DNA of 64,000 nucleotides from Methanoculleus chikugoensis (GTDB taxonomy: Archaea; Halobacteriota; Methanomicrobia; Methanomicrobiales; Methanoculleaceae), in contig NZ_FMID01000038.1 of the NCBI RefSeq assembly GCF_900095385.1, positions 1 through 64,000 on the forward strand, given 5' to 3'. The position numbers and the translations under genes were made by a program. Shown one piece after another: positions 1 through 64,000 of the stretch. The first letter of the stretch is position 1; each line of letters opens with the position of its first letter. A model generated the notes under the pieces. The model was not told the origin of the DNA. It was given only the letters and a program-made list of their open reading frames with translations, and made no database searches.

Positions 1-270
1 CCCCTGTCTCCACCATACAGGGATCAGCCTACAACCCCACCCCGCCCGGCCTTCGGCCTCCTCCCCCGCCCAAGGAGCGGGGGCAGTCATGGCGATAGGC
101 GATGCCCCCTACGGGACATCACTGGAGAAAATCGAAGGTCTTGGACTTGCGATGGACGGAACGTCCGGAGCACGAGCACCGCTAGGTGCGCAGCCCAGTG
201 GAAAGCCGTGCTCCTGAGCACCCCTGATTGCGGCCATCTGGAGCGAACAGGGGGTTTCAACAAGGCCGAA
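1..270 (+). repeat. Structured repeat element A, copy 1 (may extend left of the window)
   Basis: Non-coding stretch whose sequence reappears inverted at 3923-4181. Shared landmarks in order are CCCCTGTCTC (1-10), a CTTCG-loop hairpin (about 48-58), a GC-rich hairpin (about 63-84), the near-identical core at 124-190, and GTTTCAACAAGGCCGAA (254-270). Where the copies differ, several stems stay paired, for example GGCCTTCGGCC here against GCGCTTCGCGC in copy 2. That is what a structured RNA or a mobile structured repeat would show. No protein frame is convincing. Function unknown. Confidence 0.7.
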
Positions 271-305
271 CTAACTTTCTTCAACGGTTGGACGTGAATA
301 ATAGA

Positions 306-390
306 CGCCGGGAGGGAGATTTGAACTCCCGAGGTGCCAGGCACCAGTGGCTTTCAAGGCCACCGCCTTCCCGGACTAGACTATCCCGGC
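306..390 (-). tRNA. tRNA-Ser (anticodon TGA)
   Basis: On the minus strand the sequence begins GCCGGGATAGTC and ends TCCCGGC plus a G discriminator base, giving a full seven-base-pair acceptor stem. The anticodon loop reads CTTGAAA, anticodon TGA. The long variable arm (85 nt in total) is typical of class II serine tRNA, and the T-loop TTCAAAT is intact. CCA is not encoded. It lies between repeat copy 1 and a convergent-side surface protein gene. Confidence 0.95.
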
Positions 391-429
391 TCGCCTAAAC
401 CTATTGGTCGCCGGACAAAAAAAGGTTGT

Positions 430-1515
430 TCATCCTCTGCGCGCGAAGACAACGGCAAGAAGCGCGAGGAGTGCGAGAGCAGCAGGGAGCGGCGCGGCCT
501 GTGCAGGGGTGGGGGTCGCGTCCCCGAAGAGACCGGGCGCGGTCTGGCTCACCCGGACCGAGTCGGCATTCGCGGCCGAGACCTGCACCGTGCCGCTGTC
601 GTTGTAACTCATGGGATAGACCTTGACGTAGACCGGGCCGCCCCGTGCGGCAACCTCCACAGTCTCAGGCTCGAGCATGCCTTTCTCGTTGACCTTGTGG
701 TGCTTGTTCTCCTCATCGATGTACTCGACCACCCAGTCGATCCCGGCCGAGGTTGCGATCGTCACAATACCGCTTCTGGTGTCGACCTCGAAGTAGGCCG
801 GGGCGGACCGGCTGGCGGGGGAACTCGCGGATATCATCGCCTCCGTCGGCTTCGGACCGGGTGTCCCGGTCACCACGAATACGGCGTCGCCGATGTAGCC
901 TTTGGTGTCGGAGAAGGTGACCTCGTACGAGCCTCCTTCGGAGATGGGCACCTCAACGGAGAACGCTCCGTTCTTGTCGGTCGCTACGTACTGCGGCCCG
1001 TAAACGGTAAAGCCGTCTCGTTCGACCCGGACCTGTACGCCTGCGTCACTGAGATCCGCGATCGAACCCCGGAGGTCGAGCGTGCCGTCGAAGTCCTGGT
1101 TGCCCGGAGAGTTGATCTTGAGACTCCCGGACCGGTCGACCAGATTGACGATCTGCTGTTTCTTCGAACTGCTCCCGAAGGTGGAGAGCGTGGGATCGAC
1201 GATCTCGACCGAGTACTGCCCCGGTTCGAGGCCGTCGGTCTCGAACGTCGTGGAGAACGACCCGTCATTCTGGACGACGATTGTCTTCCGTTCAATCTCG
1301 TGCTTCATGTACTGGGCACGATACAGTATAATCTCCGTGCTGAACCCGGGATTGACCGTCGGCTTGGGAAGTCCCTCCACGATCGTGGTACCGGTGATGT
1401 CGAGTGTATCGCCGATGTACACCGTCTGCGGGGCACTGAATGAGATATATGCGGCCGATGCCGTACCGACGAGCATCATCGCGGCGATGATCGTCAGCCA
1501 TGCGATCCTTTTCAT
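430..1515 (-). CDS. Secreted surface protein with C-terminal membrane anchor
   Basis: About 361 residues. An N-terminal signal peptide (MKRIAWLTIIAAM, ending near TASA) is followed by beta-rich Ig-like repeats with phrases such as VYIGDTLDITGT and GSLKINSPG. The C-terminus is a Pro/Ala linker, a hydrophobic helix (LPAALALLALLAVVFA) and the basic end RRG, the usual archaeal surface-protein anchor layout. The start is set at the methionine just before the signal peptide because a GAGG Shine-Dalgarno sequence lies about 10 nt upstream; a frame extension to 1554 would place 13 unlikely residues first. It resembles methanogen S-layer-associated proteins. The exact family is not recognised. It is transcribed divergently from the RaSEA gene, and the two upstream regions are nearly shared. 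Confidence 0.75.
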   Translation of the reverse strand: MKRIAWLTIIAAMMLVGTASAAYISFSAPQTVYIGDTLDITGTTIVEGLPKPTVNPGFSTEIILYRAQYMKHEIERKTIVVQNDGSFSTTFETDGLEPGQYSVEIVDPTLSTFGSSSKKQQIVNLVDRSGSLKINSPGNQDFDGTLDLRGSIADLSDAGVQVRVERDGFTVYGPQYVATDKNGAFSVEVPISEGGSYEVTFSDTKGYIGDAVFVVTGTPGPKPTEAMISASSPASRSAPAYFEVDTRSGIVTIATSAGIDWVVEYIDEENKHHKVNEKGMLEPETVEVAARGGPVYVKVYPMSYNDSGTVQVSAANADSVRVSQTAPGLFGDATPTPAQAAPLPAALALLALLAVVFARRG

Positions 1516-1543
1516 ATCATAACATCCTCGAATATGAGGTATA

Positions 1544-2530
1544 ATGGTATCCAAATTAACCGAGAAGCCGCTGGCGTCCTGGCGGGGGAAAGACCGCTTT
1601 GACGGGCGGATCCTCGATACGCTGACGGTTATCTTTCGAAGCGGCGGGTGCTCCTGGAACCGGTGCCGGATGTGCGGCTACCGGCACGAGCGGTATCCCG
1701 ACCTCCCGGAGGACGAAATCGCCGAACGGATGATCCGCCAGGTCCGCTGGGTGAAAGAGAACTTCCGCGACGAGGACTACCAGGTGCTCAAGATCTTCAC
1801 GTCGGGGAGTTTCTTCGACCCCGGCGAGGTCCCCCCCGCCGTCCGGCGCGCAGTCGCGGAGACGTTCCGCGGCAAGGCCGTGATTGCCGAGACACGGCCC
1901 GAGTACGTCGAGGCCGACGCAGTCCGCGAGTTCCGGGAAGGGATCGATACCGGCGACTGGGATAAACCACTCCATGTCGCCGTGGGCCTCGAGACCACGA
2001 ACGATCTCATCCGGGAGAGGAGCATCGACAAGGGGTTCTCGTACGCCGACTTCCTCCGCGCCGCAGAGGTCGCCCACGCCGCCGGTGCGGGCATGAAGGC
2101 CTACCTGCTGATGAAACCGCCGTTCCTGACCGAACGCGAGGCACGCGACGACATGATACGCTCGATCAGGGACGTCGCTCCCGTTGCGGACAGCATCTCC
2201 ATGAACCTCTGCACCGTCCAGAGCAGGACCGAGGTCGAACACCTCTGGAAGCAGCACGCATACCGGCCGCCGTACCTCTGGAGCGTCCTTGACGTGCTGA
2301 TCGCCTCTCCGGTGCATATCCTCTGCGATCCCGTCGGCGGCGGACAGATGCGAGGGCCGCACAACTGCGGCGGCTGCGACCGCCCGATCGTGAAGGGGAT
2401 CGCCGACTACTCGCTAACCGGCGACGTCGAACTCCTGCGCGCCCTTGCGGAGACGGAGTGCGGATGCAAAGAAGAGTGGGAGTTCGTGCTGGATCAGGAA
2501 GAGCCGTTCTGTATGCCGCTCAGCCGCTAG
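1544..2530 (+). CDS. Archaeosine biosynthesis radical SAM protein RaSEA
   Basis: 328 residues. Near the N-terminus lies the radical-SAM cluster motif CSWNRCRMC (Cys36, Cys41, Cys44, spacing CX4CX2C), followed by GYRHERYPDLP, typical of the TIGR01210 family. Members work with ArcS in archaea to convert the lysine adduct of preQ0 at tRNA position 15 into archaeosine (known from the family, inferred here). Further cysteines near the C-terminus (CDRP, CGCKEEW) suit an additional metal site. The start ATG follows GAGGT at very short spacing. It is convergent with the ornithine-cyclodeaminase-like gene, the two reading frames meeting end to end at 2527-2530. No arcS is visible in this window. Confidence 0.85.
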   Translation: MVSKLTEKPLASWRGKDRFDGRILDTLTVIFRSGGCSWNRCRMCGYRHERYPDLPEDEIAERMIRQVRWVKENFRDEDYQVLKIFTSGSFFDPGEVPPAVRRAVAETFRGKAVIAETRPEYVEADAVREFREGIDTGDWDKPLHVAVGLETTNDLIRERSIDKGFSYADFLRAAEVAHAAGAGMKAYLLMKPPFLTEREARDDMIRSIRDVAPVADSISMNLCTVQSRTEVEHLWKQHAYRPPYLWSVLDVLIASPVHILCDPVGGGQMRGPHNCGGCDRPIVKGIADYSLTGDVELLRALAETECGCKEEWEFVLDQEEPFCMPLSR

Positions 2531-3756
2531 CACTTCTCCAGTTTCTCCAGCTGCTCGCAGAGCAGCGGGAGGAACGTCCCCGCATCGCTCACGACGCCGA
2601 TCGCCTGCGTCGTGCCTCTGTCCATTAGTTTCGTAACCGATGCGGGGTTGATGTCGACGCAGACGGTCTTGACGTACGACGGGAGGCAGTTCCCGACGGC
2701 GATCGAGTGCAGAAGCGTTCCCACCATCACCACCATCCCGAGATCGTGGATATGGCCGCGCATGGTGTCCTGCGCCTCGACGACGTCCGTGATCGTGTCG
2801 GGGAGCGGGCCGTCGTCCCGGATGGAGCCGGCGAGCACGAACGGGATGCCCTTCTTCACGCACTCGTACATGATCCCGCCGGTGACGACCCCCTGGTCGA
2901 CCGCGTTCTTGATGGAGCCCGCCCGCATGATCTCGCTGATGGCGCGGATGTGGTGCTTGTGCCCGCCGGTGACGAGCGTGCCCGTTTTGACGTTCATCCC
3001 GAGCGACGTGCCGAAGAGGTTGGACTCGATATCGTGGGTGGCGAGCGCGTTCCCCGCGAAGAGCACGTCGATGTAGCCTTCACGGATCATCGTTGCGAGG
3101 GCGTCGGCCGCTCCGGTATGGACGATGGCGGGGCCGCCGACGAGCGCGATCTTCTCGCCTTTCTTCTTCGACTTCAGGATCTCGCGGGCGATCTTTCCGA
3201 TGATCGCCTCGCTCGGCCGCTCGGACGAGACGGTTCCGTGCATGAACTCGAACGTGCTGACTTTCCTCGGCCGCTCGGGGTAGACCACGCGAACCCCGGT
3301 CTCGCTGACAACGACCGCATCCCCTGCCTTGATCTTCGCTATCGGGGTGCATATCGCGCGTCTCTCCTTCTCGTCGACCACGATATGGCAGTCCATCTCG
3401 ATGCGTTCGACGGGCAGCCATTCGTCCCGGTATTTCACGAAGGTCGGGTGATTGGTGGTCGAATAGAACCCCTTCGGCAGGATCCGGTCGCCCTCTGCCG
3501 GTACGAGGGTGACGTCGCCGATCTCGGGGGCACGCGCCCCGAGCCGGTGCAGTTCGGAGAGGATGGCGTCGAGCAGGTGATCGTCGGGCGCCGTCACGCG
3601 CAGACGTGCGTAACTGGTGTCTGTCTTCAGCTTCCCGACATTGAACGTGAGGATCTCGAATTCGCCTCCCATATCCATGATCCTGTCAAACACCAGGGTC
3701 ATGACGCCCGAATCGATGATATGGCCTTCTAGCTCGATTTCCCGGCAGGATTCCAT
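2527..3756 (-). CDS. TIGR00300/LOR-SDH family protein (ornithine cyclodeaminase-like)
   Basis: 409 residues. It begins MESCREIELEGHIIDSGVM, the characteristic N-terminus of this archaeal family. The N-terminal third is the LOR/SDH conserved domain and the C-terminal half (from about residue 180, KKKGEKIALVGGPAIVHTG) an NAD-binding Rossmann-like domain. Family members convert ornithine to proline and ammonia, by homology with the archaeal ornithine cyclodeaminase described in Methanococcus. The open frame runs 93 codons further upstream, but that part is low-complexity intergenic sequence. A TTTATAA box lies directly before the ATG, so transcription from it would start inside the gene; another promoter further upstream is more likely. 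Specific substrate not proven. Confidence 0.8.
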   Translation of the reverse strand: MESCREIELEGHIIDSGVMTLVFDRIMDMGGEFEILTFNVGKLKTDTSYARLRVTAPDDHLLDAILSELHRLGARAPEIGDVTLVPAEGDRILPKGFYSTTNHPTFVKYRDEWLPVERIEMDCHIVVDEKERRAICTPIAKIKAGDAVVVSETGVRVVYPERPRKVSTFEFMHGTVSSERPSEAIIGKIAREILKSKKKGEKIALVGGPAIVHTGAADALATMIREGYIDVLFAGNALATHDIESNLFGTSLGMNVKTGTLVTGGHKHHIRAISEIMRAGSIKNAVDQGVVTGGIMYECVKKGIPFVLAGSIRDDGPLPDTITDVVEAQDTMRGHIHDLGMVVMVGTLLHSIAVGNCLPSYVKTVCVDINPASVTKLMDRGTTQAIGVVSDAGTFLPLLCEQLEKLEKC

Positions 3757-4471
3757 GTTATAAAGATGGGTGATAGTCCGATAATACAGTTTCCCCGTGT
3801 GCCGACTGCTGGTATCCGCTCTCCAGAGCGTCACCTCCGTTTGCTCAGCGGGATGGCGAGCAGCCCCGGGCGTGCATCGCCGCGCACCGGTCCCGAGGCT
3901 GGAAAACCTTTGGCGCTCAAATTTCGGCCTTATTGAAACGCTCTCAGGAGAGTCATCGATTACACCCGGACACGGATTCCGGGGGGACTGCGCACCTTGA
4001 CGGTGCTCATGCTCCGGACGTCCCGTCCATCGCAAGTCCGAGACCTTCGGTCTTCTCCTGCTCCGGTTCTAACGAACCATCGCAATCGCCACGCACTGCC
4101 CGCCCCCCGGGGGCGGGAGGAGCGCGAAGCGCGGGTGGTGGGGGGCTTTTGAGGGAGCCATCTGGTGTGAAGAGACAGGGGAGGGGGGATGCTCCCCCCC
4201 TCGAAACCCTTCGGGTTTCTCAAGCTCGCTACGCTCGCACTCCCCGTCAGCCCCACCTCGCACCTTCGGTGCTCGAACTCCGCTCCTACGGAGCGTCGTT
4301 CCCCCAGTGGGGATTCTCCCACGGTCCACTGCACTGTGAGATTTTTCCGTTTTGGTCACTGTGTTTGCCGGACAGCCACACGTCCCTCAATTACGGCCTC
4401 CAGAGCCAATACATGTCAGCGGGGTTGGAACTCCTCAATCGTGCACCATGACCGTCAGAACAACCGGAAGA
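3757..4471. other. Gene-free GC-rich region with inverted repeats and hairpins
   Basis: About 700 nt without a convincing gene. It holds repeat element A copy 2 (3923-4181, minus orientation). From 4182 to about 4330 it holds a run of short hairpins with CGAAGG, CGTA or CCGTAGG loops, read on the minus strand: GCTCCGTAGGAGC, GCACCGAAGGTGC, GCGAGCGTAGCGAGC and AAACCCGAAGGGTTT. Open frames here have no family features and reflect stop-poor GC-rich DNA. Confidence 0.7.
3923..4181 (-). repeat. Structured repeat element A, copy 2
   Basis: Read on the minus strand it starts CCCCTGTCTC at 4181 and ends GTTTCAATAAGGCCGAA at 3923, like copy 1 in 1-270. The core at 3991-4060 matches 124-190 almost base for base over about 65 nt. 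Hairpins visible in order are GCGCTTCGCGC, CCCGCC-CCGG-GGCGGG, GGTTCGTTAGAACC, AGACCGAAGGTCT, GGACGGGACGTCC, GCACCGTCAAGGTGC and CTCTCCTGAGAG. Function unknown. Confidence 0.75.
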
Positions 4472-5077
4472 CTACTCACCCCGCTTCCGGCAGAGGTACT
4501 CCTGCACCAGCGCCAGTTCCTCACGGGTGTTGACGTTGAAGGCAAGCCGTCTGTCGTGCAGGAGAAGTTGCAGTTCGTCCTGGGCCGCACCGGAACCGCC
4601 CGCCGTCAGGATGTTGATCCCGGCGGGGCAGGCCGGGACGCCGTCGACCGTTTCCGCGTACCTGGTGCGGCAGCCGTGCTCCTCGCAGAGGTCGCGGGGC
4701 ACCCACGTCGAGCATGCCGGCGTTCCCGCCCGGCGCCAGGCGTCCTCGACGGCGGTGACGATATCGGGCGCAAGACAGGGGAGGTCGGATACGCAGGTGA
4801 AGAAAGGCGTTCCTTCTTCCTCCAGGTCCGCCGCAGCGGCGTTGATGTCTTCGATGTAGCCGAGCCCCTCCGCTTCGTACAGGCCGACCCCCTGCGCCCG
4901 GCACCAGTTCTTGGTGAACGGCGTCCGGTACGAGGCGACCACGACCACCTCGTGGCCTGCGGCCGTGAAGGCGTCGGTGACGTAAGAGAGCATCGGCCGG
5001 CCGCAGATGGTGACCAGGGGTTTCTCACCCATCCGGAGACGGGTACCTCGCCCCCCGGCCATGATCAGGGCAAGCAT
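4472..5077 (-). CDS. cobY: Adenosylcobinamide-phosphate guanylyltransferase CobY
   Basis: 201 residues. The N-terminus MLALIMAGGRGTRLRMGEKP is a nucleotidyltransferase signature with a glycine-rich GTP-binding loop, and VSDLPCL carries the metal-binding acidic position. Archaeal CobY transfers GMP from GTP to adenosylcobinamide phosphate, replacing bacterial CobU (established for the archaeal family). Its start overlaps the end of the CobD-like gene by 13 nt, so translation is probably coupled. The cobamide neighbourhood supports this over a generic sugar-nucleotide transferase. Cytoplasmic. Confidence 0.85.
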   Translation of the reverse strand: MLALIMAGGRGTRLRMGEKPLVTICGRPMLSYVTDAFTAAGHEVVVVASYRTPFTKNWCRAQGVGLYEAEGLGYIEDINAAAADLEEEGTPFFTCVSDLPCLAPDIVTAVEDAWRRAGTPACSTWVPRDLCEEHGCRTRYAETVDGVPACPAGINILTAGGSGAAQDELQLLLHDRRLAFNVNTREELALVQEYLCRKRGE

Positions 5078-6063
5078 GCTTCGAGCGCCTCAATGAGTTG
5101 CCTGTTCTCCTCGTGGGTCCGGACGGCCACGCGGATGTGACGGGGGAGCCCGAACGACCGGCAGTCCCGGACAAGAAGGCCGCGGGAGAGGAGCCGCCCA
5201 ACGAGCACCTCCGCCTCCATCGGGATTTCAAGAAGGATATAGTTCGCAGAGGGGGGCGCATAGCCGAGATTGAGATCGACCAGACGGCTGCAGAGCCAGG
5301 CACGCTCCCGGGCAATCCGCTCCCGCGACTCCTCAAGGAGGTCGTAGTGCCGGAAAGCCTCGATCGCGAACGACTCGGCGAACGCGTTCACCGTCCAGGG
5401 AAGGCGCACCGTCTCCACCCTCTCGATGAGCTCGGGCGCGCCGAAGGCGTAGCCGAACCGGATGCCCGGCACGGCGAAGCTCTTCGTGAGGGAACGCAAC
5501 AGAAAGAGGTTCTCGTGGGAGACGTCGACAACGCTCTGGGCCGGGTCGGAGAGTTCAATGAAGGCTTCGTCGAGGAAGAGGCACGCTCCCCGGCCGGCGA
5601 CCCCCTCAAGCAACCGGAGGACTTCCACCCGGGTCAGAAGTTTCCCGGTGGGGTTGTTCGGGTTGCAGAGGAACCGAACGGCAGCCCCGTTCTCATCCGC
5701 CGTACACCGGGCACCGGCAAGCCTCACCGACACCCCGTACTCGGCAAACGTCGGCGACTCGACATAGGCGGCATCACCGGTCCCGAGCACGGCAGAACAG
5801 AACGCGCGAATCAACTCGACGGAACCGTTGCCGACGGCGACCTCTGCGGCATCGCGCCCGAATGTTCTGCCTATTTCCTCTTTGAGCGTCACATACCGGT
5901 CGTCGGGGTAATCTTTCAGCGCCGAAACGTCCGGTATCCAGGGGATATCTGGAGGATACGGATTCACGTTAGCACTGAAATCAAGCAGCTCGCCCCTCTC
6001 CCGGGTGCGGTGCCAGCGCACCCGACCGCCATGTTCCGCCCTTTCGGGGAGATTATCTCTCAT
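5065..6063 (-). CDS. cobD: Class II-fold PLP enzyme, threonine-phosphate decarboxylase CobD-like
   Basis: 332 residues of fold-type I PLP aminotransferase: substrate/PLP motif NPNNPTG at 134-140 and the PLP lysine in SLTKSFAVPG (Lys194). It resembles histidinol-phosphate aminotransferases, but the LDFSANVNPYPPDIPW start and the overlap with cobY favour L-threonine-O-3-phosphate decarboxylase, which makes (R)-1-amino-2-propanol phosphate for the cobamide nucleotide loop. HisC activity cannot be excluded from sequence alone. Upstream, a minus-strand TTTTATGG box near 6105 could drive the operon. Confidence 0.75.
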   Translation of the reverse strand: MRDNLPERAEHGGRVRWHRTRERGELLDFSANVNPYPPDIPWIPDVSALKDYPDDRYVTLKEEIGRTFGRDAAEVAVGNGSVELIRAFCSAVLGTGDAAYVESPTFAEYGVSVRLAGARCTADENGAAVRFLCNPNNPTGKLLTRVEVLRLLEGVAGRGACLFLDEAFIELSDPAQSVVDVSHENLFLLRSLTKSFAVPGIRFGYAFGAPELIERVETVRLPWTVNAFAESFAIEAFRHYDLLEESRERIARERAWLCSRLVDLNLGYAPPSANYILLEIPMEAEVLVGRLLSRGLLVRDCRSFGLPRHIRVAVRTHEENRQLIEALEACLP

Positions 6064-6154
6064 ATTCGTGGCAACTCTTTGAGGATACGTTGTCGGCTGC
6101 TATCCATAAAACCGTTATGTCGGGCAAAATTCCATACCGACAGATATATATACC

Positions 6155-6256
6155 ATCCAGATATTATTATGCTTTATCTGATGCAGTCAGACGAAAAGGT
6201 TACGATTGTCTGACAAATGGCCGACAAGGGGCAGCCGCATGTCAGATATGAGTGAT
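6155..6256 (+). promoter_or_regulatory. Upstream region of the RHH-ftsZ operon with repeated GTCAGA/TCTGAC words
   Basis: The words TCTGAT, GTCAGAC, GTCTGAC and GTCAGAT occur within about 75 nt. They include the inverted pair GTCAGAC...GTCTGAC (about 6187-6217) and a CTTTATCT TATA-like box near 6172. A ribbon-helix-helix protein binds short repeated sites of this kind, so autoregulation by the first gene is a reasonable inference. Confidence 0.4.
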
Positions 6257-6260
6257 TGAA

Positions 6261-6440
6261 ATGATGGATCGGATAACAATCAGATTGCCACGACAACAGG
6301 TCGAGATGCTCGAGAGGCTGGTGGAAGCCGGCGAATTCCCCACGGTATCGGAGGCTGTGCGGTATTCGGTCAGGGCGCTTCTTGAAAGGCATGGAAACCG
6401 TGTTCTACGTGAGGCCGACCAGATTTCATTCAAAGTTTAG
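6261..6440 (+). CDS. Ribbon-helix-helix (CopG/MetJ-type) regulator upstream of ftsZ, CdrS-like
   Basis: About 59 residues: [20 protein letters not shown], then [17 protein letters not shown], the beta-strand plus two helices of a ribbon-helix-helix DNA-binding protein. Three starts are possible: GTG at 6252, ATG at 6261 and ATG at 6264. The GAGTGAT ribosome-binding site at 6250-6256 favours one of the ATGs. It lies 11 nt before ftsZ and is surely co-transcribed. In haloarchaea a short RHH protein, CdrS, is encoded with ftsZ2 and regulates cell division; this gene has the same size, fold and position. Orthology is inferred. Confidence 0.8.
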
Positions 6441-6451
6441 GAGGTATATTG

Positions 6452-7579
6452 ATGCAGACGATCATCAACGAAGCGTTAAGACACGCAGAACGTGAGAAGT
6501 ACCTGAAGACGGACATGGCCGACGGCGAAGACGACATCATCGGCCAGCCACGTATTGTCATCGTAGGATGCGGTGGTGCGGGCAACAACACCGTCAACCG
6601 GCTGTACCACATGCAGGTCAGCGGTGCGGAGACAATCGCGATCAACACGGACAAGCAGCACCTGGACATGATCCAGGCCGACAAGAGAGTCCTTGTCGGC
6701 AAGTCGCTCACCAAAGGCCTTGGTGCCGGCGGTTTCCCCGACGTCGGCAGGCGTGCAGCCGAGATGGCCCGACCGACTCTGGAGGGCCTTCTCGCAGACG
6801 CCGACCTCGTCTTCATCACCGCAGGCATGGGCGGAGGCACCGGTACGGGCACCGCCCCGGTCGTCGCGCAGATCGCAAAGGAGCAGGGCGCCATCGTCGT
6901 CGGCATGGTCAGTTACCCCTTCCAGGTCGAGAAAGCCCGGCTTCTCCGCGCGGAAGAGGGGCTTGAACAGCTCTCTTCCGCTGCCGACTCGGTGATCGTG
7001 CTCGACAACAACCGCCTCATCAAGTACGTGCCGAACCTCCCGCTCGGCCAGGCGTTCTCGGTCATGGACCAGCTCATCGCGGAGACCGTCAAGGGCATCA
7101 GCGAGACGATCACAGAGCCTTCTCTCATCAACATCGACTACGCCGACGTGCGTGCCATCATGAGCAAGGGAGGCGTCGCCGTGATGCTCGTCGGCGAGAG
7201 CAAGCAGCAGAACAAAGCCGAGAGCGTCGTTCACGAGTGCCTCAACCACCCCCTGCTGGACATCGACTACCGCGGAGCCACGGGCAGCCTCATCCACATC
7301 ACGGGCGGAAACGACCTGACCCTCCAGGACGCCGAGGAGATCGCAAGCTCCCTGACCTACGAACTCGACCCCCACGCGGACGTCATCTGGGGAGCGCGGG
7401 TGAACAGCGAGTACGAAGGAAGAGTTCGCGTCATGGCGGTCATGACCGGCGTGAAAAGTGCACAGATCCTCGGAAGCCACCGCGCCTACGAACCCGCGAC
7501 CCAGCGGTCCGGCGCATCTGTCAACAGGCGCATGGCCAGGGACGCCCCGAGCGGGGGCGGCCTCATAGACTTCCTCTGA
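6452..7579 (+). CDS. ftsZ: Cell division protein FtsZ
   Basis: 375 residues. The tubulin/FtsZ GTP-binding signature [12 protein letters not shown] lies near residues 125-136, preceded by [14 protein letters not shown], and the T7-loop [11 protein letters not shown] that completes GTP hydrolysis lies near 225. The C-terminal tail ends SGGGLIDFL, a hydrophobic tip of the type that binds membrane tethers such as SepF. It polymerises into the division ring at mid-cell. The ATG at 6452 has GGAGG seven bases upstream; an in-frame TTG sits just before it. It is the second gene of an operon with the RHH regulator. Confidence 0.97.
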
Positions 7580-7939
7580 AATCCCCTACCCTCTATCATA
7601 CCTTTCTTAAATCGGAATCGTTTCACGGAGGCGTCCCCCATGCTCCTACGAAATACTTAAGAGCACAGGTGACGTTTGAATTATAGACGTTCTTGTATAA
7701 TCCCTCCAGCACGGGGTGTATTGTGCAGGGCATAGATCCACCGGATCTGCGATTGCCAAAGTACCGGGGTTGAACACATGAGCAGACAGATGAACGACGG
7801 TCTCGGTCACCGAGTCCGGGAAGCGTCTTTTCTTGTGGTGTGGCCGCTACACGAGCCTCCGGCATCCTGCAGCACACGGGAGCGGTCTTTTGCTGGCGGG
7901 GATATGAGACAGGTACCGAATGTCGAGGATTGGTAAAGA
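7580..7939. other. Intergenic region ftsZ to coiled-coil gene, with promoter-like boxes
   Basis: About 360 nt. Two TATA-like boxes are visible (AAATACTTAA at 7651-7660 and TTGTATAAT near 7694), and a CTCGG-TCA-CCGAG hairpin (7802-7814) lies shortly before a TCTTTT run. A 52-codon open frame from ATG 7778 ends at 7936, three bases before the next start codon. Its third-position GC is lower than that of the neighbouring genes, so it may be untranslated leader rather than a gene. Confidence 0.5.
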
Positions 7940-8800
7940 ATGCTGAACGATCTGATTGAAAAGAGAAAAAAGGTCCTTGCGGAGTCTGAACAGCACAAAG
8001 ACCGGCGCAACGAGTTGAACGCGCTTGCCAGCAAAAACGCCCGGGAACGCAACACGTTGAATGCCCAGACCCGCGAGTTCGTCGAGGAGGCGCAACAGCA
8101 CAAGGAGCAGCGGGATAAGATCAACGAAGAAGTCCAGGCGCTGAAAGACCAGAGAAACGATTACAACGACAAGGCAAACGCGCTCTTCGAGGAGATCGAG
8201 TCCTTCAAGAGAGAGCACGGCAACCTCCAGAACCGGGGCATCAAGGAACTGCAGAAGCAGATCGAGCACCTGGAGTTCAAGCAGCAGACTGAGGTCTACA
8301 GCACCGATAAGGAACGCGAGCTGATCGAGAAGATCAAGCAGCTCAAGGCGGCAGCGAAGGACCAGGAGGCCGAGCTCGAACAGAACAAGGAGATGCGGAC
8401 GAAGCTTACCGACGCCCGCGAGTTTCGCAGACTGGCTTCCGAGATCCACAAGGAAGTCACCGAGAAGGCCGAGGCCGCACAGCAGCACCACGACCTGATG
8501 GTGGAGTCTTACAGGAAGGCCGACAAATCCCGCGAAGAGGCCGATCAGGCCCACCAGCAGTTCGTCGAGGCCCAGGAGGCTGCGGACGAAGAGCACAAGC
8601 AGTTCATCGCCTGCCAGAAGGAGCTCCGCGACTACGACAAGGTTATCTCGGGTCTCCGGAAGAAGACCAGGAAGACCAAAGTCACCAAAGAGCAGAAGGC
8701 CGTCCGGAAAGAGGCGGAACGTGTCTTCCAGCAGTTCCGTGACGGTGAGAAGATCACCACCGACGATCTGCTCCTGCTTCAGCGTGCAAAACTCATCTAA
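7940..8800 (+). CDS. Archaeal coiled-coil protein (COG1340 type)
   Basis: 286 residues, almost wholly charged helix rich in Lys, Glu, Gln and Arg, with heptad spacing from about residue 5 to 240; a long coiled coil is certain. The C-terminal 50 residues (RKKTRKTKVTKEQKAVRKEA, then DDLLLLQRAKLI) are a conserved-looking basic then acidic tail. No signal peptide or membrane segment, so cytoplasmic. The size and composition match the uncharacterised archaeal COG1340 family. It sits between ftsZ and a DUF373 membrane protein on the same strand. A structural or DNA-organising role is possible but unproven. Confidence 0.8.
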   Translation: MLNDLIEKRKKVLAESEQHKDRRNELNALASKNARERNTLNAQTREFVEEAQQHKEQRDKINEEVQALKDQRNDYNDKANALFEEIESFKREHGNLQNRGIKELQKQIEHLEFKQQTEVYSTDKERELIEKIKQLKAAAKDQEAELEQNKEMRTKLTDAREFRRLASEIHKEVTEKAEAAQQHHDLMVESYRKADKSREEADQAHQQFVEAQEAADEEHKQFIACQKELRDYDKVISGLRKKTRKTKVTKEQKAVRKEAERVFQQFRDGEKITTDDLLLLQRAKLI

Positions 8801-8855
8801 TACTTTTTTACCGCGCCGCAAATCATTTAATAGATCTGAGGCGATGTTCTATTGA

Positions 8856-9980
8856 ATGGCGAAAGAGCGGACGCTTGTCCTCTGTGTCGATCGCGATGAC
8901 GATCTCGGGTTTAAAGCCGGGATCGATGGTCCCATCGTGGGCAGAGAGGCATGCCTCCATGCGGCGACCTCGCTCGCCCTGGCCGATCCCGAGGACTCCG
9001 ACGTCAATGCAATCTTCGAGACGATCAAACTTCACGACGAACTTGCCGGGAAAGGGGAAGAGGTCGCCGTCGCCGTCATCTGCGGCAACCATATGAACCT
9101 GCTCGAGGGCGACCGGCGGGTAGCGTCCAGTCTCGATGCAATTCTCTCCGCAACGGGTTCTACATCCTGCATCATCGTGACGGACGGAGCCGAGGACGAG
9201 TACGTCCTCCCCATCATCCAGTCCCGGGTGCCGGTCAGCAGCGTGCGGAGGGTCGTGGTCAACCAGATGCCGAACCTCGAGGGGACGTATTATATCTTAC
9301 GACGTCTGCTCGACGACCCGAAGGTCTCGAAGATTGTGCTCGTCCCGCTCGGTCTCGCGATGCTCCTCTATGCCGTGGGATACCTCCTCGGGTACCCCGA
9401 GGGTGCGACCATCGTCGTCGTCGGCGTCATCGGCACCTACCTGCTCTTCAAGGGCATCGGAATAGACGAAGTCTTCGGTTACCTGATCACCTCGCTGAAG
9501 GCATCGCTCCACGGCGGGAGGTTCACGTTCGTCTCCTACATCGCTGCGATACTCCTCGGTATCGTCGGGATTATCCTCGGGCTCATAAGCCTCCTCGAAT
9601 ACTACTCCCCGTTCGGCATCGTCATCCAGGTGCTCGCGTTCATCTACGGTGCCGTCGCCTGGTTCACCGCCGCCGGCCTCGTGGCATCGGTGGGAAAGAT
9701 CATCGACATTTTCTTGAACGAACGCGAAGCCATCCAGCGGGTGATTGCCCTGCCGTTCTTCGTTCTGGCGATCGGGGCCATCGCCTACGGGGCAAGCGTC
9801 TACATCCTCTCGATCAGCAGCGAGATCTCCGGGTTCCCCATAACGAGTACGACCGGTGCGCTGTATATCCTCTTCGCGATAATCGGAGGACTCTTCTGCG
9901 CCTTCTTTGGCGTATACCTCCAGTCGTTCCTGGGCCGCTGGGTCGACGAACGCGAACCGGTTGCGAACCGGTCGCACTGA
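8856..9980 (+). CDS. DUF373 family membrane protein
   Basis: 374 residues. The N-terminal soluble domain (1-150) starts MAKERTLVLCVDRDDDLGFKAG and contains GREACLHAATSLALADPEDSD, both hallmarks of archaeal DUF373 (COG2237). The C-terminal half has about six membrane helices, the first around 150-175. The function of the family is unknown. Acidic, nucleotide-like patterns in the N-terminal domain suggest a ligand-binding or hydrolytic head, but no catalytic motif is clear. It follows the coiled-coil gene by 55 nt, with a TTTAATAGATC box between them that could give it its own promoter. Confidence 0.85.
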   Translation: MAKERTLVLCVDRDDDLGFKAGIDGPIVGREACLHAATSLALADPEDSDVNAIFETIKLHDELAGKGEEVAVAVICGNHMNLLEGDRRVASSLDAILSATGSTSCIIVTDGAEDEYVLPIIQSRVPVSSVRRVVVNQMPNLEGTYYILRRLLDDPKVSKIVLVPLGLAMLLYAVGYLLGYPEGATIVVVGVIGTYLLFKGIGIDEVFGYLITSLKASLHGGRFTFVSYIAAILLGIVGIILGLISLLEYYSPFGIVIQVLAFIYGAVAWFTAAGLVASVGKIIDIFLNEREAIQRVIALPFFVLAIGAIAYGASVYILSISSEISGFPITSTTGALYILFAIIGGLFCAFFGVYLQSFLGRWVDEREPVANRSH

Positions 9981-10327
9981 AGAGACGTAGCGACGCCCGG
10001 ACACCTTTCAAACCCGGGTTCTCCCTATCTTGCAGGAGATTCCCGCCCCTTACTTCCCGACGACGTAGCGGATGAAGCATTTCGGCCAGATGACGGCCGT
10101 AGTTATAGACAGGACTCATCGGGCCGTGCGACGACGGCGATCGCCCCCGGATCGTCTCTGCCGCGAAGTAACAGCGGCCCCGAAAGACTCTCAATTCGCC
10201 CGTCACACCCACCGCGCCCTCGCGGAGACCGGGCTGCTGTCGCAGGCGTGAGCGCGGCCGAACGCCGTACTCGAAAGACCTGAAGGTAGCGTCAAAAGAT
10301 CGGCATCCCAATCCGGCTTACCGACGG
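9981..10327. other. Gene-free region, candidate structured RNA
   Basis: About 350 nt with no convincing protein. Features are the hairpin GGGTTCTCC/GGAGATTCCC (about 10017-10047) and, at the right end on the plus strand, AGATCGGCATCC followed by AATCCGGCTTAC (about 10311-10322). The latter resembles the conserved 3' end of RNase P RNA. The expected GAGGAAAGTC and ACAGAA core motifs were not found, so no RNA gene is called. Confidence 0.35.
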
Positions 10328-10771
10328 TCAGGCAAAATAGCCGAATCCATCGGGAAATTCGCTGACGTTCTCGTAGTGTTTGACGTCCTGGGAGGTAACG
10401 ATGGTGAGCGAGGGCACGACCACACCGAACCGGTGAGCGGGGAACCAGTACGACCCCTGCCCGTAGTCGTTCGACGCGTCCTTCACGCGCACCTCGATAC
10501 GCTCGAGATCGAGATACTGAACGCTGGCGTTGTTGAAGTTCAGTACCTCGAGTGCTTTCTGCCTCAGATCGGATTTCCCAAGGAGGAGAACGAGGAACCC
10601 GATGCCGTCGTCTATCGTATAGTTCATGGTGACGACGGCATCCGCCTTCTCCAGCCGGACGGTGACGTCTTTGACGGTGATGTAACTGTACCGCTCCTCG
10701 CCCGCCGCCACCGCGGGAGCAATGAGAGCAGCCACCAGCAGCAGCACCATGCCGACCGCCAACCGTTTCAT
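10328..10771 (-). CDS. Small secreted protein, unknown function
   Basis: 147 residues with a clear signal peptide (MKRLAVGMVLLLVAALIAPAVAAG), then a mostly beta domain containing SYITVKDVTVRLEKADAVV and DDGIGFLVLLLGKSDLR. No C-terminal anchor, so it is exported or periplasm-like. A minus-strand TTTATGAGCC box at 10791-10800 lies 26 nt before the ATG, giving a leaderless mRNA. Family not recognised; it looks like a conserved methanogen exported protein. Confidence 0.7.
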   Translation of the reverse strand: MKRLAVGMVLLLVAALIAPAVAAGEERYSYITVKDVTVRLEKADAVVTMNYTIDDGIGFLVLLLGKSDLRQKALEVLNFNNASVQYLDLERIEVRVKDASNDYGQGSYWFPAHRFGVVVPSLTIVTSQDVKHYENVSEFPDGFGYFA

Positions 10772-10790
10772 GGTATAGCGTATATGGAGC

Positions 10791-10800
10791 GGCTCATAAA
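10791..10800 (-). promoter_or_regulatory. TATA box of the small secreted protein gene
   Basis: Minus-strand TTTATGAGCC centred about 26 nt before the start codon at 10771, consistent with leaderless transcription. Confidence 0.5.
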
Positions 10801-11004
10801 GCCTTTATGGTCGATCCGCACCAAATCGGCCGTATACACGACCGTCTGACGGATAGGGCGCGCAAGAGAGGTTTTTTCCGGAGCGCCGGATGCCGCCGAT
10901 GCAGTGTGCGGGAGCATCCGCGAGAATAACTCCCGGGCGGAGAGATTCCACCGACATCCGGCCGCTACGCTCTCCTCACGAGTATCAAAAAGTGCTTCGG
11001 GATC

Positions 11005-11280
11005 TCACTTCGCATGAGCGAGGACAATCTCGATGCTTGATACGTTAGTCTTGCCGGTATCGGTGTCAATCATCTCGGTCGACGTGAAGATCTCTTTCTT
11101 GTCCACGTTTGCAAGGAACCGGTTGAGCGCGATCTCCGCCGTATCGACCGCACGTGAAATTGCCTTCCCCCGGGCCTTAATCGCGACTTCCTCCGCTCCG
11201 TTATTGAACTGAGTGACTACCGCAAGCACGTAGTTCATGACCGGTTTGTTTCCTACGAATACTGTGTTGTCCTTTATCAT
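11005..11280 (-). CDS. albA: DNA/RNA-binding protein Alba
   Basis: 91 residues matching the Alba fold: [20 protein letters not shown] at the start (the FVG-KP-MNY motif), then [20 protein letters not shown], which carries the lysines that contact nucleic acid. Alba dimers coat chromosomal DNA and bind RNA, and acetylation of the conserved lysine alters affinity in other archaea. It lies 13 nt downstream of asd on the same strand and ends the long minus-strand run, although it may also have its own promoter. Confidence 0.95.
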
Positions 11281-11293
11281 TAGCCCACCTCGT

Positions 11294-12310
11294 CTAAAGG
11301 TACTTCCTCGAGCATATCAGTTCTGCGTTGAGGACGGATGCGCCTGCGGCCCCACGGATGGTGTTGTGGCCGAGCGCAACGAACCGTAATCCTTCACGGA
11401 TTCTCCCGACCGACACCGTCATGCCCCGTCCGCGGTTACGGTCGAGCCGTGGCTGCGGACGGTCGGGCAGGTCGAGGAACTCAACGGCCTTCTCCGGCTG
11501 TAAGGGTAGATTGTTGAAGGGTGACTTAAAGTTTGCGTAAGCTTTTTTCACTTCAGCAACCGGCTCCTTCACGTCGACCCAGACCGCAATGGTATGCCCG
11601 TCGATGACGGGAACCCGGTGGCAGCTTGCGCTCACGCCGAACGAAGCCGGAGTCACCTCGGAACCGTCAAACGATCCCATGATCTTCAGCGTCTCGATCT
11701 CCATCTTCTCCTCTTCGGAGCCGATGTAGGGAACGACGTTATCATAGATGTCCATAGCGGAGACGCCGGCAAACCCGCCCCCGGAGATAGCCTGCATGGT
11801 CGCCACGCGCACGTCATGGAACTCGAACGATCTCAAGGGTGCAAGGGCCAGCGCAAGGACGATCGTCGAACAGTTCGGGTTCGTCACGATGAATCCCCCA
11901 CGCCCGCGATCCCGCTGGACGTCGATCAGACCGAGGTGATCCGGGTTGACCTCCGGGATCACCAGCGGAACGTCCGCATCCATACGGTGCGACCGGGCGT
12001 TGCTGCAGACGCCGATACCTGCATCAGCGATCTCCGTCTCAAGAGACGCCGCCACCTCAGGCGGAAGCGCCGAGAAGACGAGATCGCAGTCCTTCAGGCT
12101 CTCGACGGTTGTGGGAGTGACGGCGATATCACTGACATTGTCCGGGTACGGCGCATCGAGGCGCCAGTTGACCACTTTGCCGTACGGTTTTCCCGCACTC
12201 CGCTCAGATGCGGTCAGCGTCTGGAGATGAAACCAGGGATGATCCGCCAGCAACTGAACAAAGCGCTGTCCTACCGCTCCTGTGGCACCAAGCACTCCTA
12301 CATTGATCAT
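11294..12310 (-). CDS. asd: Aspartate-semialdehyde dehydrogenase
   Basis: 338 residues. N-terminal NADP-binding loop [13 protein letters not shown], catalytic cysteine in [13 protein letters not shown], and substrate-binding His in [13 protein letters not shown]. It reduces aspartyl phosphate to L-aspartate 4-semialdehyde. This is the archaeal/yeast-type Asd, which often begins [11 protein letters not shown] as here; the frame extends 33 codons upstream, but that stretch is intergenic. It follows the ferredoxin and dapA-dapB genes, so its product feeds DapA directly and also the sulfurtransferase encoded at 60007. Confidence 0.95.
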
Positions 12311-12357
12311 AGACAAAAATATCTGTAGTGTAGGAGGTATTAAAAGAGTTGGTTTCT

Positions 12358-12531
12358 TTATTCCATGGAGATCGCTTCTGACGGGCACTCGTCGACGCAG
12401 GTCTCGCAATCGACGCAGAGATCGATGTCGACCTTCGCCTTCCCGTCTTCCATGGTGATGGCGGAAGCTGGACAGACGTCCACGCAGGTTTCACAACCGG
12501 TACACTTTTCAATATCAACAACTGCTGCCAA
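12358..12531 (-). CDS. Two-cluster 4Fe-4S ferredoxin (TTG start)
   Basis: 57 residues with two CX2CX2CX3CP motifs: CTGCETCVDVCP and CVDCETCVDECP. It is a classical 2[4Fe-4S] ferredoxin, an electron carrier in the cytoplasm. The only start in register with a ribosome-binding site is TTG at 12531, with GGAGG seven bases upstream. It sits between dapB (60 nt upstream) and asd (47 nt downstream) in the same run. Neither enzyme needs a ferredoxin, so it is either simply co-expressed or supplies another step. Confidence 0.92.
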   Translation of the reverse strand: MAAVVDIEKCTGCETCVDVCPASAITMEDGKAKVDIDLCVDCETCVDECPSEAISME

Positions 12532-12592
12532 TTTGGTTCCTCCGAATGTACATAGTTTACAACCGCATCAAAAATAAATTTCGCTTCCCTTA

Positions 12593-13351
12593 TCACAGCC
12601 CGAGGACATCCTGCATACTATAGATGCGCGGTTCCCTGCCGACGACCCAGCGTGCGGCCCGGACGGCGCCCTGGGCGAAGACCGCCCGGTCGTAGGCCCG
12701 GTGGGAGACCTCGATGCACTCGAAGTTCCCGGCAAAGAGGACGGAGTGATCGCCGACGATATCGCCGCCGCGGACAACGTGGACGCCGATCTCCCCTTTC
12801 CGCTCGGTCTCGCCGACGCGACCGTAGACTTTTTCGCGGCTTCCGAGTTCCTGGTCGAGGATCTCGAGGATGGTCTTTGCCGTGCCGCTCGGGGCGTCCT
12901 TCTTGTAGCGGTGATGGGCTTCGGTGACCTCGATATCATAGTCGCCGAGCTCGCGTGCCGCTTCCCGCACGAGTTTCCAGAAGATGTTGACGCCGACGGA
13001 GAAGTTGCTCGATATCACCGCAGGGACGTGTCCCTCGACGGCGCTCGCGATCGTCGTCCGCTGCTCGGGGGAGAATCCCGTCGTCCCGACGATGAGCGCC
13101 ACGTCGTTTCGGGCGGCGGCTTTGATGTTCTCGACCGCAGCGGCCGCAACGGTGAAGTCGATCAGGACATCGGGCTTCTTCTCGTTCAGGAACGCATCTA
13201 TCTTCGCCGCCGGGACGACCTCGGTCCCGAACAGCGTTCCTTCCCGTATATCGATGCCGCCGACCAGTTCCATGTCGGGGGCTTCATCGACGATCCGGCC
13301 GATGTTGGTGCCCATACGGCCCAGAGCACCGGATACGACTACCTTAACCAT
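12593..13351 (-). CDS. dapB: 4-hydroxy-tetrahydrodipicolinate reductase
   Basis: 252 residues. NAD(P)-binding GALGRMGTNIGR at the N-terminus, the family motif EAHHRYKKDAPSGTA (catalytic His and Lys) in the centre, and VVRGGDIVGDHSVLF. It reduces the DapA product to tetrahydrodipicolinate in the diaminopimelate route to lysine. Its start overlaps the dapA end by 8 nt, indicating coupled translation. Length is normal for the family. Confidence 0.97.
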   Translation of the reverse strand: MVKVVVSGALGRMGTNIGRIVDEAPDMELVGGIDIREGTLFGTEVVPAAKIDAFLNEKKPDVLIDFTVAAAAVENIKAAARNDVALIVGTTGFSPEQRTTIASAVEGHVPAVISSNFSVGVNIFWKLVREAARELGDYDIEVTEAHHRYKKDAPSGTAKTILEILDQELGSREKVYGRVGETERKGEIGVHVVRGGDIVGDHSVLFAGNFECIEVSHRAYDRAVFAQGAVRAARWVVGREPRIYSMQDVLGL

Positions 13352-14219
13352 GGTTTACCAGCACCTTTCTCAGTTGTTCCGTCTTTGCTTCGTCGAGTTC
13401 GTCGAGCGGCAGCCTGACCGGTCCCGCGGCCATCCCGATGAGCCCCACCGCCTTCTTCACGGGGATGGGGTTCGTGTCGATGAACATTGCCCGCATGAGC
13501 GGAGCAAGTTCATAGTGCAGAGCGCGCGCGCGGGCAAGGTCGCCGGCCCGGTAAGCCTCGTACATCCCCACCATCCGGCCGGGGTCGACGTTTGCCGTCA
13601 CCGATATCACGCCAGCACCCCCTAAGGCGAGGACGGGGAGGGTCATTGCGTCGTCTCCGGAGATCACGCCGAACTCCTCGTCCTGCGTCTCCTCGATGAT
13701 ACGGGAGATCTGGGTGATGTCGCCGCTTGCCTCCTTGATCCCGACGATGTTCGGGTGCCTCGCGAGCTCGGCCACCAGGTCGGGCTGGAGGTTCTGCCCC
13801 GTCCGGCCAGGGACGTTGTAGAGGATGATCGGGAGATCAAGGTCGGCGAGCTTCGTGAAGTGCTTGACGAGCCCGGAGCGGTTCGGCTTGTTGTAGTACG
13901 GGCTGATGACGAGCGCACCGTCCGCACCCGCGTCCTTCGCCGACCGGGTCAGGCGAACGGCCTCCTCCGTGTTGTTCGATCCCGTCCCGGCAAGCACCGG
14001 CACCCGCCCGTCGACGACCTCGACGGTCTTGCCGATCACCAGTTCGTGCTCCTCGAACGTGAGCGTCGCGGACTCGCCGGTCGACCCGCAGGGCACGATA
14101 CCGTGAACCCCGCGCTGCAGGAGTGACTCTATGTTGGACTGTAATCCTTCAATATCGAGACTCGCTCTCGAGTCCCGGTAAAAAGGGGTAATGATTGCCG
14201 GAAGGATTCCCTCAAACAT
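13344..14219 (-). CDS. dapA: 4-hydroxy-tetrahydrodipicolinate synthase
   Basis: 291 residues. TIM-barrel aldolase with GSTGESATL (pyruvate binding), catalytic Tyr in LYNVPGRTGQ and the Schiff-base lysine in VGIKEASGDI. It condenses pyruvate with aspartate semialdehyde, the first committed step to diaminopimelate and lysine. It lies 10 nt after the S17e gene and overlaps dapB. Related aldolases such as KDG aldolase share the fold, but the gene pair with dapB settles the assignment. Confidence 0.96.
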   Translation of the reverse strand: MFEGILPAIITPFYRDSRASLDIEGLQSNIESLLQRGVHGIVPCGSTGESATLTFEEHELVIGKTVEVVDGRVPVLAGTGSNNTEEAVRLTRSAKDAGADGALVISPYYNKPNRSGLVKHFTKLADLDLPIILYNVPGRTGQNLQPDLVAELARHPNIVGIKEASGDITQISRIIEETQDEEFGVISGDDAMTLPVLALGGAGVISVTANVDPGRMVGMYEAYRAGDLARARALHYELAPLMRAMFIDTNPIPVKKAVGLIGMAAGPVRLPLDELDEAKTEQLRKVLVNHG

Positions 14220-14229
14220 ATAGTTTGGT

Positions 14230-14418
14230 TTAACGCTTCCTGGTATTTATCTTTCTTGAGATGTACCCGGCAACCCGGTTCCGAACGGTCTTGCTATCAA
14301 TCATGGCAACTTCAGCGACCGCGTGTTTATTCTCTTCAAAGTCTCCACTGAATCTGCCACGGTGCTTGACGATCAGTTCTTCGCCGAGGTTCTTGATATA
14401 TGACGGTTTTATTCCCAT
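14230..14418 (-). CDS. rps17e: 30S ribosomal protein S17e
   Basis: 62 residues: MGIKPSYIKNLGEELI, then DFEENKHAVAEVAMI and NRVAGYISRKI. This is the archaeal/eukaryotic-specific S17e with its expected length and basic C-terminus. It is a small-subunit component. It lies between the ThiN gene (12 nt) and dapA (10 nt), so ribosomal, thiamine and lysine genes share one transcript. Confidence 0.95.
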   Translation of the reverse strand: MGIKPSYIKNLGEELIVKHRGRFSGDFEENKHAVAEVAMIDSKTVRNRVAGYISRKINTRKR

Positions 14419-14430
14419 GTGGACCTACCC

Positions 14431-14982
14431 TTACAATTGTGCATAGGTAATGCGATTTGACAGTTTAAGAATATTTTGTGCGACCGTGACCGGATCCTCC
14501 CCGAGAACCCGGATCATCGGCTCTTTCCCCATGGCCCCCCGGTCGTAGATGACGTCGGGCACGCCCTCCCCGCAGCAGGAGGCGACCCCCCAGTCCATCG
14601 TCTGCACGCCCACCGGTTCTTTCTCCCGGTCGAACGAGCAGACCTCGAAGAGGAGGTTATCGAGCTCCGGGAGGATCGCTTCCGAGAAACGGATATTTGC
14701 GGCGCTCCGGATGCGCGGGTCGAAACGCATGGCCGTGATGACGATCCGGGCTATATGATCGCTTGCCCCGAACGCGATCTCCCCGACGGGATGCACCGCC
14801 TCGCCGAGCCTGACGATCCGGCCGAGGACTCCCGCCACGTCGTCTTTGCTCCGCGCATCGGGCAGGGCGTAGACGATGTTCATCCCGACCTCCGCGATGA
14901 GCCGGGCGTCCATCCGCTCGACCAGGAGCCCTACGGCCTCTTCCAGGCGATCGACAACCTTCTCGCGCTCTTCCTGCATCAT
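14431..14982 (-). CDS. ThiN-domain protein, thiamine-phosphate synthase family
   Basis: 183 residues. Nearly the whole protein is a ThiN domain: IAEVGMNIVYALPDARS, then FGASDHIARIVITAMRFDP, RSAANIRFSE, SFDRE and GVPDVIYDRGAMGKEPMIRV. ThiN joins the HMP-PP and thiazole-phosphate moieties into thiamine phosphate, replacing ThiE in many archaea; there it is usually fused to ThiD, whereas here it stands alone. Free-standing ThiN proteins can also be regulators when fused to a DNA-binding domain, but no clear HTH is present. An upstream ATG at 15009 is possible, but only the ATG at 14982 has a GAGG site before it. Confidence 0.8.
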   Translation of the reverse strand: MMQEEREKVVDRLEEAVGLLVERMDARLIAEVGMNIVYALPDARSKDDVAGVLGRIVRLGEAVHPVGEIAFGASDHIARIVITAMRFDPRIRSAANIRFSEAILPELDNLLFEVCSFDREKEPVGVQTMDWGVASCCGEGVPDVIYDRGAMGKEPMIRVLGEDPVTVAQNILKLSNRITYAQL

Positions 14983-15022
14983 GCCTTCTATCCTCGGCCC
15001 GGGAGTCATATATGGATTGCGC

Positions 15023-15571
15023 TCAGCCGAGAGCTACGTCGCCGCGGACTTCCGCGAGCCCCTCGATCGCGAGGCGGTAGAACGTCTCCATGTCCATGAG
15101 CGGTTCGATCATCCGGATCCTCTCGCGCTCGCAGCCGGCGGCAAACGACTTCTCCTTAACCTTCTTCTTCACCGTCCGGGGGGTGACCTCGTCGATCGCC
15201 CCGCCTTTCACCAGGGCGCAGGCGATGATCAAGCCTGACGCGCTGTCCGCCGCCTGGAGCGCAACCTCGACGGGCCGAACGTAGTCCCCGAAGAGCATGT
15301 CGTTGTGGCGCCTGACGATATCCGCGGTCTCTTCCGGGACACCGTTCTCGATGAGAATCCGGTAGCCCTCGATGCCGTGCCGCTCCATATCCCCGCCGAC
15401 GATGTCGTAGTCGATGTCGTGCAGAAGGCCGATGACCTCCCACTCCCCGGCATCCTCGCCGAGATGCTCCGCGACCTTCCTCATGACGGCCGCCGTGGCA
15501 TGGCTGTGCGCAATGTGGGATGGCGACGTCACGTAACGCCGGAGCAGGGCCAGTGCCTCGTCCCTCTCCAT
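15023..15571 (-). CDS. HDIG-domain phosphohydrolase
   Basis: 182 residues. HD-type metal site: H19-H23 region (SHIAHSHATAA), HD pair in IGLLHDIDYDIV, later H in IVRRHNDML and D in QAADSASGL. Such single-domain HD proteins hydrolyse phosphate esters or nucleotides; the substrate is unknown. The Lys-rich stretch RTVKKKVKEKSFAAGC is typical of archaeal members. First gene of the minus-strand run leading into thiN-S17e-dapAB. Confidence 0.8.
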   Translation of the reverse strand: MERDEALALLRRYVTSPSHIAHSHATAAVMRKVAEHLGEDAGEWEVIGLLHDIDYDIVGGDMERHGIEGYRILIENGVPEETADIVRRHNDMLFGDYVRPVEVALQAADSASGLIIACALVKGGAIDEVTPRTVKKKVKEKSFAAGCERERIRMIEPLMDMETFYRLAIEGLAEVRGDVALG

Positions 15572-15629
15572 ACGCGTGGGATTGTCGGCCGACCCGGATA
15601 AGCGTGCGGGTCGCCCCCACCCTATGGAT

Positions 15630-15639
15630 AGAGATATAC
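15630..15639 (+). promoter_or_regulatory. TATA box of the small membrane protein gene
   Basis: GAGATATACC centred about 27 nt before the ATG at 15663, consistent with a leaderless transcript. Confidence 0.55.
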
Positions 15640-15662
15640 CTGCACGTACCCCACCTGTTTAC

Positions 15663-15845
15663 ATGAATCTACGGGTTCTTGAGGTGCTGGCCGCATTCGG
15701 GTGTCTTGCACTGTTTGTCGTGCTGCTGGTGACGCTGCCCGATCTTATGGTAGAGATGGAGGGGCTTGCATACGTCGCCGCACTGGTCGCCTTCATCGCC
15801 GCGCTCAGTATCGCCGGCTACCTGATCGATAAAAAGGTCGCTTAA
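15663..15845 (+). CDS. Small two-helix membrane protein, unknown function
   Basis: 60 residues made of two membrane helices (about residues 6-25 and 34-53) with an acidic connecting loop (DLMVEMEG) and a basic C-terminus (YLIDKKVA). The start at 15663 is chosen because a TATA box lies 27 nt upstream and the frame before it crosses the promoter. Its 3' end overlaps the convergent priL gene by 4 nt. Family not recognised. Confidence 0.65.
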   Translation: MNLRVLEVLAAFGCLALFVVLLVTLPDLMVEMEGLAYVAALVAFIAALSIAGYLIDKKVA

Positions 15846-16846
15846 CTCCGCTTTTTCTTTATATTTTTCTTGAGCCGGTAGTAACTCAGCGGATGGTTGA
15901 CCCGTTCGCAGTCCTTATCCCGGTTGGCGCAGAGCCCGAACGTGCGCATGGTGGCGCACGACGGCGGGGTATACTCGGTGCCGCCCCGGCCGGAGATGTG
16001 CTCCACCTGGTACATCGTCATGTCCGGGTCGAAGTCCGGAGCCCGCGCGAACACGTCCGCTATCTGCGCGACGTTCATCCCGATGGTGTGGAGGAACGCC
16101 GTGATGGCGAACCGACCCATGTGCGTCAGGTTCGTTCCCGCGGTGATCGCCTGGATGAGCGCGCCGATACAGGGCGGGAACGCTTCCTCCCTGACCTCGC
16201 CGAACTGCTCGAGGGCCTGCTGCTGCTGCAGCGCGGCAATCTCGCCCGTCACCGGCGCGAGACGTTCGCAGATCCCCCCCGGAACCCGGAGCGGCAGCTG
16301 GTCGGCGATGATCGCCCGGATCCGTTCCCGGATGAGTTCGTCGATCTCGCCCGGCTCGAGGTTCACGCCTCCCTGCCGGACATCCCGGTTGACGAGCCGC
16401 CAGCGCTTGTCGCGCAGGTGCGGAACCAGTTCGACGTACCGGGTGACCGGCATTGAAACCGCCCGGGTATCGATGCCGACACTCTTGGCAACGAACCGCC
16501 GTATCTCCGGCTCTTCGGCCGCGAGGAAGAAGGATGCGCGTTCGGCCTCGTAGCGGGCAAGGCGGTCGATGAGCGACCGGTCGCCGACGCAGGAGACGAG
16601 CATCCGGGCAAGCGCGTAGCTCGCAATCTCAAGCTCGGGCTTGAGGTTCCGGGTATCTTCGTCCCCAAACTCCTTTTTGAACGTGACCGCGGCAACGACC
16701 CGCTCCTTCGCCCGCTCGAGCGCCGCGGCGCCCGGGCTGCTTCCGAGAAACTCTTCGAGCGACTCGACGTGCCGGCGGGCTAGCTGCTGCGATTCTTTCA
16801 AAAAGGGATATTTGATGAGTTCTTTGCGATCGAGTACTATATCCAT
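15842..16846 (-). CDS. priL: DNA primase large subunit PriL
   Basis: 334 residues. The C-terminal domain carries four conserved cysteines for the primase 4Fe-4S cluster: FPPCIGAL, then SCATMRTFGLC and DKDCERVNHP. The N-terminal half is helical, with the KYPFLKESQQLA start typical of archaeal PriL. It works with the catalytic subunit PriS (not in this window) to start RNA primers. The ATG overlaps the pcn stop codon (TGATG), so it is translationally coupled to the sliding clamp. Length normal. Confidence 0.93.
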   Translation of the reverse strand: MDIVLDRKELIKYPFLKESQQLARRHVESLEEFLGSSPGAAALERAKERVVAAVTFKKEFGDEDTRNLKPELEIASYALARMLVSCVGDRSLIDRLARYEAERASFFLAAEEPEIRRFVAKSVGIDTRAVSMPVTRYVELVPHLRDKRWRLVNRDVRQGGVNLEPGEIDELIRERIRAIIADQLPLRVPGGICERLAPVTGEIAALQQQQALEQFGEVREEAFPPCIGALIQAITAGTNLTHMGRFAITAFLHTIGMNVAQIADVFARAPDFDPDMTMYQVEHISGRGGTEYTPPSCATMRTFGLCANRDKDCERVNHPLSYYRLKKNIKKKRS

Positions 16847-17589
16847 CAATCGGCCTCGATCCGAGGAGCAAGGAGGTACTCGACGCGGCCGTTGCCGTCC
16901 GCAATGTCAAAGACAAACCTTACGGGGTGATCGATGCCGAGGTAGACCTCCACCTTGTCCGCGCGCGCCATGACCCGGCCCATGTCCTTCAGGTAATCGA
17001 TCGAGAAGAGAGAGCGGGCCCGCGCCGGGTTTAACGCGACGAGTTCGTCCTCGCCGAGCGCGAGTTTGATGTGGTCGGTGTCGCCCTCCGCCTCCATGTA
17101 GAAGGTCATGGCATCGGGATCGATCCCGAGCGCGATCTTATCGGAGATGACGGCGGCGGCTTTGATAGCGTTGTTCAGCGCGTCGCCCGGGACGACCGCC
17201 TTGCCGGGGAGGTCGATTCCCGGCGGGTTCGGGTCTTTCCGGATGGTGTTAACGTCAAGGAGCGAGATGGAGTAGCGGTAGCCGCCGAAACTCAGTTCCA
17301 GTTTCCGCTCTTCGTCGAGCAGGTTCAGGGTCAGCGCGTCGCCCTTCCCCATCATCCCGATGATGTTCTTCATCTTTGCGATATCCAGACCCAGCTCCCC
17401 GGCCGTTGCCGAGAAAGAGTTGAACGCCGTGCTCTGGAGTTCCAGGGAGACCATGGCCACGTTTGCGGTATCGACGGAGCGTGTCCGGATCTGGTCCTCG
17501 GCCGTGTGCAGGCGGCATTCCGTCACCAGTGCGGCGATCGCGTCGATGGATTCCCGAAATATTTCTGCGTCAATCGTTGCCTTTAACAT
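16846..17589 (-). CDS. pcn: DNA polymerase sliding clamp (PCNA)
   Basis: 247 residues. Two-domain clamp monomer: MLKATIDAEIFRESIDAI, SVDTANVAMVSLEL, the interdomain connector around residues 115-130, and the C-terminal VRFVFDIADGNGRVEYLLAPRI. It forms a trimeric ring that tethers polymerase, FEN1 and other PIP-box partners. First gene of a pcn-priL operon. A TATA box on the minus strand at 17617-17626 lies about 33 nt before the ATG. Confidence 0.96.
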   Translation of the reverse strand: MLKATIDAEIFRESIDAIAALVTECRLHTAEDQIRTRSVDTANVAMVSLELQSTAFNSFSATAGELGLDIAKMKNIIGMMGKGDALTLNLLDEERKLELSFGGYRYSISLLDVNTIRKDPNPPGIDLPGKAVVPGDALNNAIKAAAVISDKIALGIDPDAMTFYMEAEGDTDHIKLALGEDELVALNPARARSLFSIDYLKDMGRVMARADKVEVYLGIDHPVRFVFDIADGNGRVEYLLAPRIEAD

Positions 17590-17616
17590 TGTGACCCCTT
17601 ATTAAACTCTCGTTGA

Positions 17617-17626
17617 AAGTATATAA
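17617..17626 (-). promoter_or_regulatory. TATA box of the pcn-priL operon
   Basis: Minus-strand ATTATATACT (plus strand AAGTATATAAT). A start point about 26 nt downstream would fall a few bases before the pcn ATG at 17589. Confidence 0.6.
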
Positions 17627-17759
17627 TCACCCTATTCATTATAGTGCTTTACGATCAAAATCGGCAAAAGGCTCATGACGCCGGTCGCGGAGGCGGTCGC
17701 GGCAGAGACCGATCGCCCGTACTCCGGAACCGTATCATTGATGTTTAACAGCATCGAAT

Positions 17760-17772
17760 ACTATACATAATC
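17760..17772 (+). promoter_or_regulatory. TATA box of the rlmE-moaA operon
   Basis: ACTATACATAATC, followed by about 60 nt of leader that ends in a strong GGTGGAGGG ribosome-binding site nine bases before the rlmE ATG. Confidence 0.5.
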
Positions 17773-17834
17773 TTCTTGATTGTGCCGGCGGTGCGGGCAG
17801 CCATCCGTCGACCTCAGGTGGAGGGTAGCTCCTG

Positions 17835-18446
17835 ATGGGTTCTCAATGGACTAAAGACAGCGTCTATCGAAAGGCGATGAAAGCGGGATACCGGGCACGT
17901 GCCGCCTACAAACTGCTGGAGATCCAGCAGCGAAACGGCATCATCAGGCCCGGCGACAACATCGTCGACCTCGGGGCGGCGCCGGGCAGCTGGCTGCAGG
18001 TGCTTCGCGACCTGACCGACGGGAAGGTCATCGGCGTGGATCTCAATCCCATCGCGCCCATGGAAGGCGTCACCACCATCGTCGGGGACTTCACCGACCC
18101 TCTCGTTCAGGAGCGTATCCGCGAGGAGGCCGGCGGCGTCGTCAGCGTCGTGGTCTCCGACGCCTCGCCGAAACTCTCCGGCCAGAAGAGCTACGACCAG
18201 GCCCGTGCAATCGGGCTCGGCGAGGATGCACTGGCGTTTGCCTGCACGATCTTGAAACCCGGCGGCAACATGGTGATCAAGTCGTTCCAGGGCGAGCTCT
18301 TCGGCGAACTGATTGCCGAGGTGAGGAAGCATTTCTATTCCGTCCGGGGCTACAGGACGAAGGCGTCGCGGAAAGGGAGTGCCGAGACCTATATTATTGC
18401 AAAAAATTTCAAAGGAACCTGCGATGGTGCTGAAAGACCCCTATAA
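17835..18446 (+). CDS. rlmE: 23S rRNA 2'-O-methyltransferase RlmE/FtsJ
   Basis: 203 residues. Rossmann SAM site VDLGAAPGSWLQVL and the K-D-K-E catalytic tetrad: Lys26 in AAYKLLE, Asp in VSDASPKLSGQ, Lys in VIKSFQG and Glu in SAETYIIAK. It methylates the ribose of a uridine in the 23S rRNA A-loop. It lacks the C-terminal TRAM domain found in some haloarchaeal homologues. Its last 23 nt overlap the moaA start in another frame. Confidence 0.93.
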   Translation: MGSQWTKDSVYRKAMKAGYRARAAYKLLEIQQRNGIIRPGDNIVDLGAAPGSWLQVLRDLTDGKVIGVDLNPIAPMEGVTTIVGDFTDPLVQERIREEAGGVVSVVVSDASPKLSGQKSYDQARAIGLGEDALAFACTILKPGGNMVIKSFQGELFGELIAEVRKHFYSVRGYRTKASRKGSAETYIIAKNFKGTCDGAERPL

Positions 18447-19302
18447 CCGAACCGTAACCAACCTCAGGATCAGCCTCACCCAGCGGTGCAACCTGCGGTG
18501 CATCTACTGCCACGCCGAGGGCGAGGTGAACCCGGAGGAGCAGATGAGCGCCGAGGATATCGCCGAGCTGATGCGGGTGGGCGTGCAGTTCGGGATCAGG
18601 AGCATCAAGTTCACCGGCGGGGAGCCGTTGCTCCGCCGCGACCTCGTCGATATCATCCGCTCGGTGCCGCCGGGAGTGGAGTCGTCCCTGACGACGAACG
18701 GGACGCTGCTTGCGGCGAAGGCCGCGGATCTCAAAGAGGCCGGGCTTGCACGGGTGAACGTCAGCCTTGACACCCTCCGCCCCGAGCGCTACCGGCAGAT
18801 CACGGGCAAAGACTGTCTTGCGGACGTTCTTGAGGGAATCGACGCGGCGATCGAGGTCGGGCTGACCCCGGTCAAGCTCAACATGGTGCTCCTCGACGGT
18901 ATCAACGAGGACGAACTGGACGACTTCATGGCGTTCGTCCGGAGCAAGCGCGACGTCATCCTCCAGGTCATCGAGCTGATGGAGTTCAACGAGTGCAAGT
19001 TCCACGGGGACGTGGACGGCGTCGAGCAGGACCTGAACGAGCGAGCGAAACGGGTCGTCACCCGCCGGATGCACCACCGCAAGAAGTACTGCCTCGACGG
19101 CGCCGAGGTCGAGGTGGTGCGCCCGCTCCACAACACGGAGTTCTGCGCATTCTGCAACCGCCTGCGCGTGACCTCAGACGGGAAACTCAAGCCCTGCCTT
19201 CTCCGGAGCGACAACCTGATCGATATCCGGGGCAAGCACGGCAAGGAACTCGAAGATGCCTTCCGCGAAGCCGTCGGCAGGCGAAAGCCGTTCTTTACGT
19301 AA
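18424..19302 (+). CDS. moaA: GTP 3',8-cyclase MoaA
   Basis: 292 residues. Radical-SAM motif CNLRCIYC (Cys22, 26, 29) at the N-terminus, GGEPLLR for SAM binding, and the second 4Fe-4S site near the C-terminus (FCAFCNRLRVTSDG followed by CLL). It turns GTP into 3',8-cyclo-GTP, the first step of molybdopterin/tungstopterin synthesis, needed for formylmethanofuran dehydrogenase in methanogens. The ATG at 18424 is used; the frame continues upstream inside rlmE. It ends directly before a perfect 24-nt palindrome that may stop transcription. Confidence 0.93.
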   Translation: MVLKDPYNRTVTNLRISLTQRCNLRCIYCHAEGEVNPEEQMSAEDIAELMRVGVQFGIRSIKFTGGEPLLRRDLVDIIRSVPPGVESSLTTNGTLLAAKAADLKEAGLARVNVSLDTLRPERYRQITGKDCLADVLEGIDAAIEVGLTPVKLNMVLLDGINEDELDDFMAFVRSKRDVILQVIELMEFNECKFHGDVDGVEQDLNERAKRVVTRRMHHRKKYCLDGAEVEVVRPLHNTEFCAFCNRLRVTSDGKLKPCLLRSDNLIDIRGKHGKELEDAFREAVGRRKPFFT

Positions 19303-19307
19303 GCGAT

Positions 19308-19331
19308 GTTCGGCCGCGATCGCGGCCGAAC
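19308..19331 (+). terminator. Perfect 24-nt palindrome after moaA
   Basis: GTTCGGCCGC-GATC-GCGGCCGAAC starts 6 nt after the moaA stop codon. It forms a ten-base-pair stem and is the probable end of the rlmE-moaA transcript, or the first hairpin of the neighbouring repeat cluster. Confidence 0.55.
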
Positions 19332-19440
19332 GGAGCTTGAGAAAATTGCGCAGCAATTTTCGATGCGCGACTGGCCGGAGGGCAGGAGCGTGAGCACCGG
19401 AGGTGCGAAGGCGATGTTCGGTCTTCTCGAACTCCGGCCC
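19332..19440 (+). repeat. Hairpin cluster related to 4182-4290
   Basis: GAGCTTGAGAAAATTGC-GCA-GCAATTTTCGA (stem 19341-19361) and GTGAGCACC-GGA-GGTGCGA (19390-19408). The framing words GAGCTTGAGAAA...TTTCGA and GAGCACCG.AGGTGCGA also frame hairpins on the minus strand at about 4200-4290. The stem bases differ between loci while the pairing is kept. Confidence 0.6.
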
Positions 19441-19578
19441 TGTGACCCGTCATTACTCGAAGACCACCGGCCATCTCACACTCCGATTCGGTAGAACAGA
19501 GCCCCCACCGCCCCGTATCACCGCCATTGTTACCTGGAAGGAATACTTTTTGTACCTCTCTCCCCAATAGGAGAGAAT

Positions 19579-20088
19579 ATGCTGGAAATGAACGAGTACG
19601 TCCGCGTCATGCAGAAGTTGTACAGCAAATCGCTGATCCTGGAGAGCCCCGCCGAGTTCCATCCGGTCCTGCACTTCTACTTCACCGATGCCCTCGCCCA
19701 CATCGACTACACGCTCAGCACGCTCGCCTACAACTACATGTCGCCCCGGAACATCATGAGCGTGGAATACATGCGGTGGCGTCTGGACGAGGAGAAGGTC
19801 GGCGACCGGGTGCACTTCCCCGGGTTCGTCAACTGGCTCAAAGAGGAGCAGCCGGAGAAGTACGAGGCGCTCCCGATGCTCTGGACCGGCGTCTACGACA
19901 ACGACGACCCCGCCCAGTACCGGAGTTTCCGGATCGTGCTCAACCCCGACGACAAGAGGGCAATTCCGGCTGATTACCTCTCGACGTTCATCGACGAGTT
20001 CTTCGATCCGAAGTTCATCAAACAACTCTATAAAACCTCGTCGCTTGCCCGGCTCTTCGACGAATATATCCGGAACAGGCCGGCATAA
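19579..20088 (+). CDS. Conserved hypothetical protein
   Basis: 169 residues, soluble, acidic, rich in Tyr and Phe, without signal peptide or metal motif. Parts that look structured are FYFTDALAHIDYTLSTLAYN and EYMRWRLDEEKVGDRVHFPG. A GGAGAG ribosome-binding site lies before ATG 19579; a second ATG at 19588 is possible. It is followed 12 nt later by the M20 peptidase and is probably co-transcribed with it. Family not recognised and function unknown. Confidence 0.75.
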   Translation: MLEMNEYVRVMQKLYSKSLILESPAEFHPVLHFYFTDALAHIDYTLSTLAYNYMSPRNIMSVEYMRWRLDEEKVGDRVHFPGFVNWLKEEQPEKYEALPMLWTGVYDNDDPAQYRSFRIVLNPDDKRAIPADYLSTFIDEFFDPKFIKQLYKTSSLARLFDEYIRNRPA

Positions 20089-20100
20089 GGTGACCGCTCT

Positions 20101-21267
20101 ATGGATGTCGCCCGACTCGCTTCTGCGCTCATCCGGATCAGGAGCGAGAACCCCCCGGGGAGCACGGCGGATGTCGTCGCGTTCATCGGAGAGTTCTTCG
20201 ACTCCCTCGGGGTGAAGAACCGCATCGTCTCCCATCCCGGCGGGCGGGAGAACCTCGTCACGACCGGGGCCGGTTCCCGGCTCCTCCTCTGCGGCCACGT
20301 CGACGTCGTCCCCGCCATCCCCGACGACTGGACGCACGACCCCCATAGCGGGGAGGTTGCCGACGGTTACGTCTGGGGGAGAGGCGCCACCGATATGAAA
20401 GGGGGATGCGCCGCCCTCCTCATCGCCTGCCGCGACCTCATCGAGAGCGGGGTGGAGCCGGACGTCCAGTTCGCCTTCGTCTGCGACGAGGAGACCGGCG
20501 GGGAGCACGGAATCCGGTCGCTGCTTGCACAGGGCCTGCTCGAACCCCGCGAATGCCTGATCGCCGAACCGACGCCGGAGACCAGCCCGGCCGTCGGCCA
20601 GAAAGGCCTCTACCGGGTCGACCTCTCCTTCCGCGGCAGGCCGGGCCACAGTTCCCTCTACCCCCTGGTCGGGAAGAGCGCTGTCATGGCGGCGTTTGAC
20701 CTGATCGGGTATTTGCGGGAGGTTCACGCCCGTCCGTTCCCCGTCGGCGAAGACCTGCGGCCGCTCATCGACCAGTCCGCACGGGTCTTCTCCGAGATCT
20801 TCGGGATCGAGGGAGGGGACGATATCCTCACGAGGGTGATGTTCAACCCGGGCCGCATCGAAGGCGGCGAGAAGGCGAACATCGTGGCGGAGCAGTGTCG
20901 GATGGAACTCGACATCCGGGTGCCGTGGGGCTGCTCCCTTGACGAACTCCGGAAGGGCATCGCCGAACATGCACCGGACGCCGTGATACGCGAGACGGAC
21001 GTGGCCGAGCCGACCCTGACGCCTCCGGACGCCCGGATCGTCCGGACGGTCTCCCGCGAGGTGGAGCGGGTCTACGGGACGGTGACGCCGTTTCTCCAGT
21101 GGGCGGCAAGCGACGCGAAGTACCTTCGCGACGTGGGGTTCGACGTCGTTGAGTACGGCCCGGGGGAGATCCCGACGCTGCACGCGGTGGACGAGCGGGT
21201 TTCGTTAGAGCAGCTCGAGAAGGCGGTGGATGTCTACCGGGGGGTTATCCGGGAGTACTCGGGGTGA
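20101..21267 (+). CDS. M20 family metallopeptidase (DapE/ArgE-like)
   Basis: 388 residues. The zinc-binding residues of the M20 family are present: LLCGHVDVVPAI (His, Asp), WGRGATDMKGGCAAL (bridging Asp) and CDEETGGEHG (catalytic Glu and Glu ligand). The dimerisation/lid domain begins near GQKGLYRVDLSFRGRPGHSS. Possible substrates are N-succinyl-diaminopimelate, N-acetylornithine or a dipeptide; sequence alone does not decide. With dapA and dapB nearby a desuccinylase role is tempting, but methanogens generally use the DapL route. The last 28 nt are repeated 62 nt downstream. Confidence 0.85.
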   Translation: MDVARLASALIRIRSENPPGSTADVVAFIGEFFDSLGVKNRIVSHPGGRENLVTTGAGSRLLLCGHVDVVPAIPDDWTHDPHSGEVADGYVWGRGATDMKGGCAALLIACRDLIESGVEPDVQFAFVCDEETGGEHGIRSLLAQGLLEPRECLIAEPTPETSPAVGQKGLYRVDLSFRGRPGHSSLYPLVGKSAVMAAFDLIGYLREVHARPFPVGEDLRPLIDQSARVFSEIFGIEGGDDILTRVMFNPGRIEGGEKANIVAEQCRMELDIRVPWGCSLDELRKGIAEHAPDAVIRETDVAEPTLTPPDARIVRTVSREVERVYGTVTPFLQWAASDAKYLRDVGFDVVEYGPGEIPTLHAVDERVSLEQLEKAVDVYRGVIREYSG

Positions 21268-21302
21268 CCGGCGGCTGCAGCAAACCGTCGGCTGCTGGAG
21301 AT

Positions 21303-21331
21303 GGGTTATCCGGGCGTACTCGGGGTGACCC
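21303..21331 (+). repeat. Direct repeat of the M20 peptidase 3' end
   Basis: The sequence GGGTTATCCGGG.GTACTCG and the following GGGTGACC occur at about 21241-21269, where they encode the last codons and stop, and again here with one mismatch. This looks like a small tandem-like duplication after the gene. Confidence 0.7.
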
Positions 21332-21440
21332 CCTCCCACTGACGCGGCGCACCCGGATCTCAACCCTGCTGCCCCCCAATCCTCCATCTTCTCGTCTCGA
21401 TCCAGTTGAGGAAGCAGTCGGATCCTGACCGCTCAGATCT

Positions 21441-22385
21441 TCATGCACCCTTGAGAGCATCGAAAGAGAGTTTCGAGAAGATGAAGCCCAGCACTAGGGC
21501 GAAATACATCGAGACCATGCGATCAACAAGGACGATAGCGATCGCCGTGACCGAGGGAACGCCCATGGCCGTGATGAAGTAGCTCAGCGAGCCCTCCATC
21601 GCCCCCACGCCGAGAGGTATCTGCGAGACAAGCCCGATAATGAAGGCAAGGCTCATCAAGATCGATAACTGAATCGGGTTTACGAGAAAGCCGAATGCCA
21701 GTGCTACACACCAGAGCCGGGCAAACTCCAGAACCAGTGAGAGCAGCGTTATCAGGAAGACTACCAAGATCTTGGAAAGCGGCATCTTCCGGATGTGCAG
21801 GTTGGGCTCCAGTTCTCTCTTCTCAATAGGCAGCCTGACCAGAACCTTCTCCGCCAGCCCCATGAAGAAATCTGCTTTGTAGTAGAGAACCAGCAACAGG
21901 AACAGCACCAGCAGAGTGAACTCGAGCACAATTACCGTCACGGCCTTGAGCTGGATCATGACGATGCCGGCAGCAACCAGGAAGAGGATGGTTAATTCGA
22001 AAAAACGCTCGTAAAAGAGCATGGATATCCCATCCAGAAACTGCACGCCGTACCTGCGGTTCATGAAGTACGCTTTGTAGAGGTCGCCGACCTTTCCGGG
22101 AGTAATATTCGCAAAAAACAGGCTGGATACACTCACCAGGGAGGCATCGTACCATGATATCTCTTGATAATAGTATCTGCTAAGGTACTTCCAGCGATAG
22201 ACTTTCGATCCTATATTTGCAATAGAGAGCAGAAACGCCAGGGTAAACAGAGGAATGCTGATTGTTGTAATAATCCAGAGGTTGCCGATGATGCCTGACT
22301 GCAGGATGAAATATGCCAGGATCACGAGACCGATCAAGAGGAGCAGTAACTGAATGAATCCCTGGCGAGATACGTGAAACTTCAT
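21441..22385 (-). CDS. Flippase-like membrane protein (LPG synthase TM/UPF0104 family)
   Basis: 314 residues with about eight membrane helices. Family words are ANITPGKVGDLYKAYFM, FYERFFEL and SQIPLGVGAMEGSLSYF, which match the lysylphosphatidylglycerol synthetase transmembrane superfamily found in many archaeal glycolipid or polysaccharide loci. Proposed roles are lipid-linked glycan export or membrane lipid modification, unproven here. The ATG at 22385 has GAGGATG just upstream. Base composition is clearly more AT-rich than the surrounding housekeeping genes, as for the next two genes, suggesting acquisition as an envelope cluster. Confidence 0.8.
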   Translation of the reverse strand: MKFHVSRQGFIQLLLLLIGLVILAYFILQSGIIGNLWIITTISIPLFTLAFLLSIANIGSKVYRWKYLSRYYYQEISWYDASLVSVSSLFFANITPGKVGDLYKAYFMNRRYGVQFLDGISMLFYERFFELTILFLVAAGIVMIQLKAVTVIVLEFTLLVLFLLLVLYYKADFFMGLAEKVLVRLPIEKRELEPNLHIRKMPLSKILVVFLITLLSLVLEFARLWCVALAFGFLVNPIQLSILMSLAFIIGLVSQIPLGVGAMEGSLSYFITAMGVPSVTAIAIVLVDRMVSMYFALVLGFIFSKLSFDALKGA

Positions 22386-22703
22386 GGCATCCTCAGGACT
22401 CCGAGGCTCTCTGGAGGTCGTCACCTAATTTCCTGCTCTCCGGCTGGCTGTACCTCACATCCAGAGAACATATCCCAGCCAGAGAAATTTCGGGATGCCC
22501 TCTCCGGGAACAGGATAGTTCAACGGGCATGGGTCATATACATTGTATGTCTCTTTGATACATTAAGCCAGCGAAGATATCCACCGAGAATCGGATTTTA
22601 TGCATATCAACGCCTCTCCGTGTAAAAGCTATTCAATCGCCTAGGGTTTATCAGGTCAGGATGCCAATGATAATTAATCCATGCAGCTTACGGAGGATAT
22701 CTG

Positions 22704-23435
22704 ATGATCTCCATAGTCATTCCACTCTACAACGAGAGAGACAACATACTGACGTACAGGGATGAGCTTTTTCCAAAGATCGATCGTATTGCGGGTGCTA
22801 CGGGGGAATCCTTCCAATATGTTATGGTTGACGATGGGAGTCGTGACGATACATATCCGTTGCTGCAGGGCCTCGCTCGCGAACGATCCGACGTTATCGC
22901 GGTGACCAATGGAACAAATAAAGGTATGGGAGCGGCGATAAAGCACGGCCTGCAGTACTGTAAAGGCGATCTTGTTGTAACCATGGACTCGGACCTCACT
23001 TTTCGTCCGGAGGATGTCGAAGCCCTTATCGCCGCATACCGGGCGTCGCATCCGGATTGCGTATCGGGATCTCCGTACCTCAAACAGGGATTAATGGAGG
23101 AGGTCAGTTTTATCCGGTTTCTGCCGAGCAAAGTAGTGAACACGCTGTACCAGATCCTGCTTGGTGCGAAAATCACCTGTGTAAGCCCCATCTTCCGGCT
23201 CTACAGGAAGGACGTCCTTGACGAGATACGCATACAGAGCAATAACTTTGAGATCAACGCCGAGATACTGGCCAAACTGATCCTGAGCGGCAGATCGGTG
23301 GTGGAAGTCCCAGTCGTACTCCATACGCGCAGGTACGGCGAATCGAAGATCAACGTCAGCAAGGAGATCCGGAACCATGTGCGGCTTCTGACCAAGATCT
23401 TCAAGATTCGAGTTTTCAAAGGGAACTGGGACTGA
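22704..23435 (+). CDS. Family 2 glycosyltransferase (dolichol-phosphate sugar synthase-like)
   Basis: 243 residues. GT-A fold with VIPLYNERDNI at the N-terminus, the nucleotide-sugar DDGSRDDT motif, VVTMDSDLTFRPED (metal-binding DXD-like) and a C-terminal HTRRYGESKINV typical of dolichyl-phosphate mannose/glucose synthases. No membrane helices, so it acts at the cytoplasmic face of the membrane. It probably makes a lipid-linked sugar donor for the envelope. GGAGG lies eight bases before ATG. Divergent from the flippase gene across a 318-nt AT-rich gap. Confidence 0.85.
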   Translation: MISIVIPLYNERDNILTYRDELFPKIDRIAGATGESFQYVMVDDGSRDDTYPLLQGLARERSDVIAVTNGTNKGMGAAIKHGLQYCKGDLVVTMDSDLTFRPEDVEALIAAYRASHPDCVSGSPYLKQGLMEEVSFIRFLPSKVVNTLYQILLGAKITCVSPIFRLYRKDVLDEIRIQSNNFEINAEILAKLILSGRSVVEVPVVLHTRRYGESKINVSKEIRNHVRLLTKIFKIRVFKGNWD

Positions 23436-23501
23436 TGCGGATCGGATTTTGCGTCGGTCTCGCCGCACAACAAAAATCATGACACCCAGAGGTGATATAG
23501 C

Positions 23502-24581
23502 ATGCACGTTGCTGTTGTTCTTGGAACCCGCCCCGAGATCATTAAGATGTCCCCCATCATCCGGTATTGCGAGGAACTCGACCTAGACTACTCTCTCATC
23601 CATACCGGCCAGCACTACTCGTATGAGATGGATGCAGCATTTTTTCACGATCTCAAACTGCCGAAACCCGGGCATAAGCTGAATGTAGGATCAGGGACGC
23701 ATGCCGAGCAGACGGGTAAGATTATGGTCGGCCTGGAGCGCATCCTTATCCACGATAGACCCGACGTTGTGCTCGTACAGGGTGACACCAACACGGTTCT
23801 GGGTTCGGCGTTATCTGCTGCGAAGTTGAACGTAGACGTCGGGCATGTGGAAGCCGGATTACGGAGTTGGGATAGAACGATGCCTGAAGAGATTAACCGC
23901 ATCCTAACAGACCATTTATCGAGATACCTGTTTGCCCCTACAGAGAAGGCACGGACCAACCTTCTGCAGGAGGGAATCGACGGGGAGAAAATTCGGGTAA
24001 CTGGAAACACTGTCGTCGATGCGGTTCTTCAGAATATCGAGATTGCAGAGCAGCGATCGCACATTCTTCACGATCTCGATCTGGAACCGGGGAAATACTT
24101 TTTACTCACTGCTCATAGGCAGGAGAACGTCGACGATCGTGCGAAATTGGAGAACCTGATCGTTGCAATGCAGGATCTCTATTCGATCTACGGGCTCCCG
24201 ATACTGTTCCCCGCGCATCCGCGTACATTGAAGCGCCTCAATGAGTTTGGCCTGCCAGTACCGGAGGGCGTATACGTACTCGAACCACAGGGATATCTGG
24301 AATTTCTGCTCTTAGAAAAATCCGCAAGGGCTATCCTGACGGACTCCGGCGGCATCCAGGAAGAGGCATGCATATTGCATGTTCCCTGCATAACGTTGCG
24401 GGAGAATACGGAACGGCCCGAGGCTCTTGATACTGGGGGAAACATCCTCGCAGGGACTGAACCCAAACGGATTTTACAGGCCGTGTCAACCACGCTGTCG
24501 ACCGAGGCGACATGGATGAATCCTTTCGGTGACGGGCAGTCGGGTAAAAGGATTATAGAGGTGCTTCTCAGCGACCGATAG
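23502..24581 (+). CDS. wecB: UDP-N-acetylglucosamine 2-epimerase (non-hydrolysing)
   Basis: 359 residues. LGTRPEIIKMSPIIR at the start, GDTNTVLGSALSA, HVEAGLRSWDRTMPEEINR and TDSGGIQEEACIL are the signature blocks of WecB. It interconverts UDP-GlcNAc and UDP-ManNAc, precursor of ManNAc-uronate in archaeal surface glycans. A near-perfect ribosome-binding site (AGAGGTGATA) precedes ATG. The usual partner, a ManNAc dehydrogenase (WecC), is not in the window. Same AT-richer composition as the two neighbouring glycan genes. Confidence 0.92.
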   Translation: MHVAVVLGTRPEIIKMSPIIRYCEELDLDYSLIHTGQHYSYEMDAAFFHDLKLPKPGHKLNVGSGTHAEQTGKIMVGLERILIHDRPDVVLVQGDTNTVLGSALSAAKLNVDVGHVEAGLRSWDRTMPEEINRILTDHLSRYLFAPTEKARTNLLQEGIDGEKIRVTGNTVVDAVLQNIEIAEQRSHILHDLDLEPGKYFLLTAHRQENVDDRAKLENLIVAMQDLYSIYGLPILFPAHPRTLKRLNEFGLPVPEGVYVLEPQGYLEFLLLEKSARAILTDSGGIQEEACILHVPCITLRENTERPEALDTGGNILAGTEPKRILQAVSTTLSTEATWMNPFGDGQSGKRIIEVLLSDR

Positions 24582-24654
24582 TGTCGTCCGCCGTTTTTCC
24601 GGTCTATGTTTTTCACCGGCAGAGCCGCAGGGCGCAGTCATCGTAACCACCCCT

Positions 24655-26187
24655 CTAGGTCGACACAAAGAGATAGATCCCCCCACGCTGCCTGACGAAC
24701 TCTGCATTTTCATTAAGCCAGTCCACCGCATCCCCGGTGGGGTCCACGGCAAAGATATCCCAGGTCACGATGTAGAACGCACGCTGTTCTGGATGCCAGT
24801 CCCGGATCGCCTCGAGATCCTTCCCGGTTGTCGCCCCGAGTTCGATGGTTCCGTCGGTTGCGTTGCTGTAGTAGTAGTCGAGCGGTTGCGCCATGTAGGA
24901 CGGCAGCATGACGACAAGATCCCCTTCTCCGGTCATCTCGCCCAGTTCCATGGAGAATCCCCGCCAGTCGTTCTTCTGCAGTGTCGTGTAGTAGGTTGCA
25001 AGGAAGGGTGCGCTGACGAGAAACACCAGCGTGATAGCGAGATAGACCGCTCTCCTGTCCCTGACGAGGGCATGGAGTCCGGGATACGCCGACGCGATCC
25101 CGATGAAGTAGATAGGAAGGAGGAAGATAAGGTGGCGCGGGATCATCGGCATCCGTGAAGAGAGGATAAGGCTCGCCACCAGCGGGAGAACCATCATGAA
25201 GACGAGGAGGAGCGCTTCGTTCCTGTCCTCGCGCCAGGTATAGGCGACGCCGAGCAGAAAGAGGAGGAGGAAGGGAACCATGATGAAGTCGCTGAACCCC
25301 GATATCTGCGAGAGGGTCATGTGGATGACGTCGAGTCCCTGCATGCCGAAGGTCGGGGTGGATGACGTCCTCGCCATGAAGAGGTTGAACGTGACGATGA
25401 GCAGGGGAAGGGTGGCAACGATGAAGGCAGCGAGCGCGAGGATGGGGCTCCTCACGTTCCTGACATCCTTTCGGATCTCGCCGACGCGGGTGACCAGGGC
25501 GTGGAGAACGAGGACAGCAACCGGCACGATGGCGTAGAAGTGCATCCAGAAGGCAATTGCGGAGAAGAAGCCGAAGAGAGCCCAGGAGCGGGTCTCGTTC
25601 GATCTGTTTGCCCGCACGTAAAAGAGTAGTGCGAAGGAGAAGAAGAAGAGCATCGGGGCGTATGCCCGGGCTTCCTGGGAGTAGAAGATATGAAAGGGCG
25701 AGAACGTGAGGAGGGCGGCGGCGATGAGCCCGACGTTCCTGTCCCGGAACTCAGAGCCGATGTAGTATATAACCGGGATCGTCAGGACGCCGAAGAGTGC
25801 GGGGAGAAACCGGAGCACGAACTCACTCTCGCCGAAGAAGAGCATGCCGTGTTCCAGCCAGTAGAAGAGCGGTGGGTTGAACTCGCCGCCAGCGGTGCTC
25901 CCCCATATGCCGAGGAGTGACTGCCGGGCAAATGTGAGGGTCGCAGCCTCGTCGAGCCAGAGCGAGTTGCCGGCGAGGTTATAGAACCGGAGGAGAAAAC
26001 CGGCGAGTGTCAACCCAAGAAGAGCCTGGACATACCTGCTGGTTTTTATGGATGCCACAACGGTATCGAGGGCGGATGCACCCGGGCGTACCGAAGTGGA
26101 GATCCCTGAATCAAGATCCCTTCCGCCATCGTGCACGTCTGCCTTGCGTTTGGCCCGTTTCTCCTGCTTTTTACCCATCGTTATCAT
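24655..26187 (-). CDS. Membrane glycosyltransferase, GT39/PMT-like (ArnT type)
   Basis: About 510 residues with roughly eleven membrane helices. The first outer loop carries SLWLDEAATLTFARQ (the acidic pair typical of GT-C enzymes), followed by GGEFNPPLFYWLEHG and FSPFHIFYSQEARAYAP. GT-C enzymes move a sugar from a polyprenyl-phosphate donor to protein or lipid outside the cell. A TATA box at 26208-26218 (minus) places the transcript start at the ATG at 26187, so the frame upstream to 26382 is not used; ATG 26178 is also possible. Together with GT2, WecB and the flippase-like protein it forms an envelope glycosylation cluster. Confidence 0.85.
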   Translation of the reverse strand: MITMGKKQEKRAKRKADVHDGGRDLDSGISTSVRPGASALDTVVASIKTSRYVQALLGLTLAGFLLRFYNLAGNSLWLDEAATLTFARQSLLGIWGSTAGGEFNPPLFYWLEHGMLFFGESEFVLRFLPALFGVLTIPVIYYIGSEFRDRNVGLIAAALLTFSPFHIFYSQEARAYAPMLFFFSFALLFYVRANRSNETRSWALFGFFSAIAFWMHFYAIVPVAVLVLHALVTRVGEIRKDVRNVRSPILALAAFIVATLPLLIVTFNLFMARTSSTPTFGMQGLDVIHMTLSQISGFSDFIMVPFLLLFLLGVAYTWREDRNEALLLVFMMVLPLVASLILSSRMPMIPRHLIFLLPIYFIGIASAYPGLHALVRDRRAVYLAITLVFLVSAPFLATYYTTLQKNDWRGFSMELGEMTGEGDLVVMLPSYMAQPLDYYYSNATDGTIELGATTGKDLEAIRDWHPEQRAFYIVTWDIFAVDPTGDAVDWLNENAEFVRQRGGIYLFVST

Positions 26188-26207
26188 CAACCGTTGGCCA
26201 TGGGTGC

Positions 26208-26218
26208 AGATATACGTT
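26208..26218 (-). promoter_or_regulatory. TATA box of the GT39-like gene
   Basis: Minus-strand AACGTATATCT centred about 26 nt before ATG 26187, supporting a leaderless transcript. Confidence 0.5.
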
Positions 26219-26510
26219 ACTGGATTGATTTGATAATGGGATCCAGGTCTGGTGAGCATTCCTCCCCGAACACTGCATGTTACATCCGTTTGTGTATGCA
26301 TTATATTCGAAATACAGCAGACATTTTTTGGTGGATATAAAAATCCTTTCCGGTAAATCTCCCCGGAAAAAAACACGACCATCCTCTTTGAGATGGCCCT
26401 TCAGAGGCCGGGTTGATATAATCCTTAATCCGGCTGGATTTCGGGCTACAACACCTGACTCAGATCCACATCTCCCGTATAAAATATTTCACCGAATATC
26501 CAAGAGTAAA

Positions 26511-26521
26511 AACATAAATAT
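26511..26521 (+). promoter_or_regulatory. TATA box of the lipoprotein gene
   Basis: AACATAAATAT centred about 26 nt before ATG 26544, supporting a leaderless transcript. Confidence 0.55.
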
Positions 26522-26543
26522 CCCCCTGCATAATCCCTCTACG

Positions 26544-27176
26544 ATGAGCATGGTATATAAGTCGCTCTTTGCAGCTGCGGTGATGATCCTGGTTCTCGCA
26601 TCCGCCGGGTGCACGGAGATGCCGACCGGCAACGATCCGGGCTGGTCCGGAAGCCTTTCACCGGAGGAGACGGCCGGAGAGGATGACGAACCCGGATACC
26701 TGACCCCGGCAACCCCGTATCCGACTGCAACAAGCGCTATGGCCGGCCCCACGCTCAGCAGACCGACGGAGGTCCCACCGACGCCGGACCCCTACGTGAC
26801 GCTCTACGACAGGACAACAGAGTTCGGTCCCGCTCACCCGAGAGACGCCTACTCCTTCAACCTGACCGCGCCCCCGCTCATCATCGAGTTCGATGTGGAG
26901 CCGAAGATGGTCACACGGGAGAAGCATACTACAAGCGATTACGGCAGCAAAAAGGACATAGTCGTCAAACAGGAATACCCGAGCGAGGATGCATGGTTTA
27001 CGGTGACCGTCAGGGAGCGCGAGTCCGGCAAGATCGTGGCCGAGGACGGGTTCGGAAAAGGTTTCGGCACGGCGACCGATAAGCGGATCTACCTCGGCAA
27101 GTATGGGGACTACCTGATCGAGCTCTCCGGAAACGAAGTAAAGGTGCACGTAGAGATGCGCGCCGGGGGCGTGTAG
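26544..27176 (+). CDS. Lipoprotein of unknown function
   Basis: 210 residues. Signal peptide ending in a lipobox (VLASAGC, Cys near residue 20), then about 65 residues of Pro/Thr/Gly/Asp-rich linker of the kind that carries O-glycans on archaeal surface proteins, then a compact beta domain with PPLIIEFDVEPKMVTREKHT and DAWFTVTVRERESGKIVAED. Likely anchored to the outer face of the membrane. The start follows from the TATA box 26 nt upstream; longer frames would cross the promoter. Family not recognised. Confidence 0.8.
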   Translation: MSMVYKSLFAAAVMILVLASAGCTEMPTGNDPGWSGSLSPEETAGEDDEPGYLTPATPYPTATSAMAGPTLSRPTEVPPTPDPYVTLYDRTTEFGPAHPRDAYSFNLTAPPLIIEFDVEPKMVTREKHTTSDYGSKKDIVVKQEYPSEDAWFTVTVRERESGKIVAEDGFGKGFGTATDKRIYLGKYGDYLIELSGNEVKVHVEMRAGGV

Positions 27177-27317
27177 CCTCGGGGGCAGGTCGTTGAACGG
27201 GTTTTTTCCGTCGAATTCCGGCATCTGCAGTCATTGCCATGGCGTTCTCATCGCCTGGTGAGCAATCCTTTTTAACCTGGAGAACCTAGTTATTAGGGGA
27301 AAGACACTTATTCTCGT

Positions 27318-27389
27318 GTCCCGGTAGGGTAGTGGATATCCTAGAAGCCTGCGGAGCTTTTGACCCGGGTTCAAATCCCGGCCGGGGCG
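27318..27389 (+). tRNA. tRNA-Arg (anticodon GCG)
   Basis: Acceptor GTCCCGG pairs with CCGGGGC (one G-T pair), discriminator G. The anticodon arm GAAGC-CTGCGGA-GCTTT gives anticodon GCG, and the T-arm is CCGGG-TTCAAAT-CCCGG. All stems close. A T-rich stretch (CTTTTTGATTTT) follows as terminator. CCA is not encoded. Confidence 0.93.
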
Positions 27390-27992
27390 CTTTTTGATTT
27401 TGTATTCTATTTATCATCGCAGCCAGAACCTGCAGATCTGTGCTCTTTCGGTCCTGATCTCGCACGCTGCCCCGTTTGCGCGCAGGTCCGGAAACCAACC
27501 GCGCACCCGGATCTCCCGGCCAGGAGACGCGCCCGGGCCGGAGGGGACAGTCCAGAACGGGACGCAGGCAGAAGGTAGTTGGCGACGGAGCAGAAACATC
27601 CGCCGGGCGTCCGAACTGCGGCTGAACGTGAGGCACGGCCGGACAGAAATACGGTGAACCTGCATGAGCGGTGGGAAAGGGCGGATGCTGTCCGATCTCC
27701 CGTGACACCTACGGGAGGGTTCACGGTTCGGGTCATCTCGCCGGAAAGCCTCTCCCTGACGGCGTAGCCTTCCCACTCTTCCTCCTGTTTGCGCCGGACG
27801 GCGATCCGCAGCTTCCCCGGGCCGAATGCCCTCTGAAACGGGCACGATGATCCTTTCTGCCTCCATACTCTCAACGCCTCCAGGTGTCGTGCAGCCTACA
27901 CACTCCCCCTCATACAAGCTGTTCCCGGGGCACTCTCTCGGCAGGCCGAACGACCACTCCCTTCTTCACCCCCCGCCCCAATACCACCTCCA
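27390..27992. other. 600-nt region without a clear gene
   Basis: After the tRNA terminator no frame has good coding signs on either strand. On the minus strand a methionine at 27866 opens RIIVPVSEGIRPG in one frame, and the adjoining frame continues KLRIAVRRKQEEEWEGYAV. A decayed or frameshifted small gene between about 27700 and 27866 is therefore possible. Nothing else is recognised. Confidence 0.45.
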
Positions 27993-28658
27993 ATGCCCAA
28001 CGACCAGGAGATCATCGGGGCGGCCATCCGAAAGGCCTGTGAACTCGGGGCGGACGTAGCAGGCGCCGTGGCGGCGGCACGGCTCATCGACTGCCCCTCG
28101 GCGGTCGCGGAAAAACGCCCGGGATCAGAGGAAGACCGGGGGACCTACATCGTCCTCGGCCTCTCCCACGACCCCGGGCACCCCGAACTCGACCTCTGGG
28201 AGCCGGGCCGGGGGACGCCCGGCGACCGGATACTCGGAAAGATCGGCAAAGAACTCGCCCGCTGGCTGCAGAAAGAGTACGGAACCAGCGCCCGACTTAT
28301 CCCCTACCGGATCGAGGAGGGCGGGATCTACCTCAAAGACGCGGCCTCTCTGGCAGGGATTGGGCGGATGGGGAGGAGCAACCTCATCATCGTCCCGGGC
28401 TACGGGCCGCGGGTTCGGTTCCGGGCGGTATGGGCTGACCTGGACAGCCCGGATGTGGAACCGCCGGAGGGAGACGACCCCTGCACCGGCTGCGAGAACT
28501 CCTGCGCCCGCGCCTGCCCGATGGACGCCTTCTCCACCGGGAGATTTAGCCGGACGCGGTGCCTGGCACGGATGGATGCCGACAGGAACTCCGGGAGGGA
28601 ACGGATCGACCACTGCCGGGCCTGCGAACTCGCCTGCCCCGCCGGAGACAAAGGGTAG
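27993..28658 (+). CDS. 4Fe-4S protein related to epoxyqueuosine reductase (QueG-like)
   Basis: 221 residues. A QueG-like N-terminal domain (YIVLGLSHDPGHPELDLWE, then LKDAASLAGIGRMGRSNLII, matching the GLGWIGKN-type region) is followed by two cysteine clusters: CTGCENSCARACP and CRACELACP. It is shorter than QueG and lacks its HEAT repeats, so it is a related cobamide- or Fe-S-dependent reductase rather than a queuosine enzyme. Dehalogenase-like and methanogen-specific relatives exist. Substrate unknown; cytoplasmic. Confidence 0.75.
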   Translation: MPNDQEIIGAAIRKACELGADVAGAVAAARLIDCPSAVAEKRPGSEEDRGTYIVLGLSHDPGHPELDLWEPGRGTPGDRILGKIGKELARWLQKEYGTSARLIPYRIEEGGIYLKDAASLAGIGRMGRSNLIIVPGYGPRVRFRAVWADLDSPDVEPPEGDDPCTGCENSCARACPMDAFSTGRFSRTRCLARMDADRNSGRERIDHCRACELACPAGDKG

Positions 28659-28737
28659 ATAATCCGGCGGGTAAAACACTCCGGGAGCCACCGAGGAGAG
28701 CCTGATCCGGGTGGAGCCGGACGCTGGAGAGGATATC

Positions 28738-28899
28738 ATGAAGGTGCTCGTGAGAACCCCTGACGGGGCTGAAGAGGTCAGGGAAGTCGACTCCGAATGG
28801 GTCATCCCCGGCGACGTCCTGGACGACGGCTCGGTCGTCCTCGAACTCTGGGACGAACTCTCGGACGACGACTATCTGGCGATCGGCCTCTACGACTGA
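28738..28899 (+). CDS. Small acidic protein, unknown function
   Basis: 53 residues, strongly acidic: MKVLVRTPDGAEEVREVDSE, then PGDVLDDGSVVLELWDELSD. The ATG at 28738 has a GGAGAGGAT ribosome-binding site, which decides the start. GC-biased third positions support coding. No known motif. It lies between the QueG-like gene and the convergent nuclease gene. Confidence 0.65.
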   Translation: MKVLVRTPDGAEEVREVDSEWVIPGDVLDDGSVVLELWDELSDDDYLAIGLYD

Positions 28900-28987
28900 G
28901 CGGTGAGGCAGGGCGCAGAAGTGCCCGTTGCGACTCGTTTCGGCCGGGAAGCGCCGCGTCCCGTGTTTCTCCTCCGGAACCCCGCCG

Positions 28988-31702
28988 TTAAAGATTCTCC
29001 TCTTCAATCCCCCGGACCGCTCGACCAATCTCGGCAAAGACCCGCTCCTCGTCCACCTCAATCTCCGCCCAGCGGTCGGCATCGACGAAGTAGAGGTAGG
29101 GCGTGACCGGACTCCCGAGGAACTGGCCGGCGGCATGGCAGTAGACCGTCATCTGGATCGCATAATCCGCGGCGTCCCCCGGCGTCCCGGTCTTGTAGTC
29201 GATGAGCATCCAGGCGCCGTTCAGCCGCTGCACCAGCCGGTCGATGACCCCCCTGAACGCAATCCCGTTCACCCGCACCAGAAACGGCACCTCGCGGTGG
29301 TCGCGGACGATCCCCTGCATCAGGGGGGAGGCGAGGAACCGGGAGTAGAGTTCCCGGTACTCCGGTGCCCGGATGGGATCCAGCCCATGCCGCCGCAGCA
29401 CCGCGGCGGGATCGCGGCCGCGGAAGACCTCGTGGACGGCGAGACCTCGAATTAGGGCGTCATCCCCGGCGGCGAACCCCGGCAGCCGGGACTCTGCCGG
29501 GCCGCGGAGGTGCGCCTCGATCTCGCTTGCCGAGTAGACACGCTCCCCCTCTCCGTTCGGGGGAACGCCCGGCGGGACAACCGCCGTGGGGATATCGTCC
29601 CGTAGCGGGAGACCGGGCGGGGTGGTCTCCCGCGCGTCGGCCGGGATCGCCGCGGGATCGAGAGCAGGCGGGATGCGGAGCGTCTCGGTGACGGACTCAC
29701 CCCGCGCGATGGAGGCACAGGCCTGCCGGATTGCCGCGAGCCCGGAGTCCGGGAGATCGCCGTCCCCCCACATCCCCGGGGAGAATGCCTCACGGACGGC
29801 GTCCACAAACCCGGAACGGATCACCGGGGTCGCACCGTCGGTCGCGGGGTAACTCAGGTAGATCCTGGAGCGGGCGGAGAGCAAGGCGGCGGTGAAGTAA
29901 TACCGCTCCTCCCGGAGGATATCCTCCCTCGACCGCGCCCCAGAGCGCCGGGTCCCGGCATCGGCGGTGAACGGGGGCGGGGTGGTCAGCTGCGGCATCA
30001 CGCCCTCGACGAGGTTGCCGACGAAGAGGTAGGGGACGGCGAGGTGCGCAACCTCCCGGACGCCGACCACCTGGACGCCGCCGCTGTTCCGGCGACGGGC
30101 TGTCCGGGTTCCGGCGGCAAGTTGCGCGAGCAGGGAGGAGAACTCCGCAAGAGACATCTTCTCTTCCGGCAGCAACCGGACGAGGCGTTCGAACGACGCG
30201 AGAAGATTGATGAACTCCCCGAGAAGATCGGGATCGCCCATCTTTGACATAACCGGAGCCTGCCACCGCTCGATGAGCGAGCGATAGACGGCGATATGGC
30301 CGGCGAGCGTCTTCGTCCCTTCGAGCATCGAGAGATCGGCAAAGAGCGTCCCGACGGCGTCCCGTGCCGACGCTATCGAGACCGCCTTTGCTGCGAGCCG
30401 GGATCTCGCGGGTTCCGGGGTTTCCGGTCGGTCTCGCTCATCTTCGACGGTGCGGAGAAGCGCGGCAAACTGCTCGTCCCAGGAGGCCGCCCCGGCGGTT
30501 ATCCGAGCCTCCCGGGAGAGGAGATCGAGATCGCAGCCGCATGTGATCGGTAGGAATGGAGAGGCCGCGAGCGCGACGACGTCCTCCCGCCGGTAACCGC
30601 GGGCAGGAACCGCGGCGACGTCGAGCAGTGCCCTGACGAGCGGCAATGCAGAGAGCGGCCGGCCGTCGGACGCAACGTATGGAACCCCGAATTCGGGGAA
30701 GACCGCCTCCACGCAAGGCAGCGCCGATGATAAGTCAGGGAACGCGACCGCGATCTCGCCCGGCCGCACGCCGGCGGCGACCAGATCGCGGATCTCCTGC
30801 GCGATCGCCCGGACTTCGTCGAGCCCGTCACGTCGTTCTGCGAGGCGGATGCAGCCGCCGCAGTCGGCGGACTTGGCCCGGGAGAAGAGGAGGGCAAGGC
30901 GTGAGCGGCGCGTGTCCGGGGCATCCCCGGAGATGACCGTATCCGGGAGCAGCCATTCGCCGTCATCGGCAAAGACCACCGGATTTCTGGCGTAGGGGAT
31001 CGAGTAATGAAAATCCTCCGCAGATTCCCGCAAGGAAAGAAGCAGGTCGCGCTCGAGCGGCATCGGCTCGAAGAGACCGTAGACGAAGACCGTCCGGGGA
31101 GGGCGGGCATAATACCTGCCGGCTGTCCGCGGCATCGGCTCGAAGAGGCCGTAGATATAGACCGTCCGGAACCAGCCTGTGTCGGAGAGTATCCTGACCA
31201 CACGGGCAAAGAGCGCGCGCTCGTCGACGAGGTCGTGCTCGTCGAGGAACCGGCGGTAGGCATCGAAGAGGCGGGCGATCTCGACGCATCTGGCGGTCGC
31301 GAGATCGTCGAGAGCGGCCGGATAATCGACCTTCCACATGAGGATGGCCTCAAAAAGGGTCGCGAGTTCGTCGACCGCACCGGTGCCGGAAAGAAGCGGG
31401 TACTTGCCGGCGTCGAGGAGGCGGGCGAGGATGAGCCGGGACTCGGCCCCGGAGATCAGCGTTTCCGACGTCGCATAATCGAGAAAGATCTTCCGGGCGA
31501 ACCCGGAGAGGGTCGTGACCGTGTCGGCGACGACCGGGACATCCTCTTCCCTGAGGCGGCGGACGATCTCCCGGGCAAGATGAGAGGTCGGGACGATGAA
31601 GACGGTGCCGAACGGATCGCGGGCGGCGGCTTTCCGGAACTCTGCGATGAACGCGTCGAGACCCTCTCCGGGCAACTGGCGGTACAGGACGGCGGGGGAC
31701 AT
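28988..31702 (-). CDS. AddB/RexB-like PD-(D/E)XK nuclease-helicase protein
   Basis: 904 residues. The N-terminal two thirds resembles the AddB-type inactivated helicase (FIVPTSHLAREIVRRLREE, DEVRAIAQEIRDLV, PGEIAVAFPDLSSALP, VQVVGVREVAHLAVPYLFVG). The C-terminal nuclease has RGLAVHEVF, the core FRGVIDRLV and IDYKTGTPGD, and Q-T-VYCHAA. This is a recB-type PD-(D/E)XK site expected to cut DNA ends during recombination repair. The four-cysteine Fe-S site of bacterial AddB is absent. Its usual UvrD/AddA-type helicase partner is not adjacent in this window. Residues near 181-218 contain an in-frame duplication of the YGLFEPMP segment (31060-31169). Confidence 0.85.
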   Translation of the reverse strand: MSPAVLYRQLPGEGLDAFIAEFRKAAARDPFGTVFIVPTSHLAREIVRRLREEDVPVVADTVTTLSGFARKIFLDYATSETLISGAESRLILARLLDAGKYPLLSGTGAVDELATLFEAILMWKVDYPAALDDLATARCVEIARLFDAYRRFLDEHDLVDERALFARVVRILSDTGWFRTVYIYGLFEPMPRTAGRYYARPPRTVFVYGLFEPMPLERDLLLSLRESAEDFHYSIPYARNPVVFADDGEWLLPDTVISGDAPDTRRSRLALLFSRAKSADCGGCIRLAERRDGLDEVRAIAQEIRDLVAAGVRPGEIAVAFPDLSSALPCVEAVFPEFGVPYVASDGRPLSALPLVRALLDVAAVPARGYRREDVVALAASPFLPITCGCDLDLLSREARITAGAASWDEQFAALLRTVEDERDRPETPEPARSRLAAKAVSIASARDAVGTLFADLSMLEGTKTLAGHIAVYRSLIERWQAPVMSKMGDPDLLGEFINLLASFERLVRLLPEEKMSLAEFSSLLAQLAAGTRTARRRNSGGVQVVGVREVAHLAVPYLFVGNLVEGVMPQLTTPPPFTADAGTRRSGARSREDILREERYYFTAALLSARSRIYLSYPATDGATPVIRSGFVDAVREAFSPGMWGDGDLPDSGLAAIRQACASIARGESVTETLRIPPALDPAAIPADARETTPPGLPLRDDIPTAVVPPGVPPNGEGERVYSASEIEAHLRGPAESRLPGFAAGDDALIRGLAVHEVFRGRDPAAVLRRHGLDPIRAPEYRELYSRFLASPLMQGIVRDHREVPFLVRVNGIAFRGVIDRLVQRLNGAWMLIDYKTGTPGDAADYAIQMTVYCHAAGQFLGSPVTPYLYFVDADRWAEIEVDEERVFAEIGRAVRGIEEENL

Positions 31703-31822
31703 CCGATCTTCTCTCCTGAAGAGAGGTTGGGAGTGGAAGAGGGATGAGTGTTGTTATTTGGGTCGGGGAGGCGACCGGGATCATCCGGTTTAAGTGCGGG
31801 TGCAGAAGAGTAATGAATGCTT

Positions 31823-32695
31823 ATGGATCTGAACTTCTGCCGCCACTATACCGGCGACGGCACCCCGCCGTCGAACCGCTACTGCCGGATCTGCCCGGAG
31901 ATCGCCTGCGGCCGGCTGTGGCGCCGGGTCCTCAGTCTTGCCGTATCGAACGGTGGGAACCCAATCCCGCTCCCAGGGACGCGAGCAGTCCTCTTCCCGA
32001 ATCCGAAGAACCCTGATTTCGTCCGGCTGCAGGTCAACTGCCGCTGGGGTCTCCCGAAGGAGGACTTCCTGCACTACATCGCCACCGGCCACGCGAAGAT
32101 GGGTCGGCAAGGGCAGCGGAGCGAGCCCCGTGCATCCCCGAGCTGCACCCGGCAGGAGCCCTATGTGCAGGCGATCGTCGAACTGCTCGGCGGGATGGGT
32201 ATACCGGAGATACGGGCGGTGCGGGAGGCGCAGAAGGGGGCTGAGCCGGCCCATAGTGCCGCGCCCTCAACCCCACTCAAGTCCGTACGCCAGCACGGCG
32301 ACCAAACAGGCCATGATGCCGTTACGGAGCACCGTCGAGACGAGCATGATCTCCGTTCCCGTCCGCATGCCGAAGATCGCGACGTAAGAAGAGCCGAGCC
32401 AGCGGATGCTCCGTGTCACGCTGGTGAGGACGTTCCCGACGAGGAGGGTGAGGACGATCTGTTGCCAGGTCATATCCCCCGCGGCGAGCAGGGCGGAGGC
32501 GACGCTCGCGCCCGCGACGAAACTGCCGAACTGGGCGGCGATGATGGCAAACCCCTCCGGCGGCACGGGGAATATCGCTCCAGCGCCCTGCATCATCCCG
32601 GCGAGCCGGTCGAAGACACCCGCGTTGATGAGGAACGCGACGATGACGATGGTGGGGACGGTGATCGAGAGCAGGCGCACAAGGATCTTTTTTGA
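31823..32695 (+). CDS. Cysteine-containing hypothetical protein with possible 3' frameshift
   Basis: The first 139 codons look truly coding, with strong GC bias at third positions. They encode FCRHYTGDG then YCRICPEIACGRLW (a likely metal-binding Cys set) and a basic C-terminal half. After about 32240 the frame runs 450 nt antisense through the transporter-like gene and is not credible. A one-base indel in the G run at about 32234-32238 would give an immediate TGA, so the true protein probably ends near 32241. This is either a real frameshift or a sequence error. Function unknown. Confidence 0.5.
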   Translation: MDLNFCRHYTGDGTPPSNRYCRICPEIACGRLWRRVLSLAVSNGGNPIPLPGTRAVLFPNPKNPDFVRLQVNCRWGLPKEDFLHYIATGHAKMGRQGQRSEPRASPSCTRQEPYVQAIVELLGGMGIPEIRAVREAQKGAEPAHSAAPSTPLKSVRQHGDQTGHDAVTEHRRDEHDLRSRPHAEDRDVRRAEPADAPCHAGEDVPDEEGEDDLLPGHIPRGEQGGGDARARDETAELGGDDGKPLRRHGEYRSSALHHPGEPVEDTRVDEERDDDDGGDGDREQAHKDLF

Positions 32696-33223
32696 GGACG
32701 TACATGCCGTCCGTAGCGCCTCCTGGAGCGTGACGGCCGGTCCCTCCGCCGGAATGACCTGCGTGCACGAGGTGGGGGTGAGGATGACCCGGCCGAGGAC
32801 CATGACGAACGCGGTCTTTGCAAGGCCGACGAGCATCAACAGGCCGAAGTAGATGAGGCCGGGGATGCCGAGAAGAGGGATGTAGACCGGGAGGAGGTAA
32901 CGCCAGTGCATGACGACCGTCGGAAACGAGTTCATGACGGCAGCGATGACGAGCTCCTTACGGCTGATGATCTCCTTTGCGTGGTAGTCCATCAGCATGG
33001 CGTTCGCGGCAGGGGGAGAGACGAAGGCCATGAGGAAACTGGTGCCGCACTCCTCCCGCAGGCAGGCGAACGAGGTGAGCGGACGGGAGAGGGCAGCAAT
33101 CCGCCCGGCGACATTCAGGGCGACGAGCACCTCGGCGAGGAAGACCCCGGCAATCATCATCGGGACCATCTCGCCGAGCAGGCCGGCAGCGAGCGTCGCT
33201 GTCTGAATGATGCCGTCGTACAT
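32267..33223 (-). CDS. Nucleoside-recognition (Gate) domain membrane protein
   Basis: 318 residues with about eight to nine membrane helices. Gate-domain words are GVFLAEVLVAL, CGTSFLMAFVSPPAANAML and IIAAQFGSFVAGASVASALL. The family includes nucleoside and small-molecule permease-like proteins and spore maturation SpmA/B; substrate unknown. Transcribed minus from an AT-rich 336-nt region shared with the CooC-like gene. An AATCGT-N6-ACGATT palindrome overlaps its probable TATA box. Confidence 0.75.
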   Translation of the reverse strand: MYDGIIQTATLAAGLLGEMVPMMIAGVFLAEVLVALNVAGRIAALSRPLTSFACLREECGTSFLMAFVSPPAANAMLMDYHAKEIISRKELVIAAVMNSFPTVVMHWRYLLPVYIPLLGIPGLIYFGLLMLVGLAKTAFVMVLGRVILTPTSCTQVIPAEGPAVTLQEALRTACTSSKKILVRLLSITVPTIVIVAFLINAGVFDRLAGMMQGAGAIFPVPPEGFAIIAAQFGSFVAGASVASALLAAGDMTWQQIVLTLLVGNVLTSVTRSIRWLGSSYVAIFGMRTGTEIMLVSTVLRNGIMACLVAVLAYGLEWG

Positions 33224-33559
33224 GGTTCCCCGGGGACCGCCGCGTCCCTGCGATATGAAAAACCTGGGTTTAGACTCTAATAAATAATCGTATTTACACG
33301 ATTAAATTCCACCAAATATGATTTAGGACAATATTAATAGCACTCAGAACCCGATACGTCATTTGCCCCTCCAGCACAGCGACTGCGTTCATAATTGTAA
33401 GTCGGATGAGTATCATGTACATATTAATTATTTTTACTAAAGAATATTAAAAATATATTTTTCTATATCAAATGATACCAATATAAATAATCGTGTTACT
33501 AAAATGACGGTGTCCACGCAGGTACACTGAAACAGGCAAACGAAGGAAGTAAAAACGAA
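33224..33559. promoter_or_regulatory. AT-rich divergent control region with paired operator-like motif
   Basis: 336 nt, far more AT-rich than its surroundings. ATAAATAATCGT occurs at about 33280-33291, where it continues into the palindrome AATCGT-ATTTAC-ACGATT (33286-33303), and again at 33483-33494. The first copy overlaps the minus-strand TATA-like ATTATTTATT for the Gate-domain gene and the second overlaps ATATAAATAA for the CooC-like gene. Binding of one regulator to both is inferred. Confidence 0.5.
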
Positions 33560-34318
33560 ATGAAGATCGCTATTTGTGGAAAAGGAGGCAGCGGGAAGAG
33601 CACGCTCGCTGCCCTGCTCGCACGTGAGTACGCACGGCGGAACCGCCCCGTGCTGGTCATCGATACCGACGAGTCGAACCTCGGGCTGCACCGTCTACTC
33701 GGGACGGACGCACCGCCCGACCTGATGAACTACTTCGGGGGCAAGATGACCGTAGGAGCGAAGATTATGGCGGCGATGCCCGACCTGACATCTGTCCACC
33801 TGATCGAGGATGCCTGGACGCTCGACGACCTTCCAAAGGACTATGTCGCCGAAGACCACGGCGTTCGGCTCGTCGCCATCGGCAAGATCCACGATGCGGG
33901 AGAGGGATGTGCATGCCCGATGGGAATGCTTGCCAAACAGTTTCTCGGCGGTCTTCGCCTCGGTGACAACGATGTTGTTATCGCAGACACCGAGGCGGGG
34001 ATCGAGCACTTCGGCCGCGGAATCGATCAGGAGGCCGACGTGATCCTCATGGTGCTCGACCCCTCATTCGAGTCGCTGCGGCTCGCAGAGAAGATTACGG
34101 GAATGGCGGGGGGGATCGGCATTCCGCTCTACTATGTGCTGAATAAAACGGATCCGGCCATGGCTGCCCGGATGCGCGAGGGGATTGCGGATCCGTCCCG
34201 GATCATTTGCGAAATCCCGCAGGAGCCAGGCATCCTTGAAGCGGGTCTCGGCGGACAGGCCTTGACGGACGGGCGCCCGGCCATCGGCTTACTGGTCGAG
34301 GTGCTGGAAGGGCGGTAG
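33560..34318 (+). CDS. CooC-like P-loop ATPase (metal-cofactor maturation)
   Basis: 252 residues. Deviant Walker A GKGGSGKSTLAALLA with the signature lysine of SIMIBI ATPases, VLVIDTDESN, and VVIADTEAGIEHFGRG, which closely matches CooC/CO dehydrogenase maturation factors. A CACPMG pair (CXC) could bind nickel, as in CooC dimers. It probably inserts nickel into CO dehydrogenase/acetyl-CoA synthase or a related enzyme. No CODH gene is in the window. It is followed 42 nt later by a flavin reductase. Confidence 0.83.
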   Translation: MKIAICGKGGSGKSTLAALLAREYARRNRPVLVIDTDESNLGLHRLLGTDAPPDLMNYFGGKMTVGAKIMAAMPDLTSVHLIEDAWTLDDLPKDYVAEDHGVRLVAIGKIHDAGEGCACPMGMLAKQFLGGLRLGDNDVVIADTEAGIEHFGRGIDQEADVILMVLDPSFESLRLAEKITGMAGGIGIPLYYVLNKTDPAMAARMREGIADPSRIICEIPQEPGILEAGLGGQALTDGRPAIGLLVEVLEGR

Positions 34319-34360
34319 CCGCCCGTAGAGAATAATGCCGACGTAAAGGACGTAAAAACC

Positions 34361-34942
34361 ATGCACCTACCACCGCACAGCCGTGAAAACGTCCTGCCGC
34401 TCCCCGTGGTGCTCATCTCGACGATCTCGAAGGCCGGGATCCGGAATGCCGCACCCTGGGGGAACATCACCCCGATCCTCCGGCCCCTCGACGAGATCGT
34501 CCTTGCCTCCTGGCTGCGGCGCGACACCCTCGACAACATCAGGGAGACCGGCGAGTTCGTCGTCAACGTGCCGCCGGCCACGATGGTCGAGGAAGTGATG
34601 ATCTGCTCCCGGAACTTCCCGCCCGAGGTCGACGAGTTCGAAGAGGCAGGGCTTACCTCCCGGCCTTCAGCCGTCGTCGCGCCGCCCGGCATCGAGGGGT
34701 CGGTCGCGTGGATGGAGTGCCGGCTCGTCGAGGAGATCACGAGGGAGAAGTTTGCGCTCGTCATCGGCAACGTCGTCCGTCTTGAGGTGAACGACCGGTA
34801 TGTCACCGCCCAGGGCAACCTGGACATCGATGCCGCCCGGCCCCTCTGCATGGTCTGCAGCAACGACGGGATCCGGTTCGCTTACCCCGTCGATGCAGGA
34901 CGGTTTGCGCCCTACTCTGAGATGTTCGTCCGGAGATCCTGA
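34361..34942 (+). CDS. Flavin reductase family protein (FMN-binding split barrel)
   Basis: 193 residues. Split-barrel FMN domain: LPLPVVLISTISKAGIRNAA at the start, ASWLRRDTLDNIRETGEFVVN and VAWMECRLVEEI. Archaeal members reduce flavins or ferric compounds, or are small flavoproteins such as flavoredoxins. Probably in the same transcript as the CooC-like ATPase. Substrate unknown. Confidence 0.88.
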   Translation: MHLPPHSRENVLPLPVVLISTISKAGIRNAAPWGNITPILRPLDEIVLASWLRRDTLDNIRETGEFVVNVPPATMVEEVMICSRNFPPEVDEFEEAGLTSRPSAVVAPPGIEGSVAWMECRLVEEITREKFALVIGNVVRLEVNDRYVTAQGNLDIDAARPLCMVCSNDGIRFAYPVDAGRFAPYSEMFVRRS

Positions 34943-34961
34943 TCGTCCCCCACCGGCCGGC

Positions 34962-34974
34962 AAAACTTATATCC
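34962..34974 (+). promoter_or_regulatory. TATA box of the small cysteine-rich gene
   Basis: AAAACTTATATCC centred about 27 nt before ATG 34998, supporting a leaderless mRNA for the 44-residue protein. Confidence 0.6.
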
Positions 34975-34997
34975 CTGGGGCGGAAAAAGAGGCCTTT

Positions 34998-35132
34998 ATG
35001 CCGGCCTGCAGTGACTGCGCCCTCTATACGAAGAAGACCGGGACCGAGGGGGAGTGCAGCATCAACGGCCCCGTTCCCGCTGACCGGGACGCCGGGCGGT
35101 GCCCGTCCCGGACGTTTCGGCCACGCGGATGA
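34998..35132 (+). CDS. 44-residue cysteine-rich protein
   Basis: MPACSDCALYTKKTG, then EGECSINGPVPADRDAGRCP and SRTF. Four cysteines (CX2C, C, C) could hold zinc or an Fe-S cluster. The layout resembles small HiPIP-like subunits of some glycyl-radical enzymes, but no such enzyme is nearby and the similarity is only in pattern. It has its own TATA box and a leaderless start. Short, but composition and promoter support it. Confidence 0.65.
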   Translation: MPACSDCALYTKKTGTEGECSINGPVPADRDAGRCPSRTFRPRG

Positions 35133-35335
35133 CGTCGTGACGTTTGAGGGGCATGACCATATTCGTCGGGAGCGGATGCCCTGCGTCACACTACGCTTGA
35201 GAAACGATTGCTATGCATCAGAGAGCCGGAACTCTGCCGATGCAGTTCCAGGGGGAGATAGAATGATCCGAACCCTGCGATATGAATTCCAGGATAAATA
35301 AATAAGATTAAGTATGAGATCCATTAACAATTTTA
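35133..35335. other. Intergenic region with a possible 12-codon micro-ORF
   Basis: At 35263-35301 an ATG with a strong GGGGGAG ribosome-binding site opens MIRTLRYEFQDK and a stop. It could be a leader peptide or chance. A TATA-like AAGATTAAGTATG near 35305-35317 follows, which would start a transcript at the hairpin leader of the P-type ATPase. Confidence 0.35.
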
Positions 35336-35400
35336 ACACTTGAAAGAAGTGTCACAGGCGGGCGCTTCTGTCCTTTCCGCCCGCTTCTTTCCAGTATCGT
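35336..35400 (+). promoter_or_regulatory. Two-hairpin 5' leader of the metal ATPase gene
   Basis: ACACTT-GAAAG-AAGTGT (35336-35352) is followed by GCGGGCG-N13-CGCCCGC (35358-35384), a T-rich TTCTTT, and then the ATG at 35401. The second hairpin with its T-rich tail has the form of an attenuator. Metal-dependent control is inferred from position only. Confidence 0.45.
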
Positions 35401-37344
35401 ATGTACGGTGATTCGAGAATGGATGTGACTCATGATTCTTCCGGACCATTGACTGCCGCCCCCTGGTCCCTTCTCCGAGACTATAGAGAATTCCTGCTCG
35501 CTCCGGGCACAATCTTCACGCTTGTCAGCGGCACCCTCCTGTTGATTGCTATTCTGTGCCAGTTTTCCGGCCTCTTTCCCGGTATGGCCCTGGAAATCTA
35601 TGCGGATTGGATCTACCTTGCAGCCGCTCTGGTGGGATCTTCGTTCATCTGGTACAGCGCCGCCCAGGGGATCCGCGAACGCGATTTCACCGCAGATATC
35701 CCCGTTTCCCTTGCTACGGCCGCAGCCATCGCGATCGGGGAATATTCCGCTGCTGCCGTTGTCGCCGTGCTCCTCCTCTTCGGCGGGATGCTCGAAGAGC
35801 TCGTCGCCGCCCGCGCCGACCGGGCGCTTGACGCGCTTGCCCGGTTGCTACCTGACCGGGTGACCGTTCGGCGCAACGGCAGAGACCTTTCCCTTCCTCT
35901 CGAAGAACTGGTCGTCGGTGATCTTCTCATCGTGCATTCCGGGGAGCGGATCGCCGTCGACGGGGAGATCCAGTTCGGGACGGCTTCCGTCAACCAGTCG
36001 GCGATCACCGGAGAAAGCGTGCCGGTGGAGAAGCAGAAAGGGGACACCGTCTTCGCCGGCACCCTCAACGAGATCGGGGCGATCGAGGTCCGTGCAACCC
36101 GGGTCGGGACCGAGACCACGCTCGGCCAGATCCGCAGGCTTGTTGCGGACGCCCAGGAAGAGAAAGCGCCTGTCGAGCGGGTGCTCGACCGCTACGCAAA
36201 GTTGTATACGCCGGCCGCCATCATCCTGGGGCTGCTCCTCTGGTGGTGGACCGGGAACGTCCTGCAGGCGATCACCATGCTCATCGTCTTCTGCCCGTGC
36301 GTGATCGTCCTCGCGACACCGACGGCACTCGTCGCCTCAATAGGGAATGCCGCGCTCAGGGGCAGCCTCGTGAAGAAGGGAGCGGCTGTGGAGACGCTGG
36401 CCCATGTTGATACCGTGATCTTCGACAAGACCGGGACGCTCACGCTCGGGGAGCTGCGGCTCGCCGCCGCGGTTCCTTTCGATGACGTCCTCGAAACCAG
36501 CCTGATAGGGTACGCCGCATCCGCCGAGAAGTTCAGCGAACACCCTGTAGGTAGGGCGATCGTGCAGGCTGCCATAGAGCGTGAGATCACAGTCCCGGAC
36601 CCCGACTCCTGCGAGTTATTGACCGGGCTCGGCGTGAAGGCCGAAATAGGGGGGCGGATGGTCCTGCTCGGACGCCCGAAGCTCTTCGCCGGGATGGGAA
36701 TCACCCTTTCCGAGACCGTTCTCCGGGAGATCGATGCCAGAACCCACGAGGGAAAGAGTGTCATCGTCGTGATGATCGACGATATGGTCAGCGGTCTCCT
36801 GATCTTTGAGGACACGCTCCGGGAGCATGCACAGGAGACCGTTGCCGCCCTCAACACGGCAGGCATCAGGACGGTCATCGTAACGGGAGACAACCGGGGG
36901 GCAGCCGCCAGGATCGCAGAAAAAACCGGGATATCTGAGACCCATGCCGAGATGATGCCGGAGGAGAAGGTCGGAGTCGTGAAGCGGTTTCAGGAAGCAG
37001 GGCACCGGGTGGCATTCGTTGGCGACGGGGTGAACGACGGCCCGGCACTCGCGACCGCCGACGTGGGTGTGGCGATGGGGAATGCCGGCACGGACGTCGC
37101 CATCGAGACTGCAGATGTGGTGCTGTTATCGGACGAGCTCCTCAAACTCCCGCATCTCATCGGCACCTCGCAAAAAACTCTCCGGACCATCCGGCAGAAC
37201 CTCATCTTTGCTGTGGGAGTTCTTCTCCTTGCCGTGTGCCTTACCGTCTTCAACATCCTCACGCCGGTGACCGGGGCGCTCCTGCACGAACTCTCCTCAA
37301 TTCCGGTGATTGCCAACTCGGCACGGCTGATCGGGCTGAAGTGA
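35401..37344 (+). CDS. Heavy-metal P1B-type ATPase
   Basis: 647 residues. Actuator TGES (203), membrane metal site CPC (298-300), phosphorylation site DKTGT (342), the P1B-specific His-Pro in SEHPVGRA (about 381) and GDGVND (541). No N-terminal metal-binding domain (no CXXC), unlike CopA or ZntA. A CPC site suits export of Cu, Zn, Cd or a related ion; the exact metal cannot be fixed. About six to eight membrane helices. ATG 35419 is an alternative start. Preceded by a hairpin leader. Confidence 0.92.
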   Translation: MYGDSRMDVTHDSSGPLTAAPWSLLRDYREFLLAPGTIFTLVSGTLLLIAILCQFSGLFPGMALEIYADWIYLAAALVGSSFIWYSAAQGIRERDFTADIPVSLATAAAIAIGEYSAAAVVAVLLLFGGMLEELVAARADRALDALARLLPDRVTVRRNGRDLSLPLEELVVGDLLIVHSGERIAVDGEIQFGTASVNQSAITGESVPVEKQKGDTVFAGTLNEIGAIEVRATRVGTETTLGQIRRLVADAQEEKAPVERVLDRYAKLYTPAAIILGLLLWWWTGNVLQAITMLIVFCPCVIVLATPTALVASIGNAALRGSLVKKGAAVETLAHVDTVIFDKTGTLTLGELRLAAAVPFDDVLETSLIGYAASAEKFSEHPVGRAIVQAAIEREITVPDPDSCELLTGLGVKAEIGGRMVLLGRPKLFAGMGITLSETVLREIDARTHEGKSVIVVMIDDMVSGLLIFEDTLREHAQETVAALNTAGIRTVIVTGDNRGAAARIAEKTGISETHAEMMPEEKVGVVKRFQEAGHRVAFVGDGVNDGPALATADVGVAMGNAGTDVAIETADVVLLSDELLKLPHLIGTSQKTLRTIRQNLIFAVGVLLLAVCLTVFNILTPVTGALLHELSSIPVIANSARLIGLK

Positions 37345-37442
37345 AAACCGGTTCATTTTTTAGACCGCTCCCCGGGAACGGGAGGGGTCAACAAAAGTCG
37401 GGGGACTCCCCCGGCAAAAGTGCTGGAAGCAGCCCTATCCGA

Positions 37443-37883
37443 TCACTTCGGACAGTCGATCTCTTCCGAGTAGGGTTTGATGTCGAGAACCGGTGTCCCG
37501 TCGAGAGCTTCCAGCCCCCTGACCCGGATCGTCCCGCCCGTTATGTTGATGACATCGACGAGCGACAGGCTGATCGGATTCGGCCGGTTGGGGGAACGGG
37601 TTGCAAACACACCATGCTCCACCGGTTTGTGCGGGGGTGTCACACGGAGCACCGTCCGGTCGGACCGGTCAAACCAGCAGAGCACGAAGAGGTGTTTCTT
37701 CTCCTCAACCCTGAAAAGGCCGGGGAGGTATCGCTCGTCGATGACAATCTCCGCTTCGGTGTCGGTCAGCCTGCCCTGCCGTGGAGCATCCTCTTTCTTC
37801 TTATACGGCGAAGAAACGTACCCGATAGGGTTCAAGTCGACGTTCGTGATGCTCCCCTCCCGGTAATGGCGACGGCACTGCAA
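37443..37883 (-). CDS. tRNA t6A37 N-methyltransferase TrmO-like
   Basis: About 146 residues from a TTG. NPIGYVSSPYKKKEDAPRQG, the core GVFATRSPNRPNPISLSLV, and LEALDGTPVLDIKPY are the UPF0066/TrmO signature. Bacterial TrmO methylates N6-threonylcarbamoyladenosine at tRNA position 37, and archaeal homologues are presumed similar. Start choice is odd. The best ribosome-binding site (GGGAGGGG) sits just before an ATC codon at the natural protein beginning, while the nearest standard starts are TTG 37883 or an internal TTG. Convergent with the ATPase gene. Confidence 0.85.
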   Translation of the reverse strand: MQCRRHYREGSITNVDLNPIGYVSSPYKKKEDAPRQGRLTDTEAEIVIDERYLPGLFRVEEKKHLFVLCWFDRSDRTVLRVTPPHKPVEHGVFATRSPNRPNPISLSLVDVINITGGTIRVRGLEALDGTPVLDIKPYSEEIDCPK

Positions 37884-37979
37884 CTCTCTTCACAGAACGG
37901 CGATACACCGATTTTCGTGATCCCAATCTGTAGTTCCATGGTTTTCTCCGTAATCAAAAGGTAGCGGTAAGAGGATCTC

Positions 37980-38981
37980 CTACCGCCTGCGGGTGAGCAG
38001 CAGGGAGCTGCCTCCAAGGATTGCCGCAACGGCCAGGATTCCGGGCAGCGGAGCAGCAGTCGCGGCCGGTGCAGCCGCTTCTCCCGACGCAGCCTGCACC
38101 GGTGTGACCAGACCCTTGTTGTAGCGGATGACGTCGGGGAGCGAGTCGACGCCCGGGAGCGACTTGGGGAAGTTGGTGAAGATGATCCGCTCTGCAGGCA
38201 CCCCGTTGTCGTGAAGCGCCTCCTCGAGGCCCTTTGCCAACTCCCCCGACTGCATGTTCTCGATGACGTACTTCACGTTCCGATACTTTTCGGGATGATT
38301 GCGGATATCGTCAACGACAACCCGCGGGGTGAATTTTCCACCCTGATAGAACTCCGGCGCATAGATGGACACCAGGTTCAGCCCGAGCCAGCCGACCGCT
38401 GCGTCCTCCTGCCAGACCATCACCACGGCATCCTGACCGGGAATCGTCTCCTGCTCCTCAGAGGAGAGATCCGCAGCATCGATCTCCGCAAGGTAATCAT
38501 CCAGCCGCGCTTCATAGTACGTCCGGTTTGCCGGATCCGCAGCAATCAGCCATCCCGCCACCTCGTGGGAGAGGTTTCTCGCCCCCGACGGGGTGTTCCA
38601 GATCATGGAGGGGTTCTCCAGGGTCACCCACTCCACCGTGCCGTAGTCGTTGGCAGTCATAAAATCGGCGACATACGGCATCACGTAGGACTGATCGACC
38701 GATCCGTTGTGGGCAACGAAGAGGTCGGCATCGCGAATGAACTCCTTCTGCAACTGGATGCGGTTCGGGATGATGTCCGCCTGCATGTGGGGGCAGATGG
38801 TCGGATCGGCGATGTAGACGGCCTCGACCTTCTCCCCGCCGATGTATTGGATGGGATCCCAGAGAACGGTGGTCGTGGAGACCACCGTTATGGCGTTTAC
38901 CCCGGGTGCTACGAAAAGTAAGGCAAGTAGGAAAGATAGGATACGAATTCTATTCATATTGAGAATAGTTGTGATTGACAT
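37980..38981 (-). CDS. Metal ABC transporter substrate-binding protein (ZnuA/TroA-like)
   Basis: 333 residues (310 if it starts at a later Met). Signal peptide (ILSFLLALLFVAPGVNA), then a cluster A-I metal-binding domain (VVSTTTVLWDPIQYIGGEKVE, ADPTICPHMQ, LFVAHNG). The typical ZnuA histidine-rich loop is missing and the ligand set looks altered (CPHM in place of DPHxY). Unusually, the C-terminus has a Pro/Ala linker, a membrane helix and the end RRR, so the binding protein is tethered by its C-terminus. Last gene of the FmdE-ABC operon. Confidence 0.85.
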   Translation of the reverse strand: MSITTILNMNRIRILSFLLALLFVAPGVNAITVVSTTTVLWDPIQYIGGEKVEAVYIADPTICPHMQADIIPNRIQLQKEFIRDADLFVAHNGSVDQSYVMPYVADFMTANDYGTVEWVTLENPSMIWNTPSGARNLSHEVAGWLIAADPANRTYYEARLDDYLAEIDAADLSSEEQETIPGQDAVVMVWQEDAAVGWLGLNLVSIYAPEFYQGGKFTPRVVVDDIRNHPEKYRNVKYVIENMQSGELAKGLEEALHDNGVPAERIIFTNFPKSLPGVDSLPDVIRYNKGLVTPVQAASGEAAAPAATAAPLPGILAVAAILGGSSLLLTRRR

Positions 38982-38982
38982 A

Positions 38983-39813
38983 TTAAATCTTGCGAAAGGT
39001 AACCCGTCGCCTGGGTGAGAGGAGCACCGCGGCGATGAAGACGACGGAGAAGAGAACGGCGGTCAGGGGAGCGACGGGGAGGGAATATTCCAGGCCGACA
39101 AGGGCGCCGGATATACTGATCACGGCGGCTACAGTCGGGGCGACCACAAACATCGCGGCCAATCGGTTACAAAACTGGAGTGCGATTGCCGCCGGGGTGA
39201 CCAGCCAGACGTAGAGCAGGAGGCCCCCGATGATGGGGAGGCAGAGGGCGACGGTGAGCGCAATGACGAAGAGCATCGCGTAGTAAACCGGTTTCACCCG
39301 AATCCCGACCGATTCCGCGATCCTCTTGTCGAAGATTATCGCGGTGATCTCCTTGTAGAGGACAACGATAAAGGCGATCGCAACGACGCAGATGACCGCG
39401 AGGACGTATATCTCTTCGCGGTAGAGGGAGATGACGTCCCCGAAGAGGAGACCCATGGCGGAGAACCCCTGCCCAAGGGTCTGCATGTAGGCGATGAAGA
39501 AGATGGCCACGGCCATGCAGATCCCGAACAGCAGCCCGAGCGACGTATCGGGAGAGAGCCGGGCCTTATCCGAGAGAGGGCCGATGAGGAAGGCGACGGC
39601 GACGCCGGCCACGATGGAGCAGACGGTTGGATTGAGGGAGAGGAACATTCCCACCGCCGCACCGGCAAAGGCGGCATGGGCCATGGTGAACCCGATGGAG
39701 GAGATCTGCACCTGGGTGATGATCACGCTGAGGACGGCGCAGGCGACGGAGGCGAAGAGCATGGCCTCCACGGCATGGCAGACGATGTTGTTCTGGATGA
39801 TGAACTCAAGCAT
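38983..39813 (-). CDS. Metal ABC transporter permease (ZnuB-like)
   Basis: 276 residues with about eight membrane helices. Family words are GFTMAHAAFAGAAVGM, LLFGICMAVAIFF, LCLPIIGGLLLYVWLVTPAA and GLEYSLPVAPLTAVLFS of the ABC-3 family that imports Zn, Mn or Fe. Its start overlaps the ATPase end by 8 nt, and the gene ends one base before the binding-protein start. The ATG at 39813 has AAGGGG upstream. Confidence 0.92.
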   Translation of the reverse strand: MLEFIIQNNIVCHAVEAMLFASVACAVLSVIITQVQISSIGFTMAHAAFAGAAVGMFLSLNPTVCSIVAGVAVAFLIGPLSDKARLSPDTSLGLLFGICMAVAIFFIAYMQTLGQGFSAMGLLFGDVISLYREEIYVLAVICVVAIAFIVVLYKEITAIIFDKRIAESVGIRVKPVYYAMLFVIALTVALCLPIIGGLLLYVWLVTPAAIALQFCNRLAAMFVVAPTVAAVISISGALVGLEYSLPVAPLTAVLFSVVFIAAVLLSPRRRVTFRKI

Positions 39814-40555
39814 GTAAAGCCCCTTTTCCGGCACTCCGGACGACCTGCTCCACCTCTTTTGGGGGGCACTCCCGGCTGACCACGATCTTCCCCTCCTGCA
39901 TCACCACGACCCGCACCGGCCTGTCAGGCAGGTCGTCAAAGGCATGCGATACGATCAGCACCGTTATCCCGCTCCCGACCAGACGGGCGAGAAGGCGGTT
40001 GATCTCCTCCCGGGCAAACATATCCAGGTTGGAGAAAGGCTCGTCCAGAAGGAGGACCTCTGGATTGCGGGCCAGGTTCTGGGCCATGAGCACCTTCTGC
40101 TGCTGCCCGCCGGAGAGCTGCCCGATGGGGCGGGTGGCGAGATCCTCGATGCCGAGCAGATGCAGGGCTTTTTTCACCTCCACGTAATCCTCCGTCCGGG
40201 GCTTCCGGAAGAGACCGATCGTGCCGTAGCATCCCATCAAGACGACCTCCTCGACCGTGAACGGCGTGAGCGGATCAAAGGCAAAGTTCTGGAGGAGGTA
40301 GCCGACCCGGCACCGTACCTGCACCCCGTCTCCCCGCACGTCTTGCCCGCATACGATAGCCTTTCCGTGGGTGATGGCGAGCATCCCGTTGATGGTCTCG
40401 AGCAGCGTGGTCTTCCCGGCCCCGTTCGGACCACCTATCACCACGAACTCGCCCTTCCCTATCGAGAGGGAGATGTCCGTCAGGGTGGGGCGGTCTGCAC
40501 CCTCGTAGGCGGTGTACACGTTTTCAAGCCTGATGACAGGGTCCGACGGAGTCAT
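39806..40555 (-). CDS. Metal ABC transporter ATPase (ZnuC-like)
   Basis: 249 residues. Walker A GGPNGAGKTTLLE, Q-loop LLQNFAFDP, ABC signature LSGGQQQKVLMAQ, Walker B VLLLDEPFSNLD and the switch His in LIVSHAFDDL. It powers the ABC-3 permease encoded next. It starts 6 nt after the FmdE-like gene, so the four genes form one operon. Confidence 0.94.
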   Translation of the reverse strand: MTPSDPVIRLENVYTAYEGADRPTLTDISLSIGKGEFVVIGGPNGAGKTTLLETINGMLAITHGKAIVCGQDVRGDGVQVRCRVGYLLQNFAFDPLTPFTVEEVVLMGCYGTIGLFRKPRTEDYVEVKKALHLLGIEDLATRPIGQLSGGQQQKVLMAQNLARNPEVLLLDEPFSNLDMFAREEINRLLARLVGSGITVLIVSHAFDDLPDRPVRVVVMQEGKIVVSRECPPKEVEQVVRSAGKGALHA

Positions 40556-40561
40556 GGCCCT

Positions 40562-41005
40562 TCAGGACGAGGAGAGGTCGAAGAGTTCATCGTCGCGCCT
40601 GTAGTACATCTCCTCGGCCACGGCTTCGATCGCGGCCTCGTAGTCCATATCCCGCCCGGGGAGGGGGAACGGGTGCGGAGTGACGGTGATCCGTCTCCCG
40701 TCGGCTTCAAAGGTGCAACTGACGGTCTCCGAGGGGATGATCTCGATGTTTCGCTTTCCAAGCGTACACCCGCTCCCGAGCTGGACCCCGTCTGCCAGGC
40801 AGGACTGCGGGGGCACCCCGGCACAGCGGATCTCGGCCTTCATCCGGAACGGGTCGTCGCAGAAGGTACCCCGTACATACTTTCCGATTCGGTACCCAAG
40901 GACGATATAAGGCCCCAGGTGACCGTGGAACGCGGCAAGGTCGGCTACGGAGAAGTCATTTTTGATATTATAGTATTTGCAGTGGCGGTGGGTCTCTGCA
41001 TCCAT
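40562..41005 (-). CDS. FmdE-domain protein heading a metal-uptake operon
   Basis: 147 residues. FmdE domain: LAAFHGHLGPYIVLGYRIGK (conserved His in HGHLGP), then RCAGVPPQSCLADGVQLGSGCTLGKRNIEI, with the Cys residues typical of the family. FmdE-domain proteins are linked to formylmethanofuran dehydrogenase and to metal handling, but the C-terminal zinc ribbon is absent here. As first gene of an ABC-3 metal transporter operon it may be a metallochaperone or sensor (inferred). A TATA box at 41025-41036 lies 26 nt before the ATG, so the mRNA is leaderless. Confidence 0.85.
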   Translation of the reverse strand: MDAETHRHCKYYNIKNDFSVADLAAFHGHLGPYIVLGYRIGKYVRGTFCDDPFRMKAEIRCAGVPPQSCLADGVQLGSGCTLGKRNIEIIPSETVSCTFEADGRRITVTPHPFPLPGRDMDYEAAIEAVAEEMYYRRDDELFDLSSS

Positions 41006-41024
41006 GGAGTATCGTCTGTAGAGA

Positions 41025-41036
41025 TAATATTTAATA
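41025..41036 (-). promoter_or_regulatory. TATA box of the FmdE-ABC operon
   Basis: Minus-strand TTAAATATTATC, 26 nt before ATG 41005. The 100-nt AT-rich gap is shared with the divergent methyltransferase gene. Confidence 0.6.
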
Positions 41037-41103
41037 ATTGTTCATTCTGATTACGTATGAAAGAAACACAATTATTTCCCACCACATTCAGGAGGTTTTA
41101 CCT

Positions 41104-41148
41104 ATGGATAACCTGGAACAAACATACAGGACGGCTGATGAAGCATGA
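41104..41148 (+). CDS. Possible 14-residue leader peptide before the methyltransferase
   Basis: A strong AGGAGGT ribosome-binding site (41089-41095) precedes ATG 41104, which opens MDNLEQTYRTADEA. Its stop codon overlaps the methyltransferase start (ATGA, 41145-41148). The methyltransferase itself has no good ribosome-binding site, so it may depend on translation of this micro-ORF. Too short for homology. Confidence 0.45.
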   Translation: MDNLEQTYRTADEA

Positions 41149-41834
41149 CCGAAACGCACCAGGTCCACGGAGCCATGGATGCAGAGGATTACGACCATCT
41201 CGTCAGGGCCATTGTTCCCGGCCAGCCTCTCCTCCTTGCCACCATCATCGATTACCTGCCTCCCCACCCACGGCGGATTCTTGAACTTGGCTGCGGGACC
41301 GGGATCCTCACCGCGATGGTTCGGGAGGAGTATCCCGACGCGGAGATAACCGGGATCGACCTCTCCCCGGAGATGCTGAAGACGGCAGCGGCAAAACCCG
41401 ATCTTGCCGGGGTCGAGTTTCTTGCACAGGATCTGCGGGATGCGTGGCCGACCGATCGCTACGATGCGATCGTCACCTCCCTCTGCCTCCACCACGTCTC
41501 AAAGGAGGACCGGGTTATGGTCGCCCGCCGGGCCTTGCAGGCGCTTTCGCCGGGAGGCCGGTTCATCTGCGGGGACATCTTCCGGGCCGGAGACGACCGG
41601 GAGGAGCAGATGCAGAGGGAGATCTGGTGCCGGGGCATGGAACGGCAGGGAGTTCCCGGCGACGTCATCCGGGGAATGGTGGCACAGCGGGAGAAGCACA
41701 TGTCTACGTTCACCACGGTATCAGAGTTCCGGGAGATGCTGGTGGAGTCGGGGTTCGGCAATGCGATTGTGCCGTTCACCTCAGGCTTCGTAGGCCTGGG
41801 GGTGGGGTTTGCAGGAGAACCTGAGGGGGTTTGA
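41145..41834 (+). CDS. Class I SAM-dependent methyltransferase
   Basis: 229 residues. SAM-binding motif I ILELGCGTGILTAMV, motif II ITGIDLSPEMLKTA, and DAIVTSLCLHHVSKEDR. Most like the UbiE/Methyltransf_25 type acting on small molecules; substrate unknown. It ends in a hairpin (41833-41853) that looks like a terminator. Its neighbour across the divergent promoter is the FmdE-ABC operon, so co-regulation is possible. Confidence 0.9.
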   Translation: MTETHQVHGAMDAEDYDHLVRAIVPGQPLLLATIIDYLPPHPRRILELGCGTGILTAMVREEYPDAEITGIDLSPEMLKTAAAKPDLAGVEFLAQDLRDAWPTDRYDAIVTSLCLHHVSKEDRVMVARRALQALSPGGRFICGDIFRAGDDREEQMQREIWCRGMERQGVPGDVIRGMVAQREKHMSTFTTVSEFREMLVESGFGNAIVPFTSGFVGLGVGFAGEPEGV

Positions 41835-41853
41835 TGGGAGATAACCTCCCATC
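41833..41853 (+). terminator. Hairpin at the end of the methyltransferase gene
   Basis: GATGGGAG-ATAAC-CTCCCATC, eight base pairs, starts inside the stop codon and is followed by CTTCTG. Probable transcription end. Confidence 0.55.
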
Positions 41854-42439
41854 CTTCTGCATTTCCCGCCCGTGCCCGCGGACACTTGCATGCCACAGGC
41901 AGAGGCCGCCGTACAATCCCGGGCCTGACAGGTGCATGCCTCCTGCCGTGGCCCCGGATTTGTCCGTGATACAAGAAAGCGGGAAAGCACCGCTGTCCAA
42001 TCATTCAACCGTCTGCCCGGATACGACTCCCATCTTTTCCGGCCGTGCAACCGGAAGCAGTCGTGCACTGGACCCCAGACAATAGGGTGCCGTCCCGTGA
42101 CTGCCTCCGGGAAAGAAAAAGGAGATTTGGATTGGACGTGCAGTGGAACGCCGGGACGGACATGGGTTGAGGCGATAGATACATGCTGTACGAAATATTC
42201 AGAGGGTGCATCGACCCTCTGAAATAAGTATTACTTTAATAAATAAAAATATTACTAATTGTGTATCAGTTGTGAAATAGTAATAATCGTGCAGGAATGG
42301 CTGCACTTCCCCTGACAACGCCCGGGGAGCGCGGTCGCATCGGGCTCTCTGCACCCCCTCGTGCGGGCCGGCCGCCGGAGCAGCCGCCGCAGTCGAAAAC
42401 AATCAACGTTAATACTCCTCCGCACCATCGGATAGTTAT
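41854..42439. other. Gene-free accessory region
   Basis: About 590 nt. No frame shows coding bias. It contains the strong palindrome at 42198-42223, then 80 nt of very AT-rich sequence (about 42220-42300), then GC-rich sequence. It lies between the methyltransferase and the decayed Fic gene. Confidence 0.6.
42198..42223. terminator. Strong 10-bp palindrome followed by AT-rich DNA
   Basis: TTCAGAGGGT-GCATCG-ACCCTCTGAA. The perfect ten-base-pair stem could be a terminator, an operator or an element end. No gene abuts it directly. Confidence 0.45.
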
Positions 42440-42520
42440 ATGAAGGATCCCCGGCACATCGCCGGTTTCCCTGTTCTCAAGGAGTTCAAGGCTGTCCATG
42501 AGGAGGAGGAAGCGGCATGA
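42440..42520 (+). CDS. Possible 26-residue peptide next to Fic relic
   Basis: ATG 42440 opens MKDPRHIAGFPVLKEFKAV and then HEEEEAA with a stop. It overlaps the Fic relic in a different frame. Composition is peptide-like, but no homology is known to me. It may be a truncated antitoxin-like gene. Confidence 0.25.
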   Translation: MKDPRHIAGFPVLKEFKAVHEEEEAA

Positions 42521-42838
42521 CGGCTGCACCTATGTCCCGGAGCCGCTGCCCCCGGCCGGCATCGACTGGGAGACCCACATCCCCCGGATAGCGTCGGCGA
42601 ACCGCGCTCTCGCCCGGTACTCGAAGCGAACCCGCGAGACGCGCTCTTCGCAACGCCGATCTTCATCCCATCCGAGTTTTACGAGCAGACAGGGATGCCG
42701 AAGAAGACGGCAAACCGACTCCTCCAGCAACTCCGGGAACAGGAGATCATCACCGTCATCGCCGAGGGCGGGGGACGGCGTGCCACGACCTACGTTTTTT
42801 CGCGCCTGATCGCCGTCACCGAGGGAGACCGGCTGTAA
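42498..42838 (+). pseudogene. Fic family protein remnant (catalytic core deleted)
   Basis: Two pieces of a Fic protein lie in different frames. The first (42525-42620) reads TYVPEPLPPAGIDWETHIPR and ANRALARY, the usual N-terminal Fic segment. The second (42620-42838) reads EANPRDALFATPIFIPSEF, then KKTANRLLQQLREQEIIT and TYVFSRLIAV, the C-terminal winged-helix tail. The AMP-transferase core HPFxxGNGR and about 200 residues between them are missing, and the join shifts frame. It is therefore an inactivated gene from an accessory toxin-like or signalling locus. Confidence 0.75.
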
Positions 42839-42913
42839 GTATTCTGATACCTGCAAACCCGGTTGCGTATATGAAAACCCGATCAGATATACGCAAGCCA
42901 TAGTTCCGGGAAC

Positions 42914-42976
42914 GTTTGTGGGTCATCTACGATCCACAACATGGTTTGTGAGTCATGAAACGCAAAATATGACCCA
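42914..42976. promoter_or_regulatory. Cluster of GTGRGTCAT operator-like sites
   Basis: GTTTGTGGGTCAT at 42914-42926, GTTTGTGAGTCAT at 42944-42956, and the inverse ATGACCCA at 42969-42976. Two direct sites are 30 nt apart, with one inverted site. Possible binding sites of a regulator for the HD gene at 43112 or a relic of the Fic locus. Confidence 0.4.
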
Positions 42977-43111
42977 TAATTAGTGTTGTGGGACACCGGT
43001 GACGGACAACGGTCGGCCACCGGGGCCGTGACCTGCGGCGGTGGCGGCATGAAGGTGGGAACAGGACGGCCGAAAGCGAATCTTTTCGATCCCGGAAGAT
43101 AGAGATCTACC

Positions 43112-43708
43112 ATGCATGAAGAGACGGCCGCGATGCTCGACCACGTCAGGACAGCGCTCCCGGAGTCAGGGGCGCACGGGTTCGACCACACCCTCCGGGT
43201 CGTGCGCCTCTGCGAGCGGATCGGTGCCCGGGAGGGAGCGGATATGGCGATCCTCATTCCGGCCGCCCTCTTCCATGATATCGCCCGGCCCCTTGAGGAG
43301 GAGAAAGGCGTTCCTCACGAGGAGGAAGGAGCGCGGATGGCGGAGTCCTACCTCCGCTCCGTCCGCTACCCCGAGGAGTGCATCCCGGGCATCGTCCATG
43401 CCATCCGTGCGCACCGCTACAGTTCAGGCATCGCCCCGGGGACGCTCGAGGCCCGGGTGCTCTCGGATGCGGACAACCTCGACGCGATGGGCGCGGTCGG
43501 GATCGCGAGGACGTTCATGCAATCCGGGGAGCAGGGACGGGACATTGCAGACGCAACCGGTCACTTTCACGACAAACTGCTCAATCTCAGAGATCGCATG
43601 TACACAGAGACCGCCCGGAAGATCGCCGAAGAGAGGCACGCGTTCCTCGTCGCGTTTCTCGATGCACTGGATGACGAGATGGGCGCCCGAATACCCCAGG
43701 ATGTGTAA
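43112..43708 (+). CDS. HD-domain phosphohydrolase
   Basis: 198 residues. HD metal site: HGFDHTLRVVRLC, AALFHDIARPLEEE, HAIRAHRYSS and DADNLDAMGAVGIAR, the full YfbR/YedJ-like pattern. Such proteins hydrolyse phosphomonoesters of nucleotides or related compounds; substrate unknown. Cytoplasmic. GC-rich typical codon use, in contrast to the decayed region upstream. Confidence 0.85.
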   Translation: MHEETAAMLDHVRTALPESGAHGFDHTLRVVRLCERIGAREGADMAILIPAALFHDIARPLEEEKGVPHEEEGARMAESYLRSVRYPEECIPGIVHAIRAHRYSSGIAPGTLEARVLSDADNLDAMGAVGIARTFMQSGEQGRDIADATGHFHDKLLNLRDRMYTETARKIAEERHAFLVAFLDALDDEMGARIPQDV

Positions 43709-43738
43709 TAGAGGGGACACCTCCGGCACGGGCCTCCT

Positions 43739-44068
43739 TCACGCATCCGAACAGAACCGTAGCCCCACGATCCCCGATACGATCAGGAGAATACAGAGGA
43801 GGCGGAGGACGCTCCTTGACTCGCCGAAGAGCACGATCCCGGCGATGACCGTCCCGATAGCCCCGATACCCGTCCAGACGGCATACGCCGTCCCGAGCGG
43901 GAGGGTCGAGAGCGATCGCGAGAGGAGGTAGATGCTCCCGGCCATGACGGCGAGGGTCGCCACCGACGGCCAGACCTTTGTGAACCCTTCGGTATACTTG
44001 AGGCCGAGCGCCCAGCCGGTCTCCAGGAGCCCGGCAAAGAACAGAGTGATCCAGGCGGTATTCTGCAT
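43739..44068 (-). CDS. SMR family transporter, SugE/Gdx type
   Basis: 109 residues, four membrane helices. [20 protein letters not shown] carries the conserved Glu of SMR transporters, in the GLLE-WA context of SugE/Gdx guanidinium exporters, and [16 protein letters not shown] is the other family block. EmrE-like multidrug members differ in these positions, so guanidinium/proton antiport is the best guess. A TATA box at 44096-44106 leaves almost no leader, so no guanidine riboswitch is present. A frame extension to 44407 is spurious. Confidence 0.9.
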
Positions 44069-44195
44069 GATTCCTTTTTCATTTGGTCCGAAAAATGATA
44101 TACTTTCTCCGACCTGAAGATCATGCGGTTCATCCGCTTCCGTCACGTTTAACAGGGAAGAGTGCCCTCCCGGAGATCCAGAGGAGGTATGGAGT

Positions 44196-44423
44196 GTGGT
44201 GAAAATAACCATCGACAGGCCGGGATGCATCAGCTGCGAGTCGTGCTGGACGCTCTGTCCGGACGTCTTCGAACAGGATCCGAACGACGACCTGAGTTCG
44301 GTCACGGAACAGTACCGGGTCGACGGCAACCCCGCGGAGGGGGAGGTGCCCGACGACCTCGCCGACTGCGCCCTGGAGGCTGCCGACGCGTGCCCGGTCG
44401 CGGTCATCGTTGTGGAAGACTGA
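44196..44423 (+). CDS. Single-cluster ferredoxin
   Basis: 75 residues from GTG 44196 (GAGGAGGT seven bases upstream decides the start). Iron-sulfur ligands are [13 protein letters not shown] near the N-terminus and [10 protein letters not shown] at the C-terminus, the pattern of a one-cluster 3Fe/4Fe ferredoxin (CX2CX2C...CP), with an acidic insertion between. Cytoplasmic electron carrier; partner unknown. Confidence 0.88.
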
Positions 44424-44495
44424 GATCGTTAAAGGGAGGATAAAGCCGGCCTGGACGATAGGGCACAGGACAACTAGTATTCGCGCTCCGAGATA

Positions 44496-44508
44496 AAATT
44501 ATATACTT
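44496..44508 (+). promoter_or_regulatory. Strong TATA box with no gene downstream
   Basis: AAAATTATATACT in an otherwise GC-rich gap. No plus-strand gene follows; the next gene is convergent. It predicts a transcript starting near 44528. Confidence 0.6.
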
Positions 44509-44527
44509 CCAGCGCTATGGGGGATCT

Positions 44528-44690
44528 TGCCTGAGAGTGGGGTCAACCAGAAGGCACATCATCACATGATGCAGCGGGTTCACAGGCCAGGACGGTAACG
44601 GCCTGCGAACACAAAAAAAACACTGCACCATGAACCGAAATGTGCCCGGGCGTAAGGCCTTATCTCTCGGGCACCCTGTTTTCACCGATC
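44528..44690 (+). ncRNA. Candidate structured small RNA
   Basis: Downstream of the orphan TATA box are, in order: TGCCT...AGGCA (44527-44556), CATCAT-CAC-ATGATG (44558-44572), GTTCACAGGCC-N11-GGCCTGCGAAC (44578-44610), an A8 tract, and GTGCCCG...CGGGCAC (44642-44673) followed by CCTGTTTTC, a terminator shape. GGTTCA (44577-44582) can also pair with TGAACC (44631-44636), which would compete with the third hairpin. No open frame. It could serve as a terminator for the converging DUF421 gene as well. Confidence 0.5.
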
Positions 44691-44692
44691 CG

Positions 44693-45226
44693 TCACCGCC
44701 GGACCCCTGCCACATCGACCAGCACCCCCATGCCGTCGCTCTCCGTAAGCACCGAGAGGTTTCCGTTCGTCTCGAGGACGATCGAGCGCACGCTCACGGG
44801 GGAGGCGATCCCTTCCGACCGCAACGCCTGCCGGATCTCGCCTTCGGCGATCCGCTCCCGCCGCATCGCGTCGTGCAGGAACGCTCCCGCGTGGAAGAGG
44901 AGGCGGGGTTCCGACTTCACCGCCTTCTGCACCCTCTTCGACCGGACGGACGACCAGGAGACGGCGTACTGCAGCACGACCAGGATGCCGAGGGCGAGCA
45001 CCCCCTCTGCAAGCGAGACGTCCCTTGAGACGATCGTCGAGGCAAGGATCGAGCCGACGGCCACGTTCACGATGAAGTCGAAGGCGTTCATCGCCGAGAG
45101 CGTCCGCTTCCCCGAGAGGCGGACGATGATCACAAGGGCCACATACGCACATACCCCGACGATCAGAACCCGCACCAGAAAGGCAGGGTCGCCGAAGAAG
45201 ATCTCCTGCAGGAATCCGCCGCTCAT
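44693..45226 (-). CDS. DUF421 membrane protein (YetF-like)
   Basis: 177 residues. Three membrane helices in the first 90 residues (VRVLIVGVCAYVALVIIVRL and following), then the DUF421 core: LSGKRTLSAMNAFDFIVNVA, GSILASTIV and the soluble tail RRERIAEGEIRQALRSEGI. Function of the family is unknown. ATG 45226 preferred over GTG 45235. Confidence 0.85.
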   Translation of the reverse strand: MSGGFLQEIFFGDPAFLVRVLIVGVCAYVALVIIVRLSGKRTLSAMNAFDFIVNVAVGSILASTIVSRDVSLAEGVLALGILVVLQYAVSWSSVRSKRVQKAVKSEPRLLFHAGAFLHDAMRRERIAEGEIRQALRSEGIASPVSVRSIVLETNGNLSVLTESDGMGVLVDVAGVRR

Positions 45227-45342
45227 ACCCCGCACTGCACGAGGGACGGCATAGCACTTTCTGCAGGCGGGTCCTCAAAGAGGCTTTGTTGAAATCCTCC
45301 CCCAGAGGATGAATAACCTTCAAATTATCCATACGCCCTCGA

Positions 45343-45441
45343 CTCACGCGAAGTCGCGAAGAACGCGAAGGAAACTGTCAATATCCATCCAGACTTCGCG
45401 ACTTCGCGGCTTCACGTGAGACCACACTACCGATCCCTATG
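45343..45441. repeat. GCGAAG hairpin repeat B, copy 1
   Basis: TCACGCGAAGTCGCGAAG with ACGCGAAG, a 23-nt loop, then CTTCGCGACTTCGCGGCTTC and ACGTGAGACC, forming a long imperfect hairpin of about 26 base pairs. It is followed by a tail containing ATCCCTATG. Related copies lie at 52181-52296 and 62641-62810. Confidence 0.7.
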
Positions 45442-45502
45442 GTAACCGGGAATTATCCGGAGGTTGGGGAAAGCATTTCAGCAGAGCCAAAAAGAGGGTT
45501 AT

Positions 45503-46540
45503 TCAGAGCGCCGGCCTGCTCTTCAGCGCCTCGACGAGGAGCCGGACCCCCGCCTCGATGTCGGCGGTATCGACTACCTCGACCGGGGAGTGGATGTAGC
45601 GGGCCGGGATCGAGAACGGAATGCTCGGGATACCGCCCCGCTCCAGGTGGATGATCGTCGCGTCGGTGTTGCCGCCGGTGCCGACCTCGAGCTGGCAGGG
45701 GATGTCGTTCTTCTCCGCGGTCTCGCGGAGCCACGCGGTCATCCTCGGATCGGCCATGAGCCCGCGGCCGCTCGCGCTGACGAGGACAAGAACCGGCCCT
45801 TTGCCCATCTCGACGCTCGCGTCCTTCTTCTCGATCCCGGGGTGGTCGCCGGGGATGGTGACGTCGGTCGCGATCGCGCAGTCGGGGTTTAACGAGTAGG
45901 CGCTCACTTTCGCGCCTTTCAGCCCCAGCTCCTCCTGGACGGTAAAGACAGCGTAGATCGTGTGGGGCGACTTCGCCTGCTGCAGCGCCCGGATGAGCAT
46001 CGCGACGCCGACCCGGTTATCGAGCGCTTTACCCGTGACGCGGGTGCCGGCAAGTTCGGTGTACTCGCGGTCGATGGTGATCGGGGTGCCGATCTCGATC
46101 CCGAGACCCTTCACCTCCTCCTCGCTCGTTGCGCCCACGTCGACGAACATATTCTCGATCTTGATCTCCTTCTTGCGCTCCTCCTCTTTCATGACGTGCG
46201 GGGGTTTTGCGCCGAGGACGCCCGGGACCGATCCTTTCTTCCCGTGCAGGATCACCCGCTGGCAGTAGAGCACCGGCCCGAACCATCCCCCGATGGGGAC
46301 GACCCGGATGAACCCTTTCTCATCGATGTACTGCACCATCAGGCCGATCTCGTCCATGTGGGCGGCGAGCATGACGGAGAAGTCGTCGCCGCGCTTCACG
46401 GCAATCAGGTTCCCCATCGTGTCCTCGCGGAGCTCGTCGACGACACCTGCAAGTTCCGCCCTGACGATATCCCTGATGTTTCCTTCACTGCTGCTGACGC
46501 CGTGGGCGTCGGATAACTTCCTGAGTAACTCTTTCACCAT
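45503..46540 (-). CDS. M42 family aminopeptidase
   Basis: 345 residues. Metal and catalytic blocks: AAHMDEIGLMV, GKALDNRVGVAML, VFTVQEELGLKGAKVSAY and ATDVTIPGDHPG, as in TET aminopeptidases, which assemble into dodecameric tetrahedra and trim short peptides. The protein is cytoplasmic. Third gene in a minus-strand operon after hxlB and an aminotransferase, starting 7 nt after the latter. Confidence 0.94.
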   Translation of the reverse strand: MVKELLRKLSDAHGVSSSEGNIRDIVRAELAGVVDELREDTMGNLIAVKRGDDFSVMLAAHMDEIGLMVQYIDEKGFIRVVPIGGWFGPVLYCQRVILHGKKGSVPGVLGAKPPHVMKEEERKKEIKIENMFVDVGATSEEEVKGLGIEIGTPITIDREYTELAGTRVTGKALDNRVGVAMLIRALQQAKSPHTIYAVFTVQEELGLKGAKVSAYSLNPDCAIATDVTIPGDHPGIEKKDASVEMGKGPVLVLVSASGRGLMADPRMTAWLRETAEKNDIPCQLEVGTGGNTDATIIHLERGGIPSIPFSIPARYIHSPVEVVDTADIEAGVRLLVEALKSRPAL

Positions 46541-46547
46541 TCTTCTC

Positions 46548-47654
46548 TCACCCCATCAGTTCCCCGAGACGCCCGACCGCGCGGGAGAGGTTCTCCCGGG
46601 AGGTCGCGTAGCTGAAGCGCGCGTACTCGGGTGCCCTCGAACCGAATGCCCCGCCCGGCACAATGATGACGCCCGCATCGATGGCCTTCTCGATAAGGTT
46701 TCGCCCCATCGGGACGAACATGTAGAACGCACCTTCCGGCCGGGGGAAATCGAACCCGAGACCGGTCAGCCCGTCGTAGAGGAGGTCGCGTCGGGCGCGG
46801 TATTCACTCCGCATCCGCATGACCGGCTCCTGGTCGCCGGTGTATGCGGCGAGCGCGGCATACTGCGAGATCGAGGTCGCGCACGCCTGGGCGTACTGGT
46901 GCACCTTGAGGAACTCCGGGATGTAGTCCTCGGGTGCTGCAAGGTAGCCGACCCGCCACCCGGTCATGGCGTAGGTCTTGCTCGCGGCGTTGACGGTGAT
47001 GACGTCGTCGCCGAACCGGGCTGCGCTGAAGTGTTCTTTCTCGTAGACGAAGTGCTCGTAGACCTCGTCGGAGACGACGGTGACCTTACGATCGTTTGCA
47101 TACTCCACGAGGGCGCGGATCGACTCCTCGCTCTCGACCGCGCCCGTCGGGTTTGCGGGAGAGTTCAGGACGAAGATCCGTGCACCGTCCATCTGCTCCT
47201 TCGCCCGTTCAACGTCGATGTGCAGGGTCGCGTCGAGCCCGACGCCCTCGGGCTTTCCGCCGGCAATGGTCGCAAGGGCGGCATAGGAGACGAAACCCGG
47301 GTCGGTGAAGAGGACGCGGTCGCCCGGGTCGACGAGCGCCTCCATCACGAGGTGGAGCGCCTCGCTTCCGCCCGCCGTGACCAGGATCTGCTCCGGCCGG
47401 CAGGCGAGGCTGTTCTCGCGCGCGAGTTTCTCGCAGATAGCCTCCCGGAGTTCAATGATCCCGGCATTCGGGGTGTAGCCGGTTCTCCCCTCCCTGATGG
47501 CGTCGATCGCGGCCATCTTGATGTGATCGGGCGTATCGAAGTCCGGCTGTCCGATGCCGAGGTTGATCGCGTCCGGGCCTCCGACTTCGAAGAGCTTGCG
47601 GATCCCCGACATCTCCACGCTTTTGACCCGGTCGGCATACCTGTGTTCGTTCAT
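46548..47654 (-). CDS. Class I/II aminotransferase
   Basis: 368 residues, PLP fold type I. INLGIGQPDFDTPDH and NSPANPTGA near the N-terminal half, VVSDEVYEHF, and the PLP lysine in NAASKTYAMTGWRVGYL. Typical archaeal AspC-like aminotransferase; aspartate, aromatic or alanine specificity cannot be told from sequence. It lies 7 nt after hxlB and 7 nt before the M42 gene. Confidence 0.92.
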   Translation of the reverse strand: MNEHRYADRVKSVEMSGIRKLFEVGGPDAINLGIGQPDFDTPDHIKMAAIDAIREGRTGYTPNAGIIELREAICEKLARENSLACRPEQILVTAGGSEALHLVMEALVDPGDRVLFTDPGFVSYAALATIAGGKPEGVGLDATLHIDVERAKEQMDGARIFVLNSPANPTGAVESEESIRALVEYANDRKVTVVSDEVYEHFVYEKEHFSAARFGDDVITVNAASKTYAMTGWRVGYLAAPEDYIPEFLKVHQYAQACATSISQYAALAAYTGDQEPVMRMRSEYRARRDLLYDGLTGLGFDFPRPEGAFYMFVPMGRNLIEKAIDAGVIIVPGGAFGSRAPEYARFSYATSRENLSRAVGRLGELMG

Positions 47655-47661
47655 GATTGCC

Positions 47662-48261
47662 TCACTCGATGTTCGCGTGGCGGCACTGGAGGTCTTCGGG
47701 CCGGCACTGGGTGATCTCCATCAGCCGCGATATGATCGCGTCCGCAAAGACCATGGCGGTCGTCTCGAAGATGGTGCCGAGCGGCGCGAACGACTTGTGC
47801 TCGCCCATCATCTGCCGGATCTCAAACTCCGCAGACTCGTCGGCCACCTTATCCCGCTGACTCTCGATGATGACGATGCAGTCGGCGATGCGCCCGATCC
47901 GCGAGTCTTTCTTTGACGTGATGAGGCAGATCCTCCCACCGATCTCCTTTGCGGTCTCCGAGATATCCGCAACCGTCTTGGTCGCGCCGGACCCGGAGAA
48001 GACGATAATGACGTCTCCCGGCTTCATGGCCGGGGTCACGGTCTCCCCGACGACGAATGCGGAGAGCCCGAGGTGCATCAGGCGCATGGCAAACGATTTC
48101 GCTACAAGCCCGGAGCGCCCGGCGCCCATGGTGTAGATGCGGTTTGCGTTCAGGATCTCGGTGAGAAGCGTATCGATCTCGTCGTCGGACATCACATCCG
48201 CAATCGTCCTGATCTTGGTCGCCATCAACCGCATCATGTTCTTAACCGGGTGATTTGTCAT
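47662..48261 (-). CDS. hxlB: 6-phospho-3-hexuloisomerase
   Basis: About 199 residues, a SIS-domain isomerase: IYTMGAGRSGLVAKSFAMRL, VIIVFSGSGATKTVADI and the C-terminal FETTAMVFADAIISRLME. In methanogens it interconverts hexulose 6-phosphate and fructose 6-phosphate so that HxlA can make ribulose 5-phosphate for nucleotide sugars. No hxlA is in this window. The start could also be ATG 48297; 48261 is chosen because it fits the family length. First gene of the hxlB-aminotransferase-M42 operon. Confidence 0.88.
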   Translation of the reverse strand: MTNHPVKNMMRLMATKIRTIADVMSDDEIDTLLTEILNANRIYTMGAGRSGLVAKSFAMRLMHLGLSAFVVGETVTPAMKPGDVIIVFSGSGATKTVADISETAKEIGGRICLITSKKDSRIGRIADCIVIIESQRDKVADESAEFEIRQMMGEHKSFAPLGTIFETTAMVFADAIISRLMEITQCRPEDLQCRHANIE

Positions 48262-48297
48262 CGTAATTCCGTTATTAGGTTTCACCAGATCATACAT

Positions 48298-48801
48298 TAG
48301 AATATCCCAGACGCCCCGTGACAGGGGCGGGCGCCCTCTTCCCCCCGGGTTTGCCGGGACCCGGCACAGGAGGGGACGATGATTACCGAAAATTCGGACA
48401 ACAACCATTATCCCGCAGAGAGGGGATCGCGGTTTTCACCCGGCCGCCCGGCGGATTAGATATCGGCGAAATAGGGCAATAAATCAAATATGGGCGCAAC
48501 AAACCCGCAATATATCATCCATCCACCACGGCAGATCGCTTCTGGAGATGCAAAAGGCTATTGTGGATGATTGCAAAATACATACAAAATTCGGCACGAC
48601 GCTCCGGCCGCAACAGGAGAATTACAGCTGTCAGAACTCATTTTTGCAGCACCACACCCCAATTTCGACGCCCCATTGCGCCGATGCGGGTAAATTCTCC
48701 CGGATAAGGAGCGGATCAGGGATTACGCGGGCCTGCCGTTCCCCGCAACCATATGCGGGAGGGCGCACGGCGGGGCTCAAGGGACGACAAGAGGTAACAG
48801 G
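48298..48801. other. Divergent intergenic region hxlB-lhr
   Basis: About 500 nt. A micro-ORF at 48379-48459 (plus) has a very good AGGAGGGG ribosome-binding site and reads MITENSDNNHYPAERGSRFS and a short tail; it is unproven. AATATATC near 48520 could be the lhr TATA box, leaving a 5' leader of about 250 nt that includes the hairpin CCCGC-N8-GCGGG (about 48739-48756). Confidence 0.4.
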
Positions 48802-51420
48802 ATGGAGAAGCGGCTGGAAAGGCATTCGAACGAGAAGATCCTCGATCTCCTCGACGAGAACGTACGGGAATGGTGCATACGAAGACTGGACGGGCGGTTC
48901 ACCCCGCCGCAGCGGATGGCGGTCCCGCTCATCCACGAGAGGAAGGACGTCCTCATCTGTTCGCCGACCGGGTCGGGAAAGACCCTCTCGGCGTTTCTTG
49001 CAATCATCGACGACCTCTTCGTCCGGGCACGGGCGGGGGCGCTCGAAGACAGCGTCTACTGCCTTTATGTCTCGCCGCTCAAGTCGCTTGCAAACGACAT
49101 CCATAAAAACCTCAGCCAGCCGCTCGACGGGATCGCCGAGGTTGCCCGCGAGCGCGGGATCGACCACACCCCGCTCCGCCACGCCATCCGGCACGGGGAC
49201 GTCTCGCGGGCGGATAAGGCAAAGATGGCGCGAAAACCCCCGCACATCCTCAACATCACCCCCGAGACCCTCGGGATCCTCTTGAACTCCCCGAAGTTCC
49301 GCGAGAATCTCCGGACGGTCCGGTGGGTTGTCGTCGACGAGATCCACTCCCTCGCGGGCTCGAAACGCGGCGTGCACCTCTCGGTGAGCCTTGAGCGGCT
49401 CGAGGAACTGGTGAAAGAGACCGGCGGCGGTTTTACCCGGATCGGGTGCTCGGCGACGATCGAGCCCCTTGAGGAAGTCGGCCGGTTCCTGGTCGGCGCC
49501 GGGCGCGAGGTGGAGGTCGTCGACACCCGGTTCGCGCGGGAGTTCGACCTCAAACTCCTCTGTCCGGTCCCCGATCTCATCGACACCACTCCCGAAGACT
49601 TCTCGCGGCACCTCTATTCGACGATCCACCGTCTCGTCCAGGAGCACAGCAATACGCTCGTCTTCACGAACACCCGGAACGGCGCCGAACGGATCCTCTA
49701 CAACCTCCGCGTCCGTTACCCCGAATGGTACACGGCGGAGAACACGGGATGCCACCACGGCTCGATGGGAACGGAAGGGAGGCTCTCCGTCGAGGAGCGG
49801 CTCAAGTCCGGGAGGGTGAAGGTGGTGACGACCTCGACGTCGCTCGAACTCGGGGTCGACATGCCGCACGTCGACCTCGTCCTCCAGGTGGGCTCCCCGA
49901 AGTCCGTCGCGGCGCTCCTCCAGCGGGTCGGGCGGGCCGGCCACCGCCTCGGCGAGGTGGTGAAGGGGCGGATCGTCGTCCTCGACCGGGACGAACTCGT
50001 CGAGTGCGCGGTGATGCTCCGGGAGGGGCAGAACGGGTTTGTGGACCGGATCCACATCCCGGAGAACTGCCTCGACGTTCTCGCGCAGCACGTCTTCGGG
50101 ATGGCGCTCGAAGGGGAGGCGCGGATCGATGGGATGCTCGAGGTGATCCGCCGGTCGTACTGCTACCGGGATCTCGATGAGGAGGACCTGATGAGCGTCG
50201 TCCGCTACCTCGCCGGGGAGTACGCGGGGCTCGAGGAGCGGCGGATCTATGCGAAGATCTGGCACGACGAGGAGACCGGGACGGTGCGAAAGCGGGGGAG
50301 GAACGCTCGGATGATATACTTCCTCAACTCCGGGACGATCCCGGACGAGTTCTCCTGCGACGTCCTCACCCGTGACGGAGTCTTTGCCGGCAACCTGGAC
50401 GAGAAGTACCTGGAACGGATGAACAAAGGCGACGTCTTCGTCCTCGGCGGGCGGCGCTACCGGTTCGCCTACCGCCGGGGCGGGAAACTCTACGTCGACC
50501 CGACGACCGACCGGCCGACGATCCCGAGCTGGTTCTCGGAGAAACTCCCCCTCTCGTTCGATCTCGGCCTGCACGTCCTCCGGTTCAAGGAGATGATGCT
50601 TCGCGCGATGGAGACGGCCGGGACAGATGAGATCGTCGAGGACCTCCTCGCCGACTACCCGATCGACGAGAACAGCGCCCGGAGCATCTGCGCGATCTTC
50701 GAGCAGCAGGTGCTTTATATGGGCGACGAAGCCGTCCCGACGTTGAACCGGATCGTCGTCGAGGAGCAGGTCGATCAAGAGAATCATCGCCGGCTCTACT
50801 ACTTCATGACCAACTACGGGCTGCGGTTCAACGACGGGTTCTCCCGGATCGTCGCCTTCACGATCGCCCGCGACGTGACGACGAACGTCTCGGTCGGGAT
50901 CAGCGACACCGGGTTTCTGGTTTCGATCCCGCTCGAGAAGCAGGTCGATCCCGCACGCATCCTCCGGGGCATCCGGGCCGACGAGTGCAACGAGATCCTC
51001 AAAGAGGCCGTCGGGGATACCCAGCTCTTAAAGCGAGTCTTCCGGATCAACGCCGCCCGGTCGTTCATGATCCTCCGTAACTACATGGGGAAGCGAAGGA
51101 GCGCCCGGCGCCAGCAGGTGAGCGCGGACATGCTGATCTCGTTTGCCAAACGCCTCCCGGGCTTCGCCGTGATGCGGGAGACCTACCGGGAGGTGATCGA
51201 GGATAGGTTCGAGGCGGAGAACATCCGGCGGATCGTCGACGGGATCGGTGCCGGTGAGATCGAGGTTGTCCTGACCCGCGCCGCGTCCCCGAGCCCGCTC
51301 GCGTTCGGGATCGCGACGCTCGGCGTCTCCGACGCGGTCTACGCGCAGGACAAACTCTCGATGCTCCGCGAGTTCCAGCGCCGGGTGATGAGCAGCATCA
51401 GCGGCGAGGCGGCGGCATGA
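48802..51420 (+). CDS. lhr: ATP-dependent helicase Lhr-Core
   Basis: 872 residues. Superfamily 2 motifs: Q-motif FTPPQRMAVP, Walker A CSPTGSGKT (about 52-60), DEIHSLAGSKRG (Walker B, Lhr type), GCSATIEPLEEVGRFLVG, VVTTSTSLELGVDMPHVDLV and QRVGRAGH, then the Lhr winged-helix and core domain with PDEFSCDVLTRDGVF. It is the archaeal Lhr-Core, a 3'-5' helicase for DNA and DNA-RNA hybrids in repair. GAGGT lies six bases before ATG. Its stop overlaps the metallophosphoesterase start (ATGA). Confidence 0.95.
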   Translation: MEKRLERHSNEKILDLLDENVREWCIRRLDGRFTPPQRMAVPLIHERKDVLICSPTGSGKTLSAFLAIIDDLFVRARAGALEDSVYCLYVSPLKSLANDIHKNLSQPLDGIAEVARERGIDHTPLRHAIRHGDVSRADKAKMARKPPHILNITPETLGILLNSPKFRENLRTVRWVVVDEIHSLAGSKRGVHLSVSLERLEELVKETGGGFTRIGCSATIEPLEEVGRFLVGAGREVEVVDTRFAREFDLKLLCPVPDLIDTTPEDFSRHLYSTIHRLVQEHSNTLVFTNTRNGAERILYNLRVRYPEWYTAENTGCHHGSMGTEGRLSVEERLKSGRVKVVTTSTSLELGVDMPHVDLVLQVGSPKSVAALLQRVGRAGHRLGEVVKGRIVVLDRDELVECAVMLREGQNGFVDRIHIPENCLDVLAQHVFGMALEGEARIDGMLEVIRRSYCYRDLDEEDLMSVVRYLAGEYAGLEERRIYAKIWHDEETGTVRKRGRNARMIYFLNSGTIPDEFSCDVLTRDGVFAGNLDEKYLERMNKGDVFVLGGRRYRFAYRRGGKLYVDPTTDRPTIPSWFSEKLPLSFDLGLHVLRFKEMMLRAMETAGTDEIVEDLLADYPIDENSARSICAIFEQQVLYMGDEAVPTLNRIVVEEQVDQENHRRLYYFMTNYGLRFNDGFSRIVAFTIARDVTTNVSVGISDTGFLVSIPLEKQVDPARILRGIRADECNEILKEAVGDTQLLKRVFRINAARSFMILRNYMGKRRSARRQQVSADMLISFAKRLPGFAVMRETYREVIEDRFEAENIRRIVDGIGAGEIEVVLTRAASPSPLAFGIATLGVSDAVYAQDKLSMLREFQRRVMSSISGEAAA

Positions 51421-52133
51421 ACGCGGTCACGGAGACCGAACTCCTATCCCGGTTCGGTTTTTATAAGGGCGCGCTCTACGTCAGGGAGGAGTCCCTCTGC
51501 GTCGTCTCCGACGTCCATATCGGGCTTGCAGAGGCGCTCTACCGGCAGGGGCTCCACTTCCCGCTCCACGAGGAGGAGACGCTGCTCGAGCGGTTCGAGG
51601 CGATCCTCGGCCGGTTCAAGCCGGGGGTCTTCGTACTCGGCGGAGACATCTTCCACGCCTTCGATCGGGTGAGCCGGGATGTGAAGGAGACATTTGAGAC
51701 GATCCTCGCGACGCTCCGGGCGGAGTGCGAGGTCGTCCTCGTCCGGGGATCGCACGACGTCATGCTGCCGACGATCCGGGGAGGGACGGTCGAGCGCTAC
51801 GACCGCGGCGGCTACACGGTGGTTCACGGCGATCAGGCGGTCGACGACCACGGGACGCTCATCATCGGCCACGACCACCCGGCGATCGAGATCGATCTCG
51901 CCCGGTTCCCCTGCTTCCTCTACGGCGAGGGCGTGGTGCGCGGGAACGACCTCATCGTATTGCCGGCCTATAACCCGCTCTCTCCGGGCGTCACGATCAA
52001 CTACGCAAAGAGCCGCGACTTCCTCTCGCCCGTCCTCCGCCGCGTGGATGCAGGCGCCCTGCAACCGGTGGTGGAGGTCGACGGCGAGACGGTTGTCCTC
52101 CCGCCGCTCGCGGGCATCCGGCGGTTTGCATAA
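51417..52133 (+). CDS. Lhr-associated metallophosphoesterase
   Basis: 238 residues. Calcineurin-like motifs: VVSDVHIGLAEAL (DXH), LGGDIFHAFD (GD), then GSHD where most relatives have GNHD, and IIGHDHPAIE (GHXHP-like). It is the phosphoesterase regularly coded with Lhr helicases in archaea and bacteria and thought to process nucleic acid ends. The Asn to Ser change falls at the metal-bridging/catalytic position and might reduce or alter activity. Coupled to lhr by ATGA overlap. Confidence 0.88.
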   Translation: MNAVTETELLSRFGFYKGALYVREESLCVVSDVHIGLAEALYRQGLHFPLHEEETLLERFEAILGRFKPGVFVLGGDIFHAFDRVSRDVKETFETILATLRAECEVVLVRGSHDVMLPTIRGGTVERYDRGGYTVVHGDQAVDDHGTLIIGHDHPAIEIDLARFPCFLYGEGVVRGNDLIVLPAYNPLSPGVTINYAKSRDFLSPVLRRVDAGALQPVVEVDGETVVLPPLAGIRRFA

Positions 52134-52432
52134 GATTACGCCGCCGGGACCAGGACACTCATTCAAAACTTATCGAGTTTTCATGCGAAGGACGACGGCC
52201 CTTCGGCCTGTCGCCCTTCGCGGCTTCGCGTCTTTCGCGTGAGGCCGTATTGTTACCCATCCCGGTTATCTTACGCGAGGCCGCGAAGGGCGACTTCCCC
52301 GCAGGGTGCGACGGAGACAGCCGGCATCTCCAGATTTGACGGCTTCGCGCGAGAGATCAGCGCCCCCTCAGGGAAAATGGGAAAACGGGGGTGTGAAACA
52401 GTCCTGTAGCACCGCGATAACCTACGAAAGGC
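52134..52432. repeat. GCGAAG hairpin repeat B, copy 2 (52181-52296)
   Basis: TGCGAAGGACGACGGCCCTTC, then CGCCCTTCGCGGCTTCGCG and TTTCGCGTGAGGCCGTA, followed by GCGAGGCCGCGAAGGGCG. It is more degenerate than copies 1 and 3 but has the same CTTCGCG units and the GTGAGGCCGTA-ATCCC tail. No gene in this gap. Confidence 0.6.
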
Positions 52433-53032
52433 TTACTTCCCCCTCCGGATGACTCTTCCGAAGGAGAACGGTGTGGGGCCCGGCACGGTTGCCGGAAACG
52501 TCCCCTCCGCCGCCCGCCGGACGTCCTCGATCGAGTAGAACGCCCTGGGGTTGAACTCATGGATGGCGTCCTCCACGTCGCGCATGTTTTTGCGCTTGAC
52601 CACCGAGAAGATCACCTTGCCCGGCCCCTGCTTCCCGTGGGCGTCGAGGACGGTCACCCCGTAGCCTGCGGCGCGGAGGTAGTCGATAAGGTTCGTCGCG
52701 TCGCGCTGGGTGATGATCCGGATGAGCGCGAGCCCCATCGCCAGCCGCTCCTCGACAAGCATCCCGACGTAGTTCCCGGTGGCGAACCCGGCCGCGTAGG
52801 CGAAGTAGTTGAGGGGGTTCGTGAGGTTCTGAAAGATCTGGCCGACGGCAATGATCCAGATGAAGACCTCGACGAACCCGAGGATAGGGGCGACCACCTT
52901 CATCCCGCGGGAGACGAAGATGATCCGCATCGTCCCGATGGTGACGTCGCAGATGCGTGCGAGAAAGATGAAGACCGGGACGACGACCAGGGAGAAGAAC
53001 TCCGGGTCGATACCTGGGACGGCACCGAGCAT
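52433..53032 (-). CDS. DUF2179/UPF0316 membrane protein
   Basis: 199 residues. Three membrane helices in the first 90 (including [20 protein letters not shown] and [16 protein letters not shown]), then a soluble DUF2179 domain with [20 protein letters not shown] and [20 protein letters not shown]. The soluble domain is similar to regulatory domains that may bind small ligands. Function unknown; membrane protein with the soluble part in the cytoplasm. Confidence 0.88.
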
Positions 53033-53418
53033 GGATCATGGTTGACGAGCAGGTGATATATTATTATCCATATTCAAATATATGTCGGACACAAAAAATC
53101 CCATAAATTCAATATTTGAAGATATTAGTCGAAAATAACAGGAGAACAGGAGAGTCCGGAACGCAGATCGTACGGAAGAGCGCGGTACCCGGATCGTCGC
53201 CCGCTTCGCGAACGGGGTACCTCTTTCCGCCGGTGCCGGAAGCGGCCGGGGATCCGCCCGCCGTACGCGCGAGCGCATGAGCACCGTGAGATCGCCGTAA
53301 ACCGCATTTCAACCACGTTTCCGGCCGATTTCTCCCTGCAGCCGGGGTTAGTGCCGGAATAATCAAGAGATAGCCTTATGGCATCAGGGTCCAATCAGGC
53401 ACAGTGTGGTGATATGCC
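53033..53418. other. Intergenic region, AT-rich on its left side
   Basis: About 390 nt. The left 110 nt (53050-53150) is AT-rich and would hold the promoter of the DUF2179 gene. The remainder is GC-rich without coding signs. An AGATAGCC box near 53365 may serve the zinc-ribbon gene. Confidence 0.5.
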
Positions 53419-53547
53419 ATGCCGAAATGCTACAGTTGCGGAGCGGAGATCAACCCGAAGAAGACGCGATGTCCCAGGTGCGGGGCGAAAGTAGAAGCAG
53501 GGACCGGAGAACAACCACAAGCAGGAGTTGCAAGGGGGCGACGGTAA
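53419..53547 (+). CDS. Small zinc-ribbon protein
   Basis: 42 residues: MPKCYSCGAEINPKKTRCPR, CGAKVEAG and a basic end GRR. Two CX2C knuckles (CYSC, CPRC) 11 residues apart form a zinc ribbon. GGTGAT lies upstream of ATG. Very small single-domain zinc ribbons are common in archaea, and partners are unknown. It is convergent with the HTH regulator gene. Confidence 0.75.
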   Translation: MPKCYSCGAEINPKKTRCPRCGAKVEAGTGEQPQAGVARGRR

Positions 53548-53581
53548 AGACCCCTTAAGAACCCTCTCACCGGATCTTTTT

Positions 53582-54232
53582 TTATTCTTCCTGCTCTTCT
53601 TCCACCCGGTAGCGCGGGGATGTGCGCCACCAGTAGTAGACCTCATAGGCCAGCAACGCGAGCAGCACCGCGCAGGCGCCGAAGAAGAAGCCCATTACGA
53701 TATCGTGGACCGGCAACGCCCCGGCGCCGTCCAGAGCCGGGACGGGAGACTGGAGCGTCGAGACATCCTCTCCGGTGCCGCCGGGGTATTTATCCCCGTT
53801 CTCGGACATCACCCGTGAAACGGGCGTAGAACCGCCGAGCGGCAGCACCGCCGGGAGGAGTGACCAGAGCCCGATGCTCGCGAGGACGACGACTCCAAAG
53901 AGCGTTGCGTACTTCTGCAGCACCGACCGGAGATCGCTTGCCGGGGACGCGATGATGAGAACCTGGTTCGCGAGCCCGTAGACCTTCACTTCGCGTCCCT
54001 TCTCGCTCCAGCGGGTCTCCATGACCTCGAGGAGCCCGGCGTCGAGAAGGTTCTCAATATGGTAAGAAGCGGTGGTTATAGGGATCTTCATCCGCCGGGC
54101 GACCTCCGACGACGTCAGCGGCCCGCCGCCGAAGGCCTGGATAATCGCGTTTGCCGTCTGGCTCGCCATCGCCCGGGCGATCTTCTGTGCCCGTTCATCG
54201 CCCGGCTGGACAACTACAACATCATTCGCCAT
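53582..54232 (-). CDS. Membrane-bound winged-helix regulator (ArsR/HTH_20-like)
   Basis: 216 residues. Residues about 14-80 form a winged helix: ARAMASQTANAIIQAFGGGP, TSSEVARRMKIPITTASYHI and LLDAGLLEVMETRWSEKG. Two membrane helices follow (around 108-130 and 175-195) with an acidic external loop between, and the protein ends in a short acidic tail. DNA-binding head in the cytoplasm, possible sensing loop outside. Its ATG lies inside the 3' end of alaS (11-nt overlap), so expression is coupled to alaS. Confidence 0.82.
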   Translation of the reverse strand: MANDVVVVQPGDERAQKIARAMASQTANAIIQAFGGGPLTSSEVARRMKIPITTASYHIENLLDAGLLEVMETRWSEKGREVKVYGLANQVLIIASPASDLRSVLQKYATLFGVVVLASIGLWSLLPAVLPLGGSTPVSRVMSENGDKYPGGTGEDVSTLQSPVPALDGAGALPVHDIVMGFFFGACAVLLALLAYEVYYWWRTSPRYRVEEEQEE

Positions 54233-56969
54233 GGAGTGCTTCAATAATTCTGTTGCGCCCGTACTCGAGCGCCTCCTCAAGCCGGGAGGCGTCCGTGCCC
54301 GCGCCCTGGGCAAGGTTCGGCTTGCCGCCCCCCTTCCCGCCGAGGATGCCGCAGACCTCCCGCACGATCTCGACGGCGTTCACCGCCGGGACGCCCGACG
54401 TCGCCACCACCTTCACGGTTCCGTCCGCCGACGCAAAGAGCGCCACGCCGCCCTCGGCGGCGACGGTCGTGGCGAGTGCGACGAGTTCTTTATGGGTCGC
54501 GTCGAGCGTTCTGACAACGACCCGGACCCCGTCCACCACTTCGCCGTCGAGATTCTGCATCTCGAGGTCCACCACTTTCTTGCGGAGACGTTCGATCTCC
54601 TTCTTCTGTTCCTTCCATTCCGAGAAGAAGCGCGCTACCGTCGGCGGCAGGTTCTCGGGCTGGACGCTCACCACGTCGGCGGACTCCTGGAGGAGGTCGG
54701 CCTGGTGCTGCACGACATGCACGGCGGCGATACCGGCCGCAAAGACCAGCCGCTCGACGCCGTCCTGGATATGCTCGACGGCGATGATCCGGATCGGCCC
54801 GATCTCACCGGTTGCTCGGACGTGCGTTCCCGCACATGCCTGCACGTCGACACCGACCTGCACCGTCCTGATCTCCCGGCCCGGCGGGACGCCGCCCTGG
54901 TAGAGACCGAACCCGTACTTCTGCTCGGCCTTCGTCCGCTCCTCGACGTGGACATAGACCGGCGTATCGGCCATGACCAGCCGGTTCGCCTCAATCTCGA
55001 TCCTCTTGAGTTCATCGGGCGTGATGTGCTTGTAGTGCCGGATGTCCAGGCGGGACGCCTCGCTTCCCTTCTGGGCGCCCGCCTGATGAACGTGGACGCC
55101 GAGCACCTCCTTTGCGGCGTGGAGGAGGACGTGGGTCGCCGAGTGATGGCGCATCAGCGACCACCGGCGTTCCTCGTCCACCATGCCCTTCACCCGGTCG
55201 CCGCGCTTCAGGGGGCCGCCCGTGACCCGGTGAAGGATCACCTCGCCGAGTTTCACGACCTCCTCCACCCGCACCATGCTCTCGGATGTCACCAGGGTTC
55301 CGGTATCGGACGGTTGACCGCCGCCCTCCGGGTAGAAGAGCGTCTGGTCGAGCACCACTATCCCGTCGAAGTAGTCCAGCACCATCGCCTCGAACTCGAT
55401 CTCGTTCGGCAGCTCGTAGTAGAGTTTCTTCGTCGGGGGGAGGGAGGCTGCACGCTCGCGGTAGACTTCGAGCGGGTCTTCTCCCTTCGCCTCCTTCTGC
55501 GCCTCCGAGTGCGTCTCGGCGATCAGCGAGTAGAAGTTGTCGGGGATCTCCACGACGGCGCCCTCGGCGGCGGCGACCTCCTTCACCATCTCGGGCGGGA
55601 TGCCGTGCGAGTCGTAGAGGGTGATGACCTCTTCGAGGGGCACCCGGGAACTCTTTGCCTTGTAGTTCCGGGCGATCTTCTGGACGATCCGGGCCCCGCG
55701 CTCGAGCGTGCTTGCGTACCTCGCCTCCTCGCTCTCCACGATCTCCCGTACCGCGTCCACGTCCTGCTCGAAGTTCTCGGCCCCCACGACCTGCATCTGT
55801 GCTTCGATCAGGTCGGCGAGATCCTCGTCCATCGAGAGGTCGTTCATCATCCGGAGCGTCCGTCGAAGCACGAGCCGTGCGAGGTAGCCCTCGCGGACGT
55901 TCGAGGGGACGATGCAGTCGCCGAGCATGTAGGCGAGGCAACGGGTGTGGTCGGCGATCGAGTAGATCTTCTCGATCGGGACGACGATCCGCTCGAGCCG
56001 ATCGACCGGCACGCTGATTGCATCGGCGACCTTCCTCCGGAGGTTGTAGAGGTTCGTCCCGGAGATGTCCATCACCCCGGCGAACCGGGCGCTGAGCCCC
56101 ATGATCTTCGTGAACTCCGGGTTGTCGAGGAGATCCTCGAGATGAGCCGACCGCATCAGGCGGCTCACCATCTCCGGGAAGACCGCGTCGTAGATCGTCG
56201 GCGAACCCTTCGAAGCCCAGACGAACCGTTCAAGGCCGTAACCAGTGTCCACGATGTTCAGCCGCATCGGGTAGTACGGCACCCCATTCACGTCGACGGG
56301 CGGCTGGTCGGTCTTCTGCCGCCCGAGGTTCATGAAGACCAGCGTCGCGACCTCAAGGCCGCCGATGAGCACCTCGACTGATGCTCCGGCGTTTCCGCCG
56401 CCGTACCAGGGGTGCTCCTTGTAGCTGACCCGGGTGGGATCGCCGCCGATGGACTTGATGAACTCGTCGCAGAGGGCGACCGTCTCATCCTTCCAGTAGA
56501 TCCGCTCCTCCGGGGTGTTGAAGGCGTGGTGCGCCATCATCTCAAAAAGCGTCAGGTGGCGCCCCGACCGGCCGACCGAGTCGAGGTCGTTTAAGCGGAT
56601 GCAGGGCTGGGAGATGGTCAGCGGGTTCGCCGGCGGGGGAACGACCCCGCTCGTGACGAACGGCTGAAAATCGGCGATGGATGCGATGGTGAGGTAGATG
56701 TCGTCTCTCCATCGGGCGGCTACGGGATATCGTTCGAGGCGTGTATGGCCGTGCCGCTCGAAGAACGAGAGGAACGCCTCCCGCATCTCGCTGACGTTAT
56801 GAGGTTTGAAGACCGGATTGCCGATGAAGTTATACGTCACGCACGGGGCGTCGCCGCAGAACTCCTGTTCGGGGTCCCGGGTCCAGAAGGCCGACCCGCA
56901 ACTCTTGCAGACCTTCCGCTCAAACCCCTCTGACTTGAAATAATCGAGCGTATATTCTTCCTCGAGCAT
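54222..56969 (-). CDS. alaS: Alanyl-tRNA synthetase (archaeal type)
   Basis: 915 residues. N-terminal zinc knuckle specific to archaeal AlaS (Cys21, 24, 38, 43), catalytic class II domain (RNDLDSVGRSGRHLTLFEMM, GGGNAGASVEVLIGGLE), the editing domain with HHSATHVLLHAAKEVLG (HXXXH) and CAGTHV (Cys...His), and the C-terminal C-Ala domain. It charges tRNA-Ala and clears Ser/Gly mischarging. A TATA-like box should lie within the 61 nt before it. Downstream gene overlaps. Confidence 0.97.
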   Translation of the reverse strand: MLEEEYTLDYFKSEGFERKVCKSCGSAFWTRDPEQEFCGDAPCVTYNFIGNPVFKPHNVSEMREAFLSFFERHGHTRLERYPVAARWRDDIYLTIASIADFQPFVTSGVVPPPANPLTISQPCIRLNDLDSVGRSGRHLTLFEMMAHHAFNTPEERIYWKDETVALCDEFIKSIGGDPTRVSYKEHPWYGGGNAGASVEVLIGGLEVATLVFMNLGRQKTDQPPVDVNGVPYYPMRLNIVDTGYGLERFVWASKGSPTIYDAVFPEMVSRLMRSAHLEDLLDNPEFTKIMGLSARFAGVMDISGTNLYNLRRKVADAISVPVDRLERIVVPIEKIYSIADHTRCLAYMLGDCIVPSNVREGYLARLVLRRTLRMMNDLSMDEDLADLIEAQMQVVGAENFEQDVDAVREIVESEEARYASTLERGARIVQKIARNYKAKSSRVPLEEVITLYDSHGIPPEMVKEVAAAEGAVVEIPDNFYSLIAETHSEAQKEAKGEDPLEVYRERAASLPPTKKLYYELPNEIEFEAMVLDYFDGIVVLDQTLFYPEGGGQPSDTGTLVTSESMVRVEEVVKLGEVILHRVTGGPLKRGDRVKGMVDEERRWSLMRHHSATHVLLHAAKEVLGVHVHQAGAQKGSEASRLDIRHYKHITPDELKRIEIEANRLVMADTPVYVHVEERTKAEQKYGFGLYQGGVPPGREIRTVQVGVDVQACAGTHVRATGEIGPIRIIAVEHIQDGVERLVFAAGIAAVHVVQHQADLLQESADVVSVQPENLPPTVARFFSEWKEQKKEIERLRKKVVDLEMQNLDGEVVDGVRVVVRTLDATHKELVALATTVAAEGGVALFASADGTVKVVATSGVPAVNAVEIVREVCGILGGKGGGKPNLAQGAGTDASRLEEALEYGRNRIIEALHGE

Positions 56970-57030
56970 TGAAAATCACGCAGCATAAATCTGTTGGATT
57001 GTGCGCGATATAGTTGTTTGTGCAGCCTAT

Positions 57031-57348
57031 TCATACTTTCCATGTATCCTGATACCAGAGGTCGTAGGATTCATATAATCCCGTCCTCTCGGCGATACGC
57101 ACCGCAAGGATGTGCCAGCATTCGCGCCCCCGGAAGAGGAAGTCGCTGCAGGTGCAGAAGTCCCCCTCGACGATGTACTCGCTGCTCCGGCCCACCACGA
57201 CGAAGAAGTCGAGGTAACGCTTCACCTGCCCTGCATCGACGGCCTCGAGCGCCTTTCTCCCTCGCTCGCCGTAGACGCGCTCGATGCAAGCGCGGAACTC
57301 CGGCGTCAGCGCCCGGTCCTGCTCCATCTTCTGCCAGAGACCCCTCAT
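57031..57348 (-). CDS. SWIM zinc-finger protein
   Basis: 105 residues. SWIM motif CTCSDFLFRGRECWHIL (CXC...CXH) at about residues 65-81 binds zinc and probably nucleic acid or protein. The N-terminal half is helical. Archaeal short SWIM proteins are uncharacterised; SWIM proteins in other groups associate with recombination factors. ATGA overlap with the Nif3-like gene upstream. Confidence 0.85.
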   Translation of the reverse strand: MRGLWQKMEQDRALTPEFRACIERVYGERGRKALEAVDAGQVKRYLDFFVVVGRSSEYIVEGDFCTCSDFLFRGRECWHILAVRIAERTGLYESYDLWYQDTWKV

Positions 57349-58055
57349 GGAACTACCACTACGTGTGGCGGATCAGGGATATAATGCCACCCCATGCGTG
57401 ATGCGAGAGCCTCCATGGCCGGGGCCTCAAGCGCATAGTGAGTGGATTCGAGGCAGGGGATGGGCGAAGCACGGGCTACGCTGTGCTTGAGTTCCGCCGA
57501 GAGGAATGCTTCCGCCCCGAGACCGGCGGCCTCCCGGATCAGGCCGGGGTCAAACCCGCTCCCCCCCACGACGGCGAGGCGCCGGATCGTTCCCACCTCG
57601 CCGTAGACCCGGATCCCGCCGCCCGGGAGGCGGCGGGCGATCTCCCGGGCATCAAGGGAGCAGTCGCCGACGAGCCCGACGGTCATCCGCTCTACTCCGG
57701 TGAAACCGAGCCTGGCCGCGAGGACGTCGTTGACGCCGCCCTCGGCACGATCGAAGTTCGTGTGCATGACGTAGAGATTCATATCGGCGGCAAGGAGCGT
57801 CCGGAGCAGGCGCAACGTCGCCCCCCGGACTGCCGTGACCGGACTCCAGAGGGGCGTATGGTGGACGACCAGCATATCCGCGCCGGCACCGGCGGCGGCA
57901 TCCACCACCATCTGTGTGGCATCGAGCGCACAACAGACGGTTCCGATCTCTTCTCTTCCCTCGACGACGAGGCCGATCCTCCCGGCATCGTACTCCTCGG
58001 CCAGTTCGGGCGGAGCAACCTGCTCCAGTGCGGCGATGAACCTCTCGATATCCAT
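57345..58055 (-). CDS. Nif3-like dinuclear metal centre protein
   Basis: 236 residues. Metal ligands: LVVHHTPLWSP (HHxP), MHTNFDRAEGGVNDVLA, and HYALEAPAME with ELKHS near the C-terminus. Nif3/YqfO/YbgI family: hexameric ring with two metals per subunit; GTP cyclohydrolase I type 2 was an early annotation for relatives but real activity is uncertain. ATG 58055 has GAGGT five bases upstream. Coupled to the SWIM gene downstream. Confidence 0.88.
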   Translation of the reverse strand: MDIERFIAALEQVAPPELAEEYDAGRIGLVVEGREEIGTVCCALDATQMVVDAAAGAGADMLVVHHTPLWSPVTAVRGATLRLLRTLLAADMNLYVMHTNFDRAEGGVNDVLAARLGFTGVERMTVGLVGDCSLDAREIARRLPGGGIRVYGEVGTIRRLAVVGGSGFDPGLIREAAGLGAEAFLSAELKHSVARASPIPCLESTHYALEAPAMEALASRMGWHYIPDPPHVVVVP

Positions 58056-58106
58056 ACGGTACCTCATATGGCACTCACAAAATAAAAGGGTGAACGAGGA
58101 CGCCAC

Positions 58107-58564
58107 CCTGCACCCAGAAAAATCCCATCGAGTGAACTACCCCGCCCTGAAGGGCGCGGCTTCCTGCTTCATCGAACCCGCCCCGGAGGGCCTTACATGA
58201 TCTCCACAGGCGTTGATTACCCTGTTCGGGCCGTCCCGGCCCTACAGCAGATTGTATATTCCGGTTGCTTGGTTCTCGCAACGCAGACAAGGCATTTTTG
58301 GATGGGCGGATAGAAAAATGTATTGTCTCGAAACGTATTACGGGAAGGGCGGCTCTGCTTTCATCCCCACCCTGAAGGGCGGGGTCTTCCCGCTCCGCCC
58401 CCTTCACCCCCGCGAGATAAAATTTCTTTCCCAGGAAGTTTTGAGCATAATTCGAGAGAAAATGGACCATTATCAGATAAAGGCAGCAGGTATGGAATAG
58501 ATCAAATAGAAATAATTATCTCTAAAAGAACCGAGATTCGATCATCGTCTTTCGGAGACAGAAC
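58107..58564. mobile_element. Relic IS200/IS605-like end hairpins, no transposase
   Basis: Two hairpins of the form seen at the right end of archaeal IS200/IS605 (TnpB-type) elements lie 226 nt apart in the same, minus-strand, orientation. They read GCAGGAAGCCGCGCCCTTCA and GGGCGGGG (about 58142-58174) and GCGGGAAGACCCCGCCCTTC and AGGGTGGGG (about 58364-58400). No tnpA or tnpB coding sequence remains. They could be PATE-like non-autonomous copies or solo ends. A TATA-like AATAATTATC near 58512 probably belongs to the PEGA gene. Confidence 0.55.
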
Positions 58565-59860
58565 ATGTTGAGACCACTTATTATCGGAGCAATACTCCTC
58601 GTTCTCTGCGCCGGCATCCCCGCCGTGTCCGCACTGGGAGGAGATGAAGGATGGTACCGCGTCCACTGCAACGTCGACGGTGCCAACGTCTACTTCGACG
58701 GACAGTACCAGGGTACCACCTACGGTGGGTCGCTCGACGTCCCGGTCTACACCACCGGGGCGCCCTACAGTTCCTACCGTGTCGAGAAGAGCGGGTACAA
58801 CTCGTATTCCGGCAGCCTGCCCTCGGGCCCCGCGGCAGGCCAGACCGTGGACGTCTACGCGACACTGCAGCCGGTCGAGACTACCGGCTCGATCCACGTC
58901 ACGTCAAGCCCCTCGGGTGCGGCGATCTACCTGAACGGAAACTACCGGGGCACAGCGCCGCTCACGATTCAGAGCCTCTCCCCCGGAACCTACTCCCTTG
59001 ACGCCGAGCGATCCGGCTACAACTCCGACCACGCCACCGTCACGGTCAGGTCAGGGCAGCAGTCGAACATCCAGTTCACCCTGACGCCGATCGAGCAGTA
59101 CGGGTCGATCAAGGTCACCTCCAGCCCATCGGGTGCGTACGTCTACATGGACGGCGTCTACAAGGGCCGGACGCCCCTGACGCTCACGAGCGTCTCGGCA
59201 AAGAAACACAATATCGAACTTGATCATAGCGGCTACTACGACTGGAGGTCGACCGTGACCGTGAGCCCCGGCGTGACCAGTTACGTCAACGCCTACCTGA
59301 CGACCGTCCCCTCCGAGACCACCGGCGCCATCGACGTGGTCTCCTACCCGGCAGGCGCGGATGTCTTCCTCGACGACAGGTACCAGGGCAAGACCCCCTC
59401 GGCCGGAGTATACGCGATCTCGAACGTCGCGGTCGGCTCCCACACGGTGAGAGTGGCTCTCTCCGGCTACCAGGACTACACGACGTCGGTCATCGTCAGC
59501 GGGGCGACCACGAGCCACGTCACCGCGACGCTCCAGCCCGGCCAGTCGACCTCGACGGGCTCGATCTCGGTCACCTCCTCTCCTTCGGGAGCCGAGGTCT
59601 ACGTCGACAACGTCTATAAGGGTATCACCCCGCTGAACCTCGACGGGATTGCCACCGGAACCCACGCGGTCAGGGTGGCGCTCGGCGGCTACGGCGACTG
59701 GTCGACCACCGTTCAGGTCGGCGCCGGAAGCACCGCCTCGGCCTCGGCTTCGCTCTCGCCTGTGCCGACCCAGCCCCCCCACGCGGGCGTGGCGCCCTTC
59801 GCCGCGATAGGCGCGCTCGGCGTCCTCGGGCTCCTCGTCGCGCTGCGCAGGCGGGACTGA
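58565..59860 (+). CDS. PEGA-repeat surface protein with C-terminal anchor
   Basis: 431 residues. Signal peptide (LIIGAILLVLCAGIPAVSA), one divergent N-terminal PEGA-like repeat, then four clear PEGA repeats of about 70-75 residues, each opening like GSI.VTSSPSGA.VYVD and containing Y.G.TPL and a closing SGY motif. The C-terminus is PHAGVAPFAAIGALGVLGLL followed by VALRRRD, a linker, helix and basic end. Extracellular, probably S-layer associated. Repeats differ enough to be old. Confidence 0.9.
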   Translation: MLRPLIIGAILLVLCAGIPAVSALGGDEGWYRVHCNVDGANVYFDGQYQGTTYGGSLDVPVYTTGAPYSSYRVEKSGYNSYSGSLPSGPAAGQTVDVYATLQPVETTGSIHVTSSPSGAAIYLNGNYRGTAPLTIQSLSPGTYSLDAERSGYNSDHATVTVRSGQQSNIQFTLTPIEQYGSIKVTSSPSGAYVYMDGVYKGRTPLTLTSVSAKKHNIELDHSGYYDWRSTVTVSPGVTSYVNAYLTTVPSETTGAIDVVSYPAGADVFLDDRYQGKTPSAGVYAISNVAVGSHTVRVALSGYQDYTTSVIVSGATTSHVTATLQPGQSTSTGSISVTSSPSGAEVYVDNVYKGITPLNLDGIATGTHAVRVALGGYGDWSTTVQVGAGSTASASASLSPVPTQPPHAGVAPFAAIGALGVLGLLVALRRRD

Positions 59861-59975
59861 AACACAAAGAACCCCACTCTTTTTTGAGAAGCGTAAATCT
59901 CCCGGATGTTATCGATTGACCGTTGCCGGTAAGGTCCATACCCGGACCTGATATTACCTAAAGTAATAATCAACA

Positions 59976-59987
59976 CCTATAAATATT
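59976..59987 (+). promoter_or_regulatory. TATA box of the homocysteine operon
   Basis: CCTATAAATATT centred about 26 nt before ATG 60007; leaderless transcript. Confidence 0.6.
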
Positions 59988-60006
59988 CCAAAATGAATAT
60001 ACGTTC

Positions 60007-61515
60007 ATGGCAAAGTCCCTCGACCTCATCAATGCCCGGATACGCGACGGTAGTGCACGAGTGGTTACCGCCGACGAGATGCCGGCCATCGTCGACGAAC
60101 TGGGAGAGGAAGGGGCACTGGCGGAGGTCGACGTCGTCACGACCGGGACGTTCGGGGCAATGTGCTCTACCGGTGCCTTCTTCAACTTCGGGCACGCCGA
60201 CCCCCCCATCCGGATGGAGCGCGTCTGGCTCAACGACGTTGAGGCCTACGCGGGAATTGCAGCGGTCGACGCCTACCTGGGCGCAACCCAGGAGGCCGTG
60301 TCCAGGGACCAGGTCTACGGCGGCGCCCACGTCCTCGAAGAACTCGTCGCAGGAGGCACCGTCGAACTGCGGGCAACCTCCCACGGGACCGACTGCTACC
60401 CGCGCCGGAGCATCACGACGGAGCTGCTGCTCGAGGATATGAACCAGGCGATCATGGTCAATCCGAGGAACTCCTACCAGTGTTACAACGCAGCCTCGAA
60501 CGCCACCGACCGGACACTCAACACCTACATGGGCACCCTTCTCCCGCAGTGCGGCAACGTCTCCTACTCCGGGGCAGGGACTCTCTCCCCGCTCGTAAAC
60601 GACCCCGGTTTCCGGGTCATCGGGAGCGGCGTCCCGATCTTCCTTGCGGGTGCAGAGGGGATTATCGTCGGCGAGGGGACGCAGCACTCGGCGGGCGGCG
60701 GGTTTGGAACCCTGATGGTGACCGGGGACATGAAGCAGATGCGCCAGGAGTTCCTGCGGGCGGCGGTGATGAACGGTTACGGGGTGACGATGTACGTCGG
60801 CGTCGGCGTCCCGATACCGGTGCTCGATACCGGGATCGTCCGGAGCACCGCGGTGCGTGACGAGGATATCCTGACCGAGATCATCGATTACGGCACGCCC
60901 CGGCGTGACCGCCCGTCGCTTGCGAGGGTCAGTTACGCCGACCTCAAGAGCGGCTCGGTCGAGATCGGCGGTGAGACCGTCCGGACGTCGTCGCTCTCCA
61001 GTTACCGGCGGGCACGGGCGGTTGCGACGGAACTCAAAGACTGGATCGAGCGGGGGAAGATGGAACTTGCGCTTCCCACCCGCCGGATCGACCCGGCAAA
61101 ACGCGCAAAACCCATGCGGGAGACAGCCGTCACCCCCCGCGTCCGCGACATCATGAACAGGCAGGTGATCAGCATCACGGAGGACGAGGAGATCCGGGTG
61201 GCGGCGAAGCGGCTCCTCAAAGACGAGACGAACCATCTCCCGGTTCTCGACGGGAACGGCACGCTGGTCGGGATCATCACCACCTACGACGTCTCGAAGG
61301 CGGTGGTGACGGACGGGAGGCTCCGTCAGGTGAAGGACATCATGACCCGGAACGTGATCAAGACGACACCCGACGAGCCGGTGGACGTCGCCGCCCAGAA
61401 ACTTGAGCAGAACAACATCAGCGCTCTTCCCGTGGTGGACGCGACGAACCGGGTGGTCGGCATCCTATCGGCGATCGATCTCGGGAAACTCTTCGGCGGG
61501 AGGCGGCGGCGATGA
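60007..61515 (+). CDS. L-aspartate semialdehyde sulfurtransferase (DUF39-CBS)
   Basis: 502 residues. The DUF39 domain (1-370) has conserved cysteines in TFGAMCSTGAFFNFGHADPP, GTDCYPRRS and NSYQCYNAAS. Two CBS domains follow (DIMNRQVISITEDEEIRVAA and DIMTRNVIKTTPDEPVDVAA). It is the homologue of Methanosarcina MA1821, which with its NIL-ferredoxin partner converts aspartate semialdehyde to homocysteine using sulfide or a persulfide (established there). The CBS pair may sense adenosyl compounds. ATGA overlap with the next gene. Confidence 0.92.
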   Translation: MAKSLDLINARIRDGSARVVTADEMPAIVDELGEEGALAEVDVVTTGTFGAMCSTGAFFNFGHADPPIRMERVWLNDVEAYAGIAAVDAYLGATQEAVSRDQVYGGAHVLEELVAGGTVELRATSHGTDCYPRRSITTELLLEDMNQAIMVNPRNSYQCYNAASNATDRTLNTYMGTLLPQCGNVSYSGAGTLSPLVNDPGFRVIGSGVPIFLAGAEGIIVGEGTQHSAGGGFGTLMVTGDMKQMRQEFLRAAVMNGYGVTMYVGVGVPIPVLDTGIVRSTAVRDEDILTEIIDYGTPRRDRPSLARVSYADLKSGSVEIGGETVRTSSLSSYRRARAVATELKDWIERGKMELALPTRRIDPAKRAKPMRETAVTPRVRDIMNRQVISITEDEEIRVAAKRLLKDETNHLPVLDGNGTLVGIITTYDVSKAVVTDGRLRQVKDIMTRNVIKTTPDEPVDVAAQKLEQNNISALPVVDATNRVVGILSAIDLGKLFGGRRRR

Positions 61516-61910
61516 AACTCCTGCTGACGTTCTCCCGGAAAGGAAGAGCCGACCCGGGAAGAGAACCGGTTATCGCCCGGGTGGTGAAGGAGACCGGCGT
61601 TCTCATCAACGTCGAGAAGGCCAACATCGACTCGATGGCCGGCGAGGTGTTGATCGACGTCCCGGACAGCAGCGCAGACCAGATCCGGCGGCGCCTTGAG
61701 GATCTCGGAGTCTCGGTTCGTGTGATGGAGAACGCTATTGCCCGCGACGAGGAGGAGTGCGTCGACTGCGGGGCGTGCATCAGCATCTGTCCCCAGGAGG
61801 TCTTCTCGTTCGATGCGGAGTGGGGTCTTTCCGTGCGCGCCGAACGCTGCGTCCTCTGCGGCAAGTGCATCCGGGCGTGCCCGCACGGCGCCCTCTCGCA
61901 ACAGGGATGA
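61512..61910 (+). CDS. NIL-domain/4Fe-4S ferredoxin partner (MA1822-like)
   Basis: 132 residues. The N-terminal NIL domain (VIARVVKETGVLINVEKANI and EVLIDVP) is followed by two 4Fe-4S clusters: CVDCGACISICP and CVLCGKCIRACP. It supplies electrons to the sulfurtransferase for homocysteine formation. It overlaps the upstream gene by four bases and the downstream UPF0280 gene likewise, so the three are tightly coupled. Confidence 0.92.
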   Translation: MKLLLTFSRKGRADPGREPVIARVVKETGVLINVEKANIDSMAGEVLIDVPDSSADQIRRRLEDLGVSVRVMENAIARDEEECVDCGACISICPQEVFSFDAEWGLSVRAERCVLCGKCIRACPHGALSQQG

Positions 61911-62623
61911 TCCGGGAGCACTTCGAGTTCCGCCAGACGATCGTGACGATCCTCGCCGACGAACCGCGGCAGATCGAGGCGGCGAAATCCGGCATACTGG
62001 CCGCCCGGCAGGAGGTCGAGCGGCAGATTGCCGGCGACCCGTATTTTTCGGCCACACTCGAACCGTATACTCCGAAGAACCCTGCAGAGATACCGGCGAG
62101 CATGGCCCGGGCAGCCGCGGAGGCCGGGGTCGGGCCGATGGCGGCGGTGGCGGGCGCCATAGCCCGGGCCGGGGTGGAGGCGATGGTCGAGGCCGGCGCA
62201 GCCTTCGGCCTCGTCGACAACGGGGGCGACATCGCTCTCGTAAGCGACCGCGAGGTGACGATCGGCATCTACGCGGGGGCATCACCGTTGAGCGGGCGTT
62301 TTGCGTTCCTGATCCCTCCGAGCGAGGAGATCCTCGGCATCTGCACCTCTTCGGCGACGGTGGGGCCGTCGATCAGTTTCGGCATTGCCGACGCCGTGAC
62401 GGTCATCTCCCCCGACGTCGCCGCCGCGGACGCATGGGCGACGGCGATCTGCAACCGGATCACGGTTGACGACACCTCCGTCCTCGACGACCTTCCGGGG
62501 ACAAAGATCTCGGGCGTGCTTGCCGTCATCGGCGATGCGGTGATCCGATGGGGGGATCTCCCGCCGGTCATGCGGGCAAGGGTGGACGAGCGGCTGATCA
62601 CAGCCGGGAGATCGCCGGTCTAG
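61907..62623 (+). CDS. UPF0280 family protein
   Basis: 238 residues. FEFRQTIVTILADEPRQIEAA at the start, then GPMAAVAGAIARAGVEAMVE, LVDNGGDIALVS and the Thr/Ser-rich GICTSSATVGPSISFG, all typical of UPF0280, an ApbE-like fold. Third gene of the homocysteine operon. Its role is unknown; a flavin-transfer or sulfur-related function is a guess from fold and location. ATGA start overlap at 61907. Confidence 0.88.
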   Translation: MIREHFEFRQTIVTILADEPRQIEAAKSGILAARQEVERQIAGDPYFSATLEPYTPKNPAEIPASMARAAAEAGVGPMAAVAGAIARAGVEAMVEAGAAFGLVDNGGDIALVSDREVTIGIYAGASPLSGRFAFLIPPSEEILGICTSSATVGPSISFGIADAVTVISPDVAAADAWATAICNRITVDDTSVLDDLPGTKISGVLAVIGDAVIRWGDLPPVMRARVDERLITAGRSPV

Positions 62624-62640
62624 TGCTACTGGCTTCAATT

Positions 62641-62810
62641 TGCGTGAGGCCGCACCCACCTTTATGTACCGTCAGCTCACGCAAAGAACGCGAAGGGAAG
62701 GTAGGGTACAATCAACAATCTTCGCGGCTTCGCGGCTTCGCGCCTTCGCGTGAGACCGCATCATCATCCCTATGCCGTCAATTCACGCGAAGACGCGAAG
62801 TATGTGGTCT
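62641..62810. repeat. GCGAAG hairpin repeat B, copy 3
   Basis: Best preserved copy. CTCACGCAAAGAACGCGAAGG and, after 26 nt, CTTCGCGGCTTCGCGGCTTC and GCGCCTTCGCGTGAGACCGCA form a long hairpin. A tail ATCCCTATG and a second half-repeat (TTCACGCGAAGACGCGAAG, 62781-62800) follow. No gene in 62624-62869. Confidence 0.7.
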
Positions 62811-62869
62811 ATTGACGACCTTCAAACCTCGCAAAAGACTATGCCCTCAAACGAAGGCGGCCCGACGTA

Positions 62870-63262
62870 TCAGAGGCACTCCTCCATGTAGCGGGCAATT
62901 TCTGCGTATGCCTCCGTGCCGCTGAACCGTGCGAGCGTGTTCTCCCCGTCGGTGAGGAGGACGACCGGCTCCCCGTCTTCCATCAAAAAGATCACCTCGT
63001 AGAGGTCGACCTCGTCGATGACGAGCCCCCGTGCGAGGTCCGATGCGGCGTGGAGCTGCAGCCGCTCCATCGTCAGTTCGTCCGGCGTCTCCCGGAAGTA
63101 GTAGTAAAAGACCTGGTACGCGTTGAGGAGGTCGGAGGAGAGCAGCGCTCCGCGGGTCTCTTCGTCAAGCGTATCCAGCATCTTCGCGAGAAGCTCGTCG
63201 TCGTCATCGCTCGCCTCAAAGAGGCTGTCGGCAAGTTCCGCCAGTTCCATATAGTCGGTCAT
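62870..63262 (-). CDS. Acidic hypothetical protein
   Basis: About 130 residues, strongly acidic, helical: ELADSLFEASDDDDELLAKM, DLLNAYQVFYYYFRETPDEL, and a C-terminal beta-rich part VDLYEVIFLMEDGEPVVLLT. No motif recognised. ATG 63262 preferred over 63283 by a GGTGGGAACC ribosome-binding site. Convergent with UPF0280 across repeat B3. Confidence 0.7.
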   Translation of the reverse strand: MTDYMELAELADSLFEASDDDDELLAKMLDTLDEETRGALLSSDLLNAYQVFYYYFRETPDELTMERLQLHAASDLARGLVIDEVDLYEVIFLMEDGEPVVLLTDGENTLARFSGTEAYAEIARYMEECL

Positions 63263-63346
63263 ACCCGGTTCCCACCTGCACATCCAATCTCCCGCACCGG
63301 CAAACTGCGCCGATAGCGGCCGACAGAGCCGGAACGGTGCATGAAT

Positions 63347-63355
63347 AACTATATC
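63347..63355 (+). promoter_or_regulatory. TATA box of the winged-helix-trm56 operon
   Basis: AACTATATC centred about 27 nt before GTG 63381, consistent with a leaderless transcript with a GTG start. Confidence 0.55.
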
Positions 63356-63380
63356 GGTCTCCCCGGAAAAAAGAATAGGT

Positions 63381-63662
63381 GTGCGTGAGGAAGATCTGGA
63401 CTGGGCCGTATATCACCGGATTCCCGAAACCGGCGACATTACGGTCGAAGACCTGGTAGCAGACACCGGATTTGAGCCCGGTGCGGTGACGGCATCGCTC
63501 GAGCGTCTTGAACATTACCTTCTTATCAGAAAGACGGGGAAGATGGTGCGCCTTCTCTCCATCCAGGAATCGCTGATAGAGTGCCAGTGCCGCCATACCA
63601 GAGAAGACCTGCCGTTCGTCATCGAGAACGGGGTTATCCGGGCAAAAAGGAGCGAGGAATGA
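63381..63662 (+). CDS. Small winged-helix protein
   Basis: 93 residues from [42 protein letters not shown] and [13 protein letters not shown] form a winged helix with a short C-terminal tail. It precedes trm56 with ATGA overlap. Archaeal genomes often pair such an HTH with trm56. Target DNA or RNA unknown. Confidence 0.8.
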
Positions 63663-64000
63663 GCGGGATGCCCGAAGTAGCCGTGCTCCGGATAGGCCAC
63701 CGGCCCGAACGCGACCAGCGGGTGACGACCCACGTCGGGCTCGCGGCGCGGGCGCTCGGTGCCCGGGGGATGTACCTCGCCGCAGACGATCCCGGTGTCG
63801 CTTTGAGCATAACGGACGTGGCAGACCGGTGGGGAGGAGACTTCTTCATCGAGAACGACGTGAAGTGGCGACGGTGTATCCAGGACTGGAAGGCCGCCGG
63901 CGGCAAGGTCGCCCACCTCACGATGTACGGGCTCCGGATGACCGACGTCATCGACGAGATCCGCGGAGAGGAGCGGGTGCTCGTCGTGGTGGGGGCGGAG
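63659..64000 (+). CDS. tRNA (cytidine(56)-2'-O)-methyltransferase Trm56, 5' part
   Basis: 114 residues visible, cut by the window end. [20 protein letters not shown] and [11 protein letters not shown] at the start, [20 protein letters not shown] and [20 protein letters not shown], then LVVVGAE. This is archaeal Trm56 (SPOUT), which methylates C56 in the T-loop of tRNAs. ATG 63659 overlaps the previous stop codon; ATG 63668 is possible. Confidence 0.93.

Follow-up and report, generated by a model that had tools for sequence, protein, structure and literature searches.

A stand-alone structured RNA of a new Methanomicrobiales family in Methanoculleus chikugoensis, with a probable role in trans

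The large "ornate" non-coding RNAs of bacteria, such as OLE, GOLLD, ROOL and HEARO, are stand-alone, long and highly structured. The RNAs of the CsrB/RsmZ and 6S types are protein-binding, with short GGA hairpins as modules, and the RNAs of type III toxin-antitoxin systems (ToxI) consist of tandem pseudoknotted units, which are near-identical repeats upstream of a ToxN-like toxin. To our knowledge, few structured RNA families besides the universal ones are known from methanogens. sRNA162 of Methanosarcina mazei is reported as a stand-alone methanogen sRNA with a base-pairing mode (PMC3510493), and the S15 r-leader motif of Methanomicrobia as a structured leader of rpsO operons (PMC7247131).

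In this study, an RNA gene of M. chikugoensis was compared with these systems. Positions 44528 to ~44682 are read as a stand-alone, structured one-module RNA of a new Methanomicrobiales family, which probably works in trans through the shape into which it folds. Like OLE, GOLLD, ROOL and HEARO, this RNA is stand-alone, structured, conserved without a coding role and discovered by comparison only; unlike them, it is archaeal, has one to three copies of a docked-hairpin module, measures ~155 nt in the form analysed here and has no Rfam match. As in CsrB/RsmZ and 6S, modules recur within a stand-alone RNA, which suggests that one protein would have several sites, but the modules are ~78-nt pseudoknotted folds, unlike those of CsrB/RsmZ. 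Tandem pseudoknotted units, placed beside an endoribonuclease-domain gene in families f4 and f5, are shared with ToxI; however, the units differ widely in sequence and lie within one closing helix (P1), and the nuclease is divergent and absent from most f6 carriers. Both sRNA162 and the docked-module RNA are stand-alone methanogen RNAs, while the former comes from a different order and no link between the sequences was seen (PMC3510493). The S15 r-leader is a structured archaeal RNA of a related class, while by eye no ribosomal-protein gene lies beside the docked-module RNA (PMC7247131).

Searched against Rfam 15, the window (the whole 64,000-nt stretch of DNA analysed) and 11 relative loci gave only tRNAs above gathering; up to E = 10, the RNA stretch of the window gave two unrelated weak matches and a three-module locus (L086) none. 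Archaeal SRP RNA (RF01857) was rejected as an identity, since the SRP RNA of this genome lies elsewhere (G000:C31:40746–41055). No paper on a docked-module RNA of Methanomicrobiales was found in the open-licence literature searched. Having neither an Rfam match nor a literature report, the RNA family is therefore called new, a term that applies here to an RNA family without a known relative and leaves its function aside. The family itself is well supported by comparison, which demonstrates that the gene is independent, that the RNA is closed, and that in each module two helices covary, as does the contact between loop and flank; its function is proposed from the same material.

The RNA gene, its promoter and its boundaries

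The assembly carrying the gene is a 2.65-Mb genome, of which the window is contig G000:C35. The gene and its surroundings have the following features:

44196–44423, plus strand: ferredoxin gene (PF13459), from Pfam and synteny; the conserved Methanoculleus neighbour upstream of the RNA and outside it
44467–44489, plus strand: conserved upstream region, from aligned upstream regions; the window copy is a degenerate form of the palindrome GAAYAATNGTYATTC
44498–44505, plus strand: TATA box ATTATATA, its start 30 nt 5′ of the first stem of the RNA
44528 to ~44682, plus strand: non-coding RNA gene, single-module form, from models R1 and R2, alignment A1 and conservation boundaries
44528–44537, plus strand: helix P1, 5′ strand TGCCTGAGAG, pairing with 44664–44673; across the 26 copies, 98.5% of cells pair
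44664–44673, plus strand: helix P1, 3′ strand CTCTCGGGCA, pairing with TGCCTGAGAG; T4 downstream at 44679–44682
44693–45235, minus strand: DUF421/YetF gene, downstream of and convergent with the RNA

The start of the RNA (44528) was deduced from the TATA spacing, and its end (44682) from P1 and the T4 run. Among 57 of 59 RNA genes (L077 and L104 were dropped because their P1 start was not recognised by the search expression), the TATA box started exactly 30 nt upstream of the first stem in 30 and at 26–40 nt in all 57, and it matched with at most one mismatch in 32/57 in place, vs. 2/57 at an upstream control position and 0/55 on the antisense side, the box or start picked by the script seeming wrong by eye in at least two genes (L074 and L093). 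The window copy has its own TATA box at the same distance of about 30 nt 5′ of P1, and both the box and the gap without a plus-strand gene (44528–44690) had been pointed out in an earlier note on this sequence. Identity among the 26 copies was 0.55–0.86 by region within the RNA and fell to 0.37–0.38 immediately 3′ of it. Conserved TATA spacing, boundaries, covariation and a changing gene context thus uphold the view of that note that this is a complete, independent non-coding transcription unit.

The stretch 44518–44690 folded with an energy of –66.8 kcal/mol (z = –3.40), which none of 200 shuffles equalled; as the minus strand of the same stretch also folded well (–70.6, z = –3.95), folding energy alone gives no strand. 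Base-pair types leave the strand undecided too, since G-U and A.C cells were nearly equal in number (135 vs. 126). The RNA is assigned to the plus strand by the fixed-distance promoter. Lengths of the 26 single-module RNAs were evenly spread modulo 3 (9, 9 and 8), and a plus-strand frame that is open in 13 of them was not taken as coding.

At the 3′ end, a terminator hairpin with a T run had been proposed, which was not borne out: the T run is T4 only, the consensus scan gave no terminator-like site here, and the hairpin GTGCCCG/CGGGCAC had no pair changed on both sides, with 79.1% of cells paired, no more than in shuffles. As read from the alignment, this hairpin is a mis-pairing, and its 3′ strand really pairs with the RNA's own 5′ end to form P1, in which one pair carries a double change (A-U to G-C, 6 sequences among the 26 copies). 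P1, so aligned, closes the RNA on itself and joins both ends.

Upstream of the RNA, the palindrome GAAYAATNGTYATTC is intact in several Methanoculleus relatives (L012, L013, L019 and others), about 40–65 nt 5′ of P1. The pattern GAAYAATDGTYATKC was found 11 times in 10 of the 35 genus genomes, all but two of these occurrences (9 of 11) at the equivalent place before the RNA; the palindrome was therefore rejected as the mark of a regulon. A TGCGCG element, possibly a regulator site, recurs ~90 nt 5′ of P1, well before the TATA box, in many three-module RNAs (L086–L095 and L105).

The docked module and its covariation

Two covariance models were used, R1 from the 26 Methanoculleus copies and R2, a 78-nt core-module model from 25 units (alignment A2). 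Alignment A4 held 101 matches, of which the antisense L004, L005, L006 and L008 and the partial L098 were left out, giving 96 units. The interior of the RNA in the window is divided as follows:

44553–44557, plus strand: P2, 5′ strand GGCAC, pairing with 44642–44646; both-side changes in 4 of 5 pairs
44563–44641, plus strand: core module, from alignment A4 and an R2 match of 75.7 bits, the window copy itself being among the rows used to build the model
44565–44574, plus strand: lower stem, 5′ strand, pairing with 44623–44632 with one A.C mismatch; in A2, double changes in 9 of 10 pairs and 84.6% of cells paired
44578–44588, plus strand: upper stem, 5′ strand, pairing with 44600–44610 with one A.C mismatch; in A2, double changes in 10 of 11 pairs and 90.9% of cells paired
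44593–44596, plus strand: apical loop CGGT, proposed pseudoknot partner of 44634–44637
44611–44622, plus strand: A-rich hinge, 3′ side, between lower and upper stems, containing the A8 tract (44613–44620)
44634–44637, plus strand: ACCG, downstream of the module and proposed to form the pseudoknot with the apical loop

The three stems of the earlier note are present, and its 11-position stem with a single mismatch, its second stem and its A8 tract correspond to the upper stem, the lower stem and the hinge, respectively. The 40 proposed pairs, including the pseudoknot, contained 43 double-change cells in the 26 Methanoculleus copies, compared with 14.4 after shuffling (0/500). In the A2 module, 114 double-change cells were counted vs. 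38.3 shuffled (0/500), and every slid control was far lower. A.C mismatches were common, column pairs 51-112 and 64-89 being non-standard in 21 and 20 of the 26 Methanoculleus copies, respectively. The window copy has the core module of the family, in which the lower and the upper stem both covary.

Module dimensions varied little. The 5′ strand measured 10 nt in 92/96 units for the lower stem and 11 nt in 84/96 for the upper one; the 5′ hinge was 3 nt in 84/96 units, and the 3′ hinge, GAYAAAGAC-like in distant relatives, 10 nt in 72/96. Comparison of the aligned units thereby shows a module in which an asymmetric, A-rich hinge connects two helices of ~10 and ~11 bp. Such nearly fixed stem lengths are what a loop docking back onto the base would demand, and a kinked, docked geometry of the module is accordingly suggested as its likely shape.

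The loop of the window copy conforms to CGGY and has its complement, RCCG, on the 3′ side of the module. Across the 96 units, the loop/flank pair was CGGC/GCCG in 46 and CGGT/ACCG in 19, and the remainder were mixed or mis-read by the search expression, whose misreading of flanks (that of L097 unit 3, for one) leaves complementary cases understated. Loop CAGC faces flank GCTG in L093 unit 3, L097 unit 3 is likewise compensated by eye, and the odd middle module of L077 and L103 keeps CGCGG opposite CCGCG (by eye). The mean longest Watson-Crick complementarity of loop and flank over 75 distinct pairs was 3.91 with the own partner, 3.46 with permuted partners (2000 permutations, maximum 3.69) and 2.88 with shuffled letters. 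Not every unit has a perfect pseudoknot, an uncompensated CAGT being found in L012 and L019. From these compensatory changes, the stems are strongly supported and the CGGY/RCCG pseudoknot is well supported.

An alternative pairing, GGTTCA/TGAACC, had been proposed in the earlier note to compete with the main stem as a switch. The pairing can form, being possible in 91.0% of cells in Methanoculleus, but its covariation score (0.223) was no better than in shuffles (0.209) and was reached by 123 of 500. At least five pairs were available in 24/29 Methanoculleus units vs. 12/67 other units. Without excess covariation and fading beyond the genus, the competing, switch-like role was rejected.

Distribution and the three-module form

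By DNA search, the stretch was detected in 25 of the 35 genus genomes; with R1, a covariance search of the kind named as a check in the earlier note, the number rose to 28. The distribution is patchy, and since 7/35 genus genomes had no match, the RNA is not universally needed. With R2 (E ≤ 0.05), matches were obtained in 77 of the 232 genomes of Methanomicrobiales, which belong to 16 of 40 genera and at least five family groups of the order; R2 units adjoining RNase III-like genes in G087, G090, G091 and G100 had been missed by the filtered search. In a phylum sample of 391 genomes, all 39 matches fell inside Methanomicrobiales, and the "class" search took in the same 232 genomes as the order search.

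Most carrier genomes have one RNA locus. In G001 (L066), two copies lie 3.8 kb apart (6719–6871 and 10553–10705), each 3′ of its own ferredoxin gene, i.e., the pair of ferredoxin and RNA is duplicated inside 4 kb. A third RNA copy in G081 adjoins a 168-aa protein (L072:6421–6927, plus strand) that had no Pfam or NCBIfam match.

Weak matches in other families had the same start TGCCTCAG and the same TATA spacing, with the core repeated within one RNA; RNAs of Methanoculleus have a single module, and those of other families as many as three, which repeat every ~100 nt. Twelve f6 RNAs of 337–342 nt carry it three times, with 75% mean column identity and an invariant GCCGAACAAATGTTC after module 1. 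RNAalifold predicted 76 pairs for these twelve, one or more compensatory double changes being seen in 44 of the pairs, and no frame was open through any of the twelve on either strand. A length of ~340 nt with three modules is in the size range where machine-like RNAs occur, and a sizeable cellular RNA in methanogens may have been overlooked. It is conceivable, though rather doubtful, that Methanomicrobiales have in this family an ornate RNA machine that has gone unrecognised, in which three pseudoknot-locked modules gathered by the closing helix would form a multi-site particle, a ribonucleoprotein or even a catalytic RNA, and of which Methanoculleus would have a minimal one-module version with its own regulated promoter.

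Gene neighbourhood and proposed role

In the Methanoculleus-group loci measured, the RNA lies 66–115 nt 3′ of the ferredoxin gene on the same strand. Within the genus, ferredoxin was present in 29/35 and the RNA in 28/35 genomes; six genomes lacked both, which is weak evidence of function because adjacency allows joint loss. The single genome with ferredoxin only, G022, retains ~50 nt matching the 3′ end of the RNA model (15 bits, E 0.002; L116:1170–1240, minus strand), apparently a 3′ remnant, which looks as if the body had recently been deleted (or the MAG wrongly assembled). The ferredoxin linkage is confined to the Methanoculleus group: the RNA is often 3′ of a sodium:solute symporter gene in f6, and in f4 and f5 it is divergent beside a gene for a ~235-aa RNase III-domain protein (PF00636). 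No partner gene is conserved through the whole RNA family, and such exchange of neighbours favours an RNA gene that acts in trans. The trans-acting half of the earlier proposal is likely, given the separate promoter of the RNA and the absence of a conserved gene downstream; the switch-like half fell with the pairing discussed above.

The RNA would be transcribed from its own promoter and closed at both ends by P1, and its apical loop CGGY, by pairing with the RCCG that directly follows the module, would fold the module back on itself. The docked module may offer a compact surface as a putative binding site for protein, one to three modules could set how many protein copies bind, and the RNA could then serve as a ribonucleoprotein scaffold or as a protein-sequestering RNA.

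The main rival of this protein-binding role, which we regard as unlikely, is a base-pairing regulatory sRNA whose exposed segments would pair with mRNAs, e.g., that of the neighbouring ferredoxin. The apparently independent short transcription unit with conserved loops would suit such an sRNA, as would the linkage to ferredoxin with both missing from the same six of 35 genomes; however, this linkage is seen only in the Methanoculleus group, and the most conserved loop is accounted for by the internal pseudoknot. It is less favoured given the internal use of that loop and the negative result at the only target site examined: complementarity to CGGTTCAT upstream of ferredoxin, present in the window copy, was unconserved in the other 30 aligned loci and was rejected. 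The same closeness to the 3′ side of ferredoxin, and the fact that some compact pseudoknotted RNAs are riboswitches, could point to a cis-acting element, i.e., a riboswitch, a leader or a part of the ferredoxin mRNA 3′ end. This is very improbable, as the RNA has its own TATA box at fixed spacing, the downstream gene is convergent (DUF421) in the window and different elsewhere, and distant relatives have other neighbours; no conserved position upstream of a regulated gene was found among the loci compared.

A tie to the RNase III-like enzyme, with the RNA as its substrate, decoy or partner in a type III toxin-antitoxin-like pair, is also improbable, although the gene adjoins the RNA, divergently, in 10/10 f4 and 4/5 f5 genomes having the protein. 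The protein occurs in 52 of 232 order genomes and is nearly absent from f6, where many RNAs occur, so it was rejected as a universal partner; in f1 its gene is located elsewhere and also present in RNA-less genomes (G010, G016, G020, G023 and G030). R2 gave no credible unit around the RNase III-like genes of f1, f2, f6 and G102 (13 loci, L121–L128 and L130–L134), with weak matches only (E 0.07 in L122, 0.07 in L133 and 0.4 in L124), and the repeats are diverse and the adjacent nuclease is RNase III-like, divergently oriented and a neighbour in f4/f5 only, which does not fit a type III system. A guide RNA for rRNA or tRNA modification can be hairpin-based with one to three units, as H/ACA guides are, and the RNA is archaeal with such units; yet no Rfam guide family matched, the full-length stems seem, by eye, to have no guide pocket (an ACA box was likewise sought by eye), no conserved C/D box pair was seen by eye, and the D-box-like CTGA of P1 is CTCA or CTCG in f4–f6 RNAs, so that this identity is remote. 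Least credible of all is a DNA element, for instance a palindrome bound by protein or a repeat: the inverted repeats and the folding of both strands would allow it, but loop/flank co-variation, the fixed TATA distance, the sharp conservation boundaries and a single locus in most genomes fit an RNA.

The family offers strong covariation and a simple, testable module across a major methanogenic order, and it is experimentally tractable through the small RNAs with one module that cultured strains of Methanoculleus carry.

Two further observations concern neighbouring genes. The ~235-aa proteins, reminiscent of bacterial Mini-III, have an N-terminal half without an assigned domain and a C-terminal RNase III domain in which the GDA and VEA motifs are kept (e.g., L102:6237–6908 and L103:6263–6982, plus strand, and L104:5115–5828, minus strand). 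In G079, a flavoprotein gene and a peroxiredoxin-like gene (L073:459–1163 and 1724–2371, both minus strand) are located close to the RNA; by sequence, the flavoprotein is similar to the FMN reductase (PF03358) that occurs in its vicinity in f4, and these neighbours share a redox flavour with the ferredoxin neighbour.
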